64,000 nt of DNA from an uncultured Cryomorphaceae bacterium (GTDB taxonomy: Bacteria; Bacteroidota; Bacteroidia; Flavobacteriales; Schleiferiaceae), in assembly GCA_913043005.1 (NCBI GenBank), contig CAJWKU010000002.1, forward strand, positions 1 through 64,000, written 5' to 3'. Positions 1 to 64,000 of this stretch are shown piece after piece. The notes under the pieces were generated by a model. The model had not been told where the DNA came from and did not search any database. It saw only the letters and a list, made by a program, of their open reading frames with translations. Position 1 is the first letter of the stretch; every line of letters begins with the position of its first letter. Both the position numbers and the translations under genes were made by a program.

Positions 1-70
1 TAACGAACAAGATGAATCTAAGGAGATAAGAGATTCAATCTCTAAACTAATGATTATTGATCTTAATTAA
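1..70 (+). CDS. C-terminal end of an unidentified protein (partial)
   Basis: Frame 2 is open from the window edge to a TAA at 68-70 and reads about 22 residues, charged at first (NEQDESKEIRDS) and ending SKLMIIDLN. This looks like the tail of a protein whose gene starts outside the window. It is too short to assign a family. The other two frames have early stops or no coding look. It could be chance. Confidence 0.35.
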   Translation, partial: NEQDESKEIRDSISKLMIIDLN

Positions 71-117
71 AGAGTTTAATTATTCAGCTAGACTGTTGTA
101 TTCCTGTTTAACAAAAA

Positions 118-143
118 TAGCTGTTAAACATAGCTGTTAAACA
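118..143. repeat. 13-bp perfect tandem duplication
   Basis: TAGCTGTTAAACA occurs twice head to tail (118-130 and 131-143). It is not in a reading frame I can support. Confidence 0.85.
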
Positions 144-204
144 TCGTGCTTATTGACAAAACTGAATTAGATACAGCTATAACGTATACTGAGATTTCGA
201 TGTA

Positions 205-354
205 TCAAATATTATTGTGTTGAACGAGAGTTCGCGGGCTGGCTAAGAACGTTTTGTTTTGTTATTTAATCTTCGAAACTTTTGAGGGCCCACAACTTAT
301 GACATACGATTTCGCGGCGACGCGCACATCGCACTCAACACAAACCATACTTGA
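205..354. repeat. 150-bp imperfect inverted repeat
   Basis: TTGTGTTGA (215-223) and its exact complement TCAACACAA (335-343) form a 9-bp perfect core. The outer flanks also pair in part, giving arms of about 19 nt (205-223 and 335-354). The interior has GC-rich patches. The motif GCTATAACGTATA lies just outside (176-188). The shape resembles an attC-like or MITE-like palindromic element, but no transposase, integrase or cassette gene is present. Confidence 0.5.
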
Positions 355-375
355 GTTTCTGGAGGCTAGATTTTG

Positions 376-471
376 AGCTGAAGAAGAAACCCAAGTTAGT
401 TAATGCCCCCTATACATTAACCAACTCAGGTACTCAAAGTGGTAGAGATTTAACTGTCATTTCCTTCAGCT
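376..471. other. Nested hairpin, possible structured RNA or recombination site
   Basis: The outer stem AGCTGAAG (376-383) pairs with CTTCAGCT (464-471). Inside it, a 12-bp stem (394-405 with 415-426, one mismatch on the plus strand that becomes a G-U pair on the minus strand) closes a 9-nt loop CCCCCTATA. Two stems nested about one axis are more than expected of random intergenic DNA. I do not recognise an RNA family. Confidence 0.4.
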
Positions 472-873
472 GAGTTTCTCGCCTCGCTTTCAACCTTTAA
501 CGCCTCAAGTCAGGCCTTTCGGCTTTCCAAAGCGCTCAATACAATAACTATTGAGAAAGTAATAGATCTTATTTAATGCATAAGACCCAGGACCTGATCC
601 AACAGACGTCCATCTTTATTAGGTGACTGAAGTTTAGTAGAAGGAAGATTATCCATTCTCTACACTGTAAAAATACAACAGAGGTAAGAGCAATTTGGGG
701 GCGTCCAAACCAAGCGAAATTGGTAATGTAAATATGTTGATCAGAGCATAGATATAATATCTATAAACCCTATTCGTATTGGAAAAAAGGAAGTGACATC
801 TCAAAGGGATGCGGCTTGATTAGGAATTGAAATTATTGAATACTTTTAGCTTTTTATCTGAGACTCAAAATGA

Positions 874-904
874 CAAAGTGAGTCGCAAAGTGAGTCGCAA
901 AGTC
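874..904. repeat. 12-bp tandem repeat, about 2.6 copies
   Basis: CAAAGTGAGTCG is repeated at 874-885 and 886-897, followed by a partial third copy CAAAGTC. There is no coding context and no spacer structure, so it is not a CRISPR array. Confidence 0.85.
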
Positions 905-984
905 ATTATATTGGACTATAATTATAATTTAAGTTTAATAGACTCAAATCACATTTGAAACTCTGAAACCCAATGTCAGTCCAT

Positions 985-1010
985 AAAAAAGCCCCGTATT
1001 ACTACGAGGC
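985..1010 (-). terminator. Rho-independent terminator after tRNA-Arg
   Basis: On the minus strand an 8-bp stem (GCCTCGTA/TACGGGGC, one G-T pair) with a 4-nt loop is followed by a run of T. It lies 7 nt past the 3' end of tRNA-Arg. Confidence 0.8.
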
Positions 1011-1016
1011 TTTCAG

Positions 1017-1090
1017 TGACTCCGATAGGATTCAAACCTATGACCGTCTGATCCGAAGTCAGATGCTCTATTCAGCTGAGCTACGGAGCC
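1017..1090 (-). tRNA. tRNA-Arg (anticodon TCG)
   Basis: The minus strand folds as a 74-nt cloverleaf. The acceptor GGCTCCG pairs with CGGAGTC (one G-U), the anticodon stem TCTGA/TCAGA encloses the loop CTTCGGA with TCG at 34-36, and the T-loop is TTTGAAT. The discriminator is A and CCA is not encoded, so the CCA-adding enzyme at 33598-35010 must complete it. Confidence 0.95.
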
Positions 1091-1184
1091 ATTCATCTTT
1101 GAAGCGCGAATTTATGCCATAAATTCATGAATCGAATAAACATATTTGTTTATTACCTTGTGAAAACATAAAAACTAAAAAAAC

Positions 1185-1373
1185 ATGGAAAAAATTTCAG
1201 CATTTATGTCGACTTATTACCCAATCATATTTGCCTTTATATGCATGCTATATTCTATTGGATTGGGATTAACAGGCGACATGGAATCAGCTCAATATTC
1301 AGCTCATTGGCCAGGCACGATTTTATTATTTGCCATTGCAATTAGACAGAGAAGAAACTCAATAAAAAAATAG
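1185..1373 (+). CDS. Small two-helix membrane protein
   Basis: A 62-residue protein of unknown family. Residues about 12-30 and 43-54 are hydrophobic and the tail is basic (RQRRNSIKK), so two membrane segments with a cytoplasmic C-terminus are likely. It is followed after 6 nt by a second 62-residue membrane protein on the same strand, suggesting a two-gene transcript. Both sit between two minus-strand tRNA genes. Coding is inferred from the membrane pattern and the tight spacing. Confidence 0.55.
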   Translation: MEKISAFMSTYYPIIFAFICMLYSIGLGLTGDMESAQYSAHWPGTILLFAIAIRQRRNSIKK

Positions 1374-1379
1374 AAGGTT

Positions 1380-1568
1380 ATGAATACAGAAATGTTTATT
1401 GTAGGATTCGTAATCTTTTCAGCCTATCTGTATTTTCTTATTTGGAATATTATAACTCAAAATAGAAAACAACGAGAAGCGAACGATTCAATTCCTGAAG
1501 ACGACTCCATGGACTATGATGGAATGGGTAATTACGGAAGGTTTCCGAATTCTTCTAAAAAGAAGTAA
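1380..1568 (+). CDS. Small single-pass membrane protein
   Basis: A 62-residue protein of unknown family with one hydrophobic segment (residues about 5-24), then a charged tail with an acidic cluster (PEDDSMDYDG) and a basic end (SSKKK). It starts 6 nt after the stop of the preceding small membrane protein, and a bidirectional terminator follows at 1603-1632, which supports a short bicistronic unit. Confidence 0.55.
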   Translation: MNTEMFIVGFVIFSAYLYFLIWNIITQNRKQREANDSIPEDDSMDYDGMGNYGRFPNSSKKK

Positions 1569-1602
1569 AGCCAGAAAAAAGTTTTTATCAATTTTAATCA
1601 AG

Positions 1603-1632
1603 AAAAAGCCTCACATCTCTGTGAGGCTTTTT
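1603..1632. terminator. Bidirectional terminator
   Basis: The perfect 7-bp stem GCCTCAC/GTGAGGC (1608-1627) has a run of A before it and of T after it. It can end the small-protein transcript on the plus strand and tRNA-His on the minus strand. Confidence 0.85.
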
Positions 1633-1635
1633 AAG

Positions 1636-1710
1636 GGTGGAAGATGGGTCTCGAACCCACGACCTCCTGAACCACAATCAGGCGCTCTAACCAACTGAGC
1701 TACAACCACC
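1636..1710 (-). tRNA. tRNA-His (anticodon GTG)
   Basis: A 75-nt cloverleaf on the minus strand. The extra 5' G(-1) typical of tRNA-His is encoded and faces C73. The anticodon stem CCTGA/TCAGG encloses the loop TTGTGGT with GTG at 34-36. CCA is not encoded. As read here the acceptor stem (GTGGTTG with CTTCCAC) has two adjacent T-T oppositions at 5-68 and 6-67. Confidence 0.93.
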
Positions 1711-1827
1711 ATTTAGGTGGGCAAATATAATGCTAAGAATAATGCATGCAATATGAAATTACCTTTAGCAAAAAAATAATCTTATTTTTATTTCAATGAA
1801 TTCTGAATTGGTCAAAAAAAACATTTA

Positions 1828-2883
1828 ATGCGAATTATTCACTTGGTCAGAATGTGGCCAACTAATTCAGATCCGCAGCATGGAAGCTTCATCAAAGCCC
1901 ATGTTCAAGCATCAAAAAATTTGGGTAATCAAATCGCAGTTGTTTGTTTTGGAAATAAACCCATTGAAAACCAAGAAATAAAAACCTTTTATACTCCTTT
2001 CAGAAAAGGCCCATTCGGCTGGAAAGTTAAACTTGATTATGTGATTAAAGCAATTAATCATCTTGGAGGGTGTGAATTATTGCATATTCATGGTGGCTCT
2101 GCAGATACAGCGTATATAATAATTCGTTTAAAATCGATATACGGAAAAACTCTTCGTTTTGCAGTTACAGAGCACCAGAGTCATTGGTTTTATAAGACAC
2201 CTTTAGGAGCTAAAATAACTGCAAGAATATCAGATATGAGAAGTGCTGTGTCTCCAGCTTTAAAATCAAAAATTGAAAATTATGGAGTCACCAAATACAT
2301 ACCTAACGTTCTTATCAAGCCAGATGTAAAACAATTAGAGGTGATAAGACAAAAAGAAAATGCTAAAAAATATAGGAATTTTCTCTTCGTAGGGGATATT
2401 GTAGATAAAACAAAAGGGATCTCTGGTATTTTAAATGCCTGGGAATCGCACACTAAGTTATTTACAAAAGACATTCTCAATATTATTGGTAATGGTCGCG
2501 ATAAACAAAGGTTAGAAATTGAGTTTGCTTATCTCAAAAATGTTAATTGGATCGGCGGCAAGGAACCTTATCAAGTCCATCAAGAAATGACTCTAAATGA
2601 CATTTTAATTGTAAACAGCAGAGTAGAAACCTTTAGTATGGTCATTGGAGAAGCTTTAGAAAGAGGATTAAAAGTGATATCGACACCCTGCATTGGGCCT
2701 CAAAGTGTATACCCTAATTCGAAATCTTTAATTTTCCGAGAAACATTTTCAACTGATGAACTAATTAGGTTAATGGCAGAAGTAAAAGCAGTTTATTCTC
2801 CGATAGAGCTTGATCAATTTCATGAAAAAAAAGTGTCCAAAGAAATAAAGCAATGGTATTTAAGCCCTAATGATATTAACTAA
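1828..2883 (+). CDS. Family 4-type glycosyltransferase
   Basis: A 351-residue GT-B fold transferase. The N-terminal half has an early glycine/histidine region (PQHGSFIKAH) and the C-terminal half carries the retaining-transferase E-x7-E signature (E267 in VETF, E275 in GEAL), which positions the nucleotide-sugar donor. There are no membrane segments; it is probably cytoplasmic or membrane-peripheral and builds a polysaccharide or glycolipid. It faces bshB1 tail to tail with 2 nt between them. It lacks the glycine-rich N-terminus of BshA, so I do not call it the bacillithiol glycosyltransferase. The acceptor is unknown. Confidence 0.85.
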   Translation: MRIIHLVRMWPTNSDPQHGSFIKAHVQASKNLGNQIAVVCFGNKPIENQEIKTFYTPFRKGPFGWKVKLDYVIKAINHLGGCELLHIHGGSADTAYIIIRLKSIYGKTLRFAVTEHQSHWFYKTPLGAKITARISDMRSAVSPALKSKIENYGVTKYIPNVLIKPDVKQLEVIRQKENAKKYRNFLFVGDIVDKTKGISGILNAWESHTKLFTKDILNIIGNGRDKQRLEIEFAYLKNVNWIGGKEPYQVHQEMTLNDILIVNSRVETFSMVIGEALERGLKVISTPCIGPQSVYPNSKSLIFRETFSTDELIRLMAEVKAVYSPIELDQFHEKKVSKEIKQWYLSPNDIN

Positions 2884-2885
2884 TC

Positions 2886-3608
2886 TTAGAGCAGATCAGT
2901 AAGAAGAGACACTCCCAATCTTCTCTCAGTTATAAATCCTTCACCATAAGCTACACCCATAGACCTACCCCATTCTGATGCTCGAGCAGTAATGGATTCA
3001 TAAAACCCTTGTGAGGAAATTAAAGTATCCGGCTCAGTGCTAGATGCATCAAAAAACTGAGAAGAGTGAGCACGAATTGCCTTTAATTTCGTTTCAAAAT
3101 GATCAGAAATATCGACTGTGAAATCAGCCGGAATATCATAAAACTGTATGTAATGGTATAAATTTTCAGGACGATGCGATTCTTGTTTTTGCCCTTTCCA
3201 TTCTGTAACTATTTTATTCAAACCTGACTTAAAACAAGCTTCAACAACTAATCTACTTGCGGCAATATGATCCGGATGCCTATCATTGGGGGCATTACAG
3301 AGAATTATTTTTGGCTTTAGATAACGAATGTATTTGATAACAGCAAGCTGAGACTCCTGATTATTCTCAATCCAACCATCTCGCATCCCTAGGTTAAAAC
3401 GGCTTTCTAGAGATAGAATTTCTGCAGCTAAATTTGATTCCTTAGCACGGAGTTCAGAAGAACCGCGTGTGCCAAGCTCTCCTGCTGTTAAATCAATAAT
3501 CGACGCAGATTGACCAACTGATATATGCTTAACAATAGTACCGCCACATCCAAGCTCTACATCGTCAGGGTGGGCACCGAAAGCAAGAATATCAATACTA
3601 TTTTTCAT
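2886..3608 (-). CDS. bshB1: Bacillithiol biosynthesis deacetylase BshB1
   Basis: A 240-residue PIG-L/LmbE-family zinc hydrolase. Family role: it removes the acetyl group from GlcNAc-malate before BshC adds cysteine to make bacillithiol. The zinc motif AHPDD is at residues 12-16 and HPDH at 111-114. The length, and the wording around TAGELGTRGS and NLGMRDGWI, match the BshB1 branch rather than general LmbE proteins. Its start overlaps the stop of the upstream peroxidase gene by 4 nt, so the two are translationally coupled. bshA and bshC are not in the window. Confidence 0.9.
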   Translation of the reverse strand: MKNSIDILAFGAHPDDVELGCGGTIVKHISVGQSASIIDLTAGELGTRGSSELRAKESNLAAEILSLESRFNLGMRDGWIENNQESQLAVIKYIRYLKPKIILCNAPNDRHPDHIAASRLVVEACFKSGLNKIVTEWKGQKQESHRPENLYHYIQFYDIPADFTVDISDHFETKLKAIRAHSSQFFDASSTEPDTLISSQGFYESITARASEWGRSMGVAYGEGFITERRLGVSLLTDLL

Positions 3609-4165
3609 TTACCAAGAGCAAAGTTCTTGATACCCAATGAATTCGGGGATGTTGTTGGTAAAAAAGAGCCACTCCAAAGGCCATTTTCATCGATTAAAAA
3701 TTTGTGAAAATTCCACAAAACATTTGCGTTTTTCACTCCATTTAGACTTTTGTTCATTAGCCATTTGTAAATAGGACTCGATTTAATTTTCACCTTTTCC
3801 ATTAGTTGAAATGTTACTCCATAGTTTTTCGAGCAAAACGTTTCTATTTCCTTCAGAGAACCTGACTCCTGATATCCAAAATCATTACATGGGAATCCGA
3901 TTATCACAAATTCCTCTTTATCAGATTCTTCCCATAATTTTTGAAGAGATTTATATTGGGGAGTAAAACCACATTGAGATGCAGTATTGACAATCAAAAC
4001 ACGTTTTCCTTTTAGCTCAGAAAATTCGAGAATATCCCCGTTGATCGTTCGAGCTGAAAGATTATAAAAATTTTCTACTTTATCCATAGGTTGAGCTTTT
4101 GATTTCGAACATCCAAGGGTGATTGAAAATGCTACAACAATAAAGAAAAACAAAGTTTTATTCAT
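3605..4165 (-). CDS. Glutathione peroxidase-family thiol peroxidase (lipoprotein)
   Basis: A 186-residue peroxidase that reduces H2O2 or lipid hydroperoxides. The signal peptide ends in a lipobox (ITLGC, C19), so it is probably tethered in the periplasm or outer membrane. The peroxidatic Cys is C65 (SQCGFT), with Q99 (GYQE), W151 and N152 completing the family tetrad. C111 (TFCSKNYG) is at the resolving-Cys position of thioredoxin-type 2-Cys members, so glutathione need not be the reductant. The usual NQFG reads NDFG here. It overlaps bshB1 by 4 nt. Confidence 0.9.
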   Translation of the reverse strand: MNKTLFFFIVVAFSITLGCSKSKAQPMDKVENFYNLSARTINGDILEFSELKGKRVLIVNTASQCGFTPQYKSLQKLWEESDKEEFVIIGFPCNDFGYQESGSLKEIETFCSKNYGVTFQLMEKVKIKSSPIYKWLMNKSLNGVKNANVLWNFHKFLIDENGLWSGSFLPTTSPNSLGIKNFALGK

Positions 4166-4244
4166 TCCAAAAAAGTTATAATTACTCAGAATTGTTTAAA
4201 TATAAACAAATAAAAGATCAAAAAGTTTTGCCATCACTAGTTAT

Positions 4245-4252
4245 TACCTTTG
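4245..4252 (+). promoter_or_regulatory. Bacteroidota -7 box of the ccm operon
   Basis: TACCTTTG matches TAnnTTTG exactly and ends 4 nt before the ccmB ATG, so transcription should start at or next to the start codon (leaderless). No TTG is well placed for a -33 element. Confidence 0.65.
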
Positions 4253-4256
4253 ACAA

Positions 4257-4928
4257 ATGTTAAGAGCCAAAGCAATAAAAACCATATTTCTCTGGGATTG
4301 GGAGCTACAGTACCGAAGAAGTTCAGGTTGGTTTGTTTCGTTACTTTTTTCTGCAGTAGTTACATTTTTAACTTCGTTATTAATAAAAAATCCAACCGCA
4401 AACACATGGCTTGCTCTTATGTGGATGATTCTCATTTTTAGTGCTCTTCAAATCGCAAGTAAGGCATTTTCTGCAAATGATGGCCAGTATTACTACATAA
4501 ATCAGCTTGTTAATCCACTAGAGCTATTAATTGGGAAAAGTTTGAGCACATCATTTAGTACTTTATTGATTTCGTTATTAAGTTTTTTGCTATTCTATAT
4601 ATGGGTTGGATTTCCTAATATATCAGATCATCAGACACCACTTTTCCCTCTTTTGATATCAATAAGCCTGGGCTCCGTAGCTTTATCCTTTACGTTGAGC
4701 TTCACATCTGCAATAGCTTCAAAAGTAGATGGTAATACAAGCTTGATGTCTATTCTCAGTATTCCGCTCTTACTCCCTACTCTTTTAGTTTCTTTAAGAG
4801 CGAGCAAACTGGCGCTCCTTGGCCAATCCATTGAACAAATTTATCCGATATGGATTGGGGAATTGTCTCTTTGCGGACTATCTCTAGCTCTTGGAGCTAT
4901 TCTATTTCCTTACCTTTGGCGCTCCTAA
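4257..4928 (+). CDS. ccmB: Haem exporter permease CcmB
   Basis: A 223-residue polytopic protein, close to the usual 220, with about six hydrophobic helices and a short basic N-terminus. In cytochrome c maturation system I, CcmB pairs with the ATPase CcmA; together with CcmC they release holo-CcmE. It opens the ccmBCDEF run and its stop shares one base with the ccmC start (TAATG). No ccmA lies upstream: the next gene out is the divergent peroxidase, so CcmA must be encoded elsewhere or be absent. Confidence 0.88.
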   Translation: MLRAKAIKTIFLWDWELQYRRSSGWFVSLLFSAVVTFLTSLLIKNPTANTWLALMWMILIFSALQIASKAFSANDGQYYYINQLVNPLELLIGKSLSTSFSTLLISLLSFLLFYIWVGFPNISDHQTPLFPLLISISLGSVALSFTLSFTSAIASKVDGNTSLMSILSIPLLLPTLLVSLRASKLALLGQSIEQIYPIWIGELSLCGLSLALGAILFPYLWRS

Positions 4929-5593
4929 TGAAAGCATGGAAAATAACCGGAATTATATTGGTCGCATATTCAATGTATGCAGGCCTAACTTTTGATGTTC
5001 CAAGGTTAGTGATACTCAATGAGACTATTAGAAACCTCTATTTTCATGTCCCAATGTGGTTCACTATGATTGCCCTTCTTGGAAATTCACTGATTCAGAG
5101 CATACGATTTTTGCGATCTGGACAAGAAGGAAGGAAGGTAAACTTAAGCCTAGATTTAAAAGCTAAGAATTTTGCTGAAGTAGCAATGCTTTTTTCTCTA
5201 TTGGGTCTTTTCACAGGAATGATTTGGGCAAAAGCAACTTGGGGTACATATTGGACATCAGACCCTAAACTTAATGGCACCGCTGTAACTCTGTTGATTT
5301 ATCTTGCATACTTCGTGCTAAGAAGCAGCATTGAGGATTTAGAAAAAAAGGCCCGTCTATCATCCGTTTATAATGTCTTTGCTTTCGTATTAATGATAGT
5401 TTTTATCGGTATTTTACCAAGAATGACTGCCTCCCTTCACCCAGGCAATGGAGGAAATCCAGCCTTTTCAAATTATGATTTAGATGACGGCATGCGCATG
5501 GTCTTTTATCCTGCAGTTTTTGGATGGATTTTAATTGGATGGTGGATTAGTTTAATTCGACATCGTTTAGATATTTTAAAGAAAGAGAAATGA
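4928..5593 (+). CDS. ccmC: Haem-handling protein CcmC
   Basis: A 221-residue six-helix protein of the haem-handling family. CcmC presents haem to CcmE on the periplasmic face. The tryptophan-rich segment GMIWAKATWGTYWTSDPK is the family's WWD-type haem motif in short form, and HVPMWF carries a likely haem-ligand His. I start at 4928 (MKAWKITG): this ATG overlaps the ccmB stop, whereas the longer frame from 4850 would lie well inside ccmB and add a segment foreign to the family. It overlaps ccmD by 4 nt. Confidence 0.93.
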   Translation: MKAWKITGIILVAYSMYAGLTFDVPRLVILNETIRNLYFHVPMWFTMIALLGNSLIQSIRFLRSGQEGRKVNLSLDLKAKNFAEVAMLFSLLGLFTGMIWAKATWGTYWTSDPKLNGTAVTLLIYLAYFVLRSSIEDLEKKARLSSVYNVFAFVLMIVFIGILPRMTASLHPGNGGNPAFSNYDLDDGMRMVFYPAVFGWILIGWWISLIRHRLDILKKEK

Positions 5594-5763
5594 TTTTTTT
5601 ACAAGCAACTCGCTCTGCCGTTGAAATGGCAGACACATTTCGAGCTGATGGCAAAATATATGTAGTCATAGCTGTTTTGGGAATAATATTTGTTGGTCTA
5701 ATAACTTACTTGATATATCTCGATAAAAAAATAAGTCGTTTGGAAAAACGAAATAGGGAATGA
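5590..5763 (+). CDS. ccmD: CcmD-like small membrane protein
   Basis: A 57-residue protein with one membrane helix (residues about 23-43, VVIAVLGIIFVGLITYLIYL) and a charged, lysine/arginine-rich C-terminal tail (DKKISRLEKRNRE). This is the shape of CcmD, which helps release haem-loaded CcmE from CcmC. Size and position support it more than sequence, which is poorly conserved in this family. Both ends overlap neighbours by ATGA: 4 nt with ccmC and 4 nt with ccmE, strong evidence that it is translated. Confidence 0.8.
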   Translation: MIFLQATRSAVEMADTFRADGKIYVVIAVLGIIFVGLITYLIYLDKKISRLEKRNRE

Positions 5764-6164
5764 AAAAAACTCAAATTGTACTTTTGCTAGTTATTTCGAT
5801 AATGATTGGCGCATTATTGGTTACTCTAGAAGATGCAAGTGTTTATGCAACATTTGAAATTGCAGATAGACAAAAACCTGAGACTGTTACTGTAGTAGCT
5901 AAAGTTGATTTAGCGAGTCCCATAAATTTTGATCCCAAAACTACGTTACTAACTTTTAACGCAATTGATAAGGATGGAGATTCCCGAAGTGTTGTCTACA
6001 ATCAACCTAAACCATCGGATTTTGAGCGTTCTGAAGAAATCACTCTAACGGGACATTCTACCGACCTCAATTTTGTCGCTACAGAAATTTTAATGAAATG
6101 CCCATCAAAGTATACTGACGACAATGAGCTTGACACAACCGGAATTTACTCGGTAAACTTATAG
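5760..6164 (+). CDS. ccmE: Haem chaperone CcmE, cysteine type
   Basis: A 134-residue periplasmic haem chaperone anchored by an N-terminal helix (residues about 5-22), followed by an OB-fold beta domain. In the classical protein a His in HxxxY binds haem covalently. Here that position reads CPSKY: C114 and Y118, i.e. CxxxY. Cysteine-type CcmE is known from Desulfovibrio and archaea. The N-terminus is short but complete. The start overlaps ccmD by 4 nt and ccmF follows after 3 nt, so it belongs to the same operon. Confidence 0.93.
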   Translation: MKKTQIVLLLVISIMIGALLVTLEDASVYATFEIADRQKPETVTVVAKVDLASPINFDPKTTLLTFNAIDKDGDSRSVVYNQPKPSDFERSEEITLTGHSTDLNFVATEILMKCPSKYTDDNELDTTGIYSVNL

Positions 6165-6167
6165 AAA

Positions 6168-8654
6168 ATGGACTATATAGGAGAACATAGTCTTATTTCC
6201 TTTTTGGGAAGGGCAAGCGTAGCGTTGTCTTTTGCAGGGGCTTTGGCAACTGTATTTTTTTATAGCCTCTACTTTTTTAGTTCAAGTGAGAAAAAAAGAT
6301 ATAATCACAGTGGCATAAAATCGGCGGGCAGGTTAAGTTTTGCCTTTCACTCGATCGGTGTCCTTGGCACAATCGGAATTCTTTTTACTGCGTTATTTAA
6401 CCACTGGTTTGAATTTGATTATGTTTGGCGACATAGCTCTCTGGAGATGCCTATGAAATATATAGCATCTTGTTTTTGGGAAGGTCAAGAAGGTAGTTTT
6501 TTACTCTGGACAACATGGCACGTAATACTTGGCTGGGTATTAGTTGGAACGGCAAAAAAATGGGAGTTTGGTACTTTGATGCTACTAGCGATGGTTCAAG
6601 TTTTCTTAACATCCATGCTTCTTGGTATATATATCGGGGATTTAAAAATTGGATCTTCTCCTTTTATTTTAATTCGAGAATTACCAGAAAACATAGGACT
6701 TCCCTGGACCGAACTGCGTGATTATCTAATTCGATTGCCATCTCTCAGGAATGGGCAAGGGCTTAATCCTCTTCTTCAAAACTATTGGATGGTGATTCAT
6801 CCTCCAACCCTATTTCTTGGCTTTGCATCGGTAACCATTCCATTTTTATTTGCCTTAACAGGAATTTTAGAAAAAAAATATTATGAATGGGTTATTCCTG
6901 CACTTCCATGGACTTTTTTCGGGATTTCCATATTAGGAACTGGTGTTCTAATGGGTGGTGCATGGGCCTATGAAGCACTGAGCTTTGGTGGATTTTGGGC
7001 ATGGGACCCCGTTGAGAATTCGAGCTTAGTTCCATGGCTAACACTTGTTGCTGCGGGACACTTGATGATGATAGTAAAACATAAGAAATCAGCTCCTGCG
7101 TCAGCACTTTTTTTAACTATACTCTCATTTTTACTTGTTCTTTACTCCACATTTTTAACTAGATCAGGAATTCTTGGGGAAACATCTGTTCATGCTTTTG
7201 TTGACTTAGGTCTAAATGGTCAACTCATTACCTTCTTAGGATTCTTTTCAATTGGATCAATATTTATCTATTTATTCCATTGGAAAAATTTCCCTAAAAG
7301 TCCTTCAGAAGAAGCTTTTAGCTCAAGAGAGTTTTGGATGTTCATTGGTTCGATGACCCTATTAATTTCAGCGGCACAGATAACTTTTAGTACCAGTATT
7401 CCAGTTCTCAATAAATTCATTGGTCCCGAGGGGATTTTACCGATTCTAGTCAATCCAATGGCTCCTCCTGCTGATGCTGCCAAGCATTTCAATAGTCTCC
7501 AAATTCCACTAGCTCTTGTAATCACTAGCCTTCTAGCTATTGGTCCTTTTTTGCGCTGGAAAGAAACCCCTAATGCCTTATTCAATCGAATACTCCCATC
7601 ATTTATTATTTCGATAATAATAAGTGCCTTATGTATTTGGGGGTTGGAACTCTTTAATCCTTTATACGCAGCTCTATTGTTCGTCTCCATATTCGGAGTT
7701 TTTAGTAATGCAGACTATTGGATACGCATCGTTCGTGGGCGTTGGACTACCAGCGGAATGGCACTTGCACATCTCGGGTTTTCACTAGTATTAGTAGGAG
7801 CCCTCATTAGTAATGGGAAAAAAGAGGCTATTAGTACAAATGCAACATACATACATGAAGACTTCCCCTCAAACGAAAATATTCTTTTACCACTTAATGA
7901 TACAGTTTCAATGTATCCTTATTACGTTGCATGGCGAAACGAAAGAACCGAAGGCCATAACCGAGTATTTGATGTGGATTTTTACGAAACTGAAGGTGCT
8001 TCAACATGGGATGACTTCAAACGTCCAGAATTAAAGCCAGCATTTACTCTAAATCCATTCATCCAAATTAACGCTAGGATGGGAAATGTTAGAGAGCCCA
8101 GCACAAAGCATTTTTGGAATAGAGACGTTTACACATACATAAGCTATGCAGATTTAAGACCGCTAAATGAGAAAAATGGAGATTGGTCAGAACCTATGGA
8201 AGCTGTTCTCGAGAGTGGAGAGGAAGTATTTCTTTTCAACGAATATCTACTTTACTGCGATACTCTAAATGTTCAAAATGCCTCGATAAACCAAAATTCA
8301 GGAGAAATAGAGCACTTAGACCTAGAATTAGATCTAATTCTGAAATCAATGAATGGTGGTGAAACAAATCTGACGCTCCCTTACCATTTGGATGGTAACG
8401 AAGCACAGACTTCGGAGATAGAACTGGAAGAAAAGGGTTTGAAATTTCGATTTGATGGTGTTGCAACTGCTGAAGGTAAATTTAATATTACAGCATGGGA
8501 AAAAAATAATGGAGATCCCCCATTCGTTTTATTACAGGCATTTATATTCCCATATATAAACTTACTTTGGCTTGGATCAATATTAATGGGTATGGGAACT
8601 CTACTTGCCGTTTGGAAGCGAGTTTATCGAGCAATTAATGAAAATAAAAAGTGA
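6168..8654 (+). CDS. ccmF: Cytochrome c haem lyase subunit CcmF
   Basis: An 828-residue polytopic protein, longer than the roughly 650 residues of the E. coli form because of a large domain before the last helix (residues about 560-800). CcmF takes haem from CcmE and attaches it to apocytochrome c. The WWD-type haem motif GGFWAWDPVENSSLVPW is at 274-290, flanked by candidate axial histidines H211 (VIHPPTLF) and H298. CcmG and CcmH, usual partners, are not encoded here. The stop overlaps the GTG start of the next gene (GTGA). Confidence 0.95.
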   Translation: MDYIGEHSLISFLGRASVALSFAGALATVFFYSLYFFSSSEKKRYNHSGIKSAGRLSFAFHSIGVLGTIGILFTALFNHWFEFDYVWRHSSLEMPMKYIASCFWEGQEGSFLLWTTWHVILGWVLVGTAKKWEFGTLMLLAMVQVFLTSMLLGIYIGDLKIGSSPFILIRELPENIGLPWTELRDYLIRLPSLRNGQGLNPLLQNYWMVIHPPTLFLGFASVTIPFLFALTGILEKKYYEWVIPALPWTFFGISILGTGVLMGGAWAYEALSFGGFWAWDPVENSSLVPWLTLVAAGHLMMIVKHKKSAPASALFLTILSFLLVLYSTFLTRSGILGETSVHAFVDLGLNGQLITFLGFFSIGSIFIYLFHWKNFPKSPSEEAFSSREFWMFIGSMTLLISAAQITFSTSIPVLNKFIGPEGILPILVNPMAPPADAAKHFNSLQIPLALVITSLLAIGPFLRWKETPNALFNRILPSFIISIIISALCIWGLELFNPLYAALLFVSIFGVFSNADYWIRIVRGRWTTSGMALAHLGFSLVLVGALISNGKKEAISTNATYIHEDFPSNENILLPLNDTVSMYPYYVAWRNERTEGHNRVFDVDFYETEGASTWDDFKRPELKPAFTLNPFIQINARMGNVREPSTKHFWNRDVYTYISYADLRPLNEKNGDWSEPMEAVLESGEEVFLFNEYLLYCDTLNVQNASINQNSGEIEHLDLELDLILKSMNGGETNLTLPYHLDGNEAQTSEIELEEKGLKFRFDGVATAEGKFNITAWEKNNGDPPFVLLQAFIFPYINLLWLGSILMGMGTLLAVWKRVYRAINENKK

Positions 8655-9376
8655 TACAAATCTGGGTTATCCTTGGGCGCGGACCTCTAGGTAATGCATT
8701 AAAATCAAGACTTGGAGACAAGTGTATTCAATTAGCAAGCCGAAATTGGATCAAGGACCCCATTGATTTCCCCTCTGAGGCAAAAGGTGTTTTTCTCGCT
8801 GTACCTGACGATCAAATAGTTAACTTCGCTAATGGTCTTTTGCAAAAGAATATTTCCATTCCCATTTTTCATTGTTCAGGGGTTACTCCCTTATCCTCTA
8901 TTTCTTTTTATGCAAAATCAGGAGTTTGGTATCCGATGCAATCCTTTAAAGGCAAAAATATTCCATGGCATGATTTTCCTGTTTTTTGGGAAGTTCTTGA
9001 CCCCTTAATGCTTCCTGTTTTAGAACAGTTTCATATGGACCTAAATATCCCAAAAGGTTTGATTCATTCAAGTGAAATGAGAAGTAAGTATCATCTAGCA
9101 GCAGTATTTGCTAATAATTTTTTAAACCATCAAATTGGGATACTTCAAGAATACTGCTCCTTGAGTGGAATAAATCCATCATTTTTTGATTCCATGATAG
9201 AAAAGTCAATTAGCAATGCGATTTCAACTAAAGCGTATGATATTCAGACGGGTCCCGCGCATCGCGGGGATCAAATAACATTGGAAAGACATTTAGAAAT
9301 GCTCCCTGAGAGAATGCAAAATATTTATAAAATTATTAGTAGTAGTATTGCTGAAATTAAAATGAGAGAAAATTGA
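8651..9376 (+). CDS. Rossmann-fold protein with DUF2520 domain
   Basis: A 241-residue protein. The N-terminus has a dinucleotide-binding signature in short form (ILGRGPLGNAL) and later VFLAVPDDQI, as in ketopantoate reductase- or F420-type dehydrogenases; the C-terminal helical half corresponds to DUF2520. The substrate is unknown. The GTG start overlaps the ccmF stop and its own stop overlaps the next gene's TTG start, so the gene is locked into the operon. In Bacteroidota this gene is commonly next to the KdsC-like phosphatase and maf, as here. Confidence 0.85.
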   Translation: MIQIWVILGRGPLGNALKSRLGDKCIQLASRNWIKDPIDFPSEAKGVFLAVPDDQIVNFANGLLQKNISIPIFHCSGVTPLSSISFYAKSGVWYPMQSFKGKNIPWHDFPVFWEVLDPLMLPVLEQFHMDLNIPKGLIHSSEMRSKYHLAAVFANNFLNHQIGILQEYCSLSGINPSFFDSMIEKSISNAISTKAYDIQTGPAHRGDQITLERHLEMLPERMQNIYKIISSSIAEIKMREN

Positions 9377-9891
9377 ACTACAAATTACTTTTAAAAGAAA
9401 TAACCACATTTGTTTTTGATGTTGATGGCGTATTGACTGATGGGACCGTACTTGCTTTACCCAACCAAGAACCCATAAGAAGTTTTAATTCAAAAGATGG
9501 TTACGCACTTCAACTTGCAGTGAGAAAAGGTTACAAAGTTGCCATTATTACAGGTGGTAAGTCTCAAGCGGTAAAAGAAAGACTTGAAGGCTTAGGAGTT
9601 AAGGATATTTGGCTGGGCGCTTCAAATAAAATTGAAGCCTTAGAGGAATTAACCATTATGTATGGTATTGAATCAAAAAATATAGCATATATGGGTGATG
9701 ATATACCAGACTATGAGGTACTGAAGCAAGTTGGATTGAGTACATGCCCAAAAGATGCAGCTCCTGAAATCAGAGGTGTTTGCAGATACATATCACCTAT
9801 TAACGGTGGGAAAGGTTGCGTCAGGGATTTAATAGAGCAAGTTTTAAAAATCCAAGGTGATTGGATGAAGAAAGAAGATATAATATGGTAA
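9373..9891 (+). CDS. KdsC-like HAD phosphatase
   Basis: A 172-residue HAD-superfamily hydrolase of the KdsC type (C0 subclass). Family role: dephosphorylation of KDO 8-phosphate on the way to lipopolysaccharide KDO. The catalytic motif I DVDGVLTDG is at residues 16-24 (nucleophile D16, acid D18), motif II is ITGG, and motif III/IV is MGDDIPDYEVL. The start is TTG, overlapping the upstream stop as TTGA. No kdsA or kdsB is nearby, so a different sugar phosphate cannot be excluded. It overlaps maf by 7 nt. Confidence 0.88.
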   Translation: MNYKLLLKEITTFVFDVDGVLTDGTVLALPNQEPIRSFNSKDGYALQLAVRKGYKVAIITGGKSQAVKERLEGLGVKDIWLGASNKIEALEELTIMYGIESKNIAYMGDDIPDYEVLKQVGLSTCPKDAAPEIRGVCRYISPINGGKGCVRDLIEQVLKIQGDWMKKEDIIW

Positions 9892-10484
9892 ACGCAAAAA
9901 TACCTCTAGAATTAAAAGGGAAATTAATTCTTGGATCAAAATCCCCCAGGCGAAGTGAATTACTAAAAATATTAAATATACCTTTTGAGATAAGAACTTC
10001 AGAGGCAGATGAAGTTTCACCTCCGGGACTAAATGACATTGAAACTGTCTCTTGGGTTGCTCGTCAAAAGTCTGATGCATTATTAACAACATTAAATTCT
10101 GGAGAAATACTTCTTACCGCTGATACTGAAGTTTGGATGGATGGAATTCGATACGGAAAGCCAAAAGATATAGATGATTGTCAGAAAATGCTATCAAGAT
10201 TAAGTGGTCGTGAACATCGAGTTATAACCTCAGTTTGGGCAACAGATGGTAAAATATGGAATAATTGCTCTAACCTAACACTAGTGACCTTTGAGAATCT
10301 ACCCTCGAAATGGATTGAATGGTATGTGGAAAATTATAAACCCTTTGACAAAGCAGGTGGTTATGGTGCTCAAGAATGGATTGGTCATATCGGCATCAAA
10401 AGCATCGAAGGATCTTACAACAATGTAAAAGGTCTTCCATTAATAGCTGTTCTTGAAGTTTTAAATCCATGGATGATCTCTTAA
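9885..10484 (+). CDS. maf: Maf-type nucleoside triphosphate pyrophosphatase
   Basis: A 199-residue Maf/Ham1-fold protein that hydrolyses non-canonical NTPs, and was first described as a septum inhibitor. The signature SKSPRRSELL is at residues about 19-28, followed by the acidic ADTEVW and the C-terminal GSYNNVKGLP. I chose the ATG at 9885 over an in-frame TTG at 9861, because the ATG begins just before the family core and overlaps the phosphatase stop by 7 nt. Last gene of the ccm operon. Confidence 0.92.
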   Translation: MVNAKIPLELKGKLILGSKSPRRSELLKILNIPFEIRTSEADEVSPPGLNDIETVSWVARQKSDALLTTLNSGEILLTADTEVWMDGIRYGKPKDIDDCQKMLSRLSGREHRVITSVWATDGKIWNNCSNLTLVTFENLPSKWIEWYVENYKPFDKAGGYGAQEWIGHIGIKSIEGSYNNVKGLPLIAVLEVLNPWMIS

Positions 10485-10517
10485 TCTTCCTATGAAGAAA
10501 TAATTATATTGCCAAAT

Positions 10518-11942
10518 ATGAAGAAACGACCTTCACTTTTCTACTCGTTATTGCCTATTCTTTTTTTGGTCTTTGCCCTATTTATAAATGTTAGAATATT
10601 TGGAGACAGTAGTTTGGATGGTAGCAACCAATTAATACTATTGCTTGCCGCAGGATTTGCAGCGGTTTTAGCAAAATTTCAAGGAATTAATACCAATGAT
10701 ATTTGGAGAGGAATTCAAGGCACCCTTCAAGACAGTACTAAAGCGGTTCTTATTTTACTCATGGTGGGAGCGTTGACAGGAAGTTGGATGGTATCTGGGA
10801 TTATTCCCACTCTCATCGTTTTTGGACTAAAAATTCTATCTCCGATTATTTTTTTACCAGCTAGCGTAGTGGTTTGTGCTCTTATAAGCTTAGCCACGGG
10901 ATCTTCTTGGGGAACCACGGCAACAATTGGAATCGCGTTAATGGGTGTTGGTCAATCATTAGGCTTTCCTCCCACTTGGATAGCGGGGGCAGTAATCTCA
11001 GGTGCTTATTTTGGAGATAAAATGTCACCAATCTCTGATACAACCAATTTAGCACCAGCAATGGCAGGAGCAGAATTAGCCCACCACATAAGGTACATGG
11101 CATTAACAAGTGGGCCGGCAGTTATAATTACTCTAATTGTTTTCACATTTATGGGTTTAGGATTTGATAACGGGTTATTATCTGGTGATATCCAAATCCT
11201 ATCGGACGAATTATCAAGCCGCTTTAATATAAGTGCCTGGCTTCTTTTGGTACCCATTCTTAGTATTGGATTAATAGCTTTAAGAATTGACGCCGTTGCA
11301 GCTATGGGTGTTGGTGCTATCCTCGGAGCTTTAACTGCATTTTTTGTGCAACCTGAAATAATCGCTGAAGTCGGTGGGAGCTCTGATATTGTTGGCCATT
11401 ACAAAGGAATTTTAACTAGTCTTTATGGATCTGTAAGTCTAGAAATGAAAAATCCATTACTTAATTCTCTCTTGCGCACGAAAGGGATGAGCGGAATGTT
11501 AGGAACAATATGGTTGGTAATTTGTGCTTTGACTTTTGGTGGCGTTTTAGAGGCATCTAAATTTCTAACAAGAATAACAGAGGCATTTTTAAGTGTTGCA
11601 AATAGCAGTGCTTCATTAATTATATCTACGCTAATAACTTGTGGTTTCATAAATGTTACTGCAGCTGATCAATATTTAGCTATTGTCGTGCCTGGAAGGA
11701 TGTTCAAGAAAGCATTTAGTAAAAGAGGACTTGCACCAGAGAACCTATCTAGAGCACTTGAAGACAGCGGAACTGTTACCTCAGTTTTAGTACCTTGGAA
11801 TACATGTGGAGCCTACCAATCCGCAACACTAGGAGTAGCTACAGGGGATTATTTTATTTACTGTTTTTTCAATTGGCTCAGCCCGATTATCAATCTATCC
11901 TTGGCATTAAGCGGTATCAGAATTAAGAAAATCAAGGAATAA
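10518..11942 (+). CDS. nhaC: Na+/H+ antiporter, NhaC family
   Basis: A 474-residue polytopic antiporter with about 11 hydrophobic segments. Family motifs include ATGSSWGTTATIGIALMGVG and GDKMSPISDTTNLAP. It exchanges cytoplasmic Na+ for H+, which fits an organism whose NQR pumps Na+ outward. I start at the ATG 10518; an in-frame TTG at 10509 would add only three residues. The gap from maf is 33 nt, so it may be read through from the ccm operon. No terminator is visible between them. Confidence 0.92.
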   Translation: MKKRPSLFYSLLPILFLVFALFINVRIFGDSSLDGSNQLILLLAAGFAAVLAKFQGINTNDIWRGIQGTLQDSTKAVLILLMVGALTGSWMVSGIIPTLIVFGLKILSPIIFLPASVVVCALISLATGSSWGTTATIGIALMGVGQSLGFPPTWIAGAVISGAYFGDKMSPISDTTNLAPAMAGAELAHHIRYMALTSGPAVIITLIVFTFMGLGFDNGLLSGDIQILSDELSSRFNISAWLLLVPILSIGLIALRIDAVAAMGVGAILGALTAFFVQPEIIAEVGGSSDIVGHYKGILTSLYGSVSLEMKNPLLNSLLRTKGMSGMLGTIWLVICALTFGGVLEASKFLTRITEAFLSVANSSASLIISTLITCGFINVTAADQYLAIVVPGRMFKKAFSKRGLAPENLSRALEDSGTVTSVLVPWNTCGAYQSATLGVATGDYFIYCFFNWLSPIINLSLALSGIRIKKIKE

Positions 11943-12035
11943 ATAAACTCTACACAAATTTTTAATGCGCAGATCATTGTTTTCATCTTTACTTGAAAAA
12001 ATATAAATTAGCAATATTATTATAACTCCAAGATC

Positions 12036-12245
12036 ATGAAATATCTTTTAATACCTCTATTTATTTTAATTATAACCACTAGCTGCGATAGATTAACCAA
12101 CAGAGATAGAGTAGCTTGTTGTTGTACGGAGGAGTATGATCCGGTATGTGTAGAAAGAAGAGGCATCCAAATAGAATACGATAACACCTGCTATGCTTTA
12201 TGCGACGGTTATACGACAGCTGATTTTGTCACTTGTGTGCCTTAA
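12036..12245 (+). CDS. Small Kazal-like lipoprotein
   Basis: A 69-residue protein with a lipoprotein signal peptide (lipobox TTSC, C17) and a mature part that is essentially one Kazal-type domain. The pattern C-TEEYDPVC-x12-YDNTCYALCDG-x9-C matches the family's CxxxYDPVC...TYxNxCxAxCxG order. Kazal domains inhibit serine proteases by inserting a reactive loop, here around VERRGIQ. The sequence is rich in cysteine (seven after the lipobox), unusual for a cytosolic product and consistent with export. It is a single gene between nhaC and a glycosyltransferase. Confidence 0.8.
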   Translation: MKYLLIPLFILIITTSCDRLTNRDRVACCCTEEYDPVCVERRGIQIEYDNTCYALCDGYTTADFVTCVP

Positions 12246-12316
12246 TAGAAAGTATTAGCCTTTTGTCATAGTAAAGATTCAAAATATGACAATCAAAATA
12301 GTCTAATTTTAGACAT

Positions 12317-13036
12317 ATGAAAGTTCTCAGCATTGTAATACCGGCATTTAACGAGGAGTCTACTATTCAGAAAATTTTAGATAAAATTAAAAATGTAGAA
12401 TTACCTCAAGATTGGGGTAAGGAAATTGTTGTTATCAATGATAATAGCAACGACAAGACTGAGGAGCTAATACTTTCATATATGAAGCAAAATGTAGAGA
12501 TGATTATTTCTTATGATTATCATAAAGTTAACCGAGGGAAAGGAGCGGCTCTACACACGGGTATTTCCAAAGCAACTGGAGATTATATAATAATTCAAGA
12601 TGCTGATTTAGAATATAACCCAGAAGAGTATAACGATATGCTTCGTCCTATTATCAATGGTCATGCAGATGTCGTCTACGGTTCAAGATTTCTCGGCGGC
12701 AAACCTCACAGAATTTTATTTTTTTGGCATTCTATTGGAAATAAATTTTTAACATTTTTATCTAATATGTTTACCAATCTGAATCTAACAGATATGGAAA
12801 CTTGCTACAAATTATTTCGAAGAGACCTCATTCAATCGCTTGTTTTAAGGGAAAATCGTTTTGGATTTGAACCTGAAGTAACAGCAAAAATATCAAGAAT
12901 AAAAAATATCCGTATTTATGAAGTGGGCATTAGTTATTACGGAAGAACCTTTGAAGAAGGTAAAAAAATTAGCTGGAAAGATGGGGTTCGAGCAATTTAT
13001 TGCATTCTAAAATATGGAATATTCAGATTTAATTGA
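12317..13036 (+). CDS. Family 2 glycosyltransferase, dolichyl/polyprenyl-phosphate type
   Basis: A 239-residue GT-A fold transferase of the DPM1/GtrB group without membrane helices. The N-terminal VIPAFNEESTIQKIL and EIVVINDNSNDKTEE bind the nucleotide sugar, IIQDADLEYNPEEY carries the DxD metal motif, and YGSRFLGG and the C-terminal SYYGRTFEEGKKISWKDG are typical. It probably loads a sugar onto polyprenyl phosphate for envelope or protein glycosylation. The variant box TAATTTTA (12304-12311) ends 5 nt before the ATG. A terminator follows. Confidence 0.88.
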   Translation: MKVLSIVIPAFNEESTIQKILDKIKNVELPQDWGKEIVVINDNSNDKTEELILSYMKQNVEMIISYDYHKVNRGKGAALHTGISKATGDYIIIQDADLEYNPEEYNDMLRPIINGHADVVYGSRFLGGKPHRILFFWHSIGNKFLTFLSNMFTNLNLTDMETCYKLFRRDLIQSLVLRENRFGFEPEVTAKISRIKNIRIYEVGISYYGRTFEEGKKISWKDGVRAIYCILKYGIFRFN

Positions 13037-13055
13037 TCCCAATAATAAATTCAAA

Positions 13056-13089
13056 TAAAAAAAGGGTCTCCATTCGGAGACCCTTTTTA
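13056..13089. terminator. Bidirectional terminator between convergent genes
   Basis: The perfect 9-bp stem AGGGTCTCC/GGAGACCCT (13063-13084) with loop ATTC is flanked by A-run and T-run. It serves the glycosyltransferase (plus) and dnaK (minus). Confidence 0.92.
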
Positions 13090-13118
13090 TACTTCGGGTT
13101 AAGTCAAAAATTCAATTT

Positions 13119-15020
13119 TTATTCTTCCTCTTTAACTTCTTCAAATTCCACATCAGTTACATCGTCAGATCCTCCATCAGCAGATCCACCTTCAGGGGCT
13201 CCTCCCTCTTGAGCAGCTCCCTCTTGGGCTTTATACATTTCTTCAGATGCGTTTTTCCATGCCTCATTTATAGTTTCCATAGCCACATCAATAGCACTAA
13301 TTTCTTGGCTAGCATGTGCCTTCTTTAGATTTTCTAGTGCTTCTTCAATAGCAGCTTTTTTATCTCCCAGCTTATCTCCAAATTCTCCTAACTGCTTTTC
13401 CGTTTGAAATACCATCTGGTCTGCAGCATTCAATTTGTCCACTCGTTCTTTAGCATCTTTATCGGTTTCCGCATTAGCCTCAGCCTCCTGTTTCATTTTT
13501 TCGATTTCTTCCGAACTTAAACCCGAGGATGCTTCAATACGAATCTTTTGTTCCTTACCTGTGGCTTTATCCTTTGCACTAACATTCAAAATACCATTGG
13601 CATCGATATCAAATGTAACCTCAACTTGGGGAGTGCCTCTTGGAGCTGGAGGAATACCATCTAAATGAAAACGCCCGATAGTTTTATTATCCTTAGCCAT
13701 TGGCCGCTCGCCTTGAAGGATATGTATTTCTACACTCGGCTGATTATCGCTAGCCGTTGAAAATACTTCAGATTTTTTTGAAGGAATAGTTGTATTCGCT
13801 TCGATTAACTTGGTCATCACAGAACCCATTGTTTCAATCCCTAGAGAGAGAGGAGTAACATCAAGAAGTAAAACATCTTTAACATCGCCTGCTAAAACTC
13901 CTCCCTGTATGGCAGCTCCAATTGCTACAACTTCATCAGGATTTACTCCTTTATTTGGCTCTTTACCGAAAAACTTGGTTACTGCATCTTGAATTGCAGG
14001 TATCCTAGTTGATCCTCCAACAAGAATTACATCATCAATATCACCAACTGATAACCCAGCATTTTTCAACGCGGACTTACAAGGAGCAATTGTTCTTTCA
14101 ATTAAATCAGCAGCTAGACGCTCAAACTCAGCACGTGTTAAAGAACGAACAATATGCTTCGGCCCACTTTCGGTGGCCGTAATGTAAGGCAAGTTAATTT
14201 CTGTAGTATTAGCGCTTGATAATTCTATTTTTGCCTTTTCAGCAGCCTCTTTTAGACGCTGCAGAGCCATAGGGTCTTTGCGTAAATCTGTTCCTTCATC
14301 TTTGTTAAAGCCATCTGCAAGCCAATTAATGATACGATCATCAAAATCATCACCACCTAAGTGCGTATCTCCATCGGTAGATTTTACTTCAAAAACACCA
14401 TCACCTAATTCTAAGATAGAAACGTCATGGGTTCCACCACCACAATCAAAGACAACGAGCTTCATGTCTTTATTCATTTTATCAATACCATAAGCCAAGG
14501 CAGCAGCTGTTGGCTCATTAATAATTCTACGAACTGTTAAACCAGCTATTTCTCCCGCTTCTTTGGTGGCCTGCCTTTGAGAATCATTAAAATAAGCAGG
14601 CACCGTAATAACCGCTTCAGAAACATCTGTACCAAGGTAATCTTCAGCTGTTTTTTTCATCTTTTGAAGAATCATAGCGGATACCTCTTGAGGAGTATAC
14701 TTACGATCATCTATCTTCACTCTTGGAGTATCGTTGTCACCTTTAGCGATTCCATAGGGTACTCTTTTGACCTCTTTGGAAATATTTGAGTAGGACTCTC
14801 CCATGAACCTCTTTATTGAAAAAACTGTTTTTGTTGGGTTGGTGATAGCCTGACGCTTGGCAGGATCCCCCACTTTGCGCTCTCCACCTTCAACAAATCC
14901 AACAATTGAAGGTGTTGTGCGCTTGCCTTCCGCATTTGGGATTACAACTGCTTCATTTCCTTCCATAACGGAAACACACGAATTCGTAGTTCCCAAGTCG
15001 ATTCCTATAATTTTACCCAT
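13119..15020 (-). CDS. dnaK: Chaperone DnaK (Hsp70)
   Basis: A 633-residue Hsp70 with the standard layout: ATPase domain from [16 protein letters not shown], phosphate loop region [14 protein letters not shown], substrate domain with [16 protein letters not shown], then a helical lid and an acidic/glycine tail ending EEVKEEE. It folds nascent and stressed proteins with DnaJ and GrpE, neither of which is in the window. The gene is monocistronic, ending at a strong terminator. I see no CIRCE operator or clear TAnnTTTG box in the roughly 70 nt before the start. Confidence 0.98.
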
Positions 15021-15090
15021 AATGGTTATTTATTCGATTTGGTTGCCATATAGACAATCATTATACCAAGACCAAAACTGAGACAAATTG

Positions 15091-16137
15091 TCAGTTACAT
15101 GTCAGAGTATCAAGAAAACTCGCCTTTGCAAACCTGAGTGGACATGTCATTCTGCCAAAAATGAGGCTATCAATTGAGGCCGATGTCAAACCGATATTAG
15201 GCCTATCTAAGCCTACCCTGCTCGCAAAAATACCCGCACCATTTTCTACATTGGTAAAAAAAGGAGGATCTTGGAGTATCGTATTCGATGGCTGAGAAAC
15301 AGATATGTAAGTTGCCAGATCATCTGATCCCGCTGTGAGATGAATAGAAAAACCTCGGAAAAATCTCATATACCCTGGCTTAACTGGTATTACCTCTGAC
15401 AAGAAAGTGTAATACGACTCATAACTTAGAGAAGTGCTTAAATAGCTCCCTCCATTTAACGAACTGCCGATTGTGTAGGGAAGAAAATATCTAACTGAAT
15501 GACGAGTGGAGTCATTTTGAGCCCCATCCGGCATCTCCATGTAAAGAAAATCAACATAGCCTTGATAAATACGAGCGTTCACGGCTTGATAAAACTCGAT
15601 TTCCGCACCCTTACTTGAGGTAAAGCTAAATCTCTGAGTTCCCTGAAAATTTGGACGTTTTATCCTAAAATCTTTTACCATAGGGGTCTCTGCGCTTGCA
15701 AAAGCACTACTCAAGCTGTCTTTTTTCAACAATAATTTATATGACCAATCAAGTCGATTATCATTTAATGTGAATTCGGGAATAACTAAACTGTATAGCC
15801 GATGTCCTTGATTGGTAAATAAACCAGAGTCCTTTGGAATATCTTGAGTTGTATTCAATGCTTTAGTCCAAAACAAATCTCCGTTATCTTTAAAAGCTTG
15901 CAGTTCCAAAACTAGATCCTTGTAATACAAACTGTCCGGATTGTTAATACCGCTGTTTGGACCATCTTGACCAAGGAAAGCTCGCCCTACTCTTACATAT
16001 TGAGTATCTGAATTCGGATTTAAAGCGCCGTACACCACGGGGATATCCTGAAATGGTGCAGTCACGACAAGTGTGTTATCGCAAGATATAAAACCAACTA
16101 AAAGACTAAAAAAAACAAATACTTCTTTTAAATTCAT
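15091..16137 (-). CDS. Large uncharacterised lipoprotein (DUF4249-like look)
   Basis: A 348-residue exported protein. From MNLKEVF the signal peptide ends in GFISC, a lipoprotein cleavage site. The mature part is beta-rich; the opening (TLVVTAPFQDIPVVYGALNP) resembles DUF4249 lipoproteins found widely in Bacteroidota, but I cannot confirm the family. I chose 16137 rather than 16158, because a perfect TATCTTTG box covers 16143-16150 and would lie inside the longer frame. Function unknown; probably displayed on the outer membrane. Monocistronic and divergent from panB. Confidence 0.75.
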   Translation of the reverse strand: MNLKEVFVFFSLLVGFISCDNTLVVTAPFQDIPVVYGALNPNSDTQYVRVGRAFLGQDGPNSGINNPDSLYYKDLVLELQAFKDNGDLFWTKALNTTQDIPKDSGLFTNQGHRLYSLVIPEFTLNDNRLDWSYKLLLKKDSLSSAFASAETPMVKDFRIKRPNFQGTQRFSFTSSKGAEIEFYQAVNARIYQGYVDFLYMEMPDGAQNDSTRHSVRYFLPYTIGSSLNGGSYLSTSLSYESYYTFLSEVIPVKPGYMRFFRGFSIHLTAGSDDLATYISVSQPSNTILQDPPFFTNVENGAGIFASRVGLDRPNIGLTSASIDSLIFGRMTCPLRFAKASFLDTLTCN

Positions 16138-16142
16138 GCGAA

Positions 16143-16150
16143 CAAAGATA
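16143..16150 (-). promoter_or_regulatory. -7 box for the 15091-16137 lipoprotein
   Basis: TATCTTTG on the minus strand ends 5 nt before the ATG at 16137, predicting a leader of about 2 nt. It decides the start codon. Confidence 0.65.
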
Positions 16151-16166
16151 CCACGCATAGCCTTTG

Positions 16167-16174
16167 TACTTTTG
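16167..16174 (+). promoter_or_regulatory. -7 box for panB
   Basis: TACTTTTG matches TAnnTTTG, 16 nt before the panB ATG. It is divergent from the minus-strand box at 16143-16150, with 16 bp between the two. Confidence 0.6.
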
Positions 16175-16190
16175 ATTAAAATATCTTAAA

Positions 16191-17009
16191 ATGTCAAAAG
16201 AAAAAAAGTTATATAAAAAAGTCACCACAAATAGTCTTTTTGAGATGAAACAACGTAATGAATCTATAGCGATGTTGACTGCCTATGACTTTAGCCTAGC
16301 AAGATTAGTTGACAAAGCAGGTATTGATATAATACTCGTGGGAGATTCTGCAAGTAATGTAATGGCAGGCCATGAGACTACTCTTCCAATTACACTAGAC
16401 CATATGATTTATCATGCATCTAGTGTGATTAGAGCGGTAAAAAGAGCACTGGTTGTTGTGGATCTTCCTTTTGGAAGCTACCAAGGCAATCCAAAGGCTG
16501 CTCTTTCTTCATCAATTAGGATCATGAAAGAATCTGGAGGCCATGCTGTAAAATTGGAAGGGGGCCAAGAAATTGCAACAACTATTGAGCGAATAGTCAG
16601 CTCCGGCATTCCCGTAATGGGACATTTAGGGCTAACTCCTCAAAGTATATATAAGTTTGGAACATATGCTGTTCGTGCAAAAGAAGAAGAAGAAGCTGAA
16701 CAACTTTCAAAAGATGCGAAATCATTAGAAAAAGCGGGTTGCTTTGCTATAGTCTTGGAAAAAATACCTGCAAATTTGGCTAAAAAAGTAAGTGATTCGA
16801 TTCAGATACCAACTATTGGAATTGGGGCTGGTCCAGATGTCAATGGGCAAGTATTAGTATTGCACGATATGCTAGGTATCAATACTGAATTTAACCCGAG
16901 ATTCCTCCGTCGTTATTTAAACTTAGAAGAGTTGATACCTAATGCCGTTGAAAATTATATAACCGACGTAAAGTCTGGCACATTCCCTAATTCAGAAGAA
17001 AGCTATTGA
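16191..17009 (+). CDS. panB: Ketopantoate hydroxymethyltransferase PanB
   Basis: A 272-residue enzyme that adds a hydroxymethyl group from methylene-tetrahydrofolate to ketoisovalerate, the first step to pantothenate and coenzyme [36 protein letters not shown] (Mg2+ and substrate loop) and the C-terminal [20 protein letters not shown] are family landmarks, and the length is standard. panC and panD are not adjacent. The RluA-type gene begins 4 nt after the stop, so the two are probably cotranscribed. Confidence 0.97.
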
Positions 17010-17013
17010 TACT

Positions 17014-17706
17014 GTGCAAAATCCTATTATTCTTTTTGAAGATAATCACCTTTTAATCGTTAGCAAGCCACCTAGCCTCCTTGTCCAAGGGGATATAACC
17101 AGAGATCCAACACTTAAAGACTGGGCAGAAGCAGATGTTGCTCAACGTCATAATAAACCTGGAAAAGCATTTATTGGTCTGCCGCACAGGCTGGATAGAC
17201 CAAGTTCAGGGATAGTCGTATTAGCTAAAACCTCCAAAGCACTAACAAGAATCAGTAAGGCATTTGCAGATAGATCCGTTAAAAAAACTTATTGGGCTGT
17301 TGTTGAAGGAATTCCAAAAAAAATAAGTACAAAACTTATCCATTCTTTATGGAAGGATAGTCGCCTGAAGAAAAGCTTTGTTTCAAATAAAAAAGAAGCT
17401 AAAGAGGCCATATTATCATACCGAATATTGAGCTCTGGGGATAGGTATAGCTTATTAGAAGTAAATCTTGAAACGGGAAGACACCATCAAATACGATGTC
17501 AATTAAGTACCATTGGACATCCCATAAAAGGGGATCTAAAATATGGAGCTAAAAGATCTAATCCTGGAGGAGCAATTCACCTGCATGCTCAAATGATACA
17601 AATAAAGCATCCTGTTAAAGATGAAATCCTAAAAATCACGGCGCCTCCACCAAATGAAAACCTTTGGTCAGAATTGAATAAAAAAGCTTGTTATGAAAAA
17701 ATATAA
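17014..17706 (+). CDS. RluA-family RNA pseudouridine synthase
   Basis: A 230-residue pseudouridine synthase of the RluA/RluD group without the N-terminal S4 domain. The catalytic Asp sits in HRLDRPSSGIVVLAKT and the second signature is LETGRHHQIRCQL. It isomerises uridine in rRNA or tRNA; the exact site cannot be told from sequence alone. The start is GTG (17014), 4 nt after panB. A DRAP-deaminase-like or RluC-like role is possible, but RluA-type is secure. Confidence 0.9.
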   Translation: MQNPIILFEDNHLLIVSKPPSLLVQGDITRDPTLKDWAEADVAQRHNKPGKAFIGLPHRLDRPSSGIVVLAKTSKALTRISKAFADRSVKKTYWAVVEGIPKKISTKLIHSLWKDSRLKKSFVSNKKEAKEAILSYRILSSGDRYSLLEVNLETGRHHQIRCQLSTIGHPIKGDLKYGAKRSNPGGAIHLHAQMIQIKHPVKDEILKITAPPPNENLWSELNKKACYEKI

Positions 17707-17730
17707 ATCCGGTCTTTAATTTTATTAAAA

Positions 17731-17931
17731 ATGAAATTAAAATTATTCAAATGGAATAGCCTGAGCTTTTTAAGTGGGACTCTTTTTTCTTGGATCATTC
17801 CTTTAAGTCAAAACGCTCATGTAATAGCTCGCGGCATTATACTTGACTGGTCAATTATAATTTTAGTTCACGCCGCAGCATTATTTGGTTTTTCTAAATT
17901 ATTCTCTTCGGAGAACTCTTTGGGGAAATAA
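17731..17931 (+). CDS. Small two-helix membrane protein
   Basis: A 66-residue protein of unknown family with two hydrophobic stretches (residues about 12-25 and 37-58) and a basic start MKLKLFKW. It follows the pseudouridine synthase by 24 nt and faces priA tail to tail with 7 nt between stops. It is a plausible gene because it fills the space exactly, but no function can be assigned. Confidence 0.5.
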   Translation: MKLKLFKWNSLSFLSGTLFSWIIPLSQNAHVIARGIILDWSIIILVHAAALFGFSKLFSSENSLGK

Positions 17932-17938
17932 CTATGAC

Positions 17939-20203
17939 CTAATATGGATCAACATCAATAATTATTTTTACCGACCTAAAATCAGCATTAAAATACATAG
18001 AGCCATTAATCTTACGTAATTTTTCTTTTAAAGAGAATAAGCCAGGGCCCGCAGGGAGTTTTATCCATATATGCTGGATATGCATATTTTTTATACGAGA
18101 AATATTAGGTTCATCTGGACCTAATATTCCACCACCAAAATTTCGATACAATTTTTCAGCCAAGAAATTAGCAGCTTCCCGAACAGTTATTTGTTTGCGA
18201 TGACGTAATTCTATTCGAATCATTTTAACAAATGGCGGATAATGATGTAATCTGCGATCTTCTAAAAGGTTTCTCGCCATATGATCATATTTTCCCGACT
18301 TAACAGCAACTAAAATAGGATGATCAGGGGTTGCAGTCTGTATAATAACATGACCTTGACTCTCACGCCTTCCTGTTCTTCCTGAAACTTGAGAGAATAA
18401 CTGAAAAGCACGTTCATGAGCCCTAAAGTCTGGCATCTGGAGAGCATTGTCAGCATTTAGAATAATGGCTAGAGATAAACCAGATATATCTAAGCCTTTC
18501 CCAATCATTTGCGTACCGACAACAATATCAGCTCTTCCTGTCTCAAGCCAATCAATAAAATTTGACATAGATTTCTTTTTCCTCGTGGAGTCTGAATCTA
18601 TTCTTATTATTGTAGAGTCAGGAAATATCTCTTCGAGACTCTCTTCTACTCTTTCTGTTCCAGCGCCTCTTAACTGCCATGCGGACTTTTGACAAGAAGG
18701 GCAATTAGTTGATATTTTTCTACCTTGACCACAATAATGGCACTTCAATGACTTTGATTCCTTATGATAGGTTACAGCGACATCACAATCTGAGCACGGC
18801 TCTGTCCAACCGCAAGACATACAGGTTAAAAAGGGAGAATACCCTCTTCTATTCTGAAAGATCAAAACTTGCTGCTCATTTAACAAAGTGTCACTTATCG
18901 CCTGAACTGCCGGCTTAGAGAGCAGACCCTCCATCATTTTTAAGGATTTATACTTCACTAAAGACAACATTTCTACAATGGGTTTTTTGGATTTCCCAAA
19001 TCTCTCATTCAATTGCACCTTGTGATATTTGCCTTGTTGGCAATTATAAAACGTTTCGAGACTTGGAGTAGCTGAACCAAGTACAACTCCAGCTCCAGTC
19101 TGATTAGCAATCCATACGGAAGCATCGCGGGCATGATATCTAGGGGAAGGATCATATTGTTTGTAGCTGGTTTCATGCTCTTCATCGACAATAATTAAAC
19201 CGACATTCTCCATTGGTAAAAAAACACCTGATCTTGCAGCTAGAATAAGCTTCGCTCCCCCTCCAGGGTTCAATAAGGACAGCCAGATATCTCTTCTTTG
19301 GCTTTCAGTAACCTGACTATGATAAACAGACACCACATCTAATCCCATAGAGCTCTCCAAACGTTTGTAAAGCTGAGCCGTAAGGGCTATTTCTGGAACT
19401 AACATTAACACATGCATACCTTCCTTTAGAACTTTATCAGCCAGTTTTAAATATATTTCTGTTTTACCACTCCCTGTTTCACCCTGTAACAAAACAGGTT
19501 TTTTATTATCCAATCCTGATATTATATCATTAAGAACATTGCCTTGAACATCTGAAAGTTTGATCTTATCACCTTCAGAAACAGCTTCGATAATAGAATG
19601 AAGCATGGTTTTTTCAAGAATTCCTTTCTCTCTCAAGGCATTTAAATGAACTGTCTTGATGGATGAATACTCCTGCATGACTATTTGAGAAACCCATGGA
19701 TAGAATTCTTTATCAGAGTCTATCTGATTAGAACAAATTTGAAAATATGTCATTAAAGCCTCTGATTGCAACTTTGCTCGCGACAGTTTTTCAAATACCT
19801 CAGAGATAATTCCTGTATCTGATTTTTTACTTACCCACCTCCAATGTGGAACTGATCCATCTCCAAGAGTGAAGGGACCAATGTCATTCTCTTTAAGTTT
19901 GAAAAAAACAGGAAGAGCAGACTGCATAACCTCACCAATAGGACATATATAGTATTGAGCAAGCCAATTCCAAAATTCAATTTGTTGATTATGGATTAAT
20001 GGGAGATTATCTAAAACTCGAATGATTGGCTTGCACTCAAATTCTGGAGCATTGTAAATAATATTTTGAATAACGCCCATTAAACATTTTTGTCGTCCAA
20101 AAGAAACATGGACCCTTAATCCTTTTATAGGATCAGATTGAGCATTCCATTGATAAGTAAAAGTTGAATGGACTGGAACAGGTAGAATAACTTCAACCCA
20201 CAT
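17939..20203 (-). CDS. priA: Primosomal replication restart helicase PriA
   Basis: A 754-residue superfamily 2 helicase that reloads the replicative helicase at stalled forks. It begins with the DNA-binding domain (MWVEVILPVPVHSTFTYQW), then Walker A GETGSGKTEIY, Walker B VDEEHETSYKQ, and a zinc-binding region with eight cysteines in four pairs (CMSCGW, CSDC, CHYC, CPSC). I start at 20203: the longer frame to 20314 runs back into pfkA and adds an unrelated leader. It lies 4 nt after pfkA. Confidence 0.96.
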   Translation of the reverse strand: MWVEVILPVPVHSTFTYQWNAQSDPIKGLRVHVSFGRQKCLMGVIQNIIYNAPEFECKPIIRVLDNLPLIHNQQIEFWNWLAQYYICPIGEVMQSALPVFFKLKENDIGPFTLGDGSVPHWRWVSKKSDTGIISEVFEKLSRAKLQSEALMTYFQICSNQIDSDKEFYPWVSQIVMQEYSSIKTVHLNALREKGILEKTMLHSIIEAVSEGDKIKLSDVQGNVLNDIISGLDNKKPVLLQGETGSGKTEIYLKLADKVLKEGMHVLMLVPEIALTAQLYKRLESSMGLDVVSVYHSQVTESQRRDIWLSLLNPGGGAKLILAARSGVFLPMENVGLIIVDEEHETSYKQYDPSPRYHARDASVWIANQTGAGVVLGSATPSLETFYNCQQGKYHKVQLNERFGKSKKPIVEMLSLVKYKSLKMMEGLLSKPAVQAISDTLLNEQQVLIFQNRRGYSPFLTCMSCGWTEPCSDCDVAVTYHKESKSLKCHYCGQGRKISTNCPSCQKSAWQLRGAGTERVEESLEEIFPDSTIIRIDSDSTRKKKSMSNFIDWLETGRADIVVGTQMIGKGLDISGLSLAIILNADNALQMPDFRAHERAFQLFSQVSGRTGRRESQGHVIIQTATPDHPILVAVKSGKYDHMARNLLEDRRLHHYPPFVKMIRIELRHRKQITVREAANFLAEKLYRNFGGGILGPDEPNISRIKNMHIQHIWIKLPAGPGLFSLKEKLRKINGSMYFNADFRSVKIIIDVDPY

Positions 20204-20207
20204 ACTA

Positions 20208-21176
20208 CTAGGATAAAGCCTGTAAGAGTTCCAACAAATAAGGACTAATAATTGCGTTATGCTTAATTGCATTATCAAGAGGAACATGTACAAGTTCACC
20301 TCCCGATATACCAATCATTTCTCTATTTCGTCCTTCTTTTATTGCTAATAAGGCACCATGGCCAATTCTACTGGCTAAAATTCTATCAAAACCATTTGGT
20401 TTACCCCCTCTCTGGATATGGCCCAACACTGTGACTTTTGTCTCCCAATTTGGGAATTCATTCTGAACAATTTTTGCAACTTCATATGCTCCTCCTTCCG
20501 AATCTCCCTCAGCAACGATTATAATTCCAGATCGTCGCTTTTTCTTAAAATCAGTCTTTAAATAATTCACCAATCGATTCAAATCTGTTGGAGTTTCTGG
20601 TATCAAAACACCCTCTGCTCCAGCAGCAATACCTGTTCTTAAAGCTATCAATCCAGCATCACGACCCATTACCTCTACAAAAAATAATCGATTATGAGAT
20701 GCCGCAGTATCACGAATATTATCCACAGCATCAATTGCTGTATCTACTGCAGTTTGATAGCCAATGGTGTAATCTGTTCCAAACAAATCATTATCAATTG
20801 TTCCAGGGCAGCCAATAACAGGTATTTCATGCTCCATTGAAATCAGGTTTGCACCCATTAATGATCCATCTCCACCGATTACAATTAAACCTTGTATACC
20901 ATGGGACTTAATGATTGAAGATGCCTTAGATCTACCCTCTTCTGTCCTAAATTCTGAACTCCTTGCTGTTTTTAAAAACGTACCTCCTCGATGAATAATA
21001 TTACGAACATCATAACGAGTTAAACTAATGCTATCATTTTCCAATAGTCCTTCATATCCTCGATAAAAACCTGTAACCTCAATATCATGAAATGATGCCG
21101 TTCTAACAACAGCACGAATACATGCATTCATTCCTGGAGCATCTCCCCCTGAAGTAATTAATCCTATCTTTTTCAT
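20208..21176 (-). CDS. pfkA: ATP-dependent 6-phosphofructokinase
   Basis: A 322-residue PfkA that phosphorylates fructose 6-phosphate to the 1,6-bisphosphate, the committed step of glycolysis. MKKIGLITSGGDAPGMNACIR, GGDGSLMGA and PGTIDNDLFGTDYTIG are diagnostic. The glycine in GGDGS favours ATP over pyrophosphate as donor. RGGKPNGFDR is the substrate and effector region. Its start overlaps the stop of the upstream methyltransferase by 4 nt, and priA follows, so the three are cotranscribed. Confidence 0.97.
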   Translation of the reverse strand: MKKIGLITSGGDAPGMNACIRAVVRTASFHDIEVTGFYRGYEGLLENDSISLTRYDVRNIIHRGGTFLKTARSSEFRTEEGRSKASSIIKSHGIQGLIVIGGDGSLMGANLISMEHEIPVIGCPGTIDNDLFGTDYTIGYQTAVDTAIDAVDNIRDTAASHNRLFFVEVMGRDAGLIALRTGIAAGAEGVLIPETPTDLNRLVNYLKTDFKKKRRSGIIIVAEGDSEGGAYEVAKIVQNEFPNWETKVTVLGHIQRGGKPNGFDRILASRIGHGALLAIKEGRNREMIGISGGELVHVPLDNAIKHNAIISPYLLELLQALS

Positions 21177-22315
21177 TCTCTAAAAATATCGAACTCTTGC
21201 CACATACAATCCAAATCCCCGTTTTGAAAAGGTATTTGTTGTTTGGATTTCATTTGTAACGCTTTTGAGGCTTTTGCACTAGGGACTACAACCCATGCGG
21301 TCCAACCTTGATAGACTTTTCTCAAATGCTCACCCATTGCCCGATACGTAGTTTCAACATCAGTATCAATTCTGCGACCATAAGGGGGGTTTACGACCAA
21401 TATACCTCGCTCTGCAGGAGGAGTTGTTTTCAAGAAATCTTCAAGAGACCAGGATACTTTATCTTCAACTAAAGCTGAGGTTGAGTTCAATTTTGCTACC
21501 CTTAAAGCATCAGGATCTATATCAGAACCAAAAATATGCTGTGATGACTCTTTTATTCTTTTCAAAGAAGCAGCTTCAATTATGGCATGCAAATCTTTGT
21601 CATAATCCAGCCAATGCATGAATCCAAATGAATTTCTATAAATTCCTGCAGGAAGACGGTCAGCAATTATTGAGGCCTCAATAGCCATAGTTCCAGAGCC
21701 GCACATTGGGTCGTAGAGAGTTCTATCTCCCCTATAGCCAGTTAATCGTATTAATCCATTTGCTAGTACTTCACTCATTGGTGCAAGAGTCATCTCTTTT
21801 CGGTATCCCCTTCTATGAAGTGAATCTCCTGATGAATCCATGCTAATTGTGCAATGTCTCTTATTTAAATGGAGTTCAATTCTAATTTGCGGGGATTCTC
21901 TTTCAACAGAAGGCCGCTTCCCTGTTCTAGATCTAAATCGATCTACAATGCCATCCTTTAAAACCAGAGCAGCATAACCTGTATGACTAAATTCAGGGTG
22001 GGTGCCAGATGCAAATACAGCAAATGTTTTGTCAGGATGAAACCACTTTTCCCAAGGTATTTTCTGAGCGGCAAAAAGTAAGTCCTCAGATTTATTAACT
22101 TCAACAAACTTGATAGGCCTTAAAATTCTTATTGCTGAACCTATGCAAATATTAGCTTTATACATAAACCCTAAATCCCCTTTAAACCTTACTGCCCTTG
22201 TCATTAACTGAATGTCCCTTGCTCCAAGTTTAAGCAGCTCATCTCTTAAAACGTCTTCTAAACCCATAAGAGTTTTTGCGATGAATACCTCATCAGGTGG
22301 GTGGTTACCGGACAT
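21173..22315 (-). CDS. THUMP-domain RNA methyltransferase (RlmL N-terminal type)
   Basis: A 380-residue protein with an N-terminal THUMP RNA-binding domain (residues about 60-165) and a Rossmann-type methyltransferase domain with LYDPMCGSGTMAIEA for S-adenosylmethionine and the catalytic NPPYGRR. This is the architecture of the 23S rRNA m2G2445 enzyme RlmL without its second methylase half. It is first gene of a unit with pfkA and priA. The exact target nucleotide is inferred, not shown. Confidence 0.9.
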   Translation of the reverse strand: MSGNHPPDEVFIAKTLMGLEDVLRDELLKLGARDIQLMTRAVRFKGDLGFMYKANICIGSAIRILRPIKFVEVNKSEDLLFAAQKIPWEKWFHPDKTFAVFASGTHPEFSHTGYAALVLKDGIVDRFRSRTGKRPSVERESPQIRIELHLNKRHCTISMDSSGDSLHRRGYRKEMTLAPMSEVLANGLIRLTGYRGDRTLYDPMCGSGTMAIEASIIADRLPAGIYRNSFGFMHWLDYDKDLHAIIEAASLKRIKESSQHIFGSDIDPDALRVAKLNSTSALVEDKVSWSLEDFLKTTPPAERGILVVNPPYGRRIDTDVETTYRAMGEHLRKVYQGWTAWVVVPSAKASKALQMKSKQQIPFQNGDLDCMWQEFDIFRE

Positions 22316-22348
22316 TGATTGATTCTTTAAAGTTGAATTTGATTAGAA

Positions 22349-22723
22349 TTAATGGTTATTATCTGGTTTGTAATTAAGTCTTCCTAGAACTTTTACTAAT
22401 CCCTCTGAAACTGGGAAATCTACATAATAAGATGTTCCTTTTAACGTATCTCCTGCCAAGAGATACTCGAAAATAGAATCTTTTTTTATATCCTTATTTT
22501 GTCGCAAATCCAATTCTATTTTAAAGTAGCCCTCTTTCAGAGAAATCAGTTTATAATTAATCGAGAAAAATCGTTCTTCATTAAATTCAGTCGTATCTAT
22601 TTTCAGAGATAATTTCCCATAATCTTGATCAATCGATGACGAATCCGTATTTTTTTTACACCCTTGTAAACCACATATTAATCCGAAAAAAATTAATCCA
22701 AGTTTTGCATATCTATTATTCAT
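22349..22723 (-). CDS. Small uncharacterised lipoprotein
   Basis: A 124-residue protein with a signal peptide ending in GLQGC (C22), then a lysine/serine linker (KKNTDSSS) and a short beta-rich domain. I do not recognise the family. It is separated by 33 nt from the downstream methyltransferase gene and shares a palindromic promoter region with the divergent transporter at 22793. Confidence 0.7.
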   Translation of the reverse strand: MNNRYAKLGLIFFGLICGLQGCKKNTDSSSIDQDYGKLSLKIDTTEFNEERFFSINYKLISLKEGYFKIELDLRQNKDIKKDSIFEYLLAGDTLKGTSYYVDFPVSEGLVKVLGRLNYKPDNNH

Positions 22724-22746
22724 TACTCTTCAGTCTGGTTCTGGCC

Positions 22747-22777
22747 ATCAAAGATACGACCTTCACGTATCTTTGAT
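22747..22777. promoter_or_regulatory. Palindromic divergent promoter
   Basis: The perfect 12-bp inverted repeat ATCAAAGATACG/CGTATCTTTGAT has a 7-nt centre ACCTTCA. Each arm contains a TATCTTTG box: plus strand 22768-22775 for the TauE gene (ATG 17 nt on), minus strand 22749-22756 for the lipoprotein (ATG 25 nt on). It may also be an operator. Confidence 0.65.
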
Positions 22778-22792
22778 TTTGACAACCTAACA

Positions 22793-23548
22793 ATGGATAT
22801 ACTATTTTTTATTGGTGGAATTATCGCTGGAGTAATAAATACTCTTGCTGGAAATGGATCTGCTTTAACAGTGAGTTTATTATTATTTGGTGGTCTTGAC
22901 GGAGCTGCAGCAAATGCCAGTAACCGAATTGGTGTAATCACACAAACAATTACTGGAATTTTTAGTCTAAAAAAAACATCGAGAAGAAACTATTTATTTT
23001 TAAAAGGGAAAAATCTCATTCTACCAACTTTTTTAGGGTCTGCATCCGGTGGCTTAATTGGAAGTCAAATTTCTGCAGAAACCATGGAGTGGTCTCTGGC
23101 ATTTGTCATGACGGGCATGTTGGTTACTTTATTTTGGAAAAAAGATCGATGGAAAGGTTTTTCTGAATCTTCAAGAAATTTAAATTCTTTCAAATCAGGA
23201 ATTCTTTTTTTCTTAATTGGGTTTTATGGTGGTTATGTACAAATGGGGATAGGGGTTTTAATGCTATCAGTGCTAGTATTAGCAGATAAATGGAGCCTTA
23301 GAGATGCTAATGTAATTAAGTTGCTAATGGCAGCGGTATTGGCGGTACCAGCTGGCCTCATTTACATTTATAATGATCTTATAGTATGGAAACCAGCTCT
23401 AATTCTTGCTTTTGGAAGTTCCATAGGCGCCTGGTTTGGAGCTCGTTATATCGTTAGAATACCAAAAGCACAACGATATGTCAGGTGGCTATTAATTTTA
23501 GTGGTGTCAGGTGGGGCTATTCAAGCTATCTACAAGGCGATTGTATAA
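22793..23548 (+). CDS. TauE/SafE-family membrane transporter
   Basis: A 251-residue polytopic protein with seven or eight hydrophobic segments and the family's repeated glycine-rich opening (FFIGGIIAGVINTLAGNGSALT) plus the second-half copy (FFLIGFYGGYVQMGIGVLML). Members export or import small organic or inorganic anions such as sulfite, sulfoacetate or taurine products; the substrate here is unknown. It is divergent from a lipoprotein. A broken micro-ORF and tpx follow. Confidence 0.88.
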   Translation: MDILFFIGGIIAGVINTLAGNGSALTVSLLLFGGLDGAAANASNRIGVITQTITGIFSLKKTSRRNYLFLKGKNLILPTFLGSASGGLIGSQISAETMEWSLAFVMTGMLVTLFWKKDRWKGFSESSRNLNSFKSGILFFLIGFYGGYVQMGIGVLMLSVLVLADKWSLRDANVIKLLMAAVLAVPAGLIYIYNDLIVWKPALILAFGSSIGAWFGARYIVRIPKAQRYVRWLLILVVSGGAIQAIYKAIV

Positions 23549-23560
23549 ATTTTAATCCAT

Positions 23561-23690
23561 ATGATTATTGCAATATCTCTGTATTATTGCAATATCTCTG
23601 TCGATTTTAATTTTGCCAATTATTTGGAGTGGATTGCTTTTATCTGGGTTTTTATTACCTCAAGGTGTTCACGCTGACCATATTTATTAA
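23561..23690 (+). pseudogene. Micro-ORF disrupted by a 19-bp duplication
   Basis: From the ATG at 23561 the frame reads MIIAISL and then enters a second copy of a 19-bp unit, which shifts it out of frame. If one copy is removed, an intact 36-codon frame appears, running to the TAA at 23690, strongly hydrophobic (ILPIIWSGLLLSGFLLP) with tail QGVHADHIY. This suggests a small membrane peptide gene inactivated, or switched, by slipped-strand duplication. Chance is possible for so short a frame. Confidence 0.35.
23564..23601. repeat. 19-bp perfect tandem duplication
   Basis: ATTATTGCAATATCTCTGT occurs at 23564-23582 and 23583-23601 with no difference. Nineteen is not a multiple of three, so a change in copy number changes frame. 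Confidence 0.95.
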
Positions 23691-23699
23691 CTTTAGAAA

Positions 23700-24212
23700 A
23701 TGGCAACAATAAAATTTGGTGGAAGCCCAGCTCAAACTGCTGGAGAACTGCCTGAGTTAGGAAGCAAAGCTCCAAACTTCAAATTAACTTCTGGTGATTT
23801 GTCAGAAATGAGTCTTTCCGATTTTATTGGAAAAGTTATTGTTTTAAATATTTTTCCCAGTATCGGAACGGGAGTGTGTCAAAATTCTGTCAAGAAATTC
23901 AATGAACTAGGAACATCCTTAAAAAATGTAACTATTTTAAATATTAGCAGAGATATGCCATTCTCACTCCATCAATGGTGCGGAGCTGAAGGATTAGAAA
24001 ATGCTATAGTCTTATCGGAAATGAGAGATAATCTATTTTCAAAAAACTATCATGTAAGAATGACAAATACAAAGTTTGCAAGTTTGTTCAGTCGCTGTGT
24101 AATAGTACTTGACTCAAAAGGATTTGTTTGTTATTCAGAGCAGGTCTCCGAGATTGGTAATGAACCAAATTACGAAAAGGCACTAGAAGCAATAAAGAAT
24201 ATTTCAACTTGA
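23700..24212 (+). CDS. tpx: Thiol peroxidase Tpx
   Basis: A 170-residue atypical 2-Cys peroxiredoxin that reduces peroxides with thioredoxin. The peroxidatic Cys is C60 (PSIGTGVC; the usual PSIDTxVC has Asp where Gly stands here) and the resolving Cys is C94 (QWCGAEGLEN). Length and spacing match E. coli Tpx. A variant box TAACTTTA at 23688-23695 ends 4 nt before the ATG. Its stop overlaps the TTG start of the next gene (TTGA). Confidence 0.95.
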   Translation: MATIKFGGSPAQTAGELPELGSKAPNFKLTSGDLSEMSLSDFIGKVIVLNIFPSIGTGVCQNSVKKFNELGTSLKNVTILNISRDMPFSLHQWCGAEGLENAIVLSEMRDNLFSKNYHVRMTNTKFASLFSRCVIVLDSKGFVCYSEQVSEIGNEPNYEKALEAIKNIST

Positions 24213-24499
24213 AAACTGTAAAATGTCCTTCATGTTCAAAATGGTATGAGGTAAATATTACTGAAAACAGGTATGATTATTTGTGTAAATTCTGTGGCGC
24301 GCATTATGCTTTTGAAACGTCTGAAATGGAAGCTCATAAAAATCAAATGAAATCGACTGTTAGCGAACCACCTTTGAAATGGAGGAAATTTGGTGATATT
24401 CACTGGGCACTGGTCATACCCAACAATATTGCTTTTTTAATTCAATGCCTAATTTTTATAATCATAACGATAATAGGTATTATTGTCTCACCCCTATGA
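24209..24499 (+). CDS. Zinc-ribbon membrane protein
   Basis: A 96-residue protein with an N-terminal zinc ribbon (CPSC at about 6-9 and CKFC at about 27-30) and a C-terminal membrane helix (residues about 68-94). No family name is certain. The start is TTG at 24209, overlapping the tpx stop by 4 nt, so it is coupled to tpx and may act in a redox or membrane-quality context. This link is inference from position only. Confidence 0.7.
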   Translation: MKTVKCPSCSKWYEVNITENRYDYLCKFCGAHYAFETSEMEAHKNQMKSTVSEPPLKWRKFGDIHWALVIPNNIAFLIQCLIFIIITIIGIIVSPL

Positions 24500-24518
24500 A
24501 AAAGAAACCAATTAAATT

Positions 24519-25676
24519 CTATTCTTTTAAAGTTGAATATCGCGACTGAAGATCTCTTTGTATGTTTTCTAGCCTTCGGAAATGATTCATAGCTGCCATG
24601 TTTCTACCCAATTTTTTATTCATCGATAAGATCGAATCGAAATCACCTAAAGCCTGAGAGCATTTACTAAAATCCTGCATCCATAAATAAGCTTCAGCAA
24701 TATTTAGTAATAACAGTCCTGCCTGAACAGATCCAATTCTTGCTTTTTTATCATTTGGCGCGTAGTTGCCATATTCTTCCTTCCATATGTCAATGGCGGA
24801 TATAAGTTTAGTCTCAAACTGCTCCCGCATATCAGAATCAATACCCAATCTATATGCTCCTACTAAAGACTGTGATGCACTATTTATATTATCATAGTTA
24901 TTTTTCTTTGTAGTTCTAAAAGTCCAAATCTCAGTACGATAATTATTAATAGTTACAAAACCATATTTCATGGATAAATATTTTGAAAGATCCTTTAGAG
25001 CATTTTCCAAAGCCATTTTTTCTGAAGCTTGGAAATTTCTTTTCTCAACTTTCCCCAAGGCTGCCGAACTAATTCCTCCTCCTAGCATTTTTCCTGCGAA
25101 CTCCTCGGGGTCAGTGATGTTGTAAACACCCGTATAATTTTTATTTTCTATATGCCCTTCATCATCGGTAATTATAGCTTCAATTGATATACTTGTTGTC
25201 ATATCAGCACGAAAACGTGTGATAGTGTTTCCATCTCGAACAACTCTAATTTTTCGAGAAGAAGACGAACATATAGGTCTATTAATGATAATGTTAACAC
25301 TTGCATTTGCAGACTCCGATTTATCCAAACCCTCTATAGATACAAAACTTGTCAACCTAGCACTTGAGTGGATGGTTGGAAAATATTTGTTGTAAGGTAA
25401 GTTACTTCCATCTACAGCTTTTATTTTCAATTTTTGGTTCATTTTTAAACTATTCCACTCTTCCAGGGCATAATCATTCTCCTCTTTTTCAATTTTAATT
25501 TCCTCTTCATAAGTAACACTTCCCGATGAGGAATACTTGAAATCTTTTGATAGCATGGACTGAGGAGGCTGAACAAAATCGAAACTAGATCTAAGAGCCT
25601 TTGGGTTTTGTCCAGAAACAATAAGACAAGCAAATGATAAAGCGGTGAAAAGAGAAAATTTAAATTTCATAGTCAA
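24519..25676 (-). CDS. Exported protein of unknown function
   Basis: A 385-residue protein with a signal peptide cleaved near VSGQN. The middle (residues about 90-230) is beta-rich; the last 130 residues are helical with an arrangement like tetratricopeptide repeats (SVQAGLLLLNIAEAYLWMQDFSKCSQAL). I do not recognise a family. Probably periplasmic. It lies 55 nt downstream of the esterase gene on the same strand and faces the zinc-ribbon gene tail to tail. A second ATG two codons in (MKFKFSLF) is an equally good start. Confidence 0.7.
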   Translation of the reverse strand: MTMKFKFSLFTALSFACLIVSGQNPKALRSSFDFVQPPQSMLSKDFKYSSSGSVTYEEEIKIEKEENDYALEEWNSLKMNQKLKIKAVDGSNLPYNKYFPTIHSSARLTSFVSIEGLDKSESANASVNIIINRPICSSSSRKIRVVRDGNTITRFRADMTTSISIEAIITDDEGHIENKNYTGVYNITDPEEFAGKMLGGGISSAALGKVEKRNFQASEKMALENALKDLSKYLSMKYGFVTINNYRTEIWTFRTTKKNNYDNINSASQSLVGAYRLGIDSDMREQFETKLISAIDIWKEEYGNYAPNDKKARIGSVQAGLLLLNIAEAYLWMQDFSKCSQALGDFDSILSMNKKLGRNMAAMNHFRRLENIQRDLQSRYSTLKE

Positions 25677-25731
25677 TTAATTTTTTAATTTGATAGGCTT
25701 AATCTAAAAAATGGTGCTTATAAACAAATCA

Positions 25732-26940
25732 TTAATCTTTTGAGGAATTGAAAACCCAACTAAATGCAGAGGGAAATCGTTCTCTCCAACCCAGTTCTCC
25801 ATGGTAAGAGGCCGGGTCTTTAATCCATAAATAATCTTTATTTCTTTTTAAACCTATAGAGTCTAAGTTAGCTAATAATAAATCAATTCCTGGCTGCAAT
25901 TGAGATTCTAGACCAAGACCACCGTTGTCAATATAAAATGGAGTTGTCGGTTTCTTATATCCACTAGCAGCCCATGGGGTCAAAGCATCAACACTAAGAC
26001 CATCCCCAGCATTAACTAAAACAGCTGGAGAAAAAGACATCACTCCATCAAATAAATAGTCATATTCTGTTGCCAAACGGAATCCCAAAACTCCTCCCAT
26101 GCTGGATCCAGCAAAGAATATTTTAGGTACAACACCCATATCTCCCGTTACAGGATAATTATCAAGCACAAAAGGAATTATAGTTTGAGTCAAATATTTT
26201 ATGGTCGCGTCTCCTAAATCTCCAGGCCCATACTCTAACCTTCTATTATTACCACTTTCAGAACAATCTAGGGCCACCACTAAAATGTCCCTATCGATAA
26301 TATTAGAATCAATTAATGAAATAATTGACTCGTCTACAGCCCAGTCCACTCCATATGTACTTGATGAAGGGTCGATAACATTTTGACCATCTGACATTAA
26401 TAATATATCAAACCCCGAAATACTCTTATTTTTTCTAAAATCATAAGGAGACCAAACCCACATCCTCCTACTCGGAATAATTCCATCAGGATCAATAGGA
26501 GATTGTAAAGTCTCATGATAACCCGATATTTGACCATCAATAATTATCTCTGCTGGACCGAAATAATCACAATGAAAAATTGTATCCATTCCATTCCAAC
26601 CTCCTAAGTCACGATTAGAACCCACCTCATCTAATAATGCCTCTTTTTCCCATGTGCCTAAAGTTATTTTATATGAAAATGCACTGTCTTCACTGTTGAA
26701 ATAGAGCGACCAACGAAGTGAATCTTTTCTTGTAAATGGAATTCCCCTACCATTCCACTGTCCTAACTGATCATTACTCCCAGTGATGAAAATTGTATCT
26801 GAATCAACTAGAGGAACAGATGTAAATAATTGTATTTCAACACTTTGAATATCATTTTGAAACTTATTTCGGGGGCCACACCCTGTTGTTGTAAATGCTG
26901 TAAAAACTACAATTACAATTATTTTTTTAAAGTTTATCAC
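25732..26940 (-). CDS. CBM20-esterase lipoprotein
   Basis: A 402-residue lipoprotein (lipobox TTGC, C21). Residues about 33-125 look like a family 20 starch-binding module (IFITGSNDQLGQWNG, WSLYF, FSYKITLGTWEKEA). Residues about 155-400 form an esterase D-like alpha/beta hydrolase with nucleophile S280 in GSSMGG and a C-terminal H380. It would bind an alpha-glucan-like polymer and cleave an ester outside the cytoplasm. Its start overlaps the ppx stop by 4 nt, coupling it to polyphosphate genes. Confidence 0.8.
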   Translation of the reverse strand: MINFKKIIVIVVFTAFTTTGCGPRNKFQNDIQSVEIQLFTSVPLVDSDTIFITGSNDQLGQWNGRGIPFTRKDSLRWSLYFNSEDSAFSYKITLGTWEKEALLDEVGSNRDLGGWNGMDTIFHCDYFGPAEIIIDGQISGYHETLQSPIDPDGIIPSRRMWVWSPYDFRKNKSISGFDILLMSDGQNVIDPSSSTYGVDWAVDESIISLIDSNIIDRDILVVALDCSESGNNRRLEYGPGDLGDATIKYLTQTIIPFVLDNYPVTGDMGVVPKIFFAGSSMGGVLGFRLATEYDYLFDGVMSFSPAVLVNAGDGLSVDALTPWAASGYKKPTTPFYIDNGGLGLESQLQPGIDLLLANLDSIGLKRNKDYLWIKDPASYHGELGWRERFPSAFSWVFNSSKD

Positions 26941-27845
26941 AACTCACGAATTAATTTAAATTTCCTTCGATACAAATCTCGAACGATACCATCACTCAGC
27001 CCAATCTTTGGAACGTACACTTTCTTTGCTCCTGACAATTCCATTATTTTTTGAAATATTTCCAATGCAGGAATAATGACATCTGCCCGATCAATATTTA
27101 GGCCCAAAGAGGTTATTCTTTGCTGATGATCCATTTTAGTTAGAACGCCATGTAAATGATTTATGTAATTCAAAGAAAGGGGTTCATCTATCGATTTATT
27201 GCTCATTTTATGCACTTTATTGATATTTCCACCAGATCCAATTATTGCTAGGTTTACATTTAAAACATTAACATGATCAGATATCCAAGACTTCAAGTCA
27301 GACCAATTTTCACTTTGCTTACCACCAAGAAGAATCCGAACTGTTCCTAATTGAAAAGAGTTAGACAAAACGGGTTGGTGATCCTGAAAAAGAGTTAATT
27401 CGGTCGATCCCCCGCCAACATCTACAAATAACAGATTTTTTTCAGAAGGTTGAATTTTATCAAAAAGCTTTGCTTTAAAGACTAAGCGCGCTTCTTCTTC
27501 CCCATCAATTATTTCGATATCAAGACCCGTTTCTTTTTTTATCTCTTTCAACCAATATTTTCCATTTTTTGATTCGCGCATCGCGGAAGTTGCACATGCA
27601 CGATAATCTTCGATATCATTAACTCGCATTATTGCTCCAAATGCACGCATTGAATCAACTAATCTTTTACCCGATTTTTTTGATATCTCTCCTGATGAGA
27701 ATACATCCTTTCCCAGCCTTACAGGAAGTCTCGTAATTGAAACCTTTTTATAGTGAGTATAATCCTCCGAATAAATAATATTTGTTATCAACAATCTCAA
27801 CGAATTTGAGCCAATATCTATTGCAGCTATCCTGGTGATTTTCAT
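26937..27845 (-). CDS. ppx: Ppx/GppA-family phosphatase
   Basis: A 302-residue member with only the two actin-like N-terminal subdomains. AAIDIGSNSLRLLI and FVDVGGGSTELTLF form the nucleotide/phosphate clefts. Family role: release of phosphate from polyphosphate ends, or hydrolysis of pppGpp. It lacks the C-terminal HD-like region of the 500-residue E. coli proteins. It overlaps ppk1 upstream (ATGA) and the esterase downstream, so all three form one translationally coupled unit. The neighbour ppk1 favours the polyphosphate role. Confidence 0.92.
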   Translation of the reverse strand: MKITRIAAIDIGSNSLRLLITNIIYSEDYTHYKKVSITRLPVRLGKDVFSSGEISKKSGKRLVDSMRAFGAIMRVNDIEDYRACATSAMRESKNGKYWLKEIKKETGLDIEIIDGEEEARLVFKAKLFDKIQPSEKNLLFVDVGGGSTELTLFQDHQPVLSNSFQLGTVRILLGGKQSENWSDLKSWISDHVNVLNVNLAIIGSGGNINKVHKMSNKSIDEPLSLNYINHLHGVLTKMDHQQRITSLGLNIDRADVIIPALEIFQKIMELSGAKKVYVPKIGLSDGIVRDLYRRKFKLIREL

Positions 27846-29908
27846 TTTTTTAAACCATTTTTTAACTGATCAGCAACATATTTATGCAGTCGAATTTGAC
27901 TTCTTATTTTGGGACCAGCAATATGACGGTAAGATTTACTCGCATCAATTCCGTTTAATCTACTCTTCACGTTATCCTTCCATAGAATATCTAAATGATC
28001 TTTAATCTGACTTTTAATGTTTTTATCATAGATCGGAACACCAACCTCTATTCTTAGATCTAAATTTCTCGTCATCAAATCAAACGAAGAAATATACATA
28101 TTCCAATCTCCATTATTACTAAAGGCATACACTCTTGAGTGCTCTAGATATCGGTCAACAATGGAAATCACCTCAATATTCTCAGAGAGATCTTTTACCC
28201 CCGGAATAATGGAGCAAATCCCCCTAACGATGAGCTTTATTTTAACCCCAGCACAGCTAGCTTCATATAGCTTGTCTATCATGGCATAGCTACTTAATGA
28301 ATTGAACTTCATCCAAATTCCTGAATCTAAGCCAGACTTTGCATTTTTTATCTCTCGATCAATAGCATCAATAATTTTATCTCTGGTAAAATTAGGACTG
28401 ACAATTAAATGCTTGAATTTTTGGGCTTTATACGGCTCTGCTAAATACTCAAATACACGAATCACTTCATTAGTAATTTTTTTCCTAGAAGTCATTAAAT
28501 AATAGTCAGTGTACGTATTCGCCGAAATTTCATTGAAATTGCCTGTTCCTATAATGCTGAAGAATTCAATTTTATTTTCAAAAACTCGCTCGATACAAAT
28601 AAGTTTACTATGAACTTTCAAACCCTCTATTCCAGTTTGAACCAATATACCTTCTTTCCTCATTTTTTCGAGATAATGAATATTTTTCTTCTCATCAAAA
28701 CGAGCTTGCAACTCAATAACAACATTAACGATCTTTCCATTCTTCGCGGCATTTATCAGTGCAGATATGACTCTCGATTGATTTGCTAAGCGATAAAGAG
28801 TGATATGAATTCTTTTGACTTGAGGGTCCATTGCAACTTCCCGTAAAAACCTTATGATATATAAAAAAGTATGATAAGGAGTAAAAAGAAGAACATCTTT
28901 GTTACGAATAACATTTAAAATACTCCGATCTAAGTCAAGATCTGGGTGTGATTTAGGCTTAAGAATTGGATATTCCAGCTCAGCTCCCCCAATGTTTGGG
29001 AAATTAATCAAGTCTTTTTTATTGTGATACCTCCCTCCAGGGTAAAAAGAATCATTTCCAGAGAGTCCTATTCGATCTGTCAACTCTTTTAAATCTGCAA
29101 TTTTCATAGAACGATCAAATGATATACGAACCGGATCACCTTCTAATCTATCTTCTAATCCCGTCCTTACGCGGTCAAGAATTGTTTTCTTTGAAATATC
29201 ATGCTGATCAATATCTAATTCTGAATCTCTCGATATTTTAAAGCTATGCGCCTCAATATCGTCAGTTGGAAAAATAAAATATGCATATCGCAAATTATAT
29301 CGAAGGACATCATCGATATACATGATATAGCTTTTTCCATATTTAGGTAAAACAATAAATCGACCATGCAGTTCCGTAGGGATTTCAATTATTGAACAAA
29401 TTGGATTTCCGGTTTCAGAGATAAGACGAATAGAAAGATAAATGGATTCATCATTAAGTTCAGGAAAAGAACGCTTTGGGTCTAAAACCATTGTAAAAAC
29501 CGATGGAGAAATTTTCTCGATATAAAATTTTCGTATGAAATCTTTTTGACCGTGTGTTAACTCTGTTTCTTTAATTAGATTTATTCCAATCTCATTTAAT
29601 GAAGACATTAGTTCTGAGTATGTGCTCTCAACCTCTTTGTTTTGTTTTGTAATTACCTCTTGAATTCGATTCAATAAAATTTTAGGCTCCCAATTACCTA
29701 ATTGTCTTTTGATTTTTTTTGTTTCAGAGAGCTTCGACAATCTCTGTATTGTAGCGACACGAACCCGAAAAAATTCGTCCAGATTTTTTGAAAAAATACC
29801 GAGAAATCTAACTCTTTCAATTATTGGGTTGTTTAGGTCCTGAGCTTCCTGAAGAACACGGGAGTTAAACTGCAACCAGCTTAAGTCGCGATTATTGTAC
29901 ATGATCAA
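27842..29908 (-). CDS. ppk1: Polyphosphate kinase Ppk1
   Basis: A 688-residue kinase that polymerises the gamma-phosphate of ATP into polyphosphate. It starts with YNNRDLSWLQFNSRVL, as in the family, and has the phospholipase D-like domains with the phospho-acceptor His in GLKVHSKLICIER and the motif GTGNFNEISANTYTDYYLMTS. Length is standard. The start could be the second Met (MYNNRD), two codons in. First gene of the ppk1-ppx-esterase unit. No clear TAnnTTTG box was seen upstream. Confidence 0.97.
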   Translation of the reverse strand: MIMYNNRDLSWLQFNSRVLQEAQDLNNPIIERVRFLGIFSKNLDEFFRVRVATIQRLSKLSETKKIKRQLGNWEPKILLNRIQEVITKQNKEVESTYSELMSSLNEIGINLIKETELTHGQKDFIRKFYIEKISPSVFTMVLDPKRSFPELNDESIYLSIRLISETGNPICSIIEIPTELHGRFIVLPKYGKSYIMYIDDVLRYNLRYAYFIFPTDDIEAHSFKISRDSELDIDQHDISKKTILDRVRTGLEDRLEGDPVRISFDRSMKIADLKELTDRIGLSGNDSFYPGGRYHNKKDLINFPNIGGAELEYPILKPKSHPDLDLDRSILNVIRNKDVLLFTPYHTFLYIIRFLREVAMDPQVKRIHITLYRLANQSRVISALINAAKNGKIVNVVIELQARFDEKKNIHYLEKMRKEGILVQTGIEGLKVHSKLICIERVFENKIEFFSIIGTGNFNEISANTYTDYYLMTSRKKITNEVIRVFEYLAEPYKAQKFKHLIVSPNFTRDKIIDAIDREIKNAKSGLDSGIWMKFNSLSSYAMIDKLYEASCAGVKIKLIVRGICSIIPGVKDLSENIEVISIVDRYLEHSRVYAFSNNGDWNMYISSFDLMTRNLDLRIEVGVPIYDKNIKSQIKDHLDILWKDNVKSRLNGIDASKSYRHIAGPKIRSQIRLHKYVADQLKNGLKK

Positions 29909-30028
29909 ACATCCATATTTAAAGAGCTATTGTAAAACTATTATTAACAAACTTAAAAATATAAAGTGACCATTTTAAAATGGCTAAAGGATAAATTTAC
30001 ACATTCATTAACCTGAAAATCCATGAAA

Positions 30029-30802
30029 CTAAGAATATGTTTTCTTTGCCTTGTCCCATAAATCATTCCATTCCTCGATCTTAACTCCAATTGGACTCTT
30101 TTTATTTTTAGCTAACATTTCTTCCATTTTTTGAAATCTTTTCAAAAATTTCGCATTACTAAGAGACAATGCCTGTTCGGGATCTAATCCTCTGTGTTTA
30201 GCATAATTCACTAAGGAAAACATAACATCCCCTAACTCCATCAACTCATTTTCTCTGCTACTAGGGTTCCGGAGCTCTTTTAACTCTTCTTCAACTTTTG
30301 CCCAAACGGATTCAGCATCTGGCCAATCAAAACCAACACCCTGAACTTTTTCTTGAATTCTATATGCTTTTACCAAAGCTGGAAGTGATTTTGGAACACC
30401 CTCAAGAACAGATTTTCCCTTAGCACCTTTTTCTTTTATTTTAATTGCCTCCCAATTTTCTTTAACTTTTTCTGAAGAGTCTGCTTCTGTATTAGCATAA
30501 ACATGCGGGTGCCTGTGTACCAATTTATCGCAAATTTCATTTAAAACATCTGAAACAGTAAAATGATTGTTTTCTGATGCTATTTTACTGTAAAAAACTA
30601 AATGCAAAAATAAATCTCCTAATTCTCCTTTTAGTTGAAACCAGTCACCCGAATCTATAGCGTCCACTAATTCATAGGTTTCCTCGATAGTAAGTTTTCT
30701 CAATGTGTCAATAGTTTGCTCACGATCCCATGGACATTTCTCCCTCAAATCATCCATAATGGTTAATAGTCGATCGAAAGAATCAAGATCTTCAGCCCTC
30801 AT
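30029..30802 (-). CDS. mazG: NTP pyrophosphohydrolase MazG
   Basis: A 257-residue enzyme with two MazG helical domains, the usual length of the bacterial house-cleaning form. It hydrolyses (d)NTPs to NMP and pyrophosphate. The Mg2+ motif EETYELVDA...GELGDLFLHL is seen in domain 1, and EEELKELR...ELGDVMFSLVNY in domain 2. Its start overlaps the DUF5606 gene by 11 nt. It is the last gene of the def-TPR-DUF5606-mazG unit. Confidence 0.96.
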   Translation of the reverse strand: MRAEDLDSFDRLLTIMDDLREKCPWDREQTIDTLRKLTIEETYELVDAIDSGDWFQLKGELGDLFLHLVFYSKIASENNHFTVSDVLNEICDKLVHRHPHVYANTEADSSEKVKENWEAIKIKEKGAKGKSVLEGVPKSLPALVKAYRIQEKVQGVGFDWPDAESVWAKVEEELKELRNPSSRENELMELGDVMFSLVNYAKHRGLDPEQALSLSNAKFLKRFQKMEEMLAKNKKSPIGVKIEEWNDLWDKAKKTYS

Positions 30803-31235
30803 TACTATCTTCTTTATCCCCTTTAAGTAAATTATCCGAACCTTTTGAATTAATTATGAAAAACCCATATTCACAAAGCATATTATACCAATTGAAAAAT
30901 TTCTTCATATCACTAATATAAACTCTGTCTTGATCGTAATTAGGAACATATTGACCAAAAGTTTCAATGATCTCGTCATTTTTAGCCTTGTGGGATACTG
31001 ATTTTTCTCCACTTAGTGCATCCTCCATATTTTCATAGAGCTCCCTTAAAGGCTTTTCTCCATCGTGACAATACATTGCTATTTCATCTAGTGCATGGAC
31101 CTGCTGTTGAGCTGAGATTGTAAATCTTTTTTTATCGTTTAAGGATTCTACAAGGATACCTGTTCTCGTCTGAGTAATTAAATTAAAGAGGCCCTGACGT
31201 CCGCTAATCGCCATAATATTTTTTAAAGATTTCAT
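30792..31235 (-). CDS. DUF5606 domain protein
   Basis: A 147-residue protein typical of Bacteroidota. The N-terminal KNIMAISGRQGLFNLITQTR and GILVESLNDKKRFTIS are the DUF5606 core; the second half is helical. The function is unknown. It lies between a TPR lipoprotein and mazG, with which it overlaps, a gene order widely kept in the phylum, so a link to peptide deformylation or nucleotide surveillance is possible but not shown. Confidence 0.85.
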   Translation of the reverse strand: MKSLKNIMAISGRQGLFNLITQTRTGILVESLNDKKRFTISAQQQVHALDEIAMYCHDGEKPLRELYENMEDALSGEKSVSHKAKNDEIIETFGQYVPNYDQDRVYISDMKKFFNWYNMLCEYGFFIINSKGSDNLLKGDKEDSNEG

Positions 31236-31245
31236 TATACGTTTT

Positions 31246-31740
31246 TTAAGGATTTTGTTGCCATTTGTGAATTTTTTCTAAAAGAGATGAATCTTTACCA
31301 AAGATTAGCATTTCACGATATTCTAAACCTCTTTTCGCATATTTTGTCTCAGGGTAGTCGTTTGTCAGGATACCCAGGGTTTTTATGGCTCGAGGATAAT
31401 CATCTAATTCTTCGCCAAAAGTAATTGCTGAAGCAAAAAGTGCTAGTGCTGCCTCTTGTCGGTCAGGAAGAGAATCATAGATAGCCATATAATTACGAAT
31501 AGCAAACAAAGCTCTCCCTGGAATTTGGGCCTGATAATCTCCTGACGCAAGCAAATATCTTACCCATAGGGAGTCATTCAAGGAAGAAGATGCTGATGAT
31601 TCAAGAATAATTAAATTTTCATAAAAATTTGCAGTATCAAAGGATTCTGAAATTATTTCTTCTGATTTTGAATGAGGTTCTTGACAATTTGAAAAAGCCA
31701 ACATGATAAGACAAAGAAAAAAAAATTTATACTTGATCAT
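31246..31740 (-). CDS. TPR-like lipoprotein
   Basis: A 164-residue lipoprotein (lipobox FSNC, C19), then helical repeats of tetratricopeptide type (ALFAIRNYMAIYDSLPDRQEAALALFASAITFGEELDDYPRAIK read in pieces, residues about 75-135). It is probably periplasmic and a scaffold. Its start overlaps the def stop by 4 nt. A similar small TPR lipoprotein follows def in many Bacteroidota. Confidence 0.8.
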   Translation of the reverse strand: MIKYKFFFLCLIMLAFSNCQEPHSKSEEIISESFDTANFYENLIILESSASSSLNDSLWVRYLLASGDYQAQIPGRALFAIRNYMAIYDSLPDRQEAALALFASAITFGEELDDYPRAIKTLGILTNDYPETKYAKRGLEYREMLIFGKDSSLLEKIHKWQQNP

Positions 31741-32309
31741 TTCACATTGAATTTCATCCTGTAAATGGTATCAACTTTTCCTGAAGAAACATTTTTTAAT
31801 CGTCCCTGGATCATACGTCGTTTTAGGGGCGTCATTCGATCTGGAAACAGAATTCCTTGAATATGATCATATTCATGCTGAAAAATTCTTGCAGACAAAC
31901 CAACCAGTTGCTCTTCTATCCAATCACCATTACTATTTTGACTACGAATCTTAATCTCTCTTAATCGAGATATTTTTTCATGAATTCCAGGAATACTTAA
32001 GCAACCCTCTTCATAAGACCATGATTCTCCATTTTCTTCAACAATTACAGGATTAACAAAGGCACGCTTAAACTCTTTTAAAACTATAGATTCCTCTTCT
32101 TCCATGTCTTCTGCAAAAGGAGAAGCATCAACAACAAAAATTCGACTTGATAATCCAATTTGCGGCGCTGCAAGACCAACTCCTTTTGATGCATACATTG
32201 TTTCAAACATATCATCGATCAATGTTCTTGTTTCCACTGAGGTAGGGTCAACTTCCTGAGCCAACCTTTTTAAAACGGGAGATCCATATGCTACAATGGG
32301 GTATACCAT
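31737..32309 (-). CDS. def: Peptide deformylase
   Basis: A 190-residue Fe2+/Zn2+ enzyme that removes the formyl group from new proteins. All three motifs are present: GVGLAAPQIG, EEGCLSIPG (metal Cys) and QHEYDHIQG (two metal His and catalytic Glu). Slightly longer than the E. coli enzyme because of an acidic insert (DMEEEESI). It is divergent from ruvX with a -7 box for each direction between them. First gene of the def-TPR-DUF5606-mazG unit. Confidence 0.98.
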   Translation of the reverse strand: MVYPIVAYGSPVLKRLAQEVDPTSVETRTLIDDMFETMYASKGVGLAAPQIGLSSRIFVVDASPFAEDMEEEESIVLKEFKRAFVNPVIVEENGESWSYEEGCLSIPGIHEKISRLREIKIRSQNSNGDWIEEQLVGLSARIFQHEYDHIQGILFPDRMTPLKRRMIQGRLKNVSSGKVDTIYRMKFNVK

Positions 32310-32324
32310 AGTTATTATTTACTG

Positions 32325-32332
32325 CAAAGATA
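32325..32332 (-). promoter_or_regulatory. -7 box for def
   Basis: TATCTTTG on the minus strand, 15 nt before the def ATG; predicted leader about 12 nt. Confidence 0.6.
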
Positions 32333-32343
32333 CAGCCCTTAAC

Positions 32344-32351
32344 TACCTTTG
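32344..32351 (+). promoter_or_regulatory. -7 box for ruvX
   Basis: TACCTTTG ends 5 nt before the ruvX ATG (32357), predicting a leader of about 2 nt. It is divergent from the def box 11 bp away. Confidence 0.65.
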
Positions 32352-32356
32352 CATTA

Positions 32357-32776
32357 ATGGGAATCTGGTTAGGATTAGATGTAGGAGGGAAACGAACAGG
32401 AATTGCTGAGTCTGACGAACAAAGTCTGATGGCCTTTCCAAGACAAACAATATTAACTAGTGAGCTTTTAAATCACTTAAAATCAAGTTATTCACCGCAT
32501 AACTTGAACGGAATAATTATTGGGGAACCGAAACGATTAGATGGAAGCGAGACTCATGGAACTGCATTCGCAAAAATGATTTACAATAAAATACATTTAC
32601 TGTGGCCAGATATTATTATCCATTGGATCGATGAACGTTTCACCTCAAAAATAGCAGCACAAGCTGCGAATATTTCGGGAGCGAAATCCAGAGTAAAAAA
32701 AAATAAATCAATGCTAGATTCAGCTTCAGCATGTATAATACTCGATAGTTTCCTTACTCAAAAAAAATTGAAATGA
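32357..32776 (+). CDS. ruvX: RuvX/YqgF RNase H-fold protein
   Basis: A 139-residue YqgF-family protein, annotated as Holliday-junction resolvase and also needed for 16S rRNA 5' end processing in E. coli. The acidic motif LGLDVGGKRTGIA, then IIIGEPKRLDG, DERFTSKIA and the C-terminal DSASACIIL are intact. It overlaps dapD by 4 nt and heads the ruvX-dapD-cca unit. Confidence 0.95.
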   Translation: MGIWLGLDVGGKRTGIAESDEQSLMAFPRQTILTSELLNHLKSSYSPHNLNGIIIGEPKRLDGSETHGTAFAKMIYNKIHLLWPDIIIHWIDERFTSKIAAQAANISGAKSRVKKNKSMLDSASACIILDSFLTQKKLK

Positions 32777-33588
32777 AGAAATTGAAAGAACAAATAGAAA
32801 ATGCTTGGGATAACAGAGAATTGCTAAAATCGCAAAAAACAATAGACGCTATTAATATAGTGATAGACCAACTTGATTCTGGAAATCTTCGTGTTTCTGA
32901 ACCTACAGAAAATGGTTGGATACTCTACGAGTGGATAAAAAAAGCCGTTGTTATGTATTTTCCAACACGAGAATCAGAAACCTTATTTGCTGGACCAATG
33001 GAATTTCATGATAAATTGAAATTAAAAACGGGATATGCTAAAAAAGGGATTCGAGTAGTTCCTCATGCTATAGCCAGGTATGGTTCATTTATAGATCGTG
33101 ATGTTATTCTAATGCCGTCCTATGTTAACATTGGTGCCTATATAGGTAGCAGAACAATGATTGACACATGGGCAACCGTTGGATCATGTGCCCAAATAGG
33201 AAGCGATGTTCATATCAGTGGAGGGGTCGGTATTGGAGGAGTTCTCGAACCGCTACAAGCTTCTCCCGTATTAATAGAGGATGGCGCTTTTATAGGTTCA
33301 AGATGCATAATAGTTGAAGGGGTTCATATAGGAAAAGAGGCTGTTCTTGGTGCAAATGTTGTTTTAACTTCCAGTACAAAAATTTTTGATGTCAGTGGAG
33401 AAAAAACAATAGAATTTAAAGGTAAAATACCACCAAGAAGTGTGGTAATTCCTGGTAATACAAAGAAGAATTTTCCAGCAGGAGAATTTCAAGTCCCATG
33501 TGCCTTAATAATTGGCAAGCGAAAAAAAAGCACGAATTTAAAAACTTCACTAAATGACGCGCTGCGTAATTTTAGTTTGGCAATTTAA
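32773..33588 (+). CDS. dapD: Tetrahydrodipicolinate N-succinyltransferase DapD
   Basis: A 271-residue left-handed beta-helix acyltransferase that succinylates tetrahydrodipicolinate in lysine and diaminopimelate synthesis. The hexapeptide-repeat core (VNIGAYIGSRTMIDTWATVGSCAQIG, residues about 117-142 read in pieces) and HISGGVGIGGVLEP are diagnostic. Other dap genes are absent. The start overlaps ruvX by 4 nt. Confidence 0.97.
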   Translation: MKKLKEQIENAWDNRELLKSQKTIDAINIVIDQLDSGNLRVSEPTENGWILYEWIKKAVVMYFPTRESETLFAGPMEFHDKLKLKTGYAKKGIRVVPHAIARYGSFIDRDVILMPSYVNIGAYIGSRTMIDTWATVGSCAQIGSDVHISGGVGIGGVLEPLQASPVLIEDGAFIGSRCIIVEGVHIGKEAVLGANVVLTSSTKIFDVSGEKTIEFKGKIPPRSVVIPGNTKKNFPAGEFQVPCALIIGKRKKSTNLKTSLNDALRNFSLAI

Positions 33589-33597
33589 TTTCCCACT

Positions 33598-35010
33598 ATG
33601 GACGCTCTTAATCAAAATATTTTTAAAATCATAGGATCTATTTCTGATGAAATGAATACGCAATGCTTTGTCGTTGGCGGATGGGTTCGAGATAAAATGA
33701 TGAATAGAGAGAACTCAATGGATATCGATATTGTGGCAGTTGGAAACGCTCTCGATTTAGCAAAAAAATGTTCTAAAAATCTCAAAGGAAGTAAAGTTTC
33801 AGTTTTTAAAAAATTTGGAACTGCCCATTTCAAAGTCGATAATATCAATATTGAATTTGTCCAGGCTAGATCAGAAAGCTACACACCGGATTCAAGAAAA
33901 CCAAAGGTTGAGGCTTCTACTTTGAAAGAAGATCAATTAAGAAGAGACTTTACAATAAATAGTCTCGCGATAAGCTTGAACAAAGAAAGTTGGGGGAAGT
34001 TAGTAGATCCCTTTGACGGAACAAACGATTTAAAGAACAAAATAATTCGTACTCCCCTTAAAGCAGACAAAACATTTGCGGATGATCCACTTCGAATGCT
34101 AAGAGCAATTCGTTTTGCCTCCCAGTTAAATTTTAAAATTGAGGCAAAAACTTTCCAAGGAATAAAAGAAAGCGCAAATCGAATATCTATTTTATCTGCT
34201 GAACGAATACATGTTGAATTAAATAAAATAATGCTTTGCGACACCCCTTCCGTAGGCCTTGCATTGCTTCAAGAGTCAGGACTAATGCCGCTAATCCTTC
34301 CCGAGGTATCCGCCTTAGAAGGTGTAGATGAGATAGAAGGTCACATGCACAAAGATAATTTTTGGCACACTTTAGAAGTTGTTGACAATCTAGCTAAAAT
34401 TTCTGATGATTTGTGGCATAGATGGTCTGCTCTTTTACATGATATTGGAAAACCACCAGTTAAAAAATTTTTGGAAAATGTAGGGTGGACATTTCATGGT
34501 CACGAATATCTAGGTGGCAAAATGGCTCGTAGTATCTTTAAACGATTATCTCTACCTCAAGATGAAAGGCTTCAGTTTGTAATGAAATTAATTCGAATGA
34601 GCTCCAGGCCCATAGCAGTGTCTAGTGATGTTGCGACAGAGAGTGCAGTAAGAAGATTACTATTTGACGCAGGTAACAGTATTGATAGTTTAATGGAATT
34701 ATGTGAGGCCGACATTACAACCAAAAACCCTAAAAGGAAAAAAAAATATCTTGAAAATTTTAAAATTGTTCGTCAAAGACTTATTGAAGTTGAAAAGCGT
34801 GACAAATTAAGAAACTGGCAACCTCCTGTTGACGGAGTTCAACTAATGAAGTGGTTTAATTTAAGTCCAGGTAAAGAAATCGGTAATATAAAGGCATTGA
34901 TCCGAGAAGCCGTTCTCGATGGAGAAATCTCAAATACCTTTGAAGCTGCAAAAAAACTTGCATATGGTTATGCTAAAGAAAATGGAATTATTGAACTAAA
35001 TGATGACTAA
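33598..35010 (+). CDS. cca: CCA-adding tRNA nucleotidyltransferase with HD domain
   Basis: A 470-residue class II nucleotidyltransferase. The head has VVGGWVRDKMM and the metal pair DIDIV, then RRDFTINSLAI and the neck domain; the C-terminal half carries an HD phosphohydrolase domain (HTLEVV...LLHDIGKPP). It adds or repairs the 3' CCA, which fits the two tRNAs in the window that do not encode CCA. A poly(A) polymerase role cannot be excluded. It overlaps the pRiA4b-like gene by 11 nt. Confidence 0.95.
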   Translation: MDALNQNIFKIIGSISDEMNTQCFVVGGWVRDKMMNRENSMDIDIVAVGNALDLAKKCSKNLKGSKVSVFKKFGTAHFKVDNINIEFVQARSESYTPDSRKPKVEASTLKEDQLRRDFTINSLAISLNKESWGKLVDPFDGTNDLKNKIIRTPLKADKTFADDPLRMLRAIRFASQLNFKIEAKTFQGIKESANRISILSAERIHVELNKIMLCDTPSVGLALLQESGLMPLILPEVSALEGVDEIEGHMHKDNFWHTLEVVDNLAKISDDLWHRWSALLHDIGKPPVKKFLENVGWTFHGHEYLGGKMARSIFKRLSLPQDERLQFVMKLIRMSSRPIAVSSDVATESAVRRLLFDAGNSIDSLMELCEADITTKNPKRKKKYLENFKIVRQRLIEVEKRDKLRNWQPPVDGVQLMKWFNLSPGKEIGNIKALIREAVLDGEISNTFEAAKKLAYGYAKENGIIELNDD

Positions 35011-35515
35011 AAAACTTGTAATAAGAGCAATACTAAATTGCAACGAAGACGTATTTCGTGATATAGCTATATCGGGATCTGAAACTTTGGAGGAGCTGCA
35101 TTTGCAAATATCAAAAGCATATGAGTTAGATAGCGGTCAAATGGCTTCATTTTATAAAACAGATGATAACTGGGTTCAATTAGAAGAGATTCCATTAATG
35201 TCAATGGATCCAAAAACCAATGACTCCATGAAGGATTACTCATGTGAAAAAATCCTAGGAGAATCTGGCGCTAGATTAATTTTTGTCTACGATTTCCTTG
35301 CTATGTGGACTTTTATGATAGAATTTATTAGATCCTCAGATGAGATTATAAATAAACCCGAAGTAGTTCTTAAATATGGAGAAAGACCAGAGAACGCTCC
35401 TGATCCAGAATTTGAAGGTCATGGAGGAACAATGTCTGGAGAGGATAACGAAGAGGATGAATATGGATACGATGAAGGTGACTTGAATAATGGGTTTTCC
35501 TCAGAGCCCTACTAA
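35000..35515 (+). CDS. pRiA4b ORF-3-like protein
   Basis: A 171-residue cytoplasmic protein. Residues 1-110 (KLVIRAILNCNEDVFRDIAI...SGQMASFYKTDDNWVQLEEI...LIFVYDFLAMWTFMIEF) match the plasmid pRiA4b ORF-3 fold; the tail is very acidic (EDNEEDEYGYDEGD). The function is unknown. It overlaps cca by 11 nt and its stop overlaps that of the convergent 98-residue gene by 4 nt. Confidence 0.82.
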   Translation: MMTKKLVIRAILNCNEDVFRDIAISGSETLEELHLQISKAYELDSGQMASFYKTDDNWVQLEEIPLMSMDPKTNDSMKDYSCEKILGESGARLIFVYDFLAMWTFMIEFIRSSDEIINKPEVVLKYGERPENAPDPEFEGHGGTMSGEDNEEDEYGYDEGDLNNGFSSEPY

Positions 35516-35808
35516 AGTTCCACTTTTCGGATTGACTTGACAGGAATCCGTTGATTTTCTTTGAAAACAACCCAGTCATTAGTGCATGCCCATAAAGTAG
35601 TACTTACGGTATAGCATCCTGACTTACTCAAAAATTCAATGCACACTTTTTTCTCTTCAACATTACCCATGAAAGTTGCTTCTTGCAGCTTCTTTTGACG
35701 CAGATTTCTTGCACGATCAGAATCCAATACATCAAATTTTAGAAATTCTAAACCTAATATAGCGTTCCTTTGTATGTCAGAACATTTCGTCTTTTTTTTT
35801 GCAACCAT
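35512..35808 (-). CDS. Conserved small protein of unknown function
   Basis: A 98-residue protein, basic at the N-terminus (MVAKKKTKCSD) with a compact mixed C-terminal part (SKSGCYTVSTTLWACTNDWVVFKENQRIPVKSI in pieces). I do not recognise the family; it could be a small nucleic-acid-binding beta-barrel. It is divergent from miaA (50 bp) and convergent with the pRiA4b-like gene (4-bp overlap), so it fills the gap exactly, which supports it being real. Confidence 0.65.
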   Translation of the reverse strand: MVAKKKTKCSDIQRNAILGLEFLKFDVLDSDRARNLRQKKLQEATFMGNVEEKKVCIEFLSKSGCYTVSTTLWACTNDWVVFKENQRIPVKSIRKVEL

Positions 35809-35858
35809 TTAAATACAAGTTACAAAGAAGTGAGCGCTCTCGGGTTTACCTTCGTAAA

Positions 35859-36761
35859 ATGAAGAGATCTCATATTTGGATGATTCATGGACCTACTGCC
35901 GCAGGAAAAACTCAATTAGCGATAGAATGGTCACAAGAACGAAATTGCGAAATTTTGAGTTGTGATGCCCGACAAATATATAAAGAACTCAATATAGGTG
36001 TCGCTAGACCTAGTTTAGAAGATTTGAACAAAGTCCGGCATATGGGAATTGCCAGCCATACCATTCATGGGTCTATGACTGCTATTTCTTTTGCCAAATG
36101 GGCGAAGCCACTTATCGATTCATCATTGAAAAAACACGGAGAAATTGTAATTGTTGGTGGCAGCGGACTTTATGCAAAATCTATATTATTTAAATCTGAC
36201 AGTCTTCCGGCAGAAAATATAGAATTAAGAAAGCAGCTGGAGATTGAATGGAGTAAAAATCCAGATAATCTAATAAATGAACTTAAAAAAGTTGATCAAG
36301 AATATGCGAAAAATTGTGACTTAAAAAATTCACGAAGAGTAATAAGGGCACTAGAAATAATTTCTACCACAGGAAAAAAATACTCAAGCCTAAGAACTCA
36401 AAAAGTAGCAAAACCAAATTTTCACGCAATGATTCACCAATTTGCTATTTGGCCTGAGATGAAAGATCTTGAAACCAGGATTTTAGCAAGAACTAAAAAT
36501 ATGCTCAATTCTGGTCTTGTTGAAGAGGCTAAAAAACTAGAAAAACATAAAGACCTTAGAGCCATGCAAACTGTTGGATATAAAGAAATTTATGCAAACC
36601 CTAAAGGATCGAAGGATCAGTTTTTAACTAAAATAGCTCTTCATACAAGACAATATGCAAAACGGCAAATGACATGGTTAAAGCGAGAGAATGAAATTAA
36701 AAAAATATCGATTGGCCCCAATGCGACGGTAGAGATGAAAAATTTCAATTATTCAGAATGA
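35859..36761 (+). CDS. miaA: tRNA dimethylallyltransferase MiaA
   Basis: A 300-residue enzyme that prenylates A37 of tRNAs reading UNN codons. It has the P-loop GPTAAGKTQLAIEW, the DARQIY catalytic loop, IVGGSGLYAKSI, and the C-terminal LHTRQYAKRQMTWLKRE signature. I start at the ATG 35859 (MKRSHIWMIHGPT); an earlier in-frame start at 35799 adds a basic leader foreign to the family and overlaps the divergent gene. TACCTTCG (35847-35854) ends 4 nt before the ATG. It overlaps lpxK by ATGA. Confidence 0.96.
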   Translation: MKRSHIWMIHGPTAAGKTQLAIEWSQERNCEILSCDARQIYKELNIGVARPSLEDLNKVRHMGIASHTIHGSMTAISFAKWAKPLIDSSLKKHGEIVIVGGSGLYAKSILFKSDSLPAENIELRKQLEIEWSKNPDNLINELKKVDQEYAKNCDLKNSRRVIRALEIISTTGKKYSSLRTQKVAKPNFHAMIHQFAIWPEMKDLETRILARTKNMLNSGLVEEAKKLEKHKDLRAMQTVGYKEIYANPKGSKDQFLTKIALHTRQYAKRQMTWLKRENEIKKISIGPNATVEMKNFNYSE

Positions 36762-37822
36762 ACTGGAAAACGCCACATCGATACCTTAGGCTACTGAGTC
36801 CCTTTTATTTGTTGATTTTGCAGTTGCATCGTTCGATTTATGAATGGAAAATTCTGGTCCCATTCAGACCAAATCAAGCAACTCTTGTCATAGGTAATCT
36901 TCATTCTGGAGGAACAGGAAAAACCCCTTTAGCAATTTGGATCTTACTAAAGATTCAGAATAAAATACCTTATTCAGCATATGTATCTAGGGGATATGGA
37001 CGAAAAACTTGGGCTACCAGATTAGTAAAGAATAAATCTAGCGTTGCTGAAGTTGGAGATGAAGCTCGAATGTTAAGGTCAAAACTTCAAGATAATGTTG
37101 CGGTAATTGTAGCAAAAAGAAGACGGGCTGCGTTCCCGCTAATACCCATAAATGCTCCAGTAATTTTAGATGACGCCTTTCAGCATTGGGATATTAAATC
37201 ACCCCTAAGCATTTTGGTTTGCCCACATAATCAATGGTATACGCAAGAATTAGTTCTTCCTGCAGGGCCACTAAGAGAACCTTTTGGGGCTGCAGATAGA
37301 GCTAGCGCCGTGGTAGTTACAAAATGCCCATATGAAATTAATGAGTATGAAAAATTAGAGATTCGCAACAAACTAAATATTAACAAAAATCAACAATTAT
37401 TTTGTGCTCAAGAGGCCATGGGCTCTCCTGCCGCCGAATTTGGTTCGCCGGAATGGTCAGGAAAAGAAATGGCTCTAATAGTTTCTGGAATAGGTCAACC
37501 AGAAAGATATTTTTCTCATGTCAAAAATTCGGATTTTTTTAACAATGATGGTAATGCTGTCGGATTTTTAAGATTTGGGGATCACGCTCCTTGGACTCAT
37601 AAGAACATTACTAGAGTTCTAAAAACCGCACAAAATGTTCACTGTAATACTTTGATTTTCACTGAAAAAGATATTGCTAGGCTAGATCATCTACCTAAAG
37701 AGTGGTCTGATTTCTCCATCTATTCTATACCACATAAACTAGACTTTGGGAATGATGAGACAATCTTCCTATCCTGGTTAAACAATCAATGGAAGGCCCA
37801 TGGTTACAACTTATCTTTGTAG
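36758..37822 (+). CDS. lpxK: Tetraacyldisaccharide 4'-kinase LpxK
   Basis: A 354-residue inner-membrane-associated kinase that makes lipid IVA in lipid A synthesis. One N-terminal hydrophobic helix (residues about 10-22) is followed by the P-loop GNLHSGGTGKTPLA and VILDDAFQHW. It confirms a Gram-negative envelope with lipid A. The start overlaps miaA by 4 nt; gatB begins 2 nt after the stop. Confidence 0.95.
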   Translation: MNWKTPHRYLRLLSPFYLLILQLHRSIYEWKILVPFRPNQATLVIGNLHSGGTGKTPLAIWILLKIQNKIPYSAYVSRGYGRKTWATRLVKNKSSVAEVGDEARMLRSKLQDNVAVIVAKRRRAAFPLIPINAPVILDDAFQHWDIKSPLSILVCPHNQWYTQELVLPAGPLREPFGAADRASAVVVTKCPYEINEYEKLEIRNKLNINKNQQLFCAQEAMGSPAAEFGSPEWSGKEMALIVSGIGQPERYFSHVKNSDFFNNDGNAVGFLRFGDHAPWTHKNITRVLKTAQNVHCNTLIFTEKDIARLDHLPKEWSDFSIYSIPHKLDFGNDETIFLSWLNNQWKAHGYNLSL

Positions 37823-37824
37823 CT

Positions 37825-39282
37825 ATGAGTATAGCTAATACACCTCTTTACGAATCAGTAATTGGACTAGAGGTTCATGTTCAAATGAATACTATATCTA
37901 AGGCTTACTCCTCTGATGGATACACCTATGGATCTGCTCCCAACACCCAAGTTAGTCCTGTAACACTTGGACACCCTGGAACCCTTCCAAAAGCAAATAT
38001 TCAAGTTGTAAAAAATGCCATTAAACTAGGGATCGCATGTGACTGTAATATTCGAGAATTTAATTCGTATGCGAGAAAAAATTATTTCTATCCAGATCTT
38101 CCCAAAGGATATCAGATAACGCAGGACGAAACACCAATTTGTTTTGGAGGCGGAGTTTGGATCACATTTAAAGATGAGAGTAAAAAAAAAATTGGATTGA
38201 CAAGAATCCATATGGAAGAAGATACGGGCAAGTCCATTCATGATCTTGATCCATTTAATACATTAATAGACCTTAACCGTGCAGGTGTTCCCCTGTTAGA
38301 AATCGTTTCTGAACCAGATTTTCGTAGCGGAGAAGAAGCATATTTATACCTTCAAGAAGTTAGAAAACTTGTCCGCTACTTAAATATTTCTGATGGCAAT
38401 ATGGAGGAAGGCTCCCTTCGATGTGATGTAAATATTTCAATAAGACCAGAGGGTAGAGAGAAATTCGGAACAAAAGTAGAAGTCAAAAATTTAAATTCAT
38501 TTAGACATGTACAGCGAGCTATAGATTTTGAGTTTCAAAGGCAATCTGATTTACTGAATTCAGGAAATACTGTATTTCAAGAAACCAGAACATTCGATGC
38601 TTCTACGGGAACCACTATAATGCTGAGAACTAAAGAAAATGCTAATGATTACAGATATTTCATTGAACCCGATCTAGCGCCAGTAAGAATAACAGAATCA
38701 TTCAAAAAGACAATTGCTGAATCAATGCCTCCGCTGCCTCAAGACTTAGTTCAAAGATATACTAGTGAACTGGGACTGAGTAAATATGATGCCGAACTAA
38801 TAACTGAGAATAAAGAAACCGCATTATATTTTGAAAAATTACTCCAAACTGGTTGCTCTGCAAAAGCAGGAGCTAATTGGCTAATGGGCCCCATTCAAGG
38901 CTATCTAAATGAGAATGCTCAAAATTGGAATGATTGGTCTATGCCAGCAGATAAATTGGGAGAGTTAATTTCTATTGTAGAGACCAACTTGGTCAGTTTT
39001 AGTGCCGCATCACAACAAATTCTTCCATTACTAATACAAGAGCCCGATAAAATTCCAAAAACAATAGCAGAAGACCTGAAATTAATTCAGCAAAGCGATG
39101 CTGATGCGCTAATGATTCCCATTCAAAAGGCCCTGGATAAGTACCCCGAAAAAGTTGAAGAATACCGTGCGGGAAAAAAAGGATTAATTGGCTTATTTAT
39201 GGGCGAGGTTATGAAAATCACCAAAGGATCTGCAGACCCCAGCATAACGAATAAATTGCTTCGTAAAATACTGGACTCATGA
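37825..39282 (+). CDS. gatB: Asp/Glu-tRNA amidotransferase subunit B
   Basis: A 485-residue subunit of GatCAB, which converts Glu-tRNA(Gln) or Asp-tRNA(Asn) to the amide. ESVIGLEVHVQMNT, YPDLPKGYQITQ, GVPLLEIVSEPD and GSLRCDVNIS are diagnostic, with a GatB/YqeY helical tail. I start at MSIANTPLYE (37825), since the longer frame from 37789 runs back into lpxK. GatA and GatC are not here. The stop overlaps the next lipoprotein start by 4 nt. Confidence 0.97.
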   Translation: MSIANTPLYESVIGLEVHVQMNTISKAYSSDGYTYGSAPNTQVSPVTLGHPGTLPKANIQVVKNAIKLGIACDCNIREFNSYARKNYFYPDLPKGYQITQDETPICFGGGVWITFKDESKKKIGLTRIHMEEDTGKSIHDLDPFNTLIDLNRAGVPLLEIVSEPDFRSGEEAYLYLQEVRKLVRYLNISDGNMEEGSLRCDVNISIRPEGREKFGTKVEVKNLNSFRHVQRAIDFEFQRQSDLLNSGNTVFQETRTFDASTGTTIMLRTKENANDYRYFIEPDLAPVRITESFKKTIAESMPPLPQDLVQRYTSELGLSKYDAELITENKETALYFEKLLQTGCSAKAGANWLMGPIQGYLNENAQNWNDWSMPADKLGELISIVETNLVSFSAASQQILPLLIQEPDKIPKTIAEDLKLIQQSDADALMIPIQKALDKYPEKVEEYRAGKKGLIGLFMGEVMKITKGSADPSITNKLLRKILDS

Positions 39283-39983
39283 GATTTATAAAATTGATCT
39301 TAATGGTCATAATAATCAATGGATGCAGTAACGATTCTGTTTCGGTCAATTTCAGTATTGAAGGCGCGTCAAACGCGGTAATAGTAAGGATTGATGGGGA
39401 GCATACTGTACCATGGGATACAGTTAAAATTATTAATAATGAACTAAAATTAGATCTTCCTTTAGATTCAACATTGATGACTTTCTACTACTTTATTTTT
39501 GACTCTGGTGCAAGTCTAAGAATTGGAGTGGAACCCGGTGACAAGTTAATTGGATCTGTAAATGCTTCCGGTTCACTGACAGACTATGAGTTAACGGGAT
39601 CTGAATTAAGCGAACAACTTCTCGCTCTTTACCAGCCTGTCCTTGAATCATCGAGAATAATTGACTCCTTAGATGAATACAGAAAGCTAAGTAACGAACC
39701 GGATAGTAATTATATCCAAATAGAAACTAGACATTACAAATTCTTAGAGAACCGATATTATAGTCATAAGAAAGAAATTCTTAAAGTAATGGCAATGGAT
39801 TCAAGCAATTTATCGAATGTTTTTGGGTTCTTTCAAAAAGTTGCAGCTGCTCCTCTTTTTTCATCAAAAGAAGAAGACCATATCTTTTTCCGAGAATTTG
39901 GAGATGTCATCATTGAAAAACATCCAAACCATCCTCTTGCTAAAATATTTATTCTTGAACGCAAGAGAATTCTCGGTCAATAA
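39279..39983 (+). CDS. Lipoprotein resembling a TlpA/AhpC N-terminal domain
   Basis: A 234-residue lipoprotein (lipobox INGC, C16). The beta-rich first half with YELTGSELSEQLLALYQPVLE and a helical second half resembles the DUF4369-type N-terminal part of Bacteroidota TlpA-like proteins, but the thioredoxin domain with its CxxC, which normally follows, is absent. A strong terminator lies 9 nt after the stop, so this is the natural end of the gene. It overlaps gatB by ATGA. Confidence 0.7.
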   Translation: MRFIKLILMVIIINGCSNDSVSVNFSIEGASNAVIVRIDGEHTVPWDTVKIINNELKLDLPLDSTLMTFYYFIFDSGASLRIGVEPGDKLIGSVNASGSLTDYELTGSELSEQLLALYQPVLESSRIIDSLDEYRKLSNEPDSNYIQIETRHYKFLENRYYSHKKEILKVMAMDSSNLSNVFGFFQKVAAAPLFSSKEEDHIFFREFGDVIIEKHPNHPLAKIFILERKRILGQ

Positions 39984-39991
39984 TTCTGAAC

Positions 39992-40025
39992 AAAAAAAAG
40001 GCCCCATTCGCATGGGGCTTTTTTA
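39992..40025. terminator. Bidirectional terminator
   Basis: A 7-bp stem GCCCCAT/ATGGGGC (40001-40018) with loop TCGC lies between an A-run and a T-run. It ends the miaA-lpxK-gatB unit and the minus-strand T9SS gene. Confidence 0.93.
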
Positions 40026-40041
40026 AGAATTAATGTTGAAT

Positions 40042-43000
40042 TTATTGAATAACAATAATTTCGCTTAAGGCCCGGCCGTTCTGGATTCTTGTCACAAGAT
40101 AATTTCCTGCGGCAATGTTTGATACATCCATAGTTAATTTATCCATACCAAAAGGAACTCTTGACATGTCTATACGTCTAACAATAGAACCATTCATACT
40201 TCTGATATTCACCTGAAGATCACCAGAAACCAATGGGACATTAAGAGACTCAGAAGTGGGATTAGGATAAATTCCCAGAGCCAACGTCTTCTCAGAAATT
40301 TCATCCTCATCAGCACCAACAGTATTAGCAACCGCAGTTGAAGTTGTACTGTAATAACCCCGTCCGTGAGTTGCAATAAATAAGTCTCCTTCTGTAGGGC
40401 TTGATCCTGCAGCAGTTGAATCGTAATTGTATCCGGTACGATATTGCTCAATCTGGAAAACTGGAACACGAACCATTCCGCTATTTTCCTCGGTATAAGT
40501 AGGTGATACCGAAGTTAAATTATCTGTCATAAAAATTCCCCATTCTGTTCCAACAATCAAACGATTATTATCGTGCTTGTCAAAGGAAATAGAATATGCT
40601 GGAACGGTTGGTAGATTTCCTTGCTTCGAAGCAAAAGTTGGATTTGCTGAAAGAGCATTACTAGAATAGTATACAAAAGTTGAATTATTATAATTTCCAA
40701 GAGATACAGCCACCCTGTTTGGGTTATTTGGATCAATATCGATACCTGTAATACTGCGACTACCAAATGTATTAATCAAATCAACCGTTATCAATTTATT
40801 CGCACTATCAATGTGAGCGTCAGCAGCAGATCTAGCAGACTGAAGATTAGATATTCGATATAATCTTCCATTTGTAGTTCCCACAAAAAGATGATCACCA
40901 TCTGCTGAAATCTCCATGTATTGGGGAAATATACCATAAGTACTACTTCCAAAATGGGCAATCTGCCACCATTCAGGCGTGCCACTAAAGTCTAGGGCAC
41001 CTCGGGTCATCCATATGCCTCCCATTGTTGGGAATGTAGCATTGGTTTGAGATGCATTACCGACTATATATATTGATTGCACTGGGTCCTGAACAGTTAA
41101 AATATCTCCGACATTCATTACTGATGTTGTTGTCACATCTATTGGAAGAGCACCAATTGCTGATGGCAATACCAAATCTGAAGCCGCTGGTAAAAAAACA
41201 TCGCAACTAAGAATGATCTCAGCGATTGGAGCAGATGTGAACGTAAGCTCAAAATAAGCACTATCAGGATGGAAAAAACCCGTCACTCCTGAGCCATTAA
41301 TATTACCTTGAGCATCTGCAGTTTCTGAAATGGATCCAACATTTAATTCAAATGTAGCTGGCAAATATTGCACCGCCGGTTGGCTATGATTAATCTTCCC
41401 TTTAAAGACTTTTTTAATCCCATCCCCATAACCCATGGATCTCAGGCCTGGAAGCAATTCATATCTTATGGTATCTTCTGAATTCGGATCATTACTGGTT
41501 TCCCATAATTCCATTGGCATCATGAAACTCGATAAGGCTTTTCCTTGCGAAACAGGTAATGTCATAAGAGGAGACCAGAATGTCTCGGCATTATTACCAT
41601 AACCGTCATTAGAACGGTAGAAAGATCCACCCTGAGATTCAAAAAAGTGAACTTTCGGAGTTAACCATGAAATCTCGGCATATCCTCCATCACCACCTCC
41701 GGTTTTGATGCCTGAATTTGGAGAAAGAAGACTTCCGTCTAAATAAATTGTTCCATTATCCTGACCACCGCCTAATATCTTTCTATCTCTTCCCACGGAA
41801 ACACCAAACTGAGTAAACGTGTTGTAATTCTTATTTCTTTCAGCCCAAGTCAATCCACCGTCGGAAGACTTAAAGACACCTCCATCATTAACGGCATAAA
41901 CAATATTTGAATTATTTGGGTCAAAAACCATATCATGACTATCTGAATGAATGTATATTGGGTTGCCAATACCTCCATAATTAGTAGTTGCTTGGCTCCA
42001 GCCCTGGCTCAATGACCATTTCCATATCGTTATGCCGCCAAGATAAATTAAGTCTTTGTCATGAGCAGAAACAGCAAAAAGCAAGTCATACTTTCCCTGA
42101 CAAGTTTGGTTCGAGGAAAATTGACTATTTGTGTAACAGAGTGGGTCAAAATTGTTTGATCTTTGACCGATCCTACTCCACGTTGTCCCTCCATCAATGG
42201 ACCTGTAAACGGCACGGAGCTTATTTCCATTAGTTTGAACACAATAAACATAGTTTTCATCTTGAGGGCTAATTGAATATCTCACTCGAGCCGTACCTCC
42301 GGCACGAGGAAGACTAGTGGAAGTTATTAATGCTGCTGAAATTTCTGTGAAAGTTGATCCATCAGATGAATACATCGTATTTCCATTACGGTTCACAAAT
42401 AACTTACCAGTTACAGAAATTGCAAAATCCCATATATTACCTCCCATTAGACCTGTCCATGTGAGTCCACCGTCTGTTGACTTTTTAAATCCTGTATTGG
42501 TGGCAGCGTATACTGTATTTCCTGCAGGATCAGTGGGGTCAGCTTCAATCCTAGGAACAGAACTCCAACCTATTGTAGTAGATAATTCAGTCCATGTGTT
42601 TCCTCTATCTGTTGACTTTAGAACACCTTTACCCATGAATTGGGGTGATGAACTTGCTCCACCACCACCGTAACCCTGAAAAAGCTCTCCGGTTCCAACA
42701 TAAATATCACCGTTTGGAGTTTGGGTCATGGAAACTATACTCTGATTATGAGTTGGGTCACCTATATGGTTCCAGGTTGCCCCACCATTTATTGATTTAA
42801 ATATTCCTCCACCAACAGATCCGGCGTAAAGATGAGAAGAATTGTCTTTATCAATAAGCAGGGCGCGCGTTCTTCCACCATAATTGTCCGGACCTTTTGT
42901 CTCCCAGGTCAGAGAATTCGTTTTGTTCGTTGGAAGAGCGTTTATCTCATCGGTTGCCTTTTGGATATCAGCTTCAGTAACTAACCCGGTTATTTCATTG

Positions 43001-43170
43001 GCACGCATTGAATTTATATACTCGGCATAACCAGCAATTCCATTCGGTGCAAACGCATTACTGTCGCGCGCCTGGTATCGTGCTTCTTGACTAGAATTAA
43101 AGAATGAAAAGGCTATCGCAATTACTAAAGAAACTGAGCCTAAAAAATAATGTTGAATTTTTAATCGCAT
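40042..43170 (-). CDS. T9SS-exported BNR/sortilin-type beta-propeller protein
   Basis: A 1042-residue exported protein. It has a signal peptide, then at least five BNR-type repeats of the form S-x-D-x-G-x-T-W (SINGGATWN, STDRGNTWT, STDGGLTWT, SIDGGTTWS, SSDGGLTWA), as in VPS10/sortilin propellers. The last 75 residues are a type A T9SS sorting domain (LGIYPNPTSESLNV, later GNYLV). It should cross the outer membrane by T9SS and be released or anchored. The ligand or substrate is unknown. Monocistronic, ends at a terminator. Confidence 0.92.
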   Translation of the reverse strand: MRLKIQHYFLGSVSLVIAIAFSFFNSSQEARYQARDSNAFAPNGIAGYAEYINSMRANEITGLVTEADIQKATDEINALPTNKTNSLTWETKGPDNYGGRTRALLIDKDNSSHLYAGSVGGGIFKSINGGATWNHIGDPTHNQSIVSMTQTPNGDIYVGTGELFQGYGGGGASSSPQFMGKGVLKSTDRGNTWTELSTTIGWSSVPRIEADPTDPAGNTVYAATNTGFKKSTDGGLTWTGLMGGNIWDFAISVTGKLFVNRNGNTMYSSDGSTFTEISAALITSTSLPRAGGTARVRYSISPQDENYVYCVQTNGNKLRAVYRSIDGGTTWSRIGQRSNNFDPLCYTNSQFSSNQTCQGKYDLLFAVSAHDKDLIYLGGITIWKWSLSQGWSQATTNYGGIGNPIYIHSDSHDMVFDPNNSNIVYAVNDGGVFKSSDGGLTWAERNKNYNTFTQFGVSVGRDRKILGGGQDNGTIYLDGSLLSPNSGIKTGGGDGGYAEISWLTPKVHFFESQGGSFYRSNDGYGNNAETFWSPLMTLPVSQGKALSSFMMPMELWETSNDPNSEDTIRYELLPGLRSMGYGDGIKKVFKGKINHSQPAVQYLPATFELNVGSISETADAQGNINGSGVTGFFHPDSAYFELTFTSAPIAEIILSCDVFLPAASDLVLPSAIGALPIDVTTTSVMNVGDILTVQDPVQSIYIVGNASQTNATFPTMGGIWMTRGALDFSGTPEWWQIAHFGSSTYGIFPQYMEISADGDHLFVGTTNGRLYRISNLQSARSAADAHIDSANKLITVDLINTFGSRSITGIDIDPNNPNRVAVSLGNYNNSTFVYYSSNALSANPTFASKQGNLPTVPAYSISFDKHDNNRLIVGTEWGIFMTDNLTSVSPTYTEENSGMVRVPVFQIEQYRTGYNYDSTAAGSSPTEGDLFIATHGRGYYSTTSTAVANTVGADEDEISEKTLALGIYPNPTSESLNVPLVSGDLQVNIRSMNGSIVRRIDMSRVPFGMDKLTMDVSNIAAGNYLVTRIQNGRALSEIIVIQ

Positions 43171-43212
43171 TGTTATATAATTTTCTATCTGTTAAAAATA
43201 CTACGTAAATGA

Positions 43213-44082
43213 TTATAAAATGTGTTTTTCTGCATGGTAAGAACTTCGTACTAATGGTCCGCTCTCAACATGAATAAATCCTAATGACAAAGCTTCTTCC
43301 CTTAGCTTTTCAAAAATATCTGGTTCAATAAAACTATCGACAGGTAAATGTTTTGGTGTTGGTTGAAGGTATTGACCCAGTGTGACCACATCCACATGCG
43401 CTTCCCTTAATTCGTTTAAGGAATGTCTTACTTCATCAATTTCCTCACCCAAACCAAGCATAATTCCTGATTTCGTACGATGAGCACCATTCTCTTTTAA
43501 ATATTTTAAAACTCCGAGACTTCTATCATATTGAGCCTGAATTCTAACTTGCCTTGTCAATCGCCTAACTGTCTCCATGTTGTGAGAGATTACTTCTGGT
43601 GCTGCTTCCAAAATCCGATCTAATTGATCTTCAAGCCCTCTAAAGTCGGGAATCAGAGTCTCCATTGTAGTCCCAGGACTTATTCTACGAATCGCGTTTA
43701 TCGTTTCCGCCCATATGATTGATCCTCCATCAGGAAGATCATCTCTGTCAACACTAGTAATTACAGCATGCTTTACTTTCATCAACTTTATAGACCTACC
43801 TACGCGATCAGGTTCATCCCAATCCACTGGCAAAGGTCTTCCTGTTGCAACATTACAAAACCCGCAAGAGCGAGTACACGTATTGCCTAAAATCATAAAA
43901 GTCGCAGTACCTGCTCCCCAGCATTCTCCCATATTGGGACAATGACCTGATTCACAAATTGTATGTAGCTTATATTCGTCAACAAGAGAACGCACTTGCC
44001 TAAAGTTGTCACCAGTAGGAAGTTTTACCCTCAGCCATTTAGGCTTGCGCTTTGGAGCTACAAAAGTTGCATCGGTAGACAT
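43213..44082 (-). CDS. lipA: Lipoyl synthase LipA
   Basis: A 289-residue radical SAM enzyme that inserts two sulfurs into octanoyl groups on carrier proteins. The auxiliary 4Fe-4S cluster cysteines are C43, C48, C54 ([12 protein letters not shown]), and the SAM cluster cysteines C69, C73, C76 (CTRSCGFC). The C-terminal [15 protein letters not shown] is typical. lipB is not adjacent. It is on the same strand as the 42-residue lipoprotein upstream, with an 80-nt gap. Confidence 0.98.
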
Positions 44083-44161
44083 ATGTTTCTAAACAGATAA
44101 TATTATAATATGTTCAGTTGAAATAGATTTTTTTTAGAAAATTATTCGTCAGTTTGATGAG

Positions 44162-44290
44162 TTAAACATGACTCTCTGTCTGGGCAGATTCAATTGATCC
44201 AATAAAAGCTGGGCACTTTTCGACGGTCCCGCAAGAAGCTAAACCAAATACGAAAAGAATGATAAGTAAAAAAGATCCTGTACGTTTCAT
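44162..44290 (-). CDS. 42-residue lipoprotein
   Basis: A very small lipoprotein: MKRTGSFLLIILFVFGLASC (lipobox LASC, C20) followed by only 22 residues (GTVEKCPAFIGSIESAQTE and two more). A TACTTTTG box lies 15 nt upstream of the ATG at 44306-44313. Function unknown. The textbook signal peptide plus a matched promoter make it more than a chance frame. Confidence 0.72.
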   Translation of the reverse strand: MKRTGSFLLIILFVFGLASCGTVEKCPAFIGSIESAQTESHV

Positions 44291-44305
44291 ATTTTGAAGT
44301 TTAAC

Positions 44306-44313
44306 CAAAAGTA
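44306..44313 (-). promoter_or_regulatory. -7 box for the 42-residue lipoprotein
   Basis: TACTTTTG on the minus strand ends 15 nt before the ATG at 44290. It lies within the region an upstream TTG start for ung (44294) would cover, supporting the ung start at 44330. Confidence 0.55.
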
Positions 44314-44329
44314 CGAATTTAGCGCTGTC

Positions 44330-45028
44330 ATGCCTAAAACAATAAAAAGTGAATTACTTCCGATATTCCCGAAAAAATGGGAAAATGCTTTGAAACCATA
44401 TTGGTCAGAAGAGTCACAACATGATTTAAAAGTAAAAATCCAAGGTCATTATGACACTGATATTATTTATCCACAAATCCATAATATATGGAAAGCATTT
44501 TCACTAACCCCTCCAAATGAGGTCAGAGTCGTTCTACTGGGACAAGACCCTTATCATGGCAAAGGTCAGGCCCATGGATTAAGCTTCTCTGTTGGTGACG
44601 ATGTTAAAATACCACCCAGTTTGAAGAATATTTTTAAATTATACTCTTTAGAGACAGGCTGCAGGGAACCAAAAAATGGGAACCTTATAAAATGGGCCGA
44701 GCAAGGTGTATTGCTATTAAACAGTTCTTTATCTGTAAAAAAAGATGAACCAGGAAGTCACTCACATTTGCCGTATCACTTGATGTTAAACGCTATTTTC
44801 AGGTATTTGAACACATCCAGAAATAGAGTTGTTTTTTGGCTTCTTGGGAATCAAGCACAAGCTCATAGCTCCATCATAACTAATACAAATCACCTTTGCT
44901 TAAAAACTTCACACCCCTCCCCTTTGTCAGCTTACAGAGGATTTCATGAATCAAGGCTATTTTCTAAGACTGATGACTTTTTTAAAAAAGAAGAATTGAA
45001 CATTATCAACTGGTGTCTTGAATCATAG
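44330..45028 (+). CDS. ung: Uracil-DNA glycosylase
   Basis: A 232-residue family 1 enzyme that excises uracil from DNA. VVLLGQDPYHGKGQAHGLSFS holds the catalytic Asp, and the Leu/His loop HPSPLSAYRGF the second motif. I start at MPKTIKSELL (44330); a TTG at 44294 would add 12 residues across the promoter of the divergent lipoprotein. The gap to rmuC is 20 nt. Confidence 0.96.
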   Translation: MPKTIKSELLPIFPKKWENALKPYWSEESQHDLKVKIQGHYDTDIIYPQIHNIWKAFSLTPPNEVRVVLLGQDPYHGKGQAHGLSFSVGDDVKIPPSLKNIFKLYSLETGCREPKNGNLIKWAEQGVLLLNSSLSVKKDEPGSHSHLPYHLMLNAIFRYLNTSRNRVVFWLLGNQAQAHSSIITNTNHLCLKTSHPSPLSAYRGFHESRLFSKTDDFFKKEELNIINWCLES

Positions 45029-45048
45029 GTATTACCTTTAGAAACAAT

Positions 45049-46299
45049 ATGACAATTCTTCAATATTTTCTATTAACATTGACCGCAGGTGCTGCCATAT
45101 TTTCAGCCTGGAGATTAAGTTCTAAAAAACCTCAAGGCATTGACGAAAAGAACCTGAATCAAATAGAAGAACTTCAATTATCTCTGAGAGAGGCTCAAAT
45201 GGAAGTTGCGACGCTTCAAGAAAGACTTAGAACGTTAGAAAATAAAAAGTCTGAGATGGCCAAAGAGTTTAAACTGCTGGCACATGAGGCTCTTCAGCAA
45301 CAGTCAGAAGAATTAAAAAAACAATTAAAAGAGAGTAATTCTTCTCAGCTATCTCTTGTTCTATCGCCTTTTAAAGAAAAACTCGAGCAGTTTGGAAAAA
45401 ATGTTCAAGACACTCATGAAAAAGGTCAACGTGAAAGAATCGAATTAAAAACCGAAGTAAATAAACTTGTTGAACAAAATGAAAAACTAAAGAACGAAGC
45501 AAATCAGTTAACCAAAGCCTTGCGAGGTGATGTCAAGATGCAAGGAAATTGGGGAGAAATGGTTCTCGAGAAACTATTGGAAAGAACCGGGCTTACCAAA
45601 GGAAATGAATATAGCGTTCAAGAAAGTATAACTAATGATGAAGGAAAGCGATATCAACCAGATGTAGTTTTGCATCTGCCAGATGATAAGAATATCATCA
45701 TTGACAGTAAGGTTTCATTGGTGTCTTATGAGCGATTCGTTAATTCCGACGATGTTGAAGGACAAGCTGAAGCTTTAAAAAATCATTTAATTTCAATCCG
45801 AAGCCACATTAAAGGCTTGTCGGAGAAAAATTATCAAAACTTATATGGTGTATCCCTTGATTTTGTGATTCTTTTTGTTCCAATTGAAGGCGCTTACAGT
45901 GTGGCATTACAGGCAGATCCAGGATTATATCAAGAAGCATTTGATAAAAATATTGCCATGGTAAGTGCGACCAGTCTATGGTCAACTTTAAGAACTGTTG
46001 GAACTTTGTGGAAGCAGGAGCGCCAGAATGCAAACGTTCAAGAAATTATACGTCAAGCATCTGATCTTTATGACAAATTTGCAGGATTCTCTGAGGAACT
46101 TATCAAAGTTGGCAGACAAATGGAAACTGCTAAAAATACTTACGACAATAGCATGAAAATGCTTGTAAAAGGCAAAGGGAATTTAATCGGAAGAACAGAA
46201 AAACTTAGACAGCTAGGCCTTAAAAATTCAAAAAAAGTTAATCCAAATATGGTTGATAGAGCTATGAATGAAGAAAATCAAGTCTTGAAAGATGAATGA
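45049..46299 (+). CDS. rmuC: RmuC-family protein
   Basis: A 416-residue protein with one N-terminal membrane helix, a long coiled coil (residues about 30-160, rich in E, K, Q) and a nuclease-like core (RGDVKMQGNWGEMVLEKLLE, YQPDVVLHLPDDKNIIIDSKVSL). RmuC limits inversions at short repeats in E. coli; the biochemical activity is not settled. TACCTTTA lies 8 nt before the ATG. It overlaps rlmB by 8 nt. Confidence 0.92.
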   Translation: MTILQYFLLTLTAGAAIFSAWRLSSKKPQGIDEKNLNQIEELQLSLREAQMEVATLQERLRTLENKKSEMAKEFKLLAHEALQQQSEELKKQLKESNSSQLSLVLSPFKEKLEQFGKNVQDTHEKGQRERIELKTEVNKLVEQNEKLKNEANQLTKALRGDVKMQGNWGEMVLEKLLERTGLTKGNEYSVQESITNDEGKRYQPDVVLHLPDDKNIIIDSKVSLVSYERFVNSDDVEGQAEALKNHLISIRSHIKGLSEKNYQNLYGVSLDFVILFVPIEGAYSVALQADPGLYQEAFDKNIAMVSATSLWSTLRTVGTLWKQERQNANVQEIIRQASDLYDKFAGFSEELIKVGRQMETAKNTYDNSMKMLVKGKGNLIGRTEKLRQLGLKNSKKVNPNMVDRAMNEENQVLKDE

Positions 46300-47038
46300 G
46301 ACTATGATTTATGGGGTTCACCCTGTGCTGGAAGCCCTGGAATCTGATAAAGAAATAGATAGAATTTTCATCGTTAGAGGAAGGAATGAAAATGTAGACC
46401 CCATTTTAGAGTTAGCAAAAGCACTTCATGTTACAGTGAAAATTGTCCCCATTGAAAAGATGAATCGTCTAACCCGAAAAAATCATCAAGGCGTAATAGC
46501 TTTCCTTAGCGCTATTTCTTTTTCCTCTCTAGAAAACATTATCGACACGACCTATTCAAAAGGTGAAACTCCATTAATTATGGTTCTAGATAGAATTACG
46601 GATGTCCGAAACGTTGGAGCAATTGCGAGATCTGTAGAATGCTGTGGAGCCCAGGCATTAGTAATTCCTGAGAACAATACTGCTCCAATGAATGGAGATT
46701 CTGTTAAATCGTCTGCTGGCGCTCTATTAAGAGTTCCTGTATGTAGGGAAAAAAACTTATCTCATACTCTTGCATACCTTGAAGAATCTGGACTACAAAT
46801 TATCGGGTGCACAGAAAAAGGAGATTTAAATATTTCTGATATCGATATGTCAGTTCCAACTGCAATCGTCATGGGGTCGGAAGAAGATGGAATCTCACCG
46901 GCTGTATGGAAGGGGTGCCGAATTCATGCCAAAATACCAACAATTGGAGAAGTTGCTTCTTTAAATGTCTCAGTAGCTGCGGGGATTGTTCTTTATGAGA
47001 CCCTGAACCAGAGGATAAAAAAAATTAATTCAATCTAG
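46292..47038 (+). CDS. rlmB: TrmH-family rRNA ribose methyltransferase (RlmB type)
   Basis: A 248-residue SPOUT methyltransferase. It has an N-terminal substrate-binding domain (YGVHPVLEALESDKEIDRIF), then the knotted domain with DVRNVGAIARSVECCGA, VMGSEEDGISP and PTIGEVASLNVSVAAGI. It most likely makes 2'-O-methylguanosine at 23S position 2251. It overlaps rmuC by 8 nt and, tail to tail, valS by 14 nt. Confidence 0.93.
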   Translation: MNETMIYGVHPVLEALESDKEIDRIFIVRGRNENVDPILELAKALHVTVKIVPIEKMNRLTRKNHQGVIAFLSAISFSSLENIIDTTYSKGETPLIMVLDRITDVRNVGAIARSVECCGAQALVIPENNTAPMNGDSVKSSAGALLRVPVCREKNLSHTLAYLEESGLQIIGCTEKGDLNISDIDMSVPTAIVMGSEEDGISPAVWKGCRIHAKIPTIGEVASLNVSVAAGIVLYETLNQRIKKINSI

Positions 47039-49637
47039 ACTTGAGAACTTTTAGTTTTGATTGAGCATCAGCTATTTTTTTATGTTCAAGATCCACGACT
47101 TGTGAGGGAGCATTATTAACGAAGTTGGGATTTGATAACTTTTTTTCGATTGACGCAATGAAGCCTAGCAAATAACTTACCTCCTTTCCAATATTCAACT
47201 TTTCTTCATCAGAAATATCTGCAATTGAATCATTCAAGATAATTTGATATTCTTTAGCCCCTGCCAAAATAGGAGATCCTGAATCTAACCACTCTGAGCT
47301 TATTGAGGCAACGTTTGTGAGTTTCTTTACGGCAGCTATTCCTTGAGGCACATCATTTTTTATTCTCAAATCCAATCCTTGCTTAAAAGCAATATTCTTT
47401 TCTTTCCTAAAGGTTCTTAGTGCAGTAGTTAACTCTTCAACATGAGTGAATTGCTCTATGTAGACTATCGAATTAACCCTTGCATTCGGCCAATCTTCAT
47501 TATTAATAAATTTATTACCTGATGTAGGGCTTAGTAAGTGCCAAACTTCCTCAGTTATAAAAGGCATAAAAGGATGAAGGATTTTCATGATGGAATCAAA
47601 AAAATATTTTGTCTGATCAAAAACATCTTTAGCTATGGGTTCTCCATACGTCGGCTTAACCAATTCCAAATACCAAGAGCAGAAGTCATTCCAAATCAAC
47701 TTATAAATTCGCATTAATGCTTCAGAAAGTCTATACTTTTCAAAGTCTGAATTTAAATCCTCCAGTGTCCGAGAGAGGACCTCTCCAAACCAATTCATAG
47801 CCCATTTTTCTGCATCTCCAGCCTCTATGGATTCATTAACCTCCCATCCATCTATTAGTCTCAAGGCATTCCAAATCTTATTGGAGAAATTCCTACCCTG
47901 AAGGCATAAATCTTCATCAAAGGGTAAATCATTTCCTGCAGGAGATGAAAGAAGCATACCCATGCGCACTCCGTCCGCTCCATACTTATTTATTAGTTCC
48001 AAAGGATCCGGGCTATTGCCTAAAGATTTTGACATTTTCCTACCCTTCTTATCCCGAACAATACCAGTTAAATAGACGTTTTCAAATGGTTTTACATTAG
48101 TAAATTCATAACCAGCCATAATCATTCGGGCAACCCAAAAAAACAAAATTTCAGGAGCCGTAACTAAATCTTGTGTTGGGTAGTAATAATTCAAGTCCTT
48201 GTTATTGGGATTATTGATACCATCAAAAACAGAAATAGGCCAAATCCAACTTGAAAACCAAGTATCTAAACAATCTTCGTCTTGTCTTAAGTCAGATAAG
48301 CTAAGTTGATTATTTCCAGAAGCCTCTCTTGCTTTTACAAGCGCCTCCTCTGGTTCTAATGCTACAACAAATTGATTATCATCACCATAAAAATATGCCG
48401 GAATCTGATGCCCCCACCAAAGCTGTCTTGAGACACACCAATCCTTGATATTATTCATCCAATGTGCGTATGTGTTCTTGAATTTATCTGGAATCAAACG
48501 AATCTCATTATCCTCTATGGCGCTTAAAGCTGGTTTTGCAAGATCTTGCATATTCACCCACCACTGAAGAGAAAGGCGTGGTTCTACGATAGCACCGGTT
48601 CGCTCTGAAGTTCCAATCGATGATTTATACTTTTCAACCTTGCTTAAAAAACCAGAATCACTAAGAGACTCAGCTATTTTTTGTCTTGCTTCAAATCTGT
48701 CTAGACCATTCCATTCAAGCCCATACTTATTTAGCGTTCCATCTTCATTAAAAACATCTATAACCTCCAAACTGTGCTTTTCACCGATAGCATAATCATT
48801 CCAATCATGCGCAGGTGTGACTTTCAAGCATCCTGTTCCAAAATCAAGAGCAACATATTCATCCAATATAATTGGAATTTCAATATTGTTTAATGGTATA
48901 CGAACATTCATACCATGAAGATGGGTGTAACGTTCATCTTTGGGGTTAATAGCTATGGCTCTATCAGCCATTATTGTTTCTGGGCGAGAAGTAGCTATCG
49001 TCAAAAATTTGCCCGGTTTTTCAACTATTTCATATTTAACATAAAATAACTCCGCTTCAACATCTTTATGCAGAACCTCTTCATCACTTAACGAAGTTTT
49101 GGCTTCAGGATCCCAGTGAACCATCCTTTGCCCCCTGTATATGTATCCTTTTTCATATAAATCAACAAAAACTTTTAATACAGATTCAGTTCGTTTGGCA
49201 TCCATTGTAAACGCCGTTCTTTCCCAATCGCAAGACGCACCAATGTTCTTAAGCTGCTCAAGAATTATACCTCCATGCTTATCCGTCCAATCCCATGCGT
49301 GCTTTAAAAAATCTTCGCGCGTTAAATCCGACTTTTTTATTCCTTCCTTCCTCAGTTTTTGAACAACTTTTGCCTCCGTCGCAATTGAGGCATGATCTGT
49401 TCCAGGTACCCAACAGGCATTGAAACCCGTCATTCTCGCACGTCTGACTAAAACATCTTGAATAGTATTATTCAACATATGACCCATATGCAAAACTCCG
49501 GTAACATTGGGTGGGGGTATTACAATAGTATAAGACTCACGATTATCAGGGACGGATCCAAAGGCATTATTATCCATCCACTTTTGATACCAGGTTTTTT
49601 CAACCTGGCCAGGTAAATACTTTGAAGCAATTTTCAT
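47025..49637 (-). CDS. valS: Valyl-tRNA synthetase
   Basis: An 870-residue class Ia synthetase with editing domain. The HIGH motif reads HMGH in PPPNVTGVLHMGHMLNN, and KMSKS is in GRKMSKSLGNSPDPL; the WWGHQIPAY region and a C-terminal coiled-coil arm (residues about 810-870) are present. The gene is monocistronic with a TACCTTTG box just before the ATG, and its 3' end overlaps rlmB by 14 nt. Confidence 0.98.
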   Translation of the reverse strand: MKIASKYLPGQVEKTWYQKWMDNNAFGSVPDNRESYTIVIPPPNVTGVLHMGHMLNNTIQDVLVRRARMTGFNACWVPGTDHASIATEAKVVQKLRKEGIKKSDLTREDFLKHAWDWTDKHGGIILEQLKNIGASCDWERTAFTMDAKRTESVLKVFVDLYEKGYIYRGQRMVHWDPEAKTSLSDEEVLHKDVEAELFYVKYEIVEKPGKFLTIATSRPETIMADRAIAINPKDERYTHLHGMNVRIPLNNIEIPIILDEYVALDFGTGCLKVTPAHDWNDYAIGEKHSLEVIDVFNEDGTLNKYGLEWNGLDRFEARQKIAESLSDSGFLSKVEKYKSSIGTSERTGAIVEPRLSLQWWVNMQDLAKPALSAIEDNEIRLIPDKFKNTYAHWMNNIKDWCVSRQLWWGHQIPAYFYGDDNQFVVALEPEEALVKAREASGNNQLSLSDLRQDEDCLDTWFSSWIWPISVFDGINNPNNKDLNYYYPTQDLVTAPEILFFWVARMIMAGYEFTNVKPFENVYLTGIVRDKKGRKMSKSLGNSPDPLELINKYGADGVRMGMLLSSPAGNDLPFDEDLCLQGRNFSNKIWNALRLIDGWEVNESIEAGDAEKWAMNWFGEVLSRTLEDLNSDFEKYRLSEALMRIYKLIWNDFCSWYLELVKPTYGEPIAKDVFDQTKYFFDSIMKILHPFMPFITEEVWHLLSPTSGNKFINNEDWPNARVNSIVYIEQFTHVEELTTALRTFRKEKNIAFKQGLDLRIKNDVPQGIAAVKKLTNVASISSEWLDSGSPILAGAKEYQIILNDSIADISDEEKLNIGKEVSYLLGFIASIEKKLSNPNFVNNAPSQVVDLEHKKIADAQSKLKVLKSRLN

Positions 49638-49643
49638 ATGCTA

Positions 49644-49651
49644 CAAAGGTA
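49644..49651 (-). promoter_or_regulatory. -7 box for valS
   Basis: TACCTTTG on the minus strand ends 6 nt before the valS ATG (49637); predicted leader about 3 nt. Confidence 0.65.
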
Positions 49652-49667
49652 GACTCTTGAACTTTTT

Positions 49668-49697
49668 TTGCCATACCTTTCATTGAGATTACATTTG
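49668..49697 (+). promoter_or_regulatory. Full Bacteroidota promoter for the DUF1573 gene
   Basis: TTG (49668-49670), 19 bp, then TACATTTG (49690-49697): a textbook TTG-N19-TAnnTTTG promoter. The ATG is 34 nt downstream, so this gene has a normal leader. Confidence 0.75.
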
Positions 49698-49731
49698 TCC
49701 TAATAGATTTAATTAAAACGTAAATAGAAAA

Positions 49732-50178
49732 ATGAGAAACTTCATTGCAACAACCGCTTTGCTACTGGCTTCAAGCCTATCTGTCTATGCCCAAGAATCA
49801 AATCCCAATTCTGCAGAAATCGCTTTTGATGTAGAAACAATTAGCTACGGCACAATAGAAAAAAATGCTGACGGTGCGCGGGAATTCAAATTTACAAACA
49901 CTGGAAAAGAACCATTGATCATATCTAACTGTGTTGGATCTTGTGGATGTACTGTGCCTCAATGGCCAAGAACTCCAATTGCTCCAGGTGCAACTGCTGC
50001 AATTAAAGTTAAGTACGACACGCGAAGAGTTGGCCGATTCCAAAAAACTGTAACTGTGCAGAGTAATTCAAAAACACCAACAAAAGTTTTAACAATTAAA
50101 GGAAATGTTAAAGATGTTGCTGCCGTTAACACAGCTCCAGTAAACACCTCAAAAGGTTCGTCTAAAATTTCTAAATAG
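49732..50178 (+). CDS. DUF1573 exported protein
   Basis: A 148-residue periplasmic protein: a signal peptide (cleavage near SVYAQE), then one DUF1573 immunoglobulin-like domain with the family's YGTIEKNADGAREFKFTN, NCVGSCGCTVPQWP (cysteines probably disulfide or metal) and GRFQKTVTVQSN. The role of this domain is not established. The single gene has its own promoter and terminator, suggesting independent and possibly strong expression. Confidence 0.88.
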   Translation: MRNFIATTALLLASSLSVYAQESNPNSAEIAFDVETISYGTIEKNADGAREFKFTNTGKEPLIISNCVGSCGCTVPQWPRTPIAPGATAAIKVKYDTRRVGRFQKTVTVQSNSKTPTKVLTIKGNVKDVAAVNTAPVNTSKGSSKISK

Positions 50179-50210
50179 AAAACCAATCAATGTGAAGTGA
50201 AAGTTCAATT

Positions 50211-50240
50211 AAACCCGCTGTATTTTTCAGTGGGTTTTTT
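50211..50240 (+). terminator. Rho-independent terminator
   Basis: The 9-bp stem AACCCGCTG/CAGTGGGTT (50212-50236, one G-T pair) is followed by a T-run, 33 nt after the DUF1573 stop. Confidence 0.85.
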
Positions 50241-50254
50241 CTTGAAATAACATT

Positions 50255-51448
50255 ATGTTAAAAGTATCTGACCGCGCGATATTAATGCCCGAATCTCCAA
50301 TTCGTAAGCTTGCTCCAGTCGCCCAAAAGGCTGAGAATAGTGGAATCCACATTCATTATCTGAATATTGGACAACCTGATATCTCAAGTCCCAAGAAAGC
50401 TATGGATTCAATTAGGAATCATAACATAGAAACGCTGTCCTATGCCCCTTCTGATGGGTTTAAAAGCTACAGGGAGAAATTATCACAGTATTATTTCAAT
50501 CAGAATATCCATTTATCACCGGAGGATATAATAGTCACCGCAGGTGGGTCAGAAGCCTTAGCTTTTGCCATAAGTTGTGCTTGCGATCCAGGAGATGAAG
50601 TCATCATACCGGAACCATATTATGCAAATTATCTTGGTTTTGGAGTGGCAACAGGAGTAAATGTAATACCCCTTCCCTGCTCCATAAATCAAGAATTCGC
50701 TTTACCCTCAAGCGATATTATATCTTCATTAGTTACAACCAATACCAAAGCGATAGTACTATGTAATCCTGGAAATCCTACTGGAAGACTTTACAATGAT
50801 CAAGAATTAGAGCAAATAAGATCGATAGCCTTGAACCACGACTTGTACGTTATCAGTGATGAAGTTTATCGAGAGTTTACCTATGATGGAAAAAAACATA
50901 CATCTATATTGACACTAAAAGGGTTAGGTCAACATGGTATTTTGATTGATTCAGTGTCAAAACGATATAGTCTGTGCGGAGCACGAATAGGCCTAATTGC
51001 GAGTAAAAATAAAAATATCATGGCAGCAGCTATGAAATTTGCACAAGCACGATTATCTCCCCCAACTTTAGCTCAAATAGTATCTGAAGCTGCTATAGAT
51101 ACCGATGATAGCTACTTTACAGAAGTAAAAAATGAATATGAAAATCGTCGCAATTTCATGGTAGATCGTTTGAATCGCATTTCAGGAGTTAAATGCCCAA
51201 AACCCTCTGGGGCTTTCTATTGCATTGCAGAATTACCAATTGATGATTCAAATGATTTTTGTCAATGGATCCTCAAAGAATTCAATCACAAGGGCGAAAC
51301 AATAATGATGGCCCCAGGAAATGGATTTTATTCAGACCCAAAATTAGGATTGAATCAAGTTAGATTAGCTTATGTTCTCGATATTGATCACTTAGATAGA
51401 GCAATAAATTGTCTCGAAATTGGACTGCAACAATATGAATCTAAATAA
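50255..51448 (+). CDS. Class I PLP aminotransferase (AspC-like)
   Basis: A 397-residue fold-type I aminotransferase. The Schiff-base lysine is K236 (DSVSKRYSLCGARIG), the PLP contacts are NPGNPTG and SDEVYREF, and the substrate Arg lies near the C-terminus (QVRLAYVL). It probably uses aspartate or an aromatic amino acid. The stop and the murB start share a base (TAATG), so the two are coupled. Confidence 0.92.
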   Translation: MLKVSDRAILMPESPIRKLAPVAQKAENSGIHIHYLNIGQPDISSPKKAMDSIRNHNIETLSYAPSDGFKSYREKLSQYYFNQNIHLSPEDIIVTAGGSEALAFAISCACDPGDEVIIPEPYYANYLGFGVATGVNVIPLPCSINQEFALPSSDIISSLVTTNTKAIVLCNPGNPTGRLYNDQELEQIRSIALNHDLYVISDEVYREFTYDGKKHTSILTLKGLGQHGILIDSVSKRYSLCGARIGLIASKNKNIMAAAMKFAQARLSPPTLAQIVSEAAIDTDDSYFTEVKNEYENRRNFMVDRLNRISGVKCPKPSGAFYCIAELPIDDSNDFCQWILKEFNHKGETIMMAPGNGFYSDPKLGLNQVRLAYVLDIDHLDRAINCLEIGLQQYESK

Positions 51449-52479
51449 TGCGTATTCAGGAAAATATAAATCTAAAAAAGTATAACACATTTGGCCTAAA
51501 CTGCATCGCTGAGCGGCTATTTCATTTAGAAGACGAAGTTGATTTAGTAAAATATCATCAACACCCAAATGGTTATGCAAAGCAAAGATTGCTCTTCTCC
51601 GGTGGAAGTAACCTTTTACTATGTTCAGAAATAAAGGGCACCGTTGCGAAAATTGAATGGAATGGAATTAAGATAATAAAGGAAACAGAGCAAGATGTTT
51701 TAGTTGAAGTTGCAGCTGGGCATTCTTGGCATGCATTTGTTCTTTGGGCAATAGATAGAGGATTTGGCGGAATTGAAAATCTATCTCTAATTCCTGGACA
51801 TGTTGGAACTGCCCCCATTCAAAATATTGGTGCCTATGGTGTGGAAGTCAAAAATTCAATTGAGTCACTCAGATATTATCGATGGGAGACTGGAGAAATT
51901 GAAATATTAAGTAACAAAATATGTGACTTTGGATATAGAACGAGTATTTTCAAAACACAATGGAGAGACAAGGGTGTCATATTATCAGTGAATTTCAAAC
52001 TCACCAAAGACAAGCATAATCTAAATACTCAATATGGTTCAGTGATTGATGAAATCCATAAAATGGGTGAACTTCCATCCATTTTGAGCATCTCAAAAGC
52101 GATAATATCGATTAGAAATAATAAACTCCCAGACCCAAAAGTTATTGGCAATTCGGGTAGTTTCTTCAAAAACCCAATAATATCAAAAAATACTCTTAGC
52201 GAGCTGAAAGAGAAACACAAAGATATCCCTTTTTATGATCAAGAAAATGGAAAGGTAAAGCTTTCAGCCGGCTGGTTAATTGAAATGTGTGGATGGAAAG
52301 GTAAAACTCACAAAGATGCTGGGATGCACGATAAACAAGCTTTAGTTCTTGTTAATCATGGCAATGCTACAGGCGAAGAGCTATGGGCATTCGCTAATCA
52401 TGTAAAAGAAGATGTCTATAAAAGTTATAAGATTAAGCTTGAACCTGAAGTCAATTTGATAGGACTATCCAACTTGTAG
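51448..52479 (+). CDS. murB: UDP-N-acetylenolpyruvoylglucosamine reductase MurB
   Basis: A 343-residue FAD enzyme of peptidoglycan synthesis. LLFSGGSNLLL binds FAD, then GIENLSLIPGHVGTAPIQNIGAYGVE, the catalytic serine in GNSGSFFKNP, and KLEPEVNLIG with the catalytic Glu. The type I length fits. It overlaps the aminotransferase by one base. A TAnnTTTG-preceded small gene follows. Confidence 0.96.
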   Translation: MRIQENINLKKYNTFGLNCIAERLFHLEDEVDLVKYHQHPNGYAKQRLLFSGGSNLLLCSEIKGTVAKIEWNGIKIIKETEQDVLVEVAAGHSWHAFVLWAIDRGFGGIENLSLIPGHVGTAPIQNIGAYGVEVKNSIESLRYYRWETGEIEILSNKICDFGYRTSIFKTQWRDKGVILSVNFKLTKDKHNLNTQYGSVIDEIHKMGELPSILSISKAIISIRNNKLPDPKVIGNSGSFFKNPIISKNTLSELKEKHKDIPFYDQENGKVKLSAGWLIEMCGWKGKTHKDAGMHDKQALVLVNHGNATGEELWAFANHVKEDVYKSYKIKLEPEVNLIGLSNL

Positions 52480-52520
52480 TCACTAATTCCTTTTAACGAT
52501 GCATTTATAAAATAACTTAG

Positions 52521-52528
52521 TAAATTTG
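52521..52528 (+). promoter_or_regulatory. -7 box for the small four-cysteine protein
   Basis: TAAATTTG ends 4 nt before the ATG at 52533; predicted leader about 1 nt. Confidence 0.6.
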
Positions 52529-52532
52529 GCAA

Positions 52533-52742
52533 ATGATGGCTACCCTGAAACTAATATTAGTTGCATTTATATTACTTAGCATTGGCTTACTTGGAATGGC
52601 AGTAAAAATATGGTCTAAAAAAGATGGGGAGTTTGCTGGCACTTGTGCAAGCAATAGTCCATACTTAAACCCAGAGGGTGATAGTTGTGCTATATGTGGT
52701 GCTGAACCTAACGAGCAGTGTCAAAGCACAATTGAGTCTTAG
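52533..52742 (+). CDS. Small membrane-anchored four-cysteine protein, NqrM candidate
   Basis: A 69-residue protein with one N-terminal membrane helix (residues about 5-26), a basic stop (KIWSKKDG) and a tail with four cysteines: C38, C52, C55, C63 (TCAS...DSCAICGAEPNEQC). Helix plus four-cysteine tail is the layout of NqrM, the small protein needed for Na+-NQR maturation in gammaproteobacteria. It is convergent with apbE (2 nt between stops), the last gene of the nqr operon. The NqrM assignment is inference; sequence identity is not evident. Confidence 0.65.
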   Translation: MMATLKLILVAFILLSIGLLGMAVKIWSKKDGEFAGTCASNSPYLNPEGDSCAICGAEPNEQCQSTIES

Positions 52743-52744
52743 TA

Positions 52745-53746
52745 TCAGAGATCACTAAGGGTCGTCCAATTTCTAAAATTGCCTTTTTCATCAATGTAAA
52801 TGAGATAAGCATCCCATTCGGGATTTTGATCGAGCCAGAGCTTTGACTTATTTAAGCCCATTGCCAGAAATGCCGTTGCAAGTGCATCAGCCATAGCGCA
52901 AGAAGGGCCGATAATCGTTGAGCTAAGTACCTCTGTTTGAATCGGCCAACCCGTGAATGCACTTATTGTGTGCCCAAATTTAATTCCGGTAGAGGAATCC
53001 ACTCTAAAGTTTCTGTAGTTACCTGAAGTTGCTAAAGCTCTATTTCTAAGTGGAATTATAACCTGCAACTCATCTTGCTTATTGAGAGCTGGTTTCTCTA
53101 TACCTACTGTAAAATCATCTCCAAAAGACTTTTTACCATACGTTCTGATTTCTCCACCAACCTCAACAAATGCCGAATAAACTCCTCTTGACCTCAAGGA
53201 ATCAATAATTATATCTACAGAGTGCCCTTGAGCTAAACTCATAAAATTTAATTTAATATTTCTTGGCCATGCCCATCTACCAGTCGATGTAGGAAGCCAA
53301 TCGTCGTTTCCGACCAATTTCATTAAAGATTCAACCTTAGAAGAGTCATTGTAATCTAAATAACCATTATTAATTCCAAAACCCCAACCATCAATAATAG
53401 GCTCAAGGGTTGGCTCAAGTATTCCATTTGTCTCATGTTTCATCTGAATAGCTAGTTGACACAATTCAAACAACTCGGGAGATATATCAACTGTATCCCC
53501 TGAATTTAAATTTGAAATTTCGGATTCACCATCCCAAGGAGAAGCTATTCTGTTATAATGCGATAACCATTTTTTTATGTCCTTTTCACGAACATAGTCA
53601 TCACTAAAGTTCTGAGAATAAATCAACTTTATATGAAACGAGGTACCCTGAGCAGAACCTTCAAAAACGTCTTCATGGATATTTTCCGGAGAGCAACTTC
53701 CTAACAAAAAGAACAAGAAAAATATTATAAAGAAATTACGCATCAT
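52745..53746 (-). CDS. apbE: FAD:protein FMN transferase ApbE
   Basis: A 333-residue lipoprotein-type flavin transferase (lipobox LGSC, C18). It attaches FMN from FAD to threonines in NqrB and NqrC by a phosphoester bond. AQGTSFHIKL, LNSGDTVDISPELFELC, LAQGHSVDIII, EVGGEIRTYG and the Mg2+-site segment near MADALATAFLAMG are family landmarks. It lies 64 nt after nqrF on the same strand, so it is the operon's last gene. Confidence 0.95.
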   Translation of the reverse strand: MMRNFFIIFFLFFLLGSCSPENIHEDVFEGSAQGTSFHIKLIYSQNFSDDYVREKDIKKWLSHYNRIASPWDGESEISNLNSGDTVDISPELFELCQLAIQMKHETNGILEPTLEPIIDGWGFGINNGYLDYNDSSKVESLMKLVGNDDWLPTSTGRWAWPRNIKLNFMSLAQGHSVDIIIDSLRSRGVYSAFVEVGGEIRTYGKKSFGDDFTVGIEKPALNKQDELQVIIPLRNRALATSGNYRNFRVDSSTGIKFGHTISAFTGWPIQTEVLSSTIIGPSCAMADALATAFLAMGLNKSKLWLDQNPEWDAYLIYIDEKGNFRNWTTLSDL

Positions 53747-53810
53747 ATTCTAAGTCTAACTAACACTAAACTAGATTACACAAAAAAAATCGATTCGCTT
53801 TATATTCTAT

Positions 53811-55124
53811 CTATCCCCCAAAATCATCAAAGGCAACATTTTCGGGCGGAACACCAAAATCATCAACCATCTTTAAAACAGCAGCATTCATCATCGGTGG
53901 GCCACAGAAATAATACTCAATATCCTCTGGGGTCTCATGATCCGCAAGATAATTGTCGATTAGGGCTTGGTGCACAAATCCTGTAAATCCATCTCCAGAA
54001 TCTTCCATGCTATTCTTAGCTTGCCACTTGTCTTCAGGCAAAGGCTCAGACAAGACCATGTGGAATTTAAAGTTCGGGAATTCCTTTTCAATATTTTCAA
54101 AATCATCTATATAAAACAATTCACGCCGAGATCTACCTCCATACCAATAGCTAACTTTTCGACCAGTTTTGAGCGTATGAAAGAGATGAAACAAATGAGA
54201 GCGCATAGGAGCCATTCCTGCACCGCCACCAATATATATCATTTCTGTATCAGTATCCTTAATATGGAAATCACCATATGGACCAGATATCGTGACCTTA
54301 TCACCAGCTTTTAAATCAAATACATATGAAGAACATACTCCAGGATTTACATTCATCCAGCCCCCTGCAGCACGATCCCATGGAGGAGTAGCAATTCGGA
54401 TATTCAACATAACCATATTACCCTCCGCTGGATGATTCGCCATAGAATATGCCCTAAATAAAGGTTCAGGATTATTCATTTTCAAATCCCATAAACCAAA
54501 CTTATCCCATTCACCCTTAAACTCGTCATCTTTTTTACCCAAACGAGGGTGAGCAGTAATATCGATATTCTCAAAATCCACAGTGACTTCAGGGACATCC
54601 ACTTGAATATAACCACCCGCTAAAAAGTCTAAATTCTCTCCTTCAGGAAGCTTGACTACAAACTCTTTAATAAAAGAGGCGACATTATAATTCGACACTA
54701 CTTCACATTCCCATTTTTTGATCCCAAATATTTCATCAGGAACAACAACTTTCATGTCATTTTTAACTTTTACTTGACAACCTAATCTCCAATCGTCTGC
54801 AATTTGTTTCCTGTTAAAAAAACCTTTTTCTGTTTGAAGTATTTCACCACCTCCCTCAGGTATTTGACATTCACACATCCCACATGTTCCGCCACCCCCG
54901 CATGCAGATGGAAGAAATATTTTCTGCTCGCTCAAAGTAGATAATAAGGTTGAGCCAGACTCAATTTCTACTATATCCCCATTTATATCTAATTTGACAG
55001 GGCCAGAAGGGGAAAGACGTGCTTTTGCTTGAAGCAAAATAGTTACAAGAGCTAGTATTACCAATGTAAAAACAATTACACTTGATAAGACAGCAATAGA
55101 TCCAGATGATAATGCGAAAAACAT
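53811..55124 (-). CDS. nqrF: Na+-NQR subunit F (NADH-oxidising)
   Basis: A 437-residue subunit with an N-terminal membrane helix, a 2Fe-2S ferredoxin domain (C75, C81, C84 in ACGGGGTCGMC, and a fourth Cys in WRLGCQV), an FAD domain (FRAYSMANHP) and an NAD domain (YIGGGAGMAPMRSH). It takes electrons from NADH into the sodium pump. The gap from nqrE is 10 nt. Confidence 0.98.
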   Translation of the reverse strand: MFFALSSGSIAVLSSVIVFTLVILALVTILLQAKARLSPSGPVKLDINGDIVEIESGSTLLSTLSEQKIFLPSACGGGGTCGMCECQIPEGGGEILQTEKGFFNRKQIADDWRLGCQVKVKNDMKVVVPDEIFGIKKWECEVVSNYNVASFIKEFVVKLPEGENLDFLAGGYIQVDVPEVTVDFENIDITAHPRLGKKDDEFKGEWDKFGLWDLKMNNPEPLFRAYSMANHPAEGNMVMLNIRIATPPWDRAAGGWMNVNPGVCSSYVFDLKAGDKVTISGPYGDFHIKDTDTEMIYIGGGAGMAPMRSHLFHLFHTLKTGRKVSYWYGGRSRRELFYIDDFENIEKEFPNFKFHMVLSEPLPEDKWQAKNSMEDSGDGFTGFVHQALIDNYLADHETPEDIEYYFCGPPMMNAAVLKMVDDFGVPPENVAFDDFGG

Positions 55125-55134
55125 AACTAAAGAA

Positions 55135-55752
55135 TTATAATTTAATACCCATAAAACTCATGAATGCTATACCCATAAGTCCAGTTATAATAAATGTGAT
55201 ACCCAAACCCCTTAATGCAGGAGGCACATGAGAATACTTTAATCTTTCTCTAATAGCTGCAATTGCTAAAACGGCAAGTAGCCAGCCAATTCCTGAGCCA
55301 AAACCAAAAGCCGTTGCCTGACCGATTGTTGCATATGCACGTTCCTGCATAAATAGAGAGCCACCTAATATTGAGCAGTTAACAGCAATCAAAGGAAGAA
55401 ATATACCCAGAGCTGAATACAGTGCCGGGGCAAACTTCTCTACGATCATCTCTACAAGCTGAACCATTGCCGCAATAACTGCTATAAACATTATGAAACT
55501 TAGAAAGCTCAAATCTACTTCTACAAATGAAGGATCTAACCACTGTAAAGCTCCTTTATCTAAAATTTTTGTTTGGAGAAGATAATTTACAGGAACTGTT
55601 ATGGTCAATACAAATGTCACTGCCAATCCAAGGCCCATTCCAGTCTTAACGGTCTTGGATACCGCTAAATATGAGCACATACCAAGGAAGTATGCAAAAA
55701 TCATATTATCTATGAAAATACTCTTGACGAAAATATTGATTAACTCTTGCAT
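55135..55752 (-). CDS. nqrE: Na+-NQR subunit E
   Basis: A 205-residue six-helix membrane subunit of the NqrD/E-RnfA/E family. [18 protein letters not shown] and [17 protein letters not shown] hold the conserved membrane cysteines that with those of NqrD bind the intramembrane Fe centre. 12 nt after nqrD. Confidence 0.97.
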
Positions 55753-55764
55753 AATATCTATCCG

Positions 55765-56421
55765 TTAATCTTTTTCAATCAATGAAGGAGTCTTGGATCT
55801 TTGCCACCAAATAATAAGAGCGACAACAATTAAAGCCATAGGAGGTAGCAACATCATACCATTATTATGGTATCCTAAGTCATATAGACCAAGTTTTTCA
55901 ACAACTGGATAATCATACAGGGTTCCATTACCAAGCAGCTCTCTGAAAAAAGAAACAACTATCAAAATCAAACCATATGAAGCTCCGTTTCCAATACCGT
56001 CCAAAAAAGATTTCCAAGGAGTATTGCCTAGGGAAAAAGCCTCAATACGTCCCATAATTATACAATTGGTTATTATAAGGCCCACAAATACTGATAATTG
56101 CTTGCTAACATCATAAACAAATGCCTTCAAAACTTGATCTACTAGAATAACTAAAGTTGCGACAACAACCAGTTGGACAATTATTCTTATTCTATTGGGA
56201 ATCATATTCCTCATTAGAGACGTTATTACATTTGCCAGGGCCATTACAACAATAACAGATAAACTCATTACTATTGCAGGTTTGAGCTTCACAGTAATAG
56301 CTAAAGCACTACAAATGCCTAAAACTTGAACAGTAATAGGATTATTAATATTCATCGGATCTTTTAATAGTTTTCTATTTTTCTTAGAAAACAATGCCTC
56401 TTTAGGTTTATTTATTTCCAT
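55765..56421 (-). CDS. nqrD: Na+-NQR subunit D
   Basis: A 218-residue six-helix membrane subunit paralogous to NqrE. LGICSALAITVKLKPAI and TNCIIMGRIEAFSLGNTPWKSF carry the conserved cysteines and the family signature. Immediately follows nqrC (2 nt). Confidence 0.97.
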   Translation of the reverse strand: MEINKPKEALFSKKNRKLLKDPMNINNPITVQVLGICSALAITVKLKPAIVMSLSVIVVMALANVITSLMRNMIPNRIRIIVQLVVVATLVILVDQVLKAFVYDVSKQLSVFVGLIITNCIIMGRIEAFSLGNTPWKSFLDGIGNGASYGLILIVVSFFRELLGNGTLYDYPVVEKLGLYDLGYHNNGMMLLPPMALIVVALIIWWQRSKTPSLIEKD

Positions 56422-56423
56422 GA

Positions 56424-57155
56424 TTAATTTAGTACAACACTTAAAATTGAATCTGATGGAATTTCAATTTCATCATCTGCAAGTTTTAATAAAAACTCTT
56501 TGTATGGGACAAGGCAATCTTCCAACATTGTCTGAACCCCAACAGATGTTATGGTCCCTCCAGATATACCATCAACCTGCTGTAATCCGTATGCATCGCC
56601 TTTTCTGACTTCAATTCCGTCTCTGGTCTGAGAAAATAAAACCTTATCGGGGAATTGATCCTGAAAAATGGGTGTAGAAATTTCTGCACCTAATCCAGGC
56701 GTTTCTTTTTCATGATCAAAAGAGGCACCTAAAATTGTATTCCCATCACCTTTTAATGAGACATAACCCCAAATAGGTCCCCAAAGTCCAGTTCCTCTCA
56801 TTGGAATGACATAGAATATATTTCCATTTTTTTCAGCTTTAAATAATGGCACTTTACGACTATTATTGGACTCCTTTACTGCAGCAGCCATGTCTATATC
56901 AAAAGCTGCTATGTCAGAAGAAACTACCCTACCGTCCTGAATCACTAATTGATCAGTTATATATTCGCTAAATAACAACTCAGGATTCTCTCCGATAACA
57001 CCAATAGAGGATAATATATCGGATTTCTTTTCTAGTTCGATATTTTTATCTTGGAATGGCTTTAAACTTGTTGCTGCTATGGATAGCAATGAAGCAACAA
57101 TAACAACCATTGCAATAGCAAATATGTATGTGTAACTATTTGAATTAATATTCAT
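56424..57155 (-). CDS. nqrC: Na+-NQR subunit C
   Basis: A 243-residue subunit with one N-terminal membrane helix and a periplasmic flavin domain. The covalent FMN threonine is T201 in DGISGGTITSVG; the usual form is SGATLT, so Gly replaces Ala one residue before. RGTGLWGPIWGYVSL and ETPGLGAEI are typical. ApbE, encoded downstream, should flavinylate it. Confidence 0.97.
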   Translation of the reverse strand: MNINSNSYTYIFAIAMVVIVASLLSIAATSLKPFQDKNIELEKKSDILSSIGVIGENPELLFSEYITDQLVIQDGRVVSSDIAAFDIDMAAAVKESNNSRKVPLFKAEKNGNIFYVIPMRGTGLWGPIWGYVSLKGDGNTILGASFDHEKETPGLGAEISTPIFQDQFPDKVLFSQTRDGIEVRKGDAYGLQQVDGISGGTITSVGVQTMLEDCLVPYKEFLLKLADDEIEIPSDSILSVVLN

Positions 57156-57159
57156 AATA

Positions 57160-58365
57160 CTACTTAGTGCTAAGTTTTAAACGTTTTAAACGTTTTTTCA
57201 CATTACCCTCAACGACATAATGATCGATTAAAGGAGCCATTACATTCATAAACAAAATTGCTAACATCATTCCTTCAGGGTATGCCGGGTTAAAGACCCG
57301 AATCATTATTCCCAGAAAACCTATAAAGAATCCATAGATCCACTTACCTTTTTCAGTATGAGATGCCGAAACTGGATCTGTCGCCATGAAAACTGTAGAA
57401 AATGCCCAACTACCGAATACTAGATGAAAATAAAATGGAATACTGAGAAAACCTTGCTGTTCTGGAGATATCATATTTGGAGCCACCAAATTAAAAATTA
57501 AACTTATCGCAATAGCTCCAAAAAGAGACGAAAGCATTATTTTCCAGGATCCAATACCCGTAGCAATCAAATAAATGCCTCCCAATAATATCAGAAGAGT
57601 ACTTGTTTCACCTATTGAACCTGGAATAATCCCTAGAAAAGCATCCCATGCTGAATAAGTTGTCCCCCCCGTTGTAGCGTACTGTCCAAGCGCTGTTGCA
57701 CCCGAAAAACCGTCGACAAGTGCTTCACCCTGACCTGTGGTGGTATTTATCCAAACTTTATCTCCACTCATGAAAGAAGGGTATGCGAAAAAAGCAAAAG
57801 CTCTCGCAGTCAATGCAGGATTTAAAATATTCATTCCAGTTCCACCAAAAACTTCTTTTCCGATTAAAACTGCAAAAATGGTTGAAATAGCAACCATCCA
57901 TAGAGGCATGTCAATTGGCATGGTCATTGGAATTAAAAGTCCGGAAACTAAAAAACCCTCATTAACGGCATGACTATTTCTGTAGGCAAAGTAAATTTCT
58001 ATTCCTAATCCTGCTATGTATGTAACTGCTATCATTGGAATAACTTTTATAGCGCCAAAAAGAAAATTATCCAATGTGAAAAATTGCAACCATCCGATAG
58101 CATCATTCAATAGCCCTAGAGCTCTGTAATGCTGATATCCAGCGTTAAACATTCCAAATATGAGAGCTGGGATCAGCGCAAAAATTACAGTAATCATCGT
58201 GCGCTTTAAGTCTATTGCATCACGAACGTGCGCTCCACTTTTTGCATTGTGATCCGGCACAAACAACATAGTCTCTAAAGCATTATACAATGGATATAAA
58301 GGTTTGAGCTTCCCAGTGGTTACAACAGGGCGGGCGGAATCAAAGATATTTTGTAAAAATTTCAT
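57160..58365 (-). CDS. nqrB: Na+-NQR subunit B
   Basis: A 401-residue polytopic subunit with about ten helices. The covalent FMN threonine is T224 in DGFSGATALGQY; riboflavin and quinone also bind here in the characterised enzyme. KEVFGGTGMNILNPAL is a family signature. 13 nt after nqrA and 4 nt before nqrC. Confidence 0.98.
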   Translation of the reverse strand: MKFLQNIFDSARPVVTTGKLKPLYPLYNALETMLFVPDHNAKSGAHVRDAIDLKRTMITVIFALIPALIFGMFNAGYQHYRALGLLNDAIGWLQFFTLDNFLFGAIKVIPMIAVTYIAGLGIEIYFAYRNSHAVNEGFLVSGLLIPMTMPIDMPLWMVAISTIFAVLIGKEVFGGTGMNILNPALTARAFAFFAYPSFMSGDKVWINTTTGQGEALVDGFSGATALGQYATTGGTTYSAWDAFLGIIPGSIGETSTLLILLGGIYLIATGIGSWKIMLSSLFGAIAISLIFNLVAPNMISPEQQGFLSIPFYFHLVFGSWAFSTVFMATDPVSASHTEKGKWIYGFFIGFLGIMIRVFNPAYPEGMMLAILFMNVMAPLIDHYVVEGNVKKRLKRLKLSTK

Positions 58366-58378
58366 CTACTTAAACGCA

Positions 58379-59719
58379 TTAATTCATTTCGGCATAAAGC
58401 ACATCCAGTCCTTTTCTAACCATTTCTTGCAAAGGTTGTTTAGAAGTGCAGATAACTTCGCAAAGAGCGAAGTCTTCTGGGACGATTTCATATATGCCTA
58501 ATTCTTCCATTTTTTCTAAATCTTCAGCCCATATAGATTTTAATAACTGATTTGGAAATATATCAAAAGGGAAGACCTTGTCATATTGTCCGGTTACTAC
58601 AAAAGCTCGCTCTTCTCCATTTAATTTTGTGGTCAAGTTATACTTCCGATTAGGGAATAGCCAAGAAAAATATGCCTTACTGAATGAGTATTTATCAAAA
58701 CCAGGGAGCACCCATCCAAGAAAATCGGTATTCTCACCTTCTGGGATAATTGTAATTTGTTTTGTCAGATAACCTAAATATCCCTCTTTACCAATATTAT
58801 TTCCCGTTAATACGGAGCCCGATATAAATCGATAATTTCCAGGCTTAACGTTTTCATTAAAAAAAACTGACATTGATTGGCCTCCCCGAACATTAAAATA
58901 TCCAGGTTCCTTCATTCCTGACCCACCAGCTGCAACTAATCGGTCAAGATGATACTCTCCTGAAATAAAAAGTTGTCCAATAATTGCAACATCCAAAGCG
59001 GCTATAGTCCAAACTATATCACCCTTATTGATAGGGGATACCTTGGAAATGTGAACAGAAGTATTTCCTGAAGGGTGAGGACCAGAAAATCTATGCAACT
59101 CTACACCCTCTGCATGTAATAATATTTTTGATTCTTCATTTGAAGAAATTGATAAAACAGTCTTACCTGAAAGTGCATTTAAGACTTTAAGTCCAGCAGC
59201 AAAAAATTCTTCTTTTCCTTTCAAAGAAATCGAAGGTTTTGAAGCAAATGGAGATGAGGCCATTCCATTGACAAAAATTGCCTTTGGAGAGTCCATGGGA
59301 TTTGCAATACATCCATAGGGTCGCATTTGAAGCAATGTCCATGCACCAGAGAGGAGGAGTTTACTTATAATTTTTTCCTTTTCAAATGGGAATTCTTTTC
59401 CAAAGTTAACATAATGACATTTTTCCTCTGGACGAATCACAATGGCATCAAGGCGTCTTTTAGGCCCCCTATCAATGGCAGTTATCTCTCCACTAACTGG
59501 GGAAGTAACTAGAATCTTATCATTTGATTTGTCATGGAATATGCATTCCCCGGCTTTAACCTTATCGCCAACTTTAACGTTTAATTTGGGATTTAATCCA
59601 ATAAATTCAGAAGGTCGTAAAGCGAAAGAGCTAGAAAATCCAGAAGAGTTAACTTTCTCAGATGGTTCACCTAACAAAGGCAAGTTGAGTCCCTTACGAA
59701 TAATATGTGTTTTTGACAT
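58379..59719 (-). CDS. nqrA: Na+-NQR subunit A
   Basis: A 446-residue peripheral cytoplasmic subunit, first gene of the nqrABCDEF-apbE operon. The biotinyl/barrel-type N-terminus (KGLNLPLLGEP, VKVGDKVKAGECIF) and the Rnf-like middle are standard. It has no cofactor of its own and is thought to sit near the quinone site. A TACCTTTG box is 35 nt upstream. Confidence 0.97.
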   Translation of the reverse strand: MSKTHIIRKGLNLPLLGEPSEKVNSSGFSSSFALRPSEFIGLNPKLNVKVGDKVKAGECIFHDKSNDKILVTSPVSGEITAIDRGPKRRLDAIVIRPEEKCHYVNFGKEFPFEKEKIISKLLLSGAWTLLQMRPYGCIANPMDSPKAIFVNGMASSPFASKPSISLKGKEEFFAAGLKVLNALSGKTVLSISSNEESKILLHAEGVELHRFSGPHPSGNTSVHISKVSPINKGDIVWTIAALDVAIIGQLFISGEYHLDRLVAAGGSGMKEPGYFNVRGGQSMSVFFNENVKPGNYRFISGSVLTGNNIGKEGYLGYLTKQITIIPEGENTDFLGWVLPGFDKYSFSKAYFSWLFPNRKYNLTTKLNGEERAFVVTGQYDKVFPFDIFPNQLLKSIWAEDLEKMEELGIYEIVPEDFALCEVICTSKQPLQEMVRKGLDVLYAEMN

Positions 59720-59754
59720 GTGCAGTATTAAAAACTCCTCAAAAAAATTCGATG

Positions 59755-59762
59755 CAAAGGTA
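59755..59762 (-). promoter_or_regulatory. -7 box for the nqr operon
   Basis: TACCTTTG on the minus strand, 35 nt before the nqrA ATG; predicted leader about 32 nt. No -33 TTG at the usual distance. Confidence 0.6.
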
Positions 59763-59805
59763 TATATTAGGGTCGGAATTAAGAAGTTTTTCTCAACTTT
59801 ACTTT

Positions 59806-61092
59806 GTGATTAAAATATCTATTTCTCTTTTTGCTGTCTTTTCTATTTCAACTAGCACATTTTGTCAATCTTTTGGGCCTGAAATTATAATAATTGAAGA
59901 TTTTCAAAGTGTTGAAATCTATCCAGTTGGAGACCCACAATCACTCGCAATTATACCGCTTCAAGAAAAAGAAAGGCTTCATGTATCATTCGATGATCTA
60001 AGTGCAAATACTCAAGCATTAAATTACACTTGGGTTCATTGCAACAAAAATTGGGAACCCTCTGGCTTAATATCATCAGAGTACCTCGATGGTTTTTTAG
60101 AAAGTCAGTTACCATTATCTGAATTGTGCTTTAATACCTATCAGGCTTACAGTCACATTAAATCAAACCTTCCTGAGGCTAATTGTATGCCACGCATATC
60201 CGGAAATTACTACCTCGTTGTTTTTGAAGATGACCCAGAAGACTTCCTTCTGCAATATCCGGTTGTCATAGTTGAACAACTAGCAGAAATCCAAAGCTCG
60301 ATACACCGGGCGATGAAAATGGAACAAAGAGAAACACATCAAGAGATCGATATTCTTGCGGATTTAACCAATTTATCCGTTCAAAACCCATTTCAAGATA
60401 TTCAACTGAGTATTATTCAAAATAGAAATTGGATGAGTATGAGGTCAATGGCACCCAGGTTTTTAAGAAACGGATATTATGACTTTAATTATAACAACGG
60501 GGAGAATGCTTTCAGTGGCGGTAATGTTTTTCGTTTTGCGGATTCGAAAAACATCCCGGTCCCTACTCTAAGAATCAGAGGTTTTGAGTTAAAAGAACTC
60601 TGGACCGCGACAGTACGAAACGAGAAACCAAGAGGAATAGATCCATTTCTATTTCAAGAAGATGCTCGTGGTGGTTTCAGCATTCGCAAACAGAACTCAA
60701 ACATCCCCGAGACAGAAGCAGACTACGTGATCTTAGATATTTTCTTGGAGGATATAGAAAATTCTGGACATAGAGAAATTTATGTAATTGGAGATTTTAA
60801 TCAATATCGAGCCATAGAAGACTGTAAGCTGAAATATGACCCTGAAGAAAAAGCTTACAGAGGATTAATTCGGGTCAAGCAAGGTTATTTAGAGTACACA
60901 TTAGCAGAAAAAAATCAAAATCAAAATGGAATTCCACCATGGAATTTATCTTGGACAGAAGGTAACCACTGGGAGTGCCCAAATCACTATACCAGTATTA
61001 TTTATATGCGTGAATGGGGTAAAAGATATGACCGGGTTATTGCATGCAAAAAATTTTTCACAAATGGCAACATAGGCCTAAGCTTAAATTAA
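59806..61092 (+). CDS. Type IX secretion plug protein (DUF5103)
   Basis: A 428-residue exported protein of the DUF5103/T9SS plug family, the protein that seals the SprA translocon channel when it is not in use. The body (GPEIIIIEDFQSVEIYPVGDPQS in pieces, LNYTWVHCNKNWEPSGL, YVILDIFLEDIENSGHREIYVIGDFNQY in pieces) fits the family. I start at the GTG 59806, since it gives a clean signal peptide (IKISISLFAVFSISTSTFCQ); ATGs at 59707 or 59752 put 18 or more residues before it and overlap the nqrA promoter. Confidence 0.85.
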   Translation: MIKISISLFAVFSISTSTFCQSFGPEIIIIEDFQSVEIYPVGDPQSLAIIPLQEKERLHVSFDDLSANTQALNYTWVHCNKNWEPSGLISSEYLDGFLESQLPLSELCFNTYQAYSHIKSNLPEANCMPRISGNYYLVVFEDDPEDFLLQYPVVIVEQLAEIQSSIHRAMKMEQRETHQEIDILADLTNLSVQNPFQDIQLSIIQNRNWMSMRSMAPRFLRNGYYDFNYNNGENAFSGGNVFRFADSKNIPVPTLRIRGFELKELWTATVRNEKPRGIDPFLFQEDARGGFSIRKQNSNIPETEADYVILDIFLEDIENSGHREIYVIGDFNQYRAIEDCKLKYDPEEKAYRGLIRVKQGYLEYTLAEKNQNQNGIPPWNLSWTEGNHWECPNHYTSIIYMREWGKRYDRVIACKKFFTNGNIGLSLN

Positions 61093-62045
61093 CAAAAACA
61101 TTTCAAACTGTGATTACTGATGATTTAGACTTGGCTAAAACTATCCTCGATTCAGGAGGAGTAATCGCTATTCCGACCGAAACAGTTTATGGTCTGGCGG
61201 GTAATGCGATGGACAGAGATTCTATTGCTTCGATTTTTAGAATAAAGAATAGACCGTATTTCAATCCTCTAATTGCTCATATTGGGAAAATTGAACAGCT
61301 GAAATCTCTTTGCAGTACTATTCCCAAAGAAGCACAAGAGTTAATAGATGCTTTTTGGCCTGGACCACTAACATTAGTTCTTCCAAAAAAAAAATCGGTT
61401 CCAGATATATTGACTTCTGGATTAAACAAAGTCGCAGTTCGAATGCCCTCCCATCCAATGACCCTAGAGCTTTTAAAGTCAATTAAATACCCTTTAGCAG
61501 CTCCTAGTGCTAATCCCTACAAATATGTATCTCCAACTTGCGCACAACACGTAAAAAATCAAATTGGAAGCTCTATCCCACTAATCTTAGATGGAGGTCA
61601 ATGTGAAATCGGATTAGAATCAACAATTATTGGTTTTGAAGAGAATATGGCGGTAATCTATAGATTAGGTGGCTTGGCCATTGAATCAGTTGAAGAGGTT
61701 CTGAGAAAACCTCTTGTAATAAAAACAAGAAGTGATAATTATGTGCTACCTGGACAAGAAAAAAGACATTACTCGCCGGGAAAAGAAATTGTTCTCATCC
61801 CATTTGAAGGTGCGTTACCGCCAATAGTAAATCCGGATGTTTTAATTACATGGAAACCCAATAAGTCAAGCCATAATTCTCTCAGTCTGGACGGATCCGA
61901 AATATCTGGAGCATCTCGTGTATTTTCGATATTAAGAGAACTAGACAATTCTAAAATAGGGAAAATTTATATTGAACGCGCACCTGAAAAAGGGCTCGGA
62001 AAGGCTATTAATGATCGTCTGGAGCGTGCCGCATATCCTTTCTAA
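61044..62045 (+). CDS. tsaC: Sua5-type threonylcarbamoyladenylate synthase
   Basis: A 333-residue enzyme for the t6A37 modification of tRNAs. The YrdC domain ([57 protein letters not shown]) is followed by the C-terminal Sua5 domain (residues about 235-333), so it is the long form. The ATG at 61044 overlaps the plug gene by 49 nt; no better start is seen in that stretch apart from a GTG near 61109. It overlaps lptB tail to tail by 38 nt. Confidence 0.95.
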
Positions 62046-62760
62046 GCTCAAAATTTTTTCCCAGATAAACTCGACGAACAATAGGATCCTCAGATAACTC
62101 TTGAGCTGTTCCACTTTTTAGTATTTTACCTTCAAACATTAAATATGTCCTATCAGTAATTGCTAAAGTTTCTTGAACATTATGATCTGTAATTAAAACT
62201 CCGATATTTCTATCTACAAGTTTTGCTACAATAGACTGGATATCTTCAACGGCAATGGGGTCAACTCCCGCAAAAGGTTCATCTAACAAAATAAATTTAG
62301 GATCTGAAGCCAGAGCTCTGGCAATTTCTGTTCTTCTGCGTTCTCCTCCGGAAAGAAGATCACCCCGTGTATCTCTTATTCGTGTTAATGCAAATTCATC
62401 AAGAAGAAAATCTGTTCTAGACTTAATTTCGCTTTGATTAAACCCTCGCCACTCCAAAACTGCAGCAATATTATCTTCAACTGTCATCTTTCGAAAAACC
62501 GATGGATCTTGAGCTAAGTAACCAATACCTCTCTGAGCTCTCTTGTACATTGGCAGTCGGGTTATATTTTCATTATTCAGTAAAACTTCCCCTAAATCCG
62601 GCTTAACCATACCCACTACTGTATAAAAAGAAGTTGTTTTACCAGCACCATTTGGACCCAACAATCCGACTATTTCTCCCTGGTCAACATGGAAGCTGAC
62701 ATTATCAACAACCCTTTTTCGACTGTAATCTTTTGATATTTTAATTACTTCAAGTCTCAT
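62008..62760 (-). CDS. lptB: LPS export ABC ATPase LptB
   Basis: A 250-residue ATPase that powers LptFG to pull lipopolysaccharide from the inner membrane. It has Walker [12 protein letters not shown], the signature [17 protein letters not shown], and Walker [19 protein letters not shown], whose GVDPIAV is the LptB hallmark. A short C-terminal tail reaches into the 3' end of the convergent tsaC. Its start is 9 nt after tatC, so the two are cotranscribed. Confidence 0.97.
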
Positions 62761-62769
62761 TTTGATACC

Positions 62770-63564
62770 TCATTCTTTTGTTGGTTGGGCCACTCGGCTG
62801 ATAAACATACTCAATTCGTACAATACAGCAACTGGGATAGAAACAATAATTTGACTGAATATATCTGGTGGTGTGATAATCGAAGAAACTGCCAAAATCC
62901 CAATCCAAGCATGCTTTCTGTACATCTTCATACCGTTAGGCGTAATAATTCCTGCACGTGACAAAAAATAAACTACGATGGGCAATTCAAATAAAAATCC
63001 ACAAGCCAATATTACACTCGCTATCGTTGCTAAGTAAGATGACATTTCAATAAGATTTACAATCTGATTAGATACCACATAGTTTGATAAAAATTGGATA
63101 CTTAAAGGAACAATTAAAAAATAACCAAAAGCAGCTCCCAAAAAGAAGAGGATAGATGAAATACTTATGAAAGCAACAGATTTTTGCCTCTCGCCAAATG
63201 TCAACCCAGGAGAAACAAACATCCACAATTCTTTCAAAACGAATGGAATAGCCAAAATAAAACCTGTCATTAATGACAAAGAAATATGAAGGGAAAATTG
63301 GCCAGCCATCCTGGTATTTAACAATTCAATATTAATTTTATCAATACACAAACTTGAAATATTCAAAATATCCGATAGTTGACAAAGCCCACGATAAGTG
63401 ATGAAATCTAATGATTTAGGAGCAAGAAGGACACCATCAAATAGAGTCTCTCTAAAGGCAAAAGCCAATCCAGCAGATATTAGCACAGCTATAGAAGCCC
63501 GCATCAAATGTTTGCGCAATGCTGCGAGATGATTTAAAAAAGACATTGAATTTCCTTCTGACAT
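62770..63564 (-). CDS. tatC: Twin-arginine translocase subunit TatC
   Basis: A 264-residue six-helix translocase subunit. The cytoplasmic N-terminus reads FLNHLAALRKHLM where the family has HLxELRxR: the conserved Glu (E15 in E. coli) is Ala here. The first cytoplasmic loop keeps the Glu in PGLTFGERQKS, and TPPDIFSQ is normal. I start at 63564 (MSEGNSMSF), because a TACTTTTG box covers 63571-63578, inside the longer frame to 63597. lptB follows. Confidence 0.93.
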   Translation of the reverse strand: MSEGNSMSFLNHLAALRKHLMRASIAVLISAGLAFAFRETLFDGVLLAPKSLDFITYRGLCQLSDILNISSLCIDKINIELLNTRMAGQFSLHISLSLMTGFILAIPFVLKELWMFVSPGLTFGERQKSVAFISISSILFFLGAAFGYFLIVPLSIQFLSNYVVSNQIVNLIEMSSYLATIASVILACGFLFELPIVVYFLSRAGIITPNGMKMYRKHAWIGILAVSSIITPPDIFSQIIVSIPVAVLYELSMFISRVAQPTKE

Positions 63565-63570
63565 GATATG

Positions 63571-63578
63571 CAAAAGTA
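63571..63578 (-). promoter_or_regulatory. -7 box for tatC-lptB
   Basis: TACTTTTG on the minus strand ends 6 nt before the ATG at 63564; predicted leader about 3 nt. It decides the tatC start. Confidence 0.65.
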
Positions 63579-63619
63579 GTTTATAGCGTAACTTCATAAA
63601 TTCTATTTCATCAAAAAAG

Positions 63620-64000
63620 ATGATTCAAAAAACAACTAACGAAAGCAAAGCCTTATTGAAGACTTTCTTTGGCTTTGACGAATTCAAAGGCAATCAAGCA
63701 GACTCAATAGATTCCATCCTCAATGGAAATAACACATTTGTTCGAATGCCAACAGGTGGAGGTAAATCATTATGCTATCAACTTCCAGCTATCCAAATGA
63801 AGGGAATCGCAATAGTGATATCACCGTTAATAGCATTGATGAAAAATCAGGTAGATTCAATAAGAAGTTTTGCTGCCGATGACTCTATAGCCCATGTTTG
63901 GAACTCCTCTTTAACTAAAAGGGAAATGGTGACTGTTCGTAAAGATCTCTCTTCAGGGGAGACAAAACTTTTATATATGGCACCAGAATCTCTTAACAGA
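63620..64000 (+). CDS. recQ: RecQ-family DNA helicase (partial, 5' end)
   Basis: The first 127 codons of a RecQ helicase, cut by the window edge. FFGFDEFKGNQADSIDSIL is motif 0, MPTGGGKSLCYQLPA is Walker A, and VISPLIALMKNQV and YMAPESL follow in the right order. It unwinds DNA 3' to 5' in recombination and fork repair. It is divergent from tatC with 55 bp between starts. Confidence 0.9.
   Translation, partial: MIQKTTNESKALLKTFFGFDEFKGNQADSIDSILNGNNTFVRMPTGGGKSLCYQLPAIQMKGIAIVISPLIALMKNQVDSIRSFAADDSIAHVWNSSLTKREMVTVRKDLSSGETKLLYMAPESLNR

Follow-up and report, generated by a model that had tools for sequence, protein, structure and literature searches.

Which protein serves the Na+-NQR of an uncultured Cryomorphaceae bacterium in place of NqrM? 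In Vibrio cholerae, insertion of the intramembrane [2Fe-2S] cluster of the enzyme seems to need NqrM, whose predicted task is to supply NqrD and NqrE with iron (stated in passages of PMC12174285 and PMC6209661). The window, that is, the whole stretch of 64,000 nucleotides analyzed here, carries an nqrA-F operon, and the sequence-only reading had found no nqrM in it and had proposed a small gene convergent with apbE as its divergent form. The first statement was borne out for the entire host genome (1.67 Mb, 47 contigs, 92.9% complete), where PF04400, the Pfam model of NqrM (DUF539), has no match at E <= 10; thus a true DUF539 protein elsewhere in the genome, which that reading had named as evidence against its proposal, was not encountered. 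The second statement is considered below.

The nqr operon and its small convergent neighbor

The features of the region are listed in Table 1. The ORF list confirms what had been read from the letters: a 69-residue protein (ATG start, translation MMATLKLILVAFILLSIGLLGMAVKIWSKKDGEFAGTCASNSPYLNPEGDSCAICGAEPNEQCQSTIES) with one helix and the cysteines C38, C52, C55 and C63, whose ORF ends at 52742, leaving a gap of 2 bp to the end of the oppositely directed apbE ORF at 52745. Both the sequence and an AlphaFold2 model show a single N-terminal transmembrane helix; in the model the helix comprises residues 2-27, with a mean pLDDT of 93, 96 and 76 for the first three ten-residue blocks, and the tail is undefined and of low confidence. 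The cysteines are arranged as G-T-C, 13 residues, C-x-x-C-G, seven residues and the last C. The tail probably faces the cytoplasm, since lysines (K25, K29 and K30) sit where the helix ends. Co-transcription of the gene with murB is possible.

Table 1. Features of the nqr region in the window and, in the last four rows, f30-type genes at other loci
Feature	Location	Strand	Basis and remarks
murB	51448..52479	+	PF02873, PF01565; 53 bp upstream of the 69-aa gene, same strand
candidate NqrM-like factor, 69 aa	52533..52742	+	ORF, family alignments A1/A2/A4, structure model
apbE, FAD:protein FMN transferase	52745..53746	-	PF02424, 202 bits; convergent neighbor of the 69-aa gene
nqrF	53811..55124	-	TIGR01941, E 9.7e-178; Fer2, FAD and NAD domains
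nqrE	55135..55752	-	PF02508; C26, C126 presumed cluster ligands
nqrD	55765..56421	-	PF02508; C37, C120 presumed cluster ligands
nqrC	56424..57155	-	PF04205 FMN_bind
nqrB	57160..58365	-	PF03116, 333 bits
nqrA, 446 aa, operon head	58379..59719	-	ORF list; judged by eye and position
f30 type (C-C-G-G-G-x-C)	L159 10831-11058	+	directly downstream of apbE
f30 type (C-C-G-G-G-x-C)	L160 5534-5740	-	directly downstream of apbE
f30 type (C-C-G-G-G-x-C)	L161 10030-10233	+	directly downstream of apbE
f30 type (C-C-G-G-G-x-C)	L162 5357-5575	-	directly downstream of apbE

NqrD and NqrE of the window retain their putative cluster ligands, so that what an NqrM-like factor would presumably act on looks intact. 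Two cysteines each of Vibrio NqrD and NqrE are named as [2Fe-2S] ligands in a passage of PMC10739449. The local contexts of C26 and C126 in NqrE match those of C26 and C120 in Klebsiella NqrE, and the contexts of C37 and C120 in NqrD match those of C32 and C115 in Klebsiella NqrD; the correspondence of the window proteins to the Vibrio ligands is likewise one of local context.

The presumed FMN-threonine site reads D-G-I-S-G-G-T in NqrC (by eye) and D-G-F-S-G-A-T in NqrB. Elsewhere in the window, an ORF at 40042-43170 on the minus strand encodes 1042 aa with repeats that by eye resemble a sortilin/BNR-type propeller, followed by a C-terminal sorting-type tail.

The 69-aa ORF is a member of a genuine, widespread family and no chance ORF, since most of the 60 genomes in a set of relatives have a match: 50 at E <= 1 (own genome included), of which 49 were counted as real and one (G040, E 0.3) was discounted as noise. 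A scan of GTDB with the protein gave 193 stretches confirmed by tblastn, of which 80 were kept; their labels include Flavobacteriales, Balneolaceae, Rhodothermia and others, the closest being labeled uncultured Flavobacteriales, Cryomorphaceae, Owenweeksia and Schleiferiaceae, while the plasmid collection contains no match. Among 16 diverse members with identity down to 29%, the four cysteines are invariant along with F34, G36, P43, L45 and G56; an alignment of 42 members (the window and 41 GTDB loci) has a larger invariant set than that of the 16, and C38, C52, C55 and C63 are kept throughout alignments A1, A2 and A4.

No Pfam or NCBIfam model matches the 69-aa protein over its cut-off. For the 16 members, the lowest E-values are 3.5e-4 with Pfam, from a zinc ribbon, and 0.065 with NCBIfam. 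The zinc ribbon, PF25144, matches eight of the 16 members at best with this E-value, and the 69-aa protein scores 14 bits with it, the cut-off being 27; we take these matches only as a hint of a possible metal knuckle.

Co-occurrence with nqrF and arrangement of the genes

We searched 296 Bacteroidota genomes for PF04400, the 69-aa family, nqrF, rnfC and ApbE. The family was found in 44 genomes at E <= 0.01 and in 43 after inspection, because the match in G285 (E 1.1e-5; L165, L215) has one cysteine and was removed. All 43 genomes belong to the 55 with nqrF (TIGR01941) and none to the 241 without it, while twelve nqrF-bearing genomes have no member of the family (Fisher 3.6e-41, a value that ignores the relatedness of the genomes). 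The phyletic check suggested by the sequence-only reading was thus in favor of its proposal, and the gene did not prove common in genomes lacking NQR, which would have spoken against it. The count of 55 includes G222, where the match covers profile positions 129-403 only and no other nqr gene lies beside it. The four-cysteine pattern was seen in 37 of the 37 copies inspected, a set that covers the 43 genomes except G241, G105, G166, G328, G120 and G233.

Neither RNF nor ApbE shows the same association. There were 55 genomes with rnfC at E <= 1e-50, 36 of them over the cut-off; of these 36, 21 lack nqrF, and the 69-aa gene was found in none of the 21. ApbE was found in 192 genomes, at most 55 of which have nqrF, so that at least 137 genomes have ApbE and neither nqrF nor the 69-aa gene. 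Presence and absence also agree among related genomes: in the genus g18 three of 17 genomes have both nqrF and the 69-aa gene and 14 have neither, and the families f24, f37 and f43 also contain genomes with both genes and genomes with neither. In the set of relatives, nqrF occurs in 52 and the 69-aa gene in 49 of the 60 genomes, never without nqrF, the three nqrF-bearing relatives without it (G004, G008, G015) being assemblies of 170 to 360 contigs.

Among the GTDB loci of the 69-aa gene, 52 do not contain nqrF (41 without apbE and 11 with convergent apbE). A search of the genomes behind these loci, except those of L035, L084 and L089, identified an nqrF match at E <= 1e-60 in 48 of 49, and in 46 over the cut-off; these 49 genomes partly overlap the set of relatives (in G409 and G418 nqrF has the same location as in G022 and G023). 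No nqrF match was found in G447, the genome of locus L107, which carries the 69-aa gene. Taken together, the association well supports the conclusion that the 69-aa gene is near-exclusive to NQR-bearing Bacteroidota and specific to NQR, not to RNF or ApbE.

The gene lies less than 8 kb from nqrF in 14 of the 43 genomes, on the same contig at a distance of 35 kb to 2 Mb in twelve, and on a different contig in 17, where fragmented assemblies may mask some linkage. With 29 copies at least 35 kb away or on another contig, linkage with nqrF does not explain the co-occurrence. A recurrent companion is apbE, which is convergent with the 69-aa gene at less than 2 kb in 35 of the 80 GTDB loci (24 of these 35 also containing nqrF); 41 of the remaining loci have no apbE match, three have too little flank and one has apbE elsewhere. 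Convergent pairs occur in loci labeled Flavobacteriales, Balneolaceae and Rhodothermia, as well as in the order of G293 treated below, including loci with nqr farther away or on a different contig (L228, L232, L237). Where the 69-aa gene neighbors apbE, the opposite orientation that had been pointed out in the window is thus the norm; it is real, recurs in distant Bacteroidota and is no peculiarity of one genome.

Variants and replacement proteins

In the order of G293, presumably Bacteroidales, 48 of 60 genomes have nqrF, and the profile of the 69-aa family at E <= 0.1 matches 43 of the 60: 41 of the 48 with nqrF and two of the twelve without it (Fisher 1.3e-5), leaving seven nqrF-bearing genomes with no match at this threshold. 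The two nqrF-lacking genomes with a match are G361, where the protein has one cysteine, and G360, which is outside the inspected set. Of 29 matches inspected, 14 are of a four-cysteine type with C-x-C, and all 14 host genomes have nqrF (Fisher 0.05); L211, L219 and L226 have four cysteines in another arrangement, and the other inspected matches have fewer than four. NQR can be assembled without this exact protein, since most NQR-bearing genomes of the order lack its cysteine pattern.

The C-x-C type (for example, L228 6995-7216) belongs to the same superfamily as the 69-aa family (99.6% probability, E 7e-24 in the profile comparison); its second and third cysteines form C-x-C, as opposed to C-x-x-C in the 69-aa family, and like the 69-aa gene it is convergent with apbE, in L228, L230, L231, L232 and L237. 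Another variant with G-I-T-C and more C-terminal cysteines is convergent with apbE in L230, L238 (5585-5911) and L239 (5593-5808); L230 carries a tandem of this variant and a four-cysteine C-x-C version (5251-5469 and 5612-5818). Low-cysteine relatives were observed in the same order in L165, L212, L214, L217, L218, L221, L222, L225 and L227, with a motif G-x-F-P followed by a single C, as in C-A-Q-S-Q-D; the host genome of L225 lacks nqrF.

A different protein was found in the family f30. It has a helix, the motif C-C-G-G-G-x-C and four or five cysteines in total (eight of eight inspected), and it occurs in all eight nqrF-bearing and none of the eight nqrF-lacking f30 genomes searched; four of the nqrF-bearing genomes supplied the sequences for the model used, A3, which leaves G118, G122, G126 and G171 as independent finds. 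None of the eight nqrF-bearing genomes has a member of the 69-aa family, and among the 43 genomes with that family A3 was searched in G000 only. In the four loci inspected, the f30 type follows apbE on the same strand, in contrast to the convergent 69-aa gene, and its profile resembles that of the 69-aa family with a probability of 41% and that of NqrM with 91.9%, mostly over the helix. In this family, the f30-type protein replaces the 69-aa protein. A further helix-plus-cysteine family with an iron-related name, the FeoB_associated Cys-rich membrane protein (PF12669), very weakly matches three of four scanned f30-type proteins (E 0.11 to 0.99), far below the cut-off, and has no match to the 69-aa protein.

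With G222 set aside, 51 of the 54 nqrF-bearing genomes among the 296 carry either the 69-aa family or the f30 type. Neither four-cysteine family was found in the remaining three, G285, G293 and G323. No other f31 genome among those sampled has an nqrF match than G323. Its contig C25 (locus L158) has an nqrB-F set, lacks both four-cysteine partners, shows no match to apbE within the 15 kb inspected, and may be a stray contig, since contamination is 3%. The nqr loci of Bacteroides, Parabacteroides and Prevotella in the plasmid collection (L177, L178, L186) likewise have no small four-cysteine gene near nqr.

Proposed function and relation to NqrM

We consider it likely that the 69-aa protein is a maturation factor for iron or Fe-S insertion, dedicated to NQR in Bacteroidota and working like NqrM. 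This reading is based on its anatomy, its exclusivity to NQR, the company of apbE and the replacement by another cysteine-rich membrane protein. Anchored in the inner membrane by its single helix, the protein would extend its C-terminal tail into the cytoplasm, where the four invariant cysteines would bind iron or a cluster precursor and pass it to NqrD and NqrE; the four cysteines that these two subunits have in the membrane presumably carry the [2Fe-2S] cluster through which electrons cross it.

Other readings of the same distribution were considered. It is unlikely that the protein remains in the complex as an accessory structural subunit, such as a single-helix one stabilized by metal. A subunit of this kind would show the same co-occurrence with nqrF, accessory subunits are typically small with one helix, and the Prevotella NQR models described in a passage of PMC10739449, being homology models of six subunits, could not reveal it; however, the gene is away from nqrF in 29 of 43 genomes, it accompanies the maturation gene apbE even where nqr is elsewhere, and the four-cysteine layout of the protein is that of NqrM. 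The same company of apbE, convergent and often adjoining (35 of 80 loci; L228, L232, L237), could point to a helper of ApbE in the transfer of flavin to NqrB and NqrC or, alternatively, a sensor of redox state or iron for NQR expression, which we regard as quite improbable: ApbE is present in 192 of the 296 genomes but the 69-aa gene in nqrF-bearing ones only, and RNF, which uses ApbE as well (according to a passage of PMC12174285), is never accompanied by the gene where NQR is absent (0 of 21). Moreover, the invariant cysteines with their C-x-x-C-G knuckle suggest metal rather than flavin.

The genomes are related and the Fisher value takes no account of kinship, so that the co-occurrence could in principle reflect shared ancestry or lifestyle, the protein having no function in NQR. 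Against this very improbable explanation stand the matching presence and absence inside g18 (both genes in three of 17 genomes, neither in 14), the occurrence of both-gene and neither-gene genomes in each of f24, f37 and f43, the lack of proximity between the 69-aa gene and nqrF in most of the 43 genomes, and the second family, that in f30, which tracks NQR (8 of 8 versus 0 of 8).

The preferred role, that of an NQR-dedicated maturation factor, would provide a concrete candidate for the missing maturation factor of Bacteroidota, as the gene tracks NQR even where unlinked. In the open-licence papers searched, no paper on a Bacteroidota NqrM was found, and PF04400 is over its cut-off in none of the 296 genomes, although the origin of NQR is placed in the Chlorobi/Bacteroidetes group in a passage of PMC4014512. 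A tentative and rather doubtful scenario is that the 69-aa family is the original NQR iron-insertion factor, that proteobacterial NqrM arose from it in the course of the enzyme's transfer, that f30 swapped in a second, perhaps unrelated, protein, and that many Bacteroidales-like members changed or lost cysteines. If this is true, several small membrane cysteine proteins are interchangeable for iron delivery to the NqrD/NqrE cluster. The observations suggest that the job of NqrM may fall to more than one family. For annotators, this adds a family on whose member in the window no Pfam or NCBIfam model fired.

By the Pfam definition the 69-aa protein is outside NqrM. It has no match to PF04400 at E <= 10 (gathering score 22 bits) and 16 diverse family members have none at E <= 1, while four of four NqrM proteins used as a positive control pass the model with 24.5 to 78.6 bits. 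PF04400 also gave 15 weak matches in the 296 genomes; two of these were inspected (L111, 21.1 bits; L117, 16.1 bits) and judged to be chance matches, as neither locus showed a recognizable small gene for a helix-plus-cysteine protein. The failed membership does not weaken the functional likeness to NqrM.

In profile-profile comparison, a check that the sequence-only reading had suggested, the 69-aa family matches NqrM with a probability of 94.5% (score 40.7); with only the helices compared the probability is 92.6%, with only the tails 0.3%, and with the tail reversed 89.7%. When the tail columns were shuffled and the helix was left as it is, 19 of 400 trials reached the observed score; including the C-x-C type in the profile was no improvement (49 of 400), and the C-x-C type alone gave 24 of 400. 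In favor of common descent, the N-termini of seven other families from these loci reach only 0.4 to 6.2%. The low-cysteine relatives reach 88.7%, nearly as much as the family itself, which again points to the helix as the origin of the signal; the likeness of the tails is not significant. Common descent of the 69-aa family and NqrM is thus plausible but unproven. Of the claim of an NqrM in divergent form, the NQR-specific role stands, well supported by association since the gene is not common without NQR and no DUF539 protein was found elsewhere in this genome, while descent is suggested but not demonstrated, the profile match being mostly that of the helix.

Four cysteines after the helix, present in each of the NqrM sequences examined here, are reportedly a defining feature of NqrM as described by Kostyrko et al. 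in 2016. We compared the protein with 17 NqrM sequences from records of the plasmid collection, 12 of them annotated as nqrM. The two differ in gene arrangement: in the annotated records nqrM directly follows apbE or nqrF on the same strand, whereas the 69-aa gene is convergent with apbE where the two are neighbors and is often not close to nqr. Around the first cysteine, G-T-C-A-S of the 69-aa protein stands against G-S-C-G-G of NqrM. Its length of 69 aa compares with 54-86 aa in the 17 sequences, the C-x-x-C at the second and third cysteines is shared with most alphaproteobacterial NqrM proteins, and common to NqrM and the 69-aa protein are the helix, the basic residues, G-S/T-C and three further cysteines.
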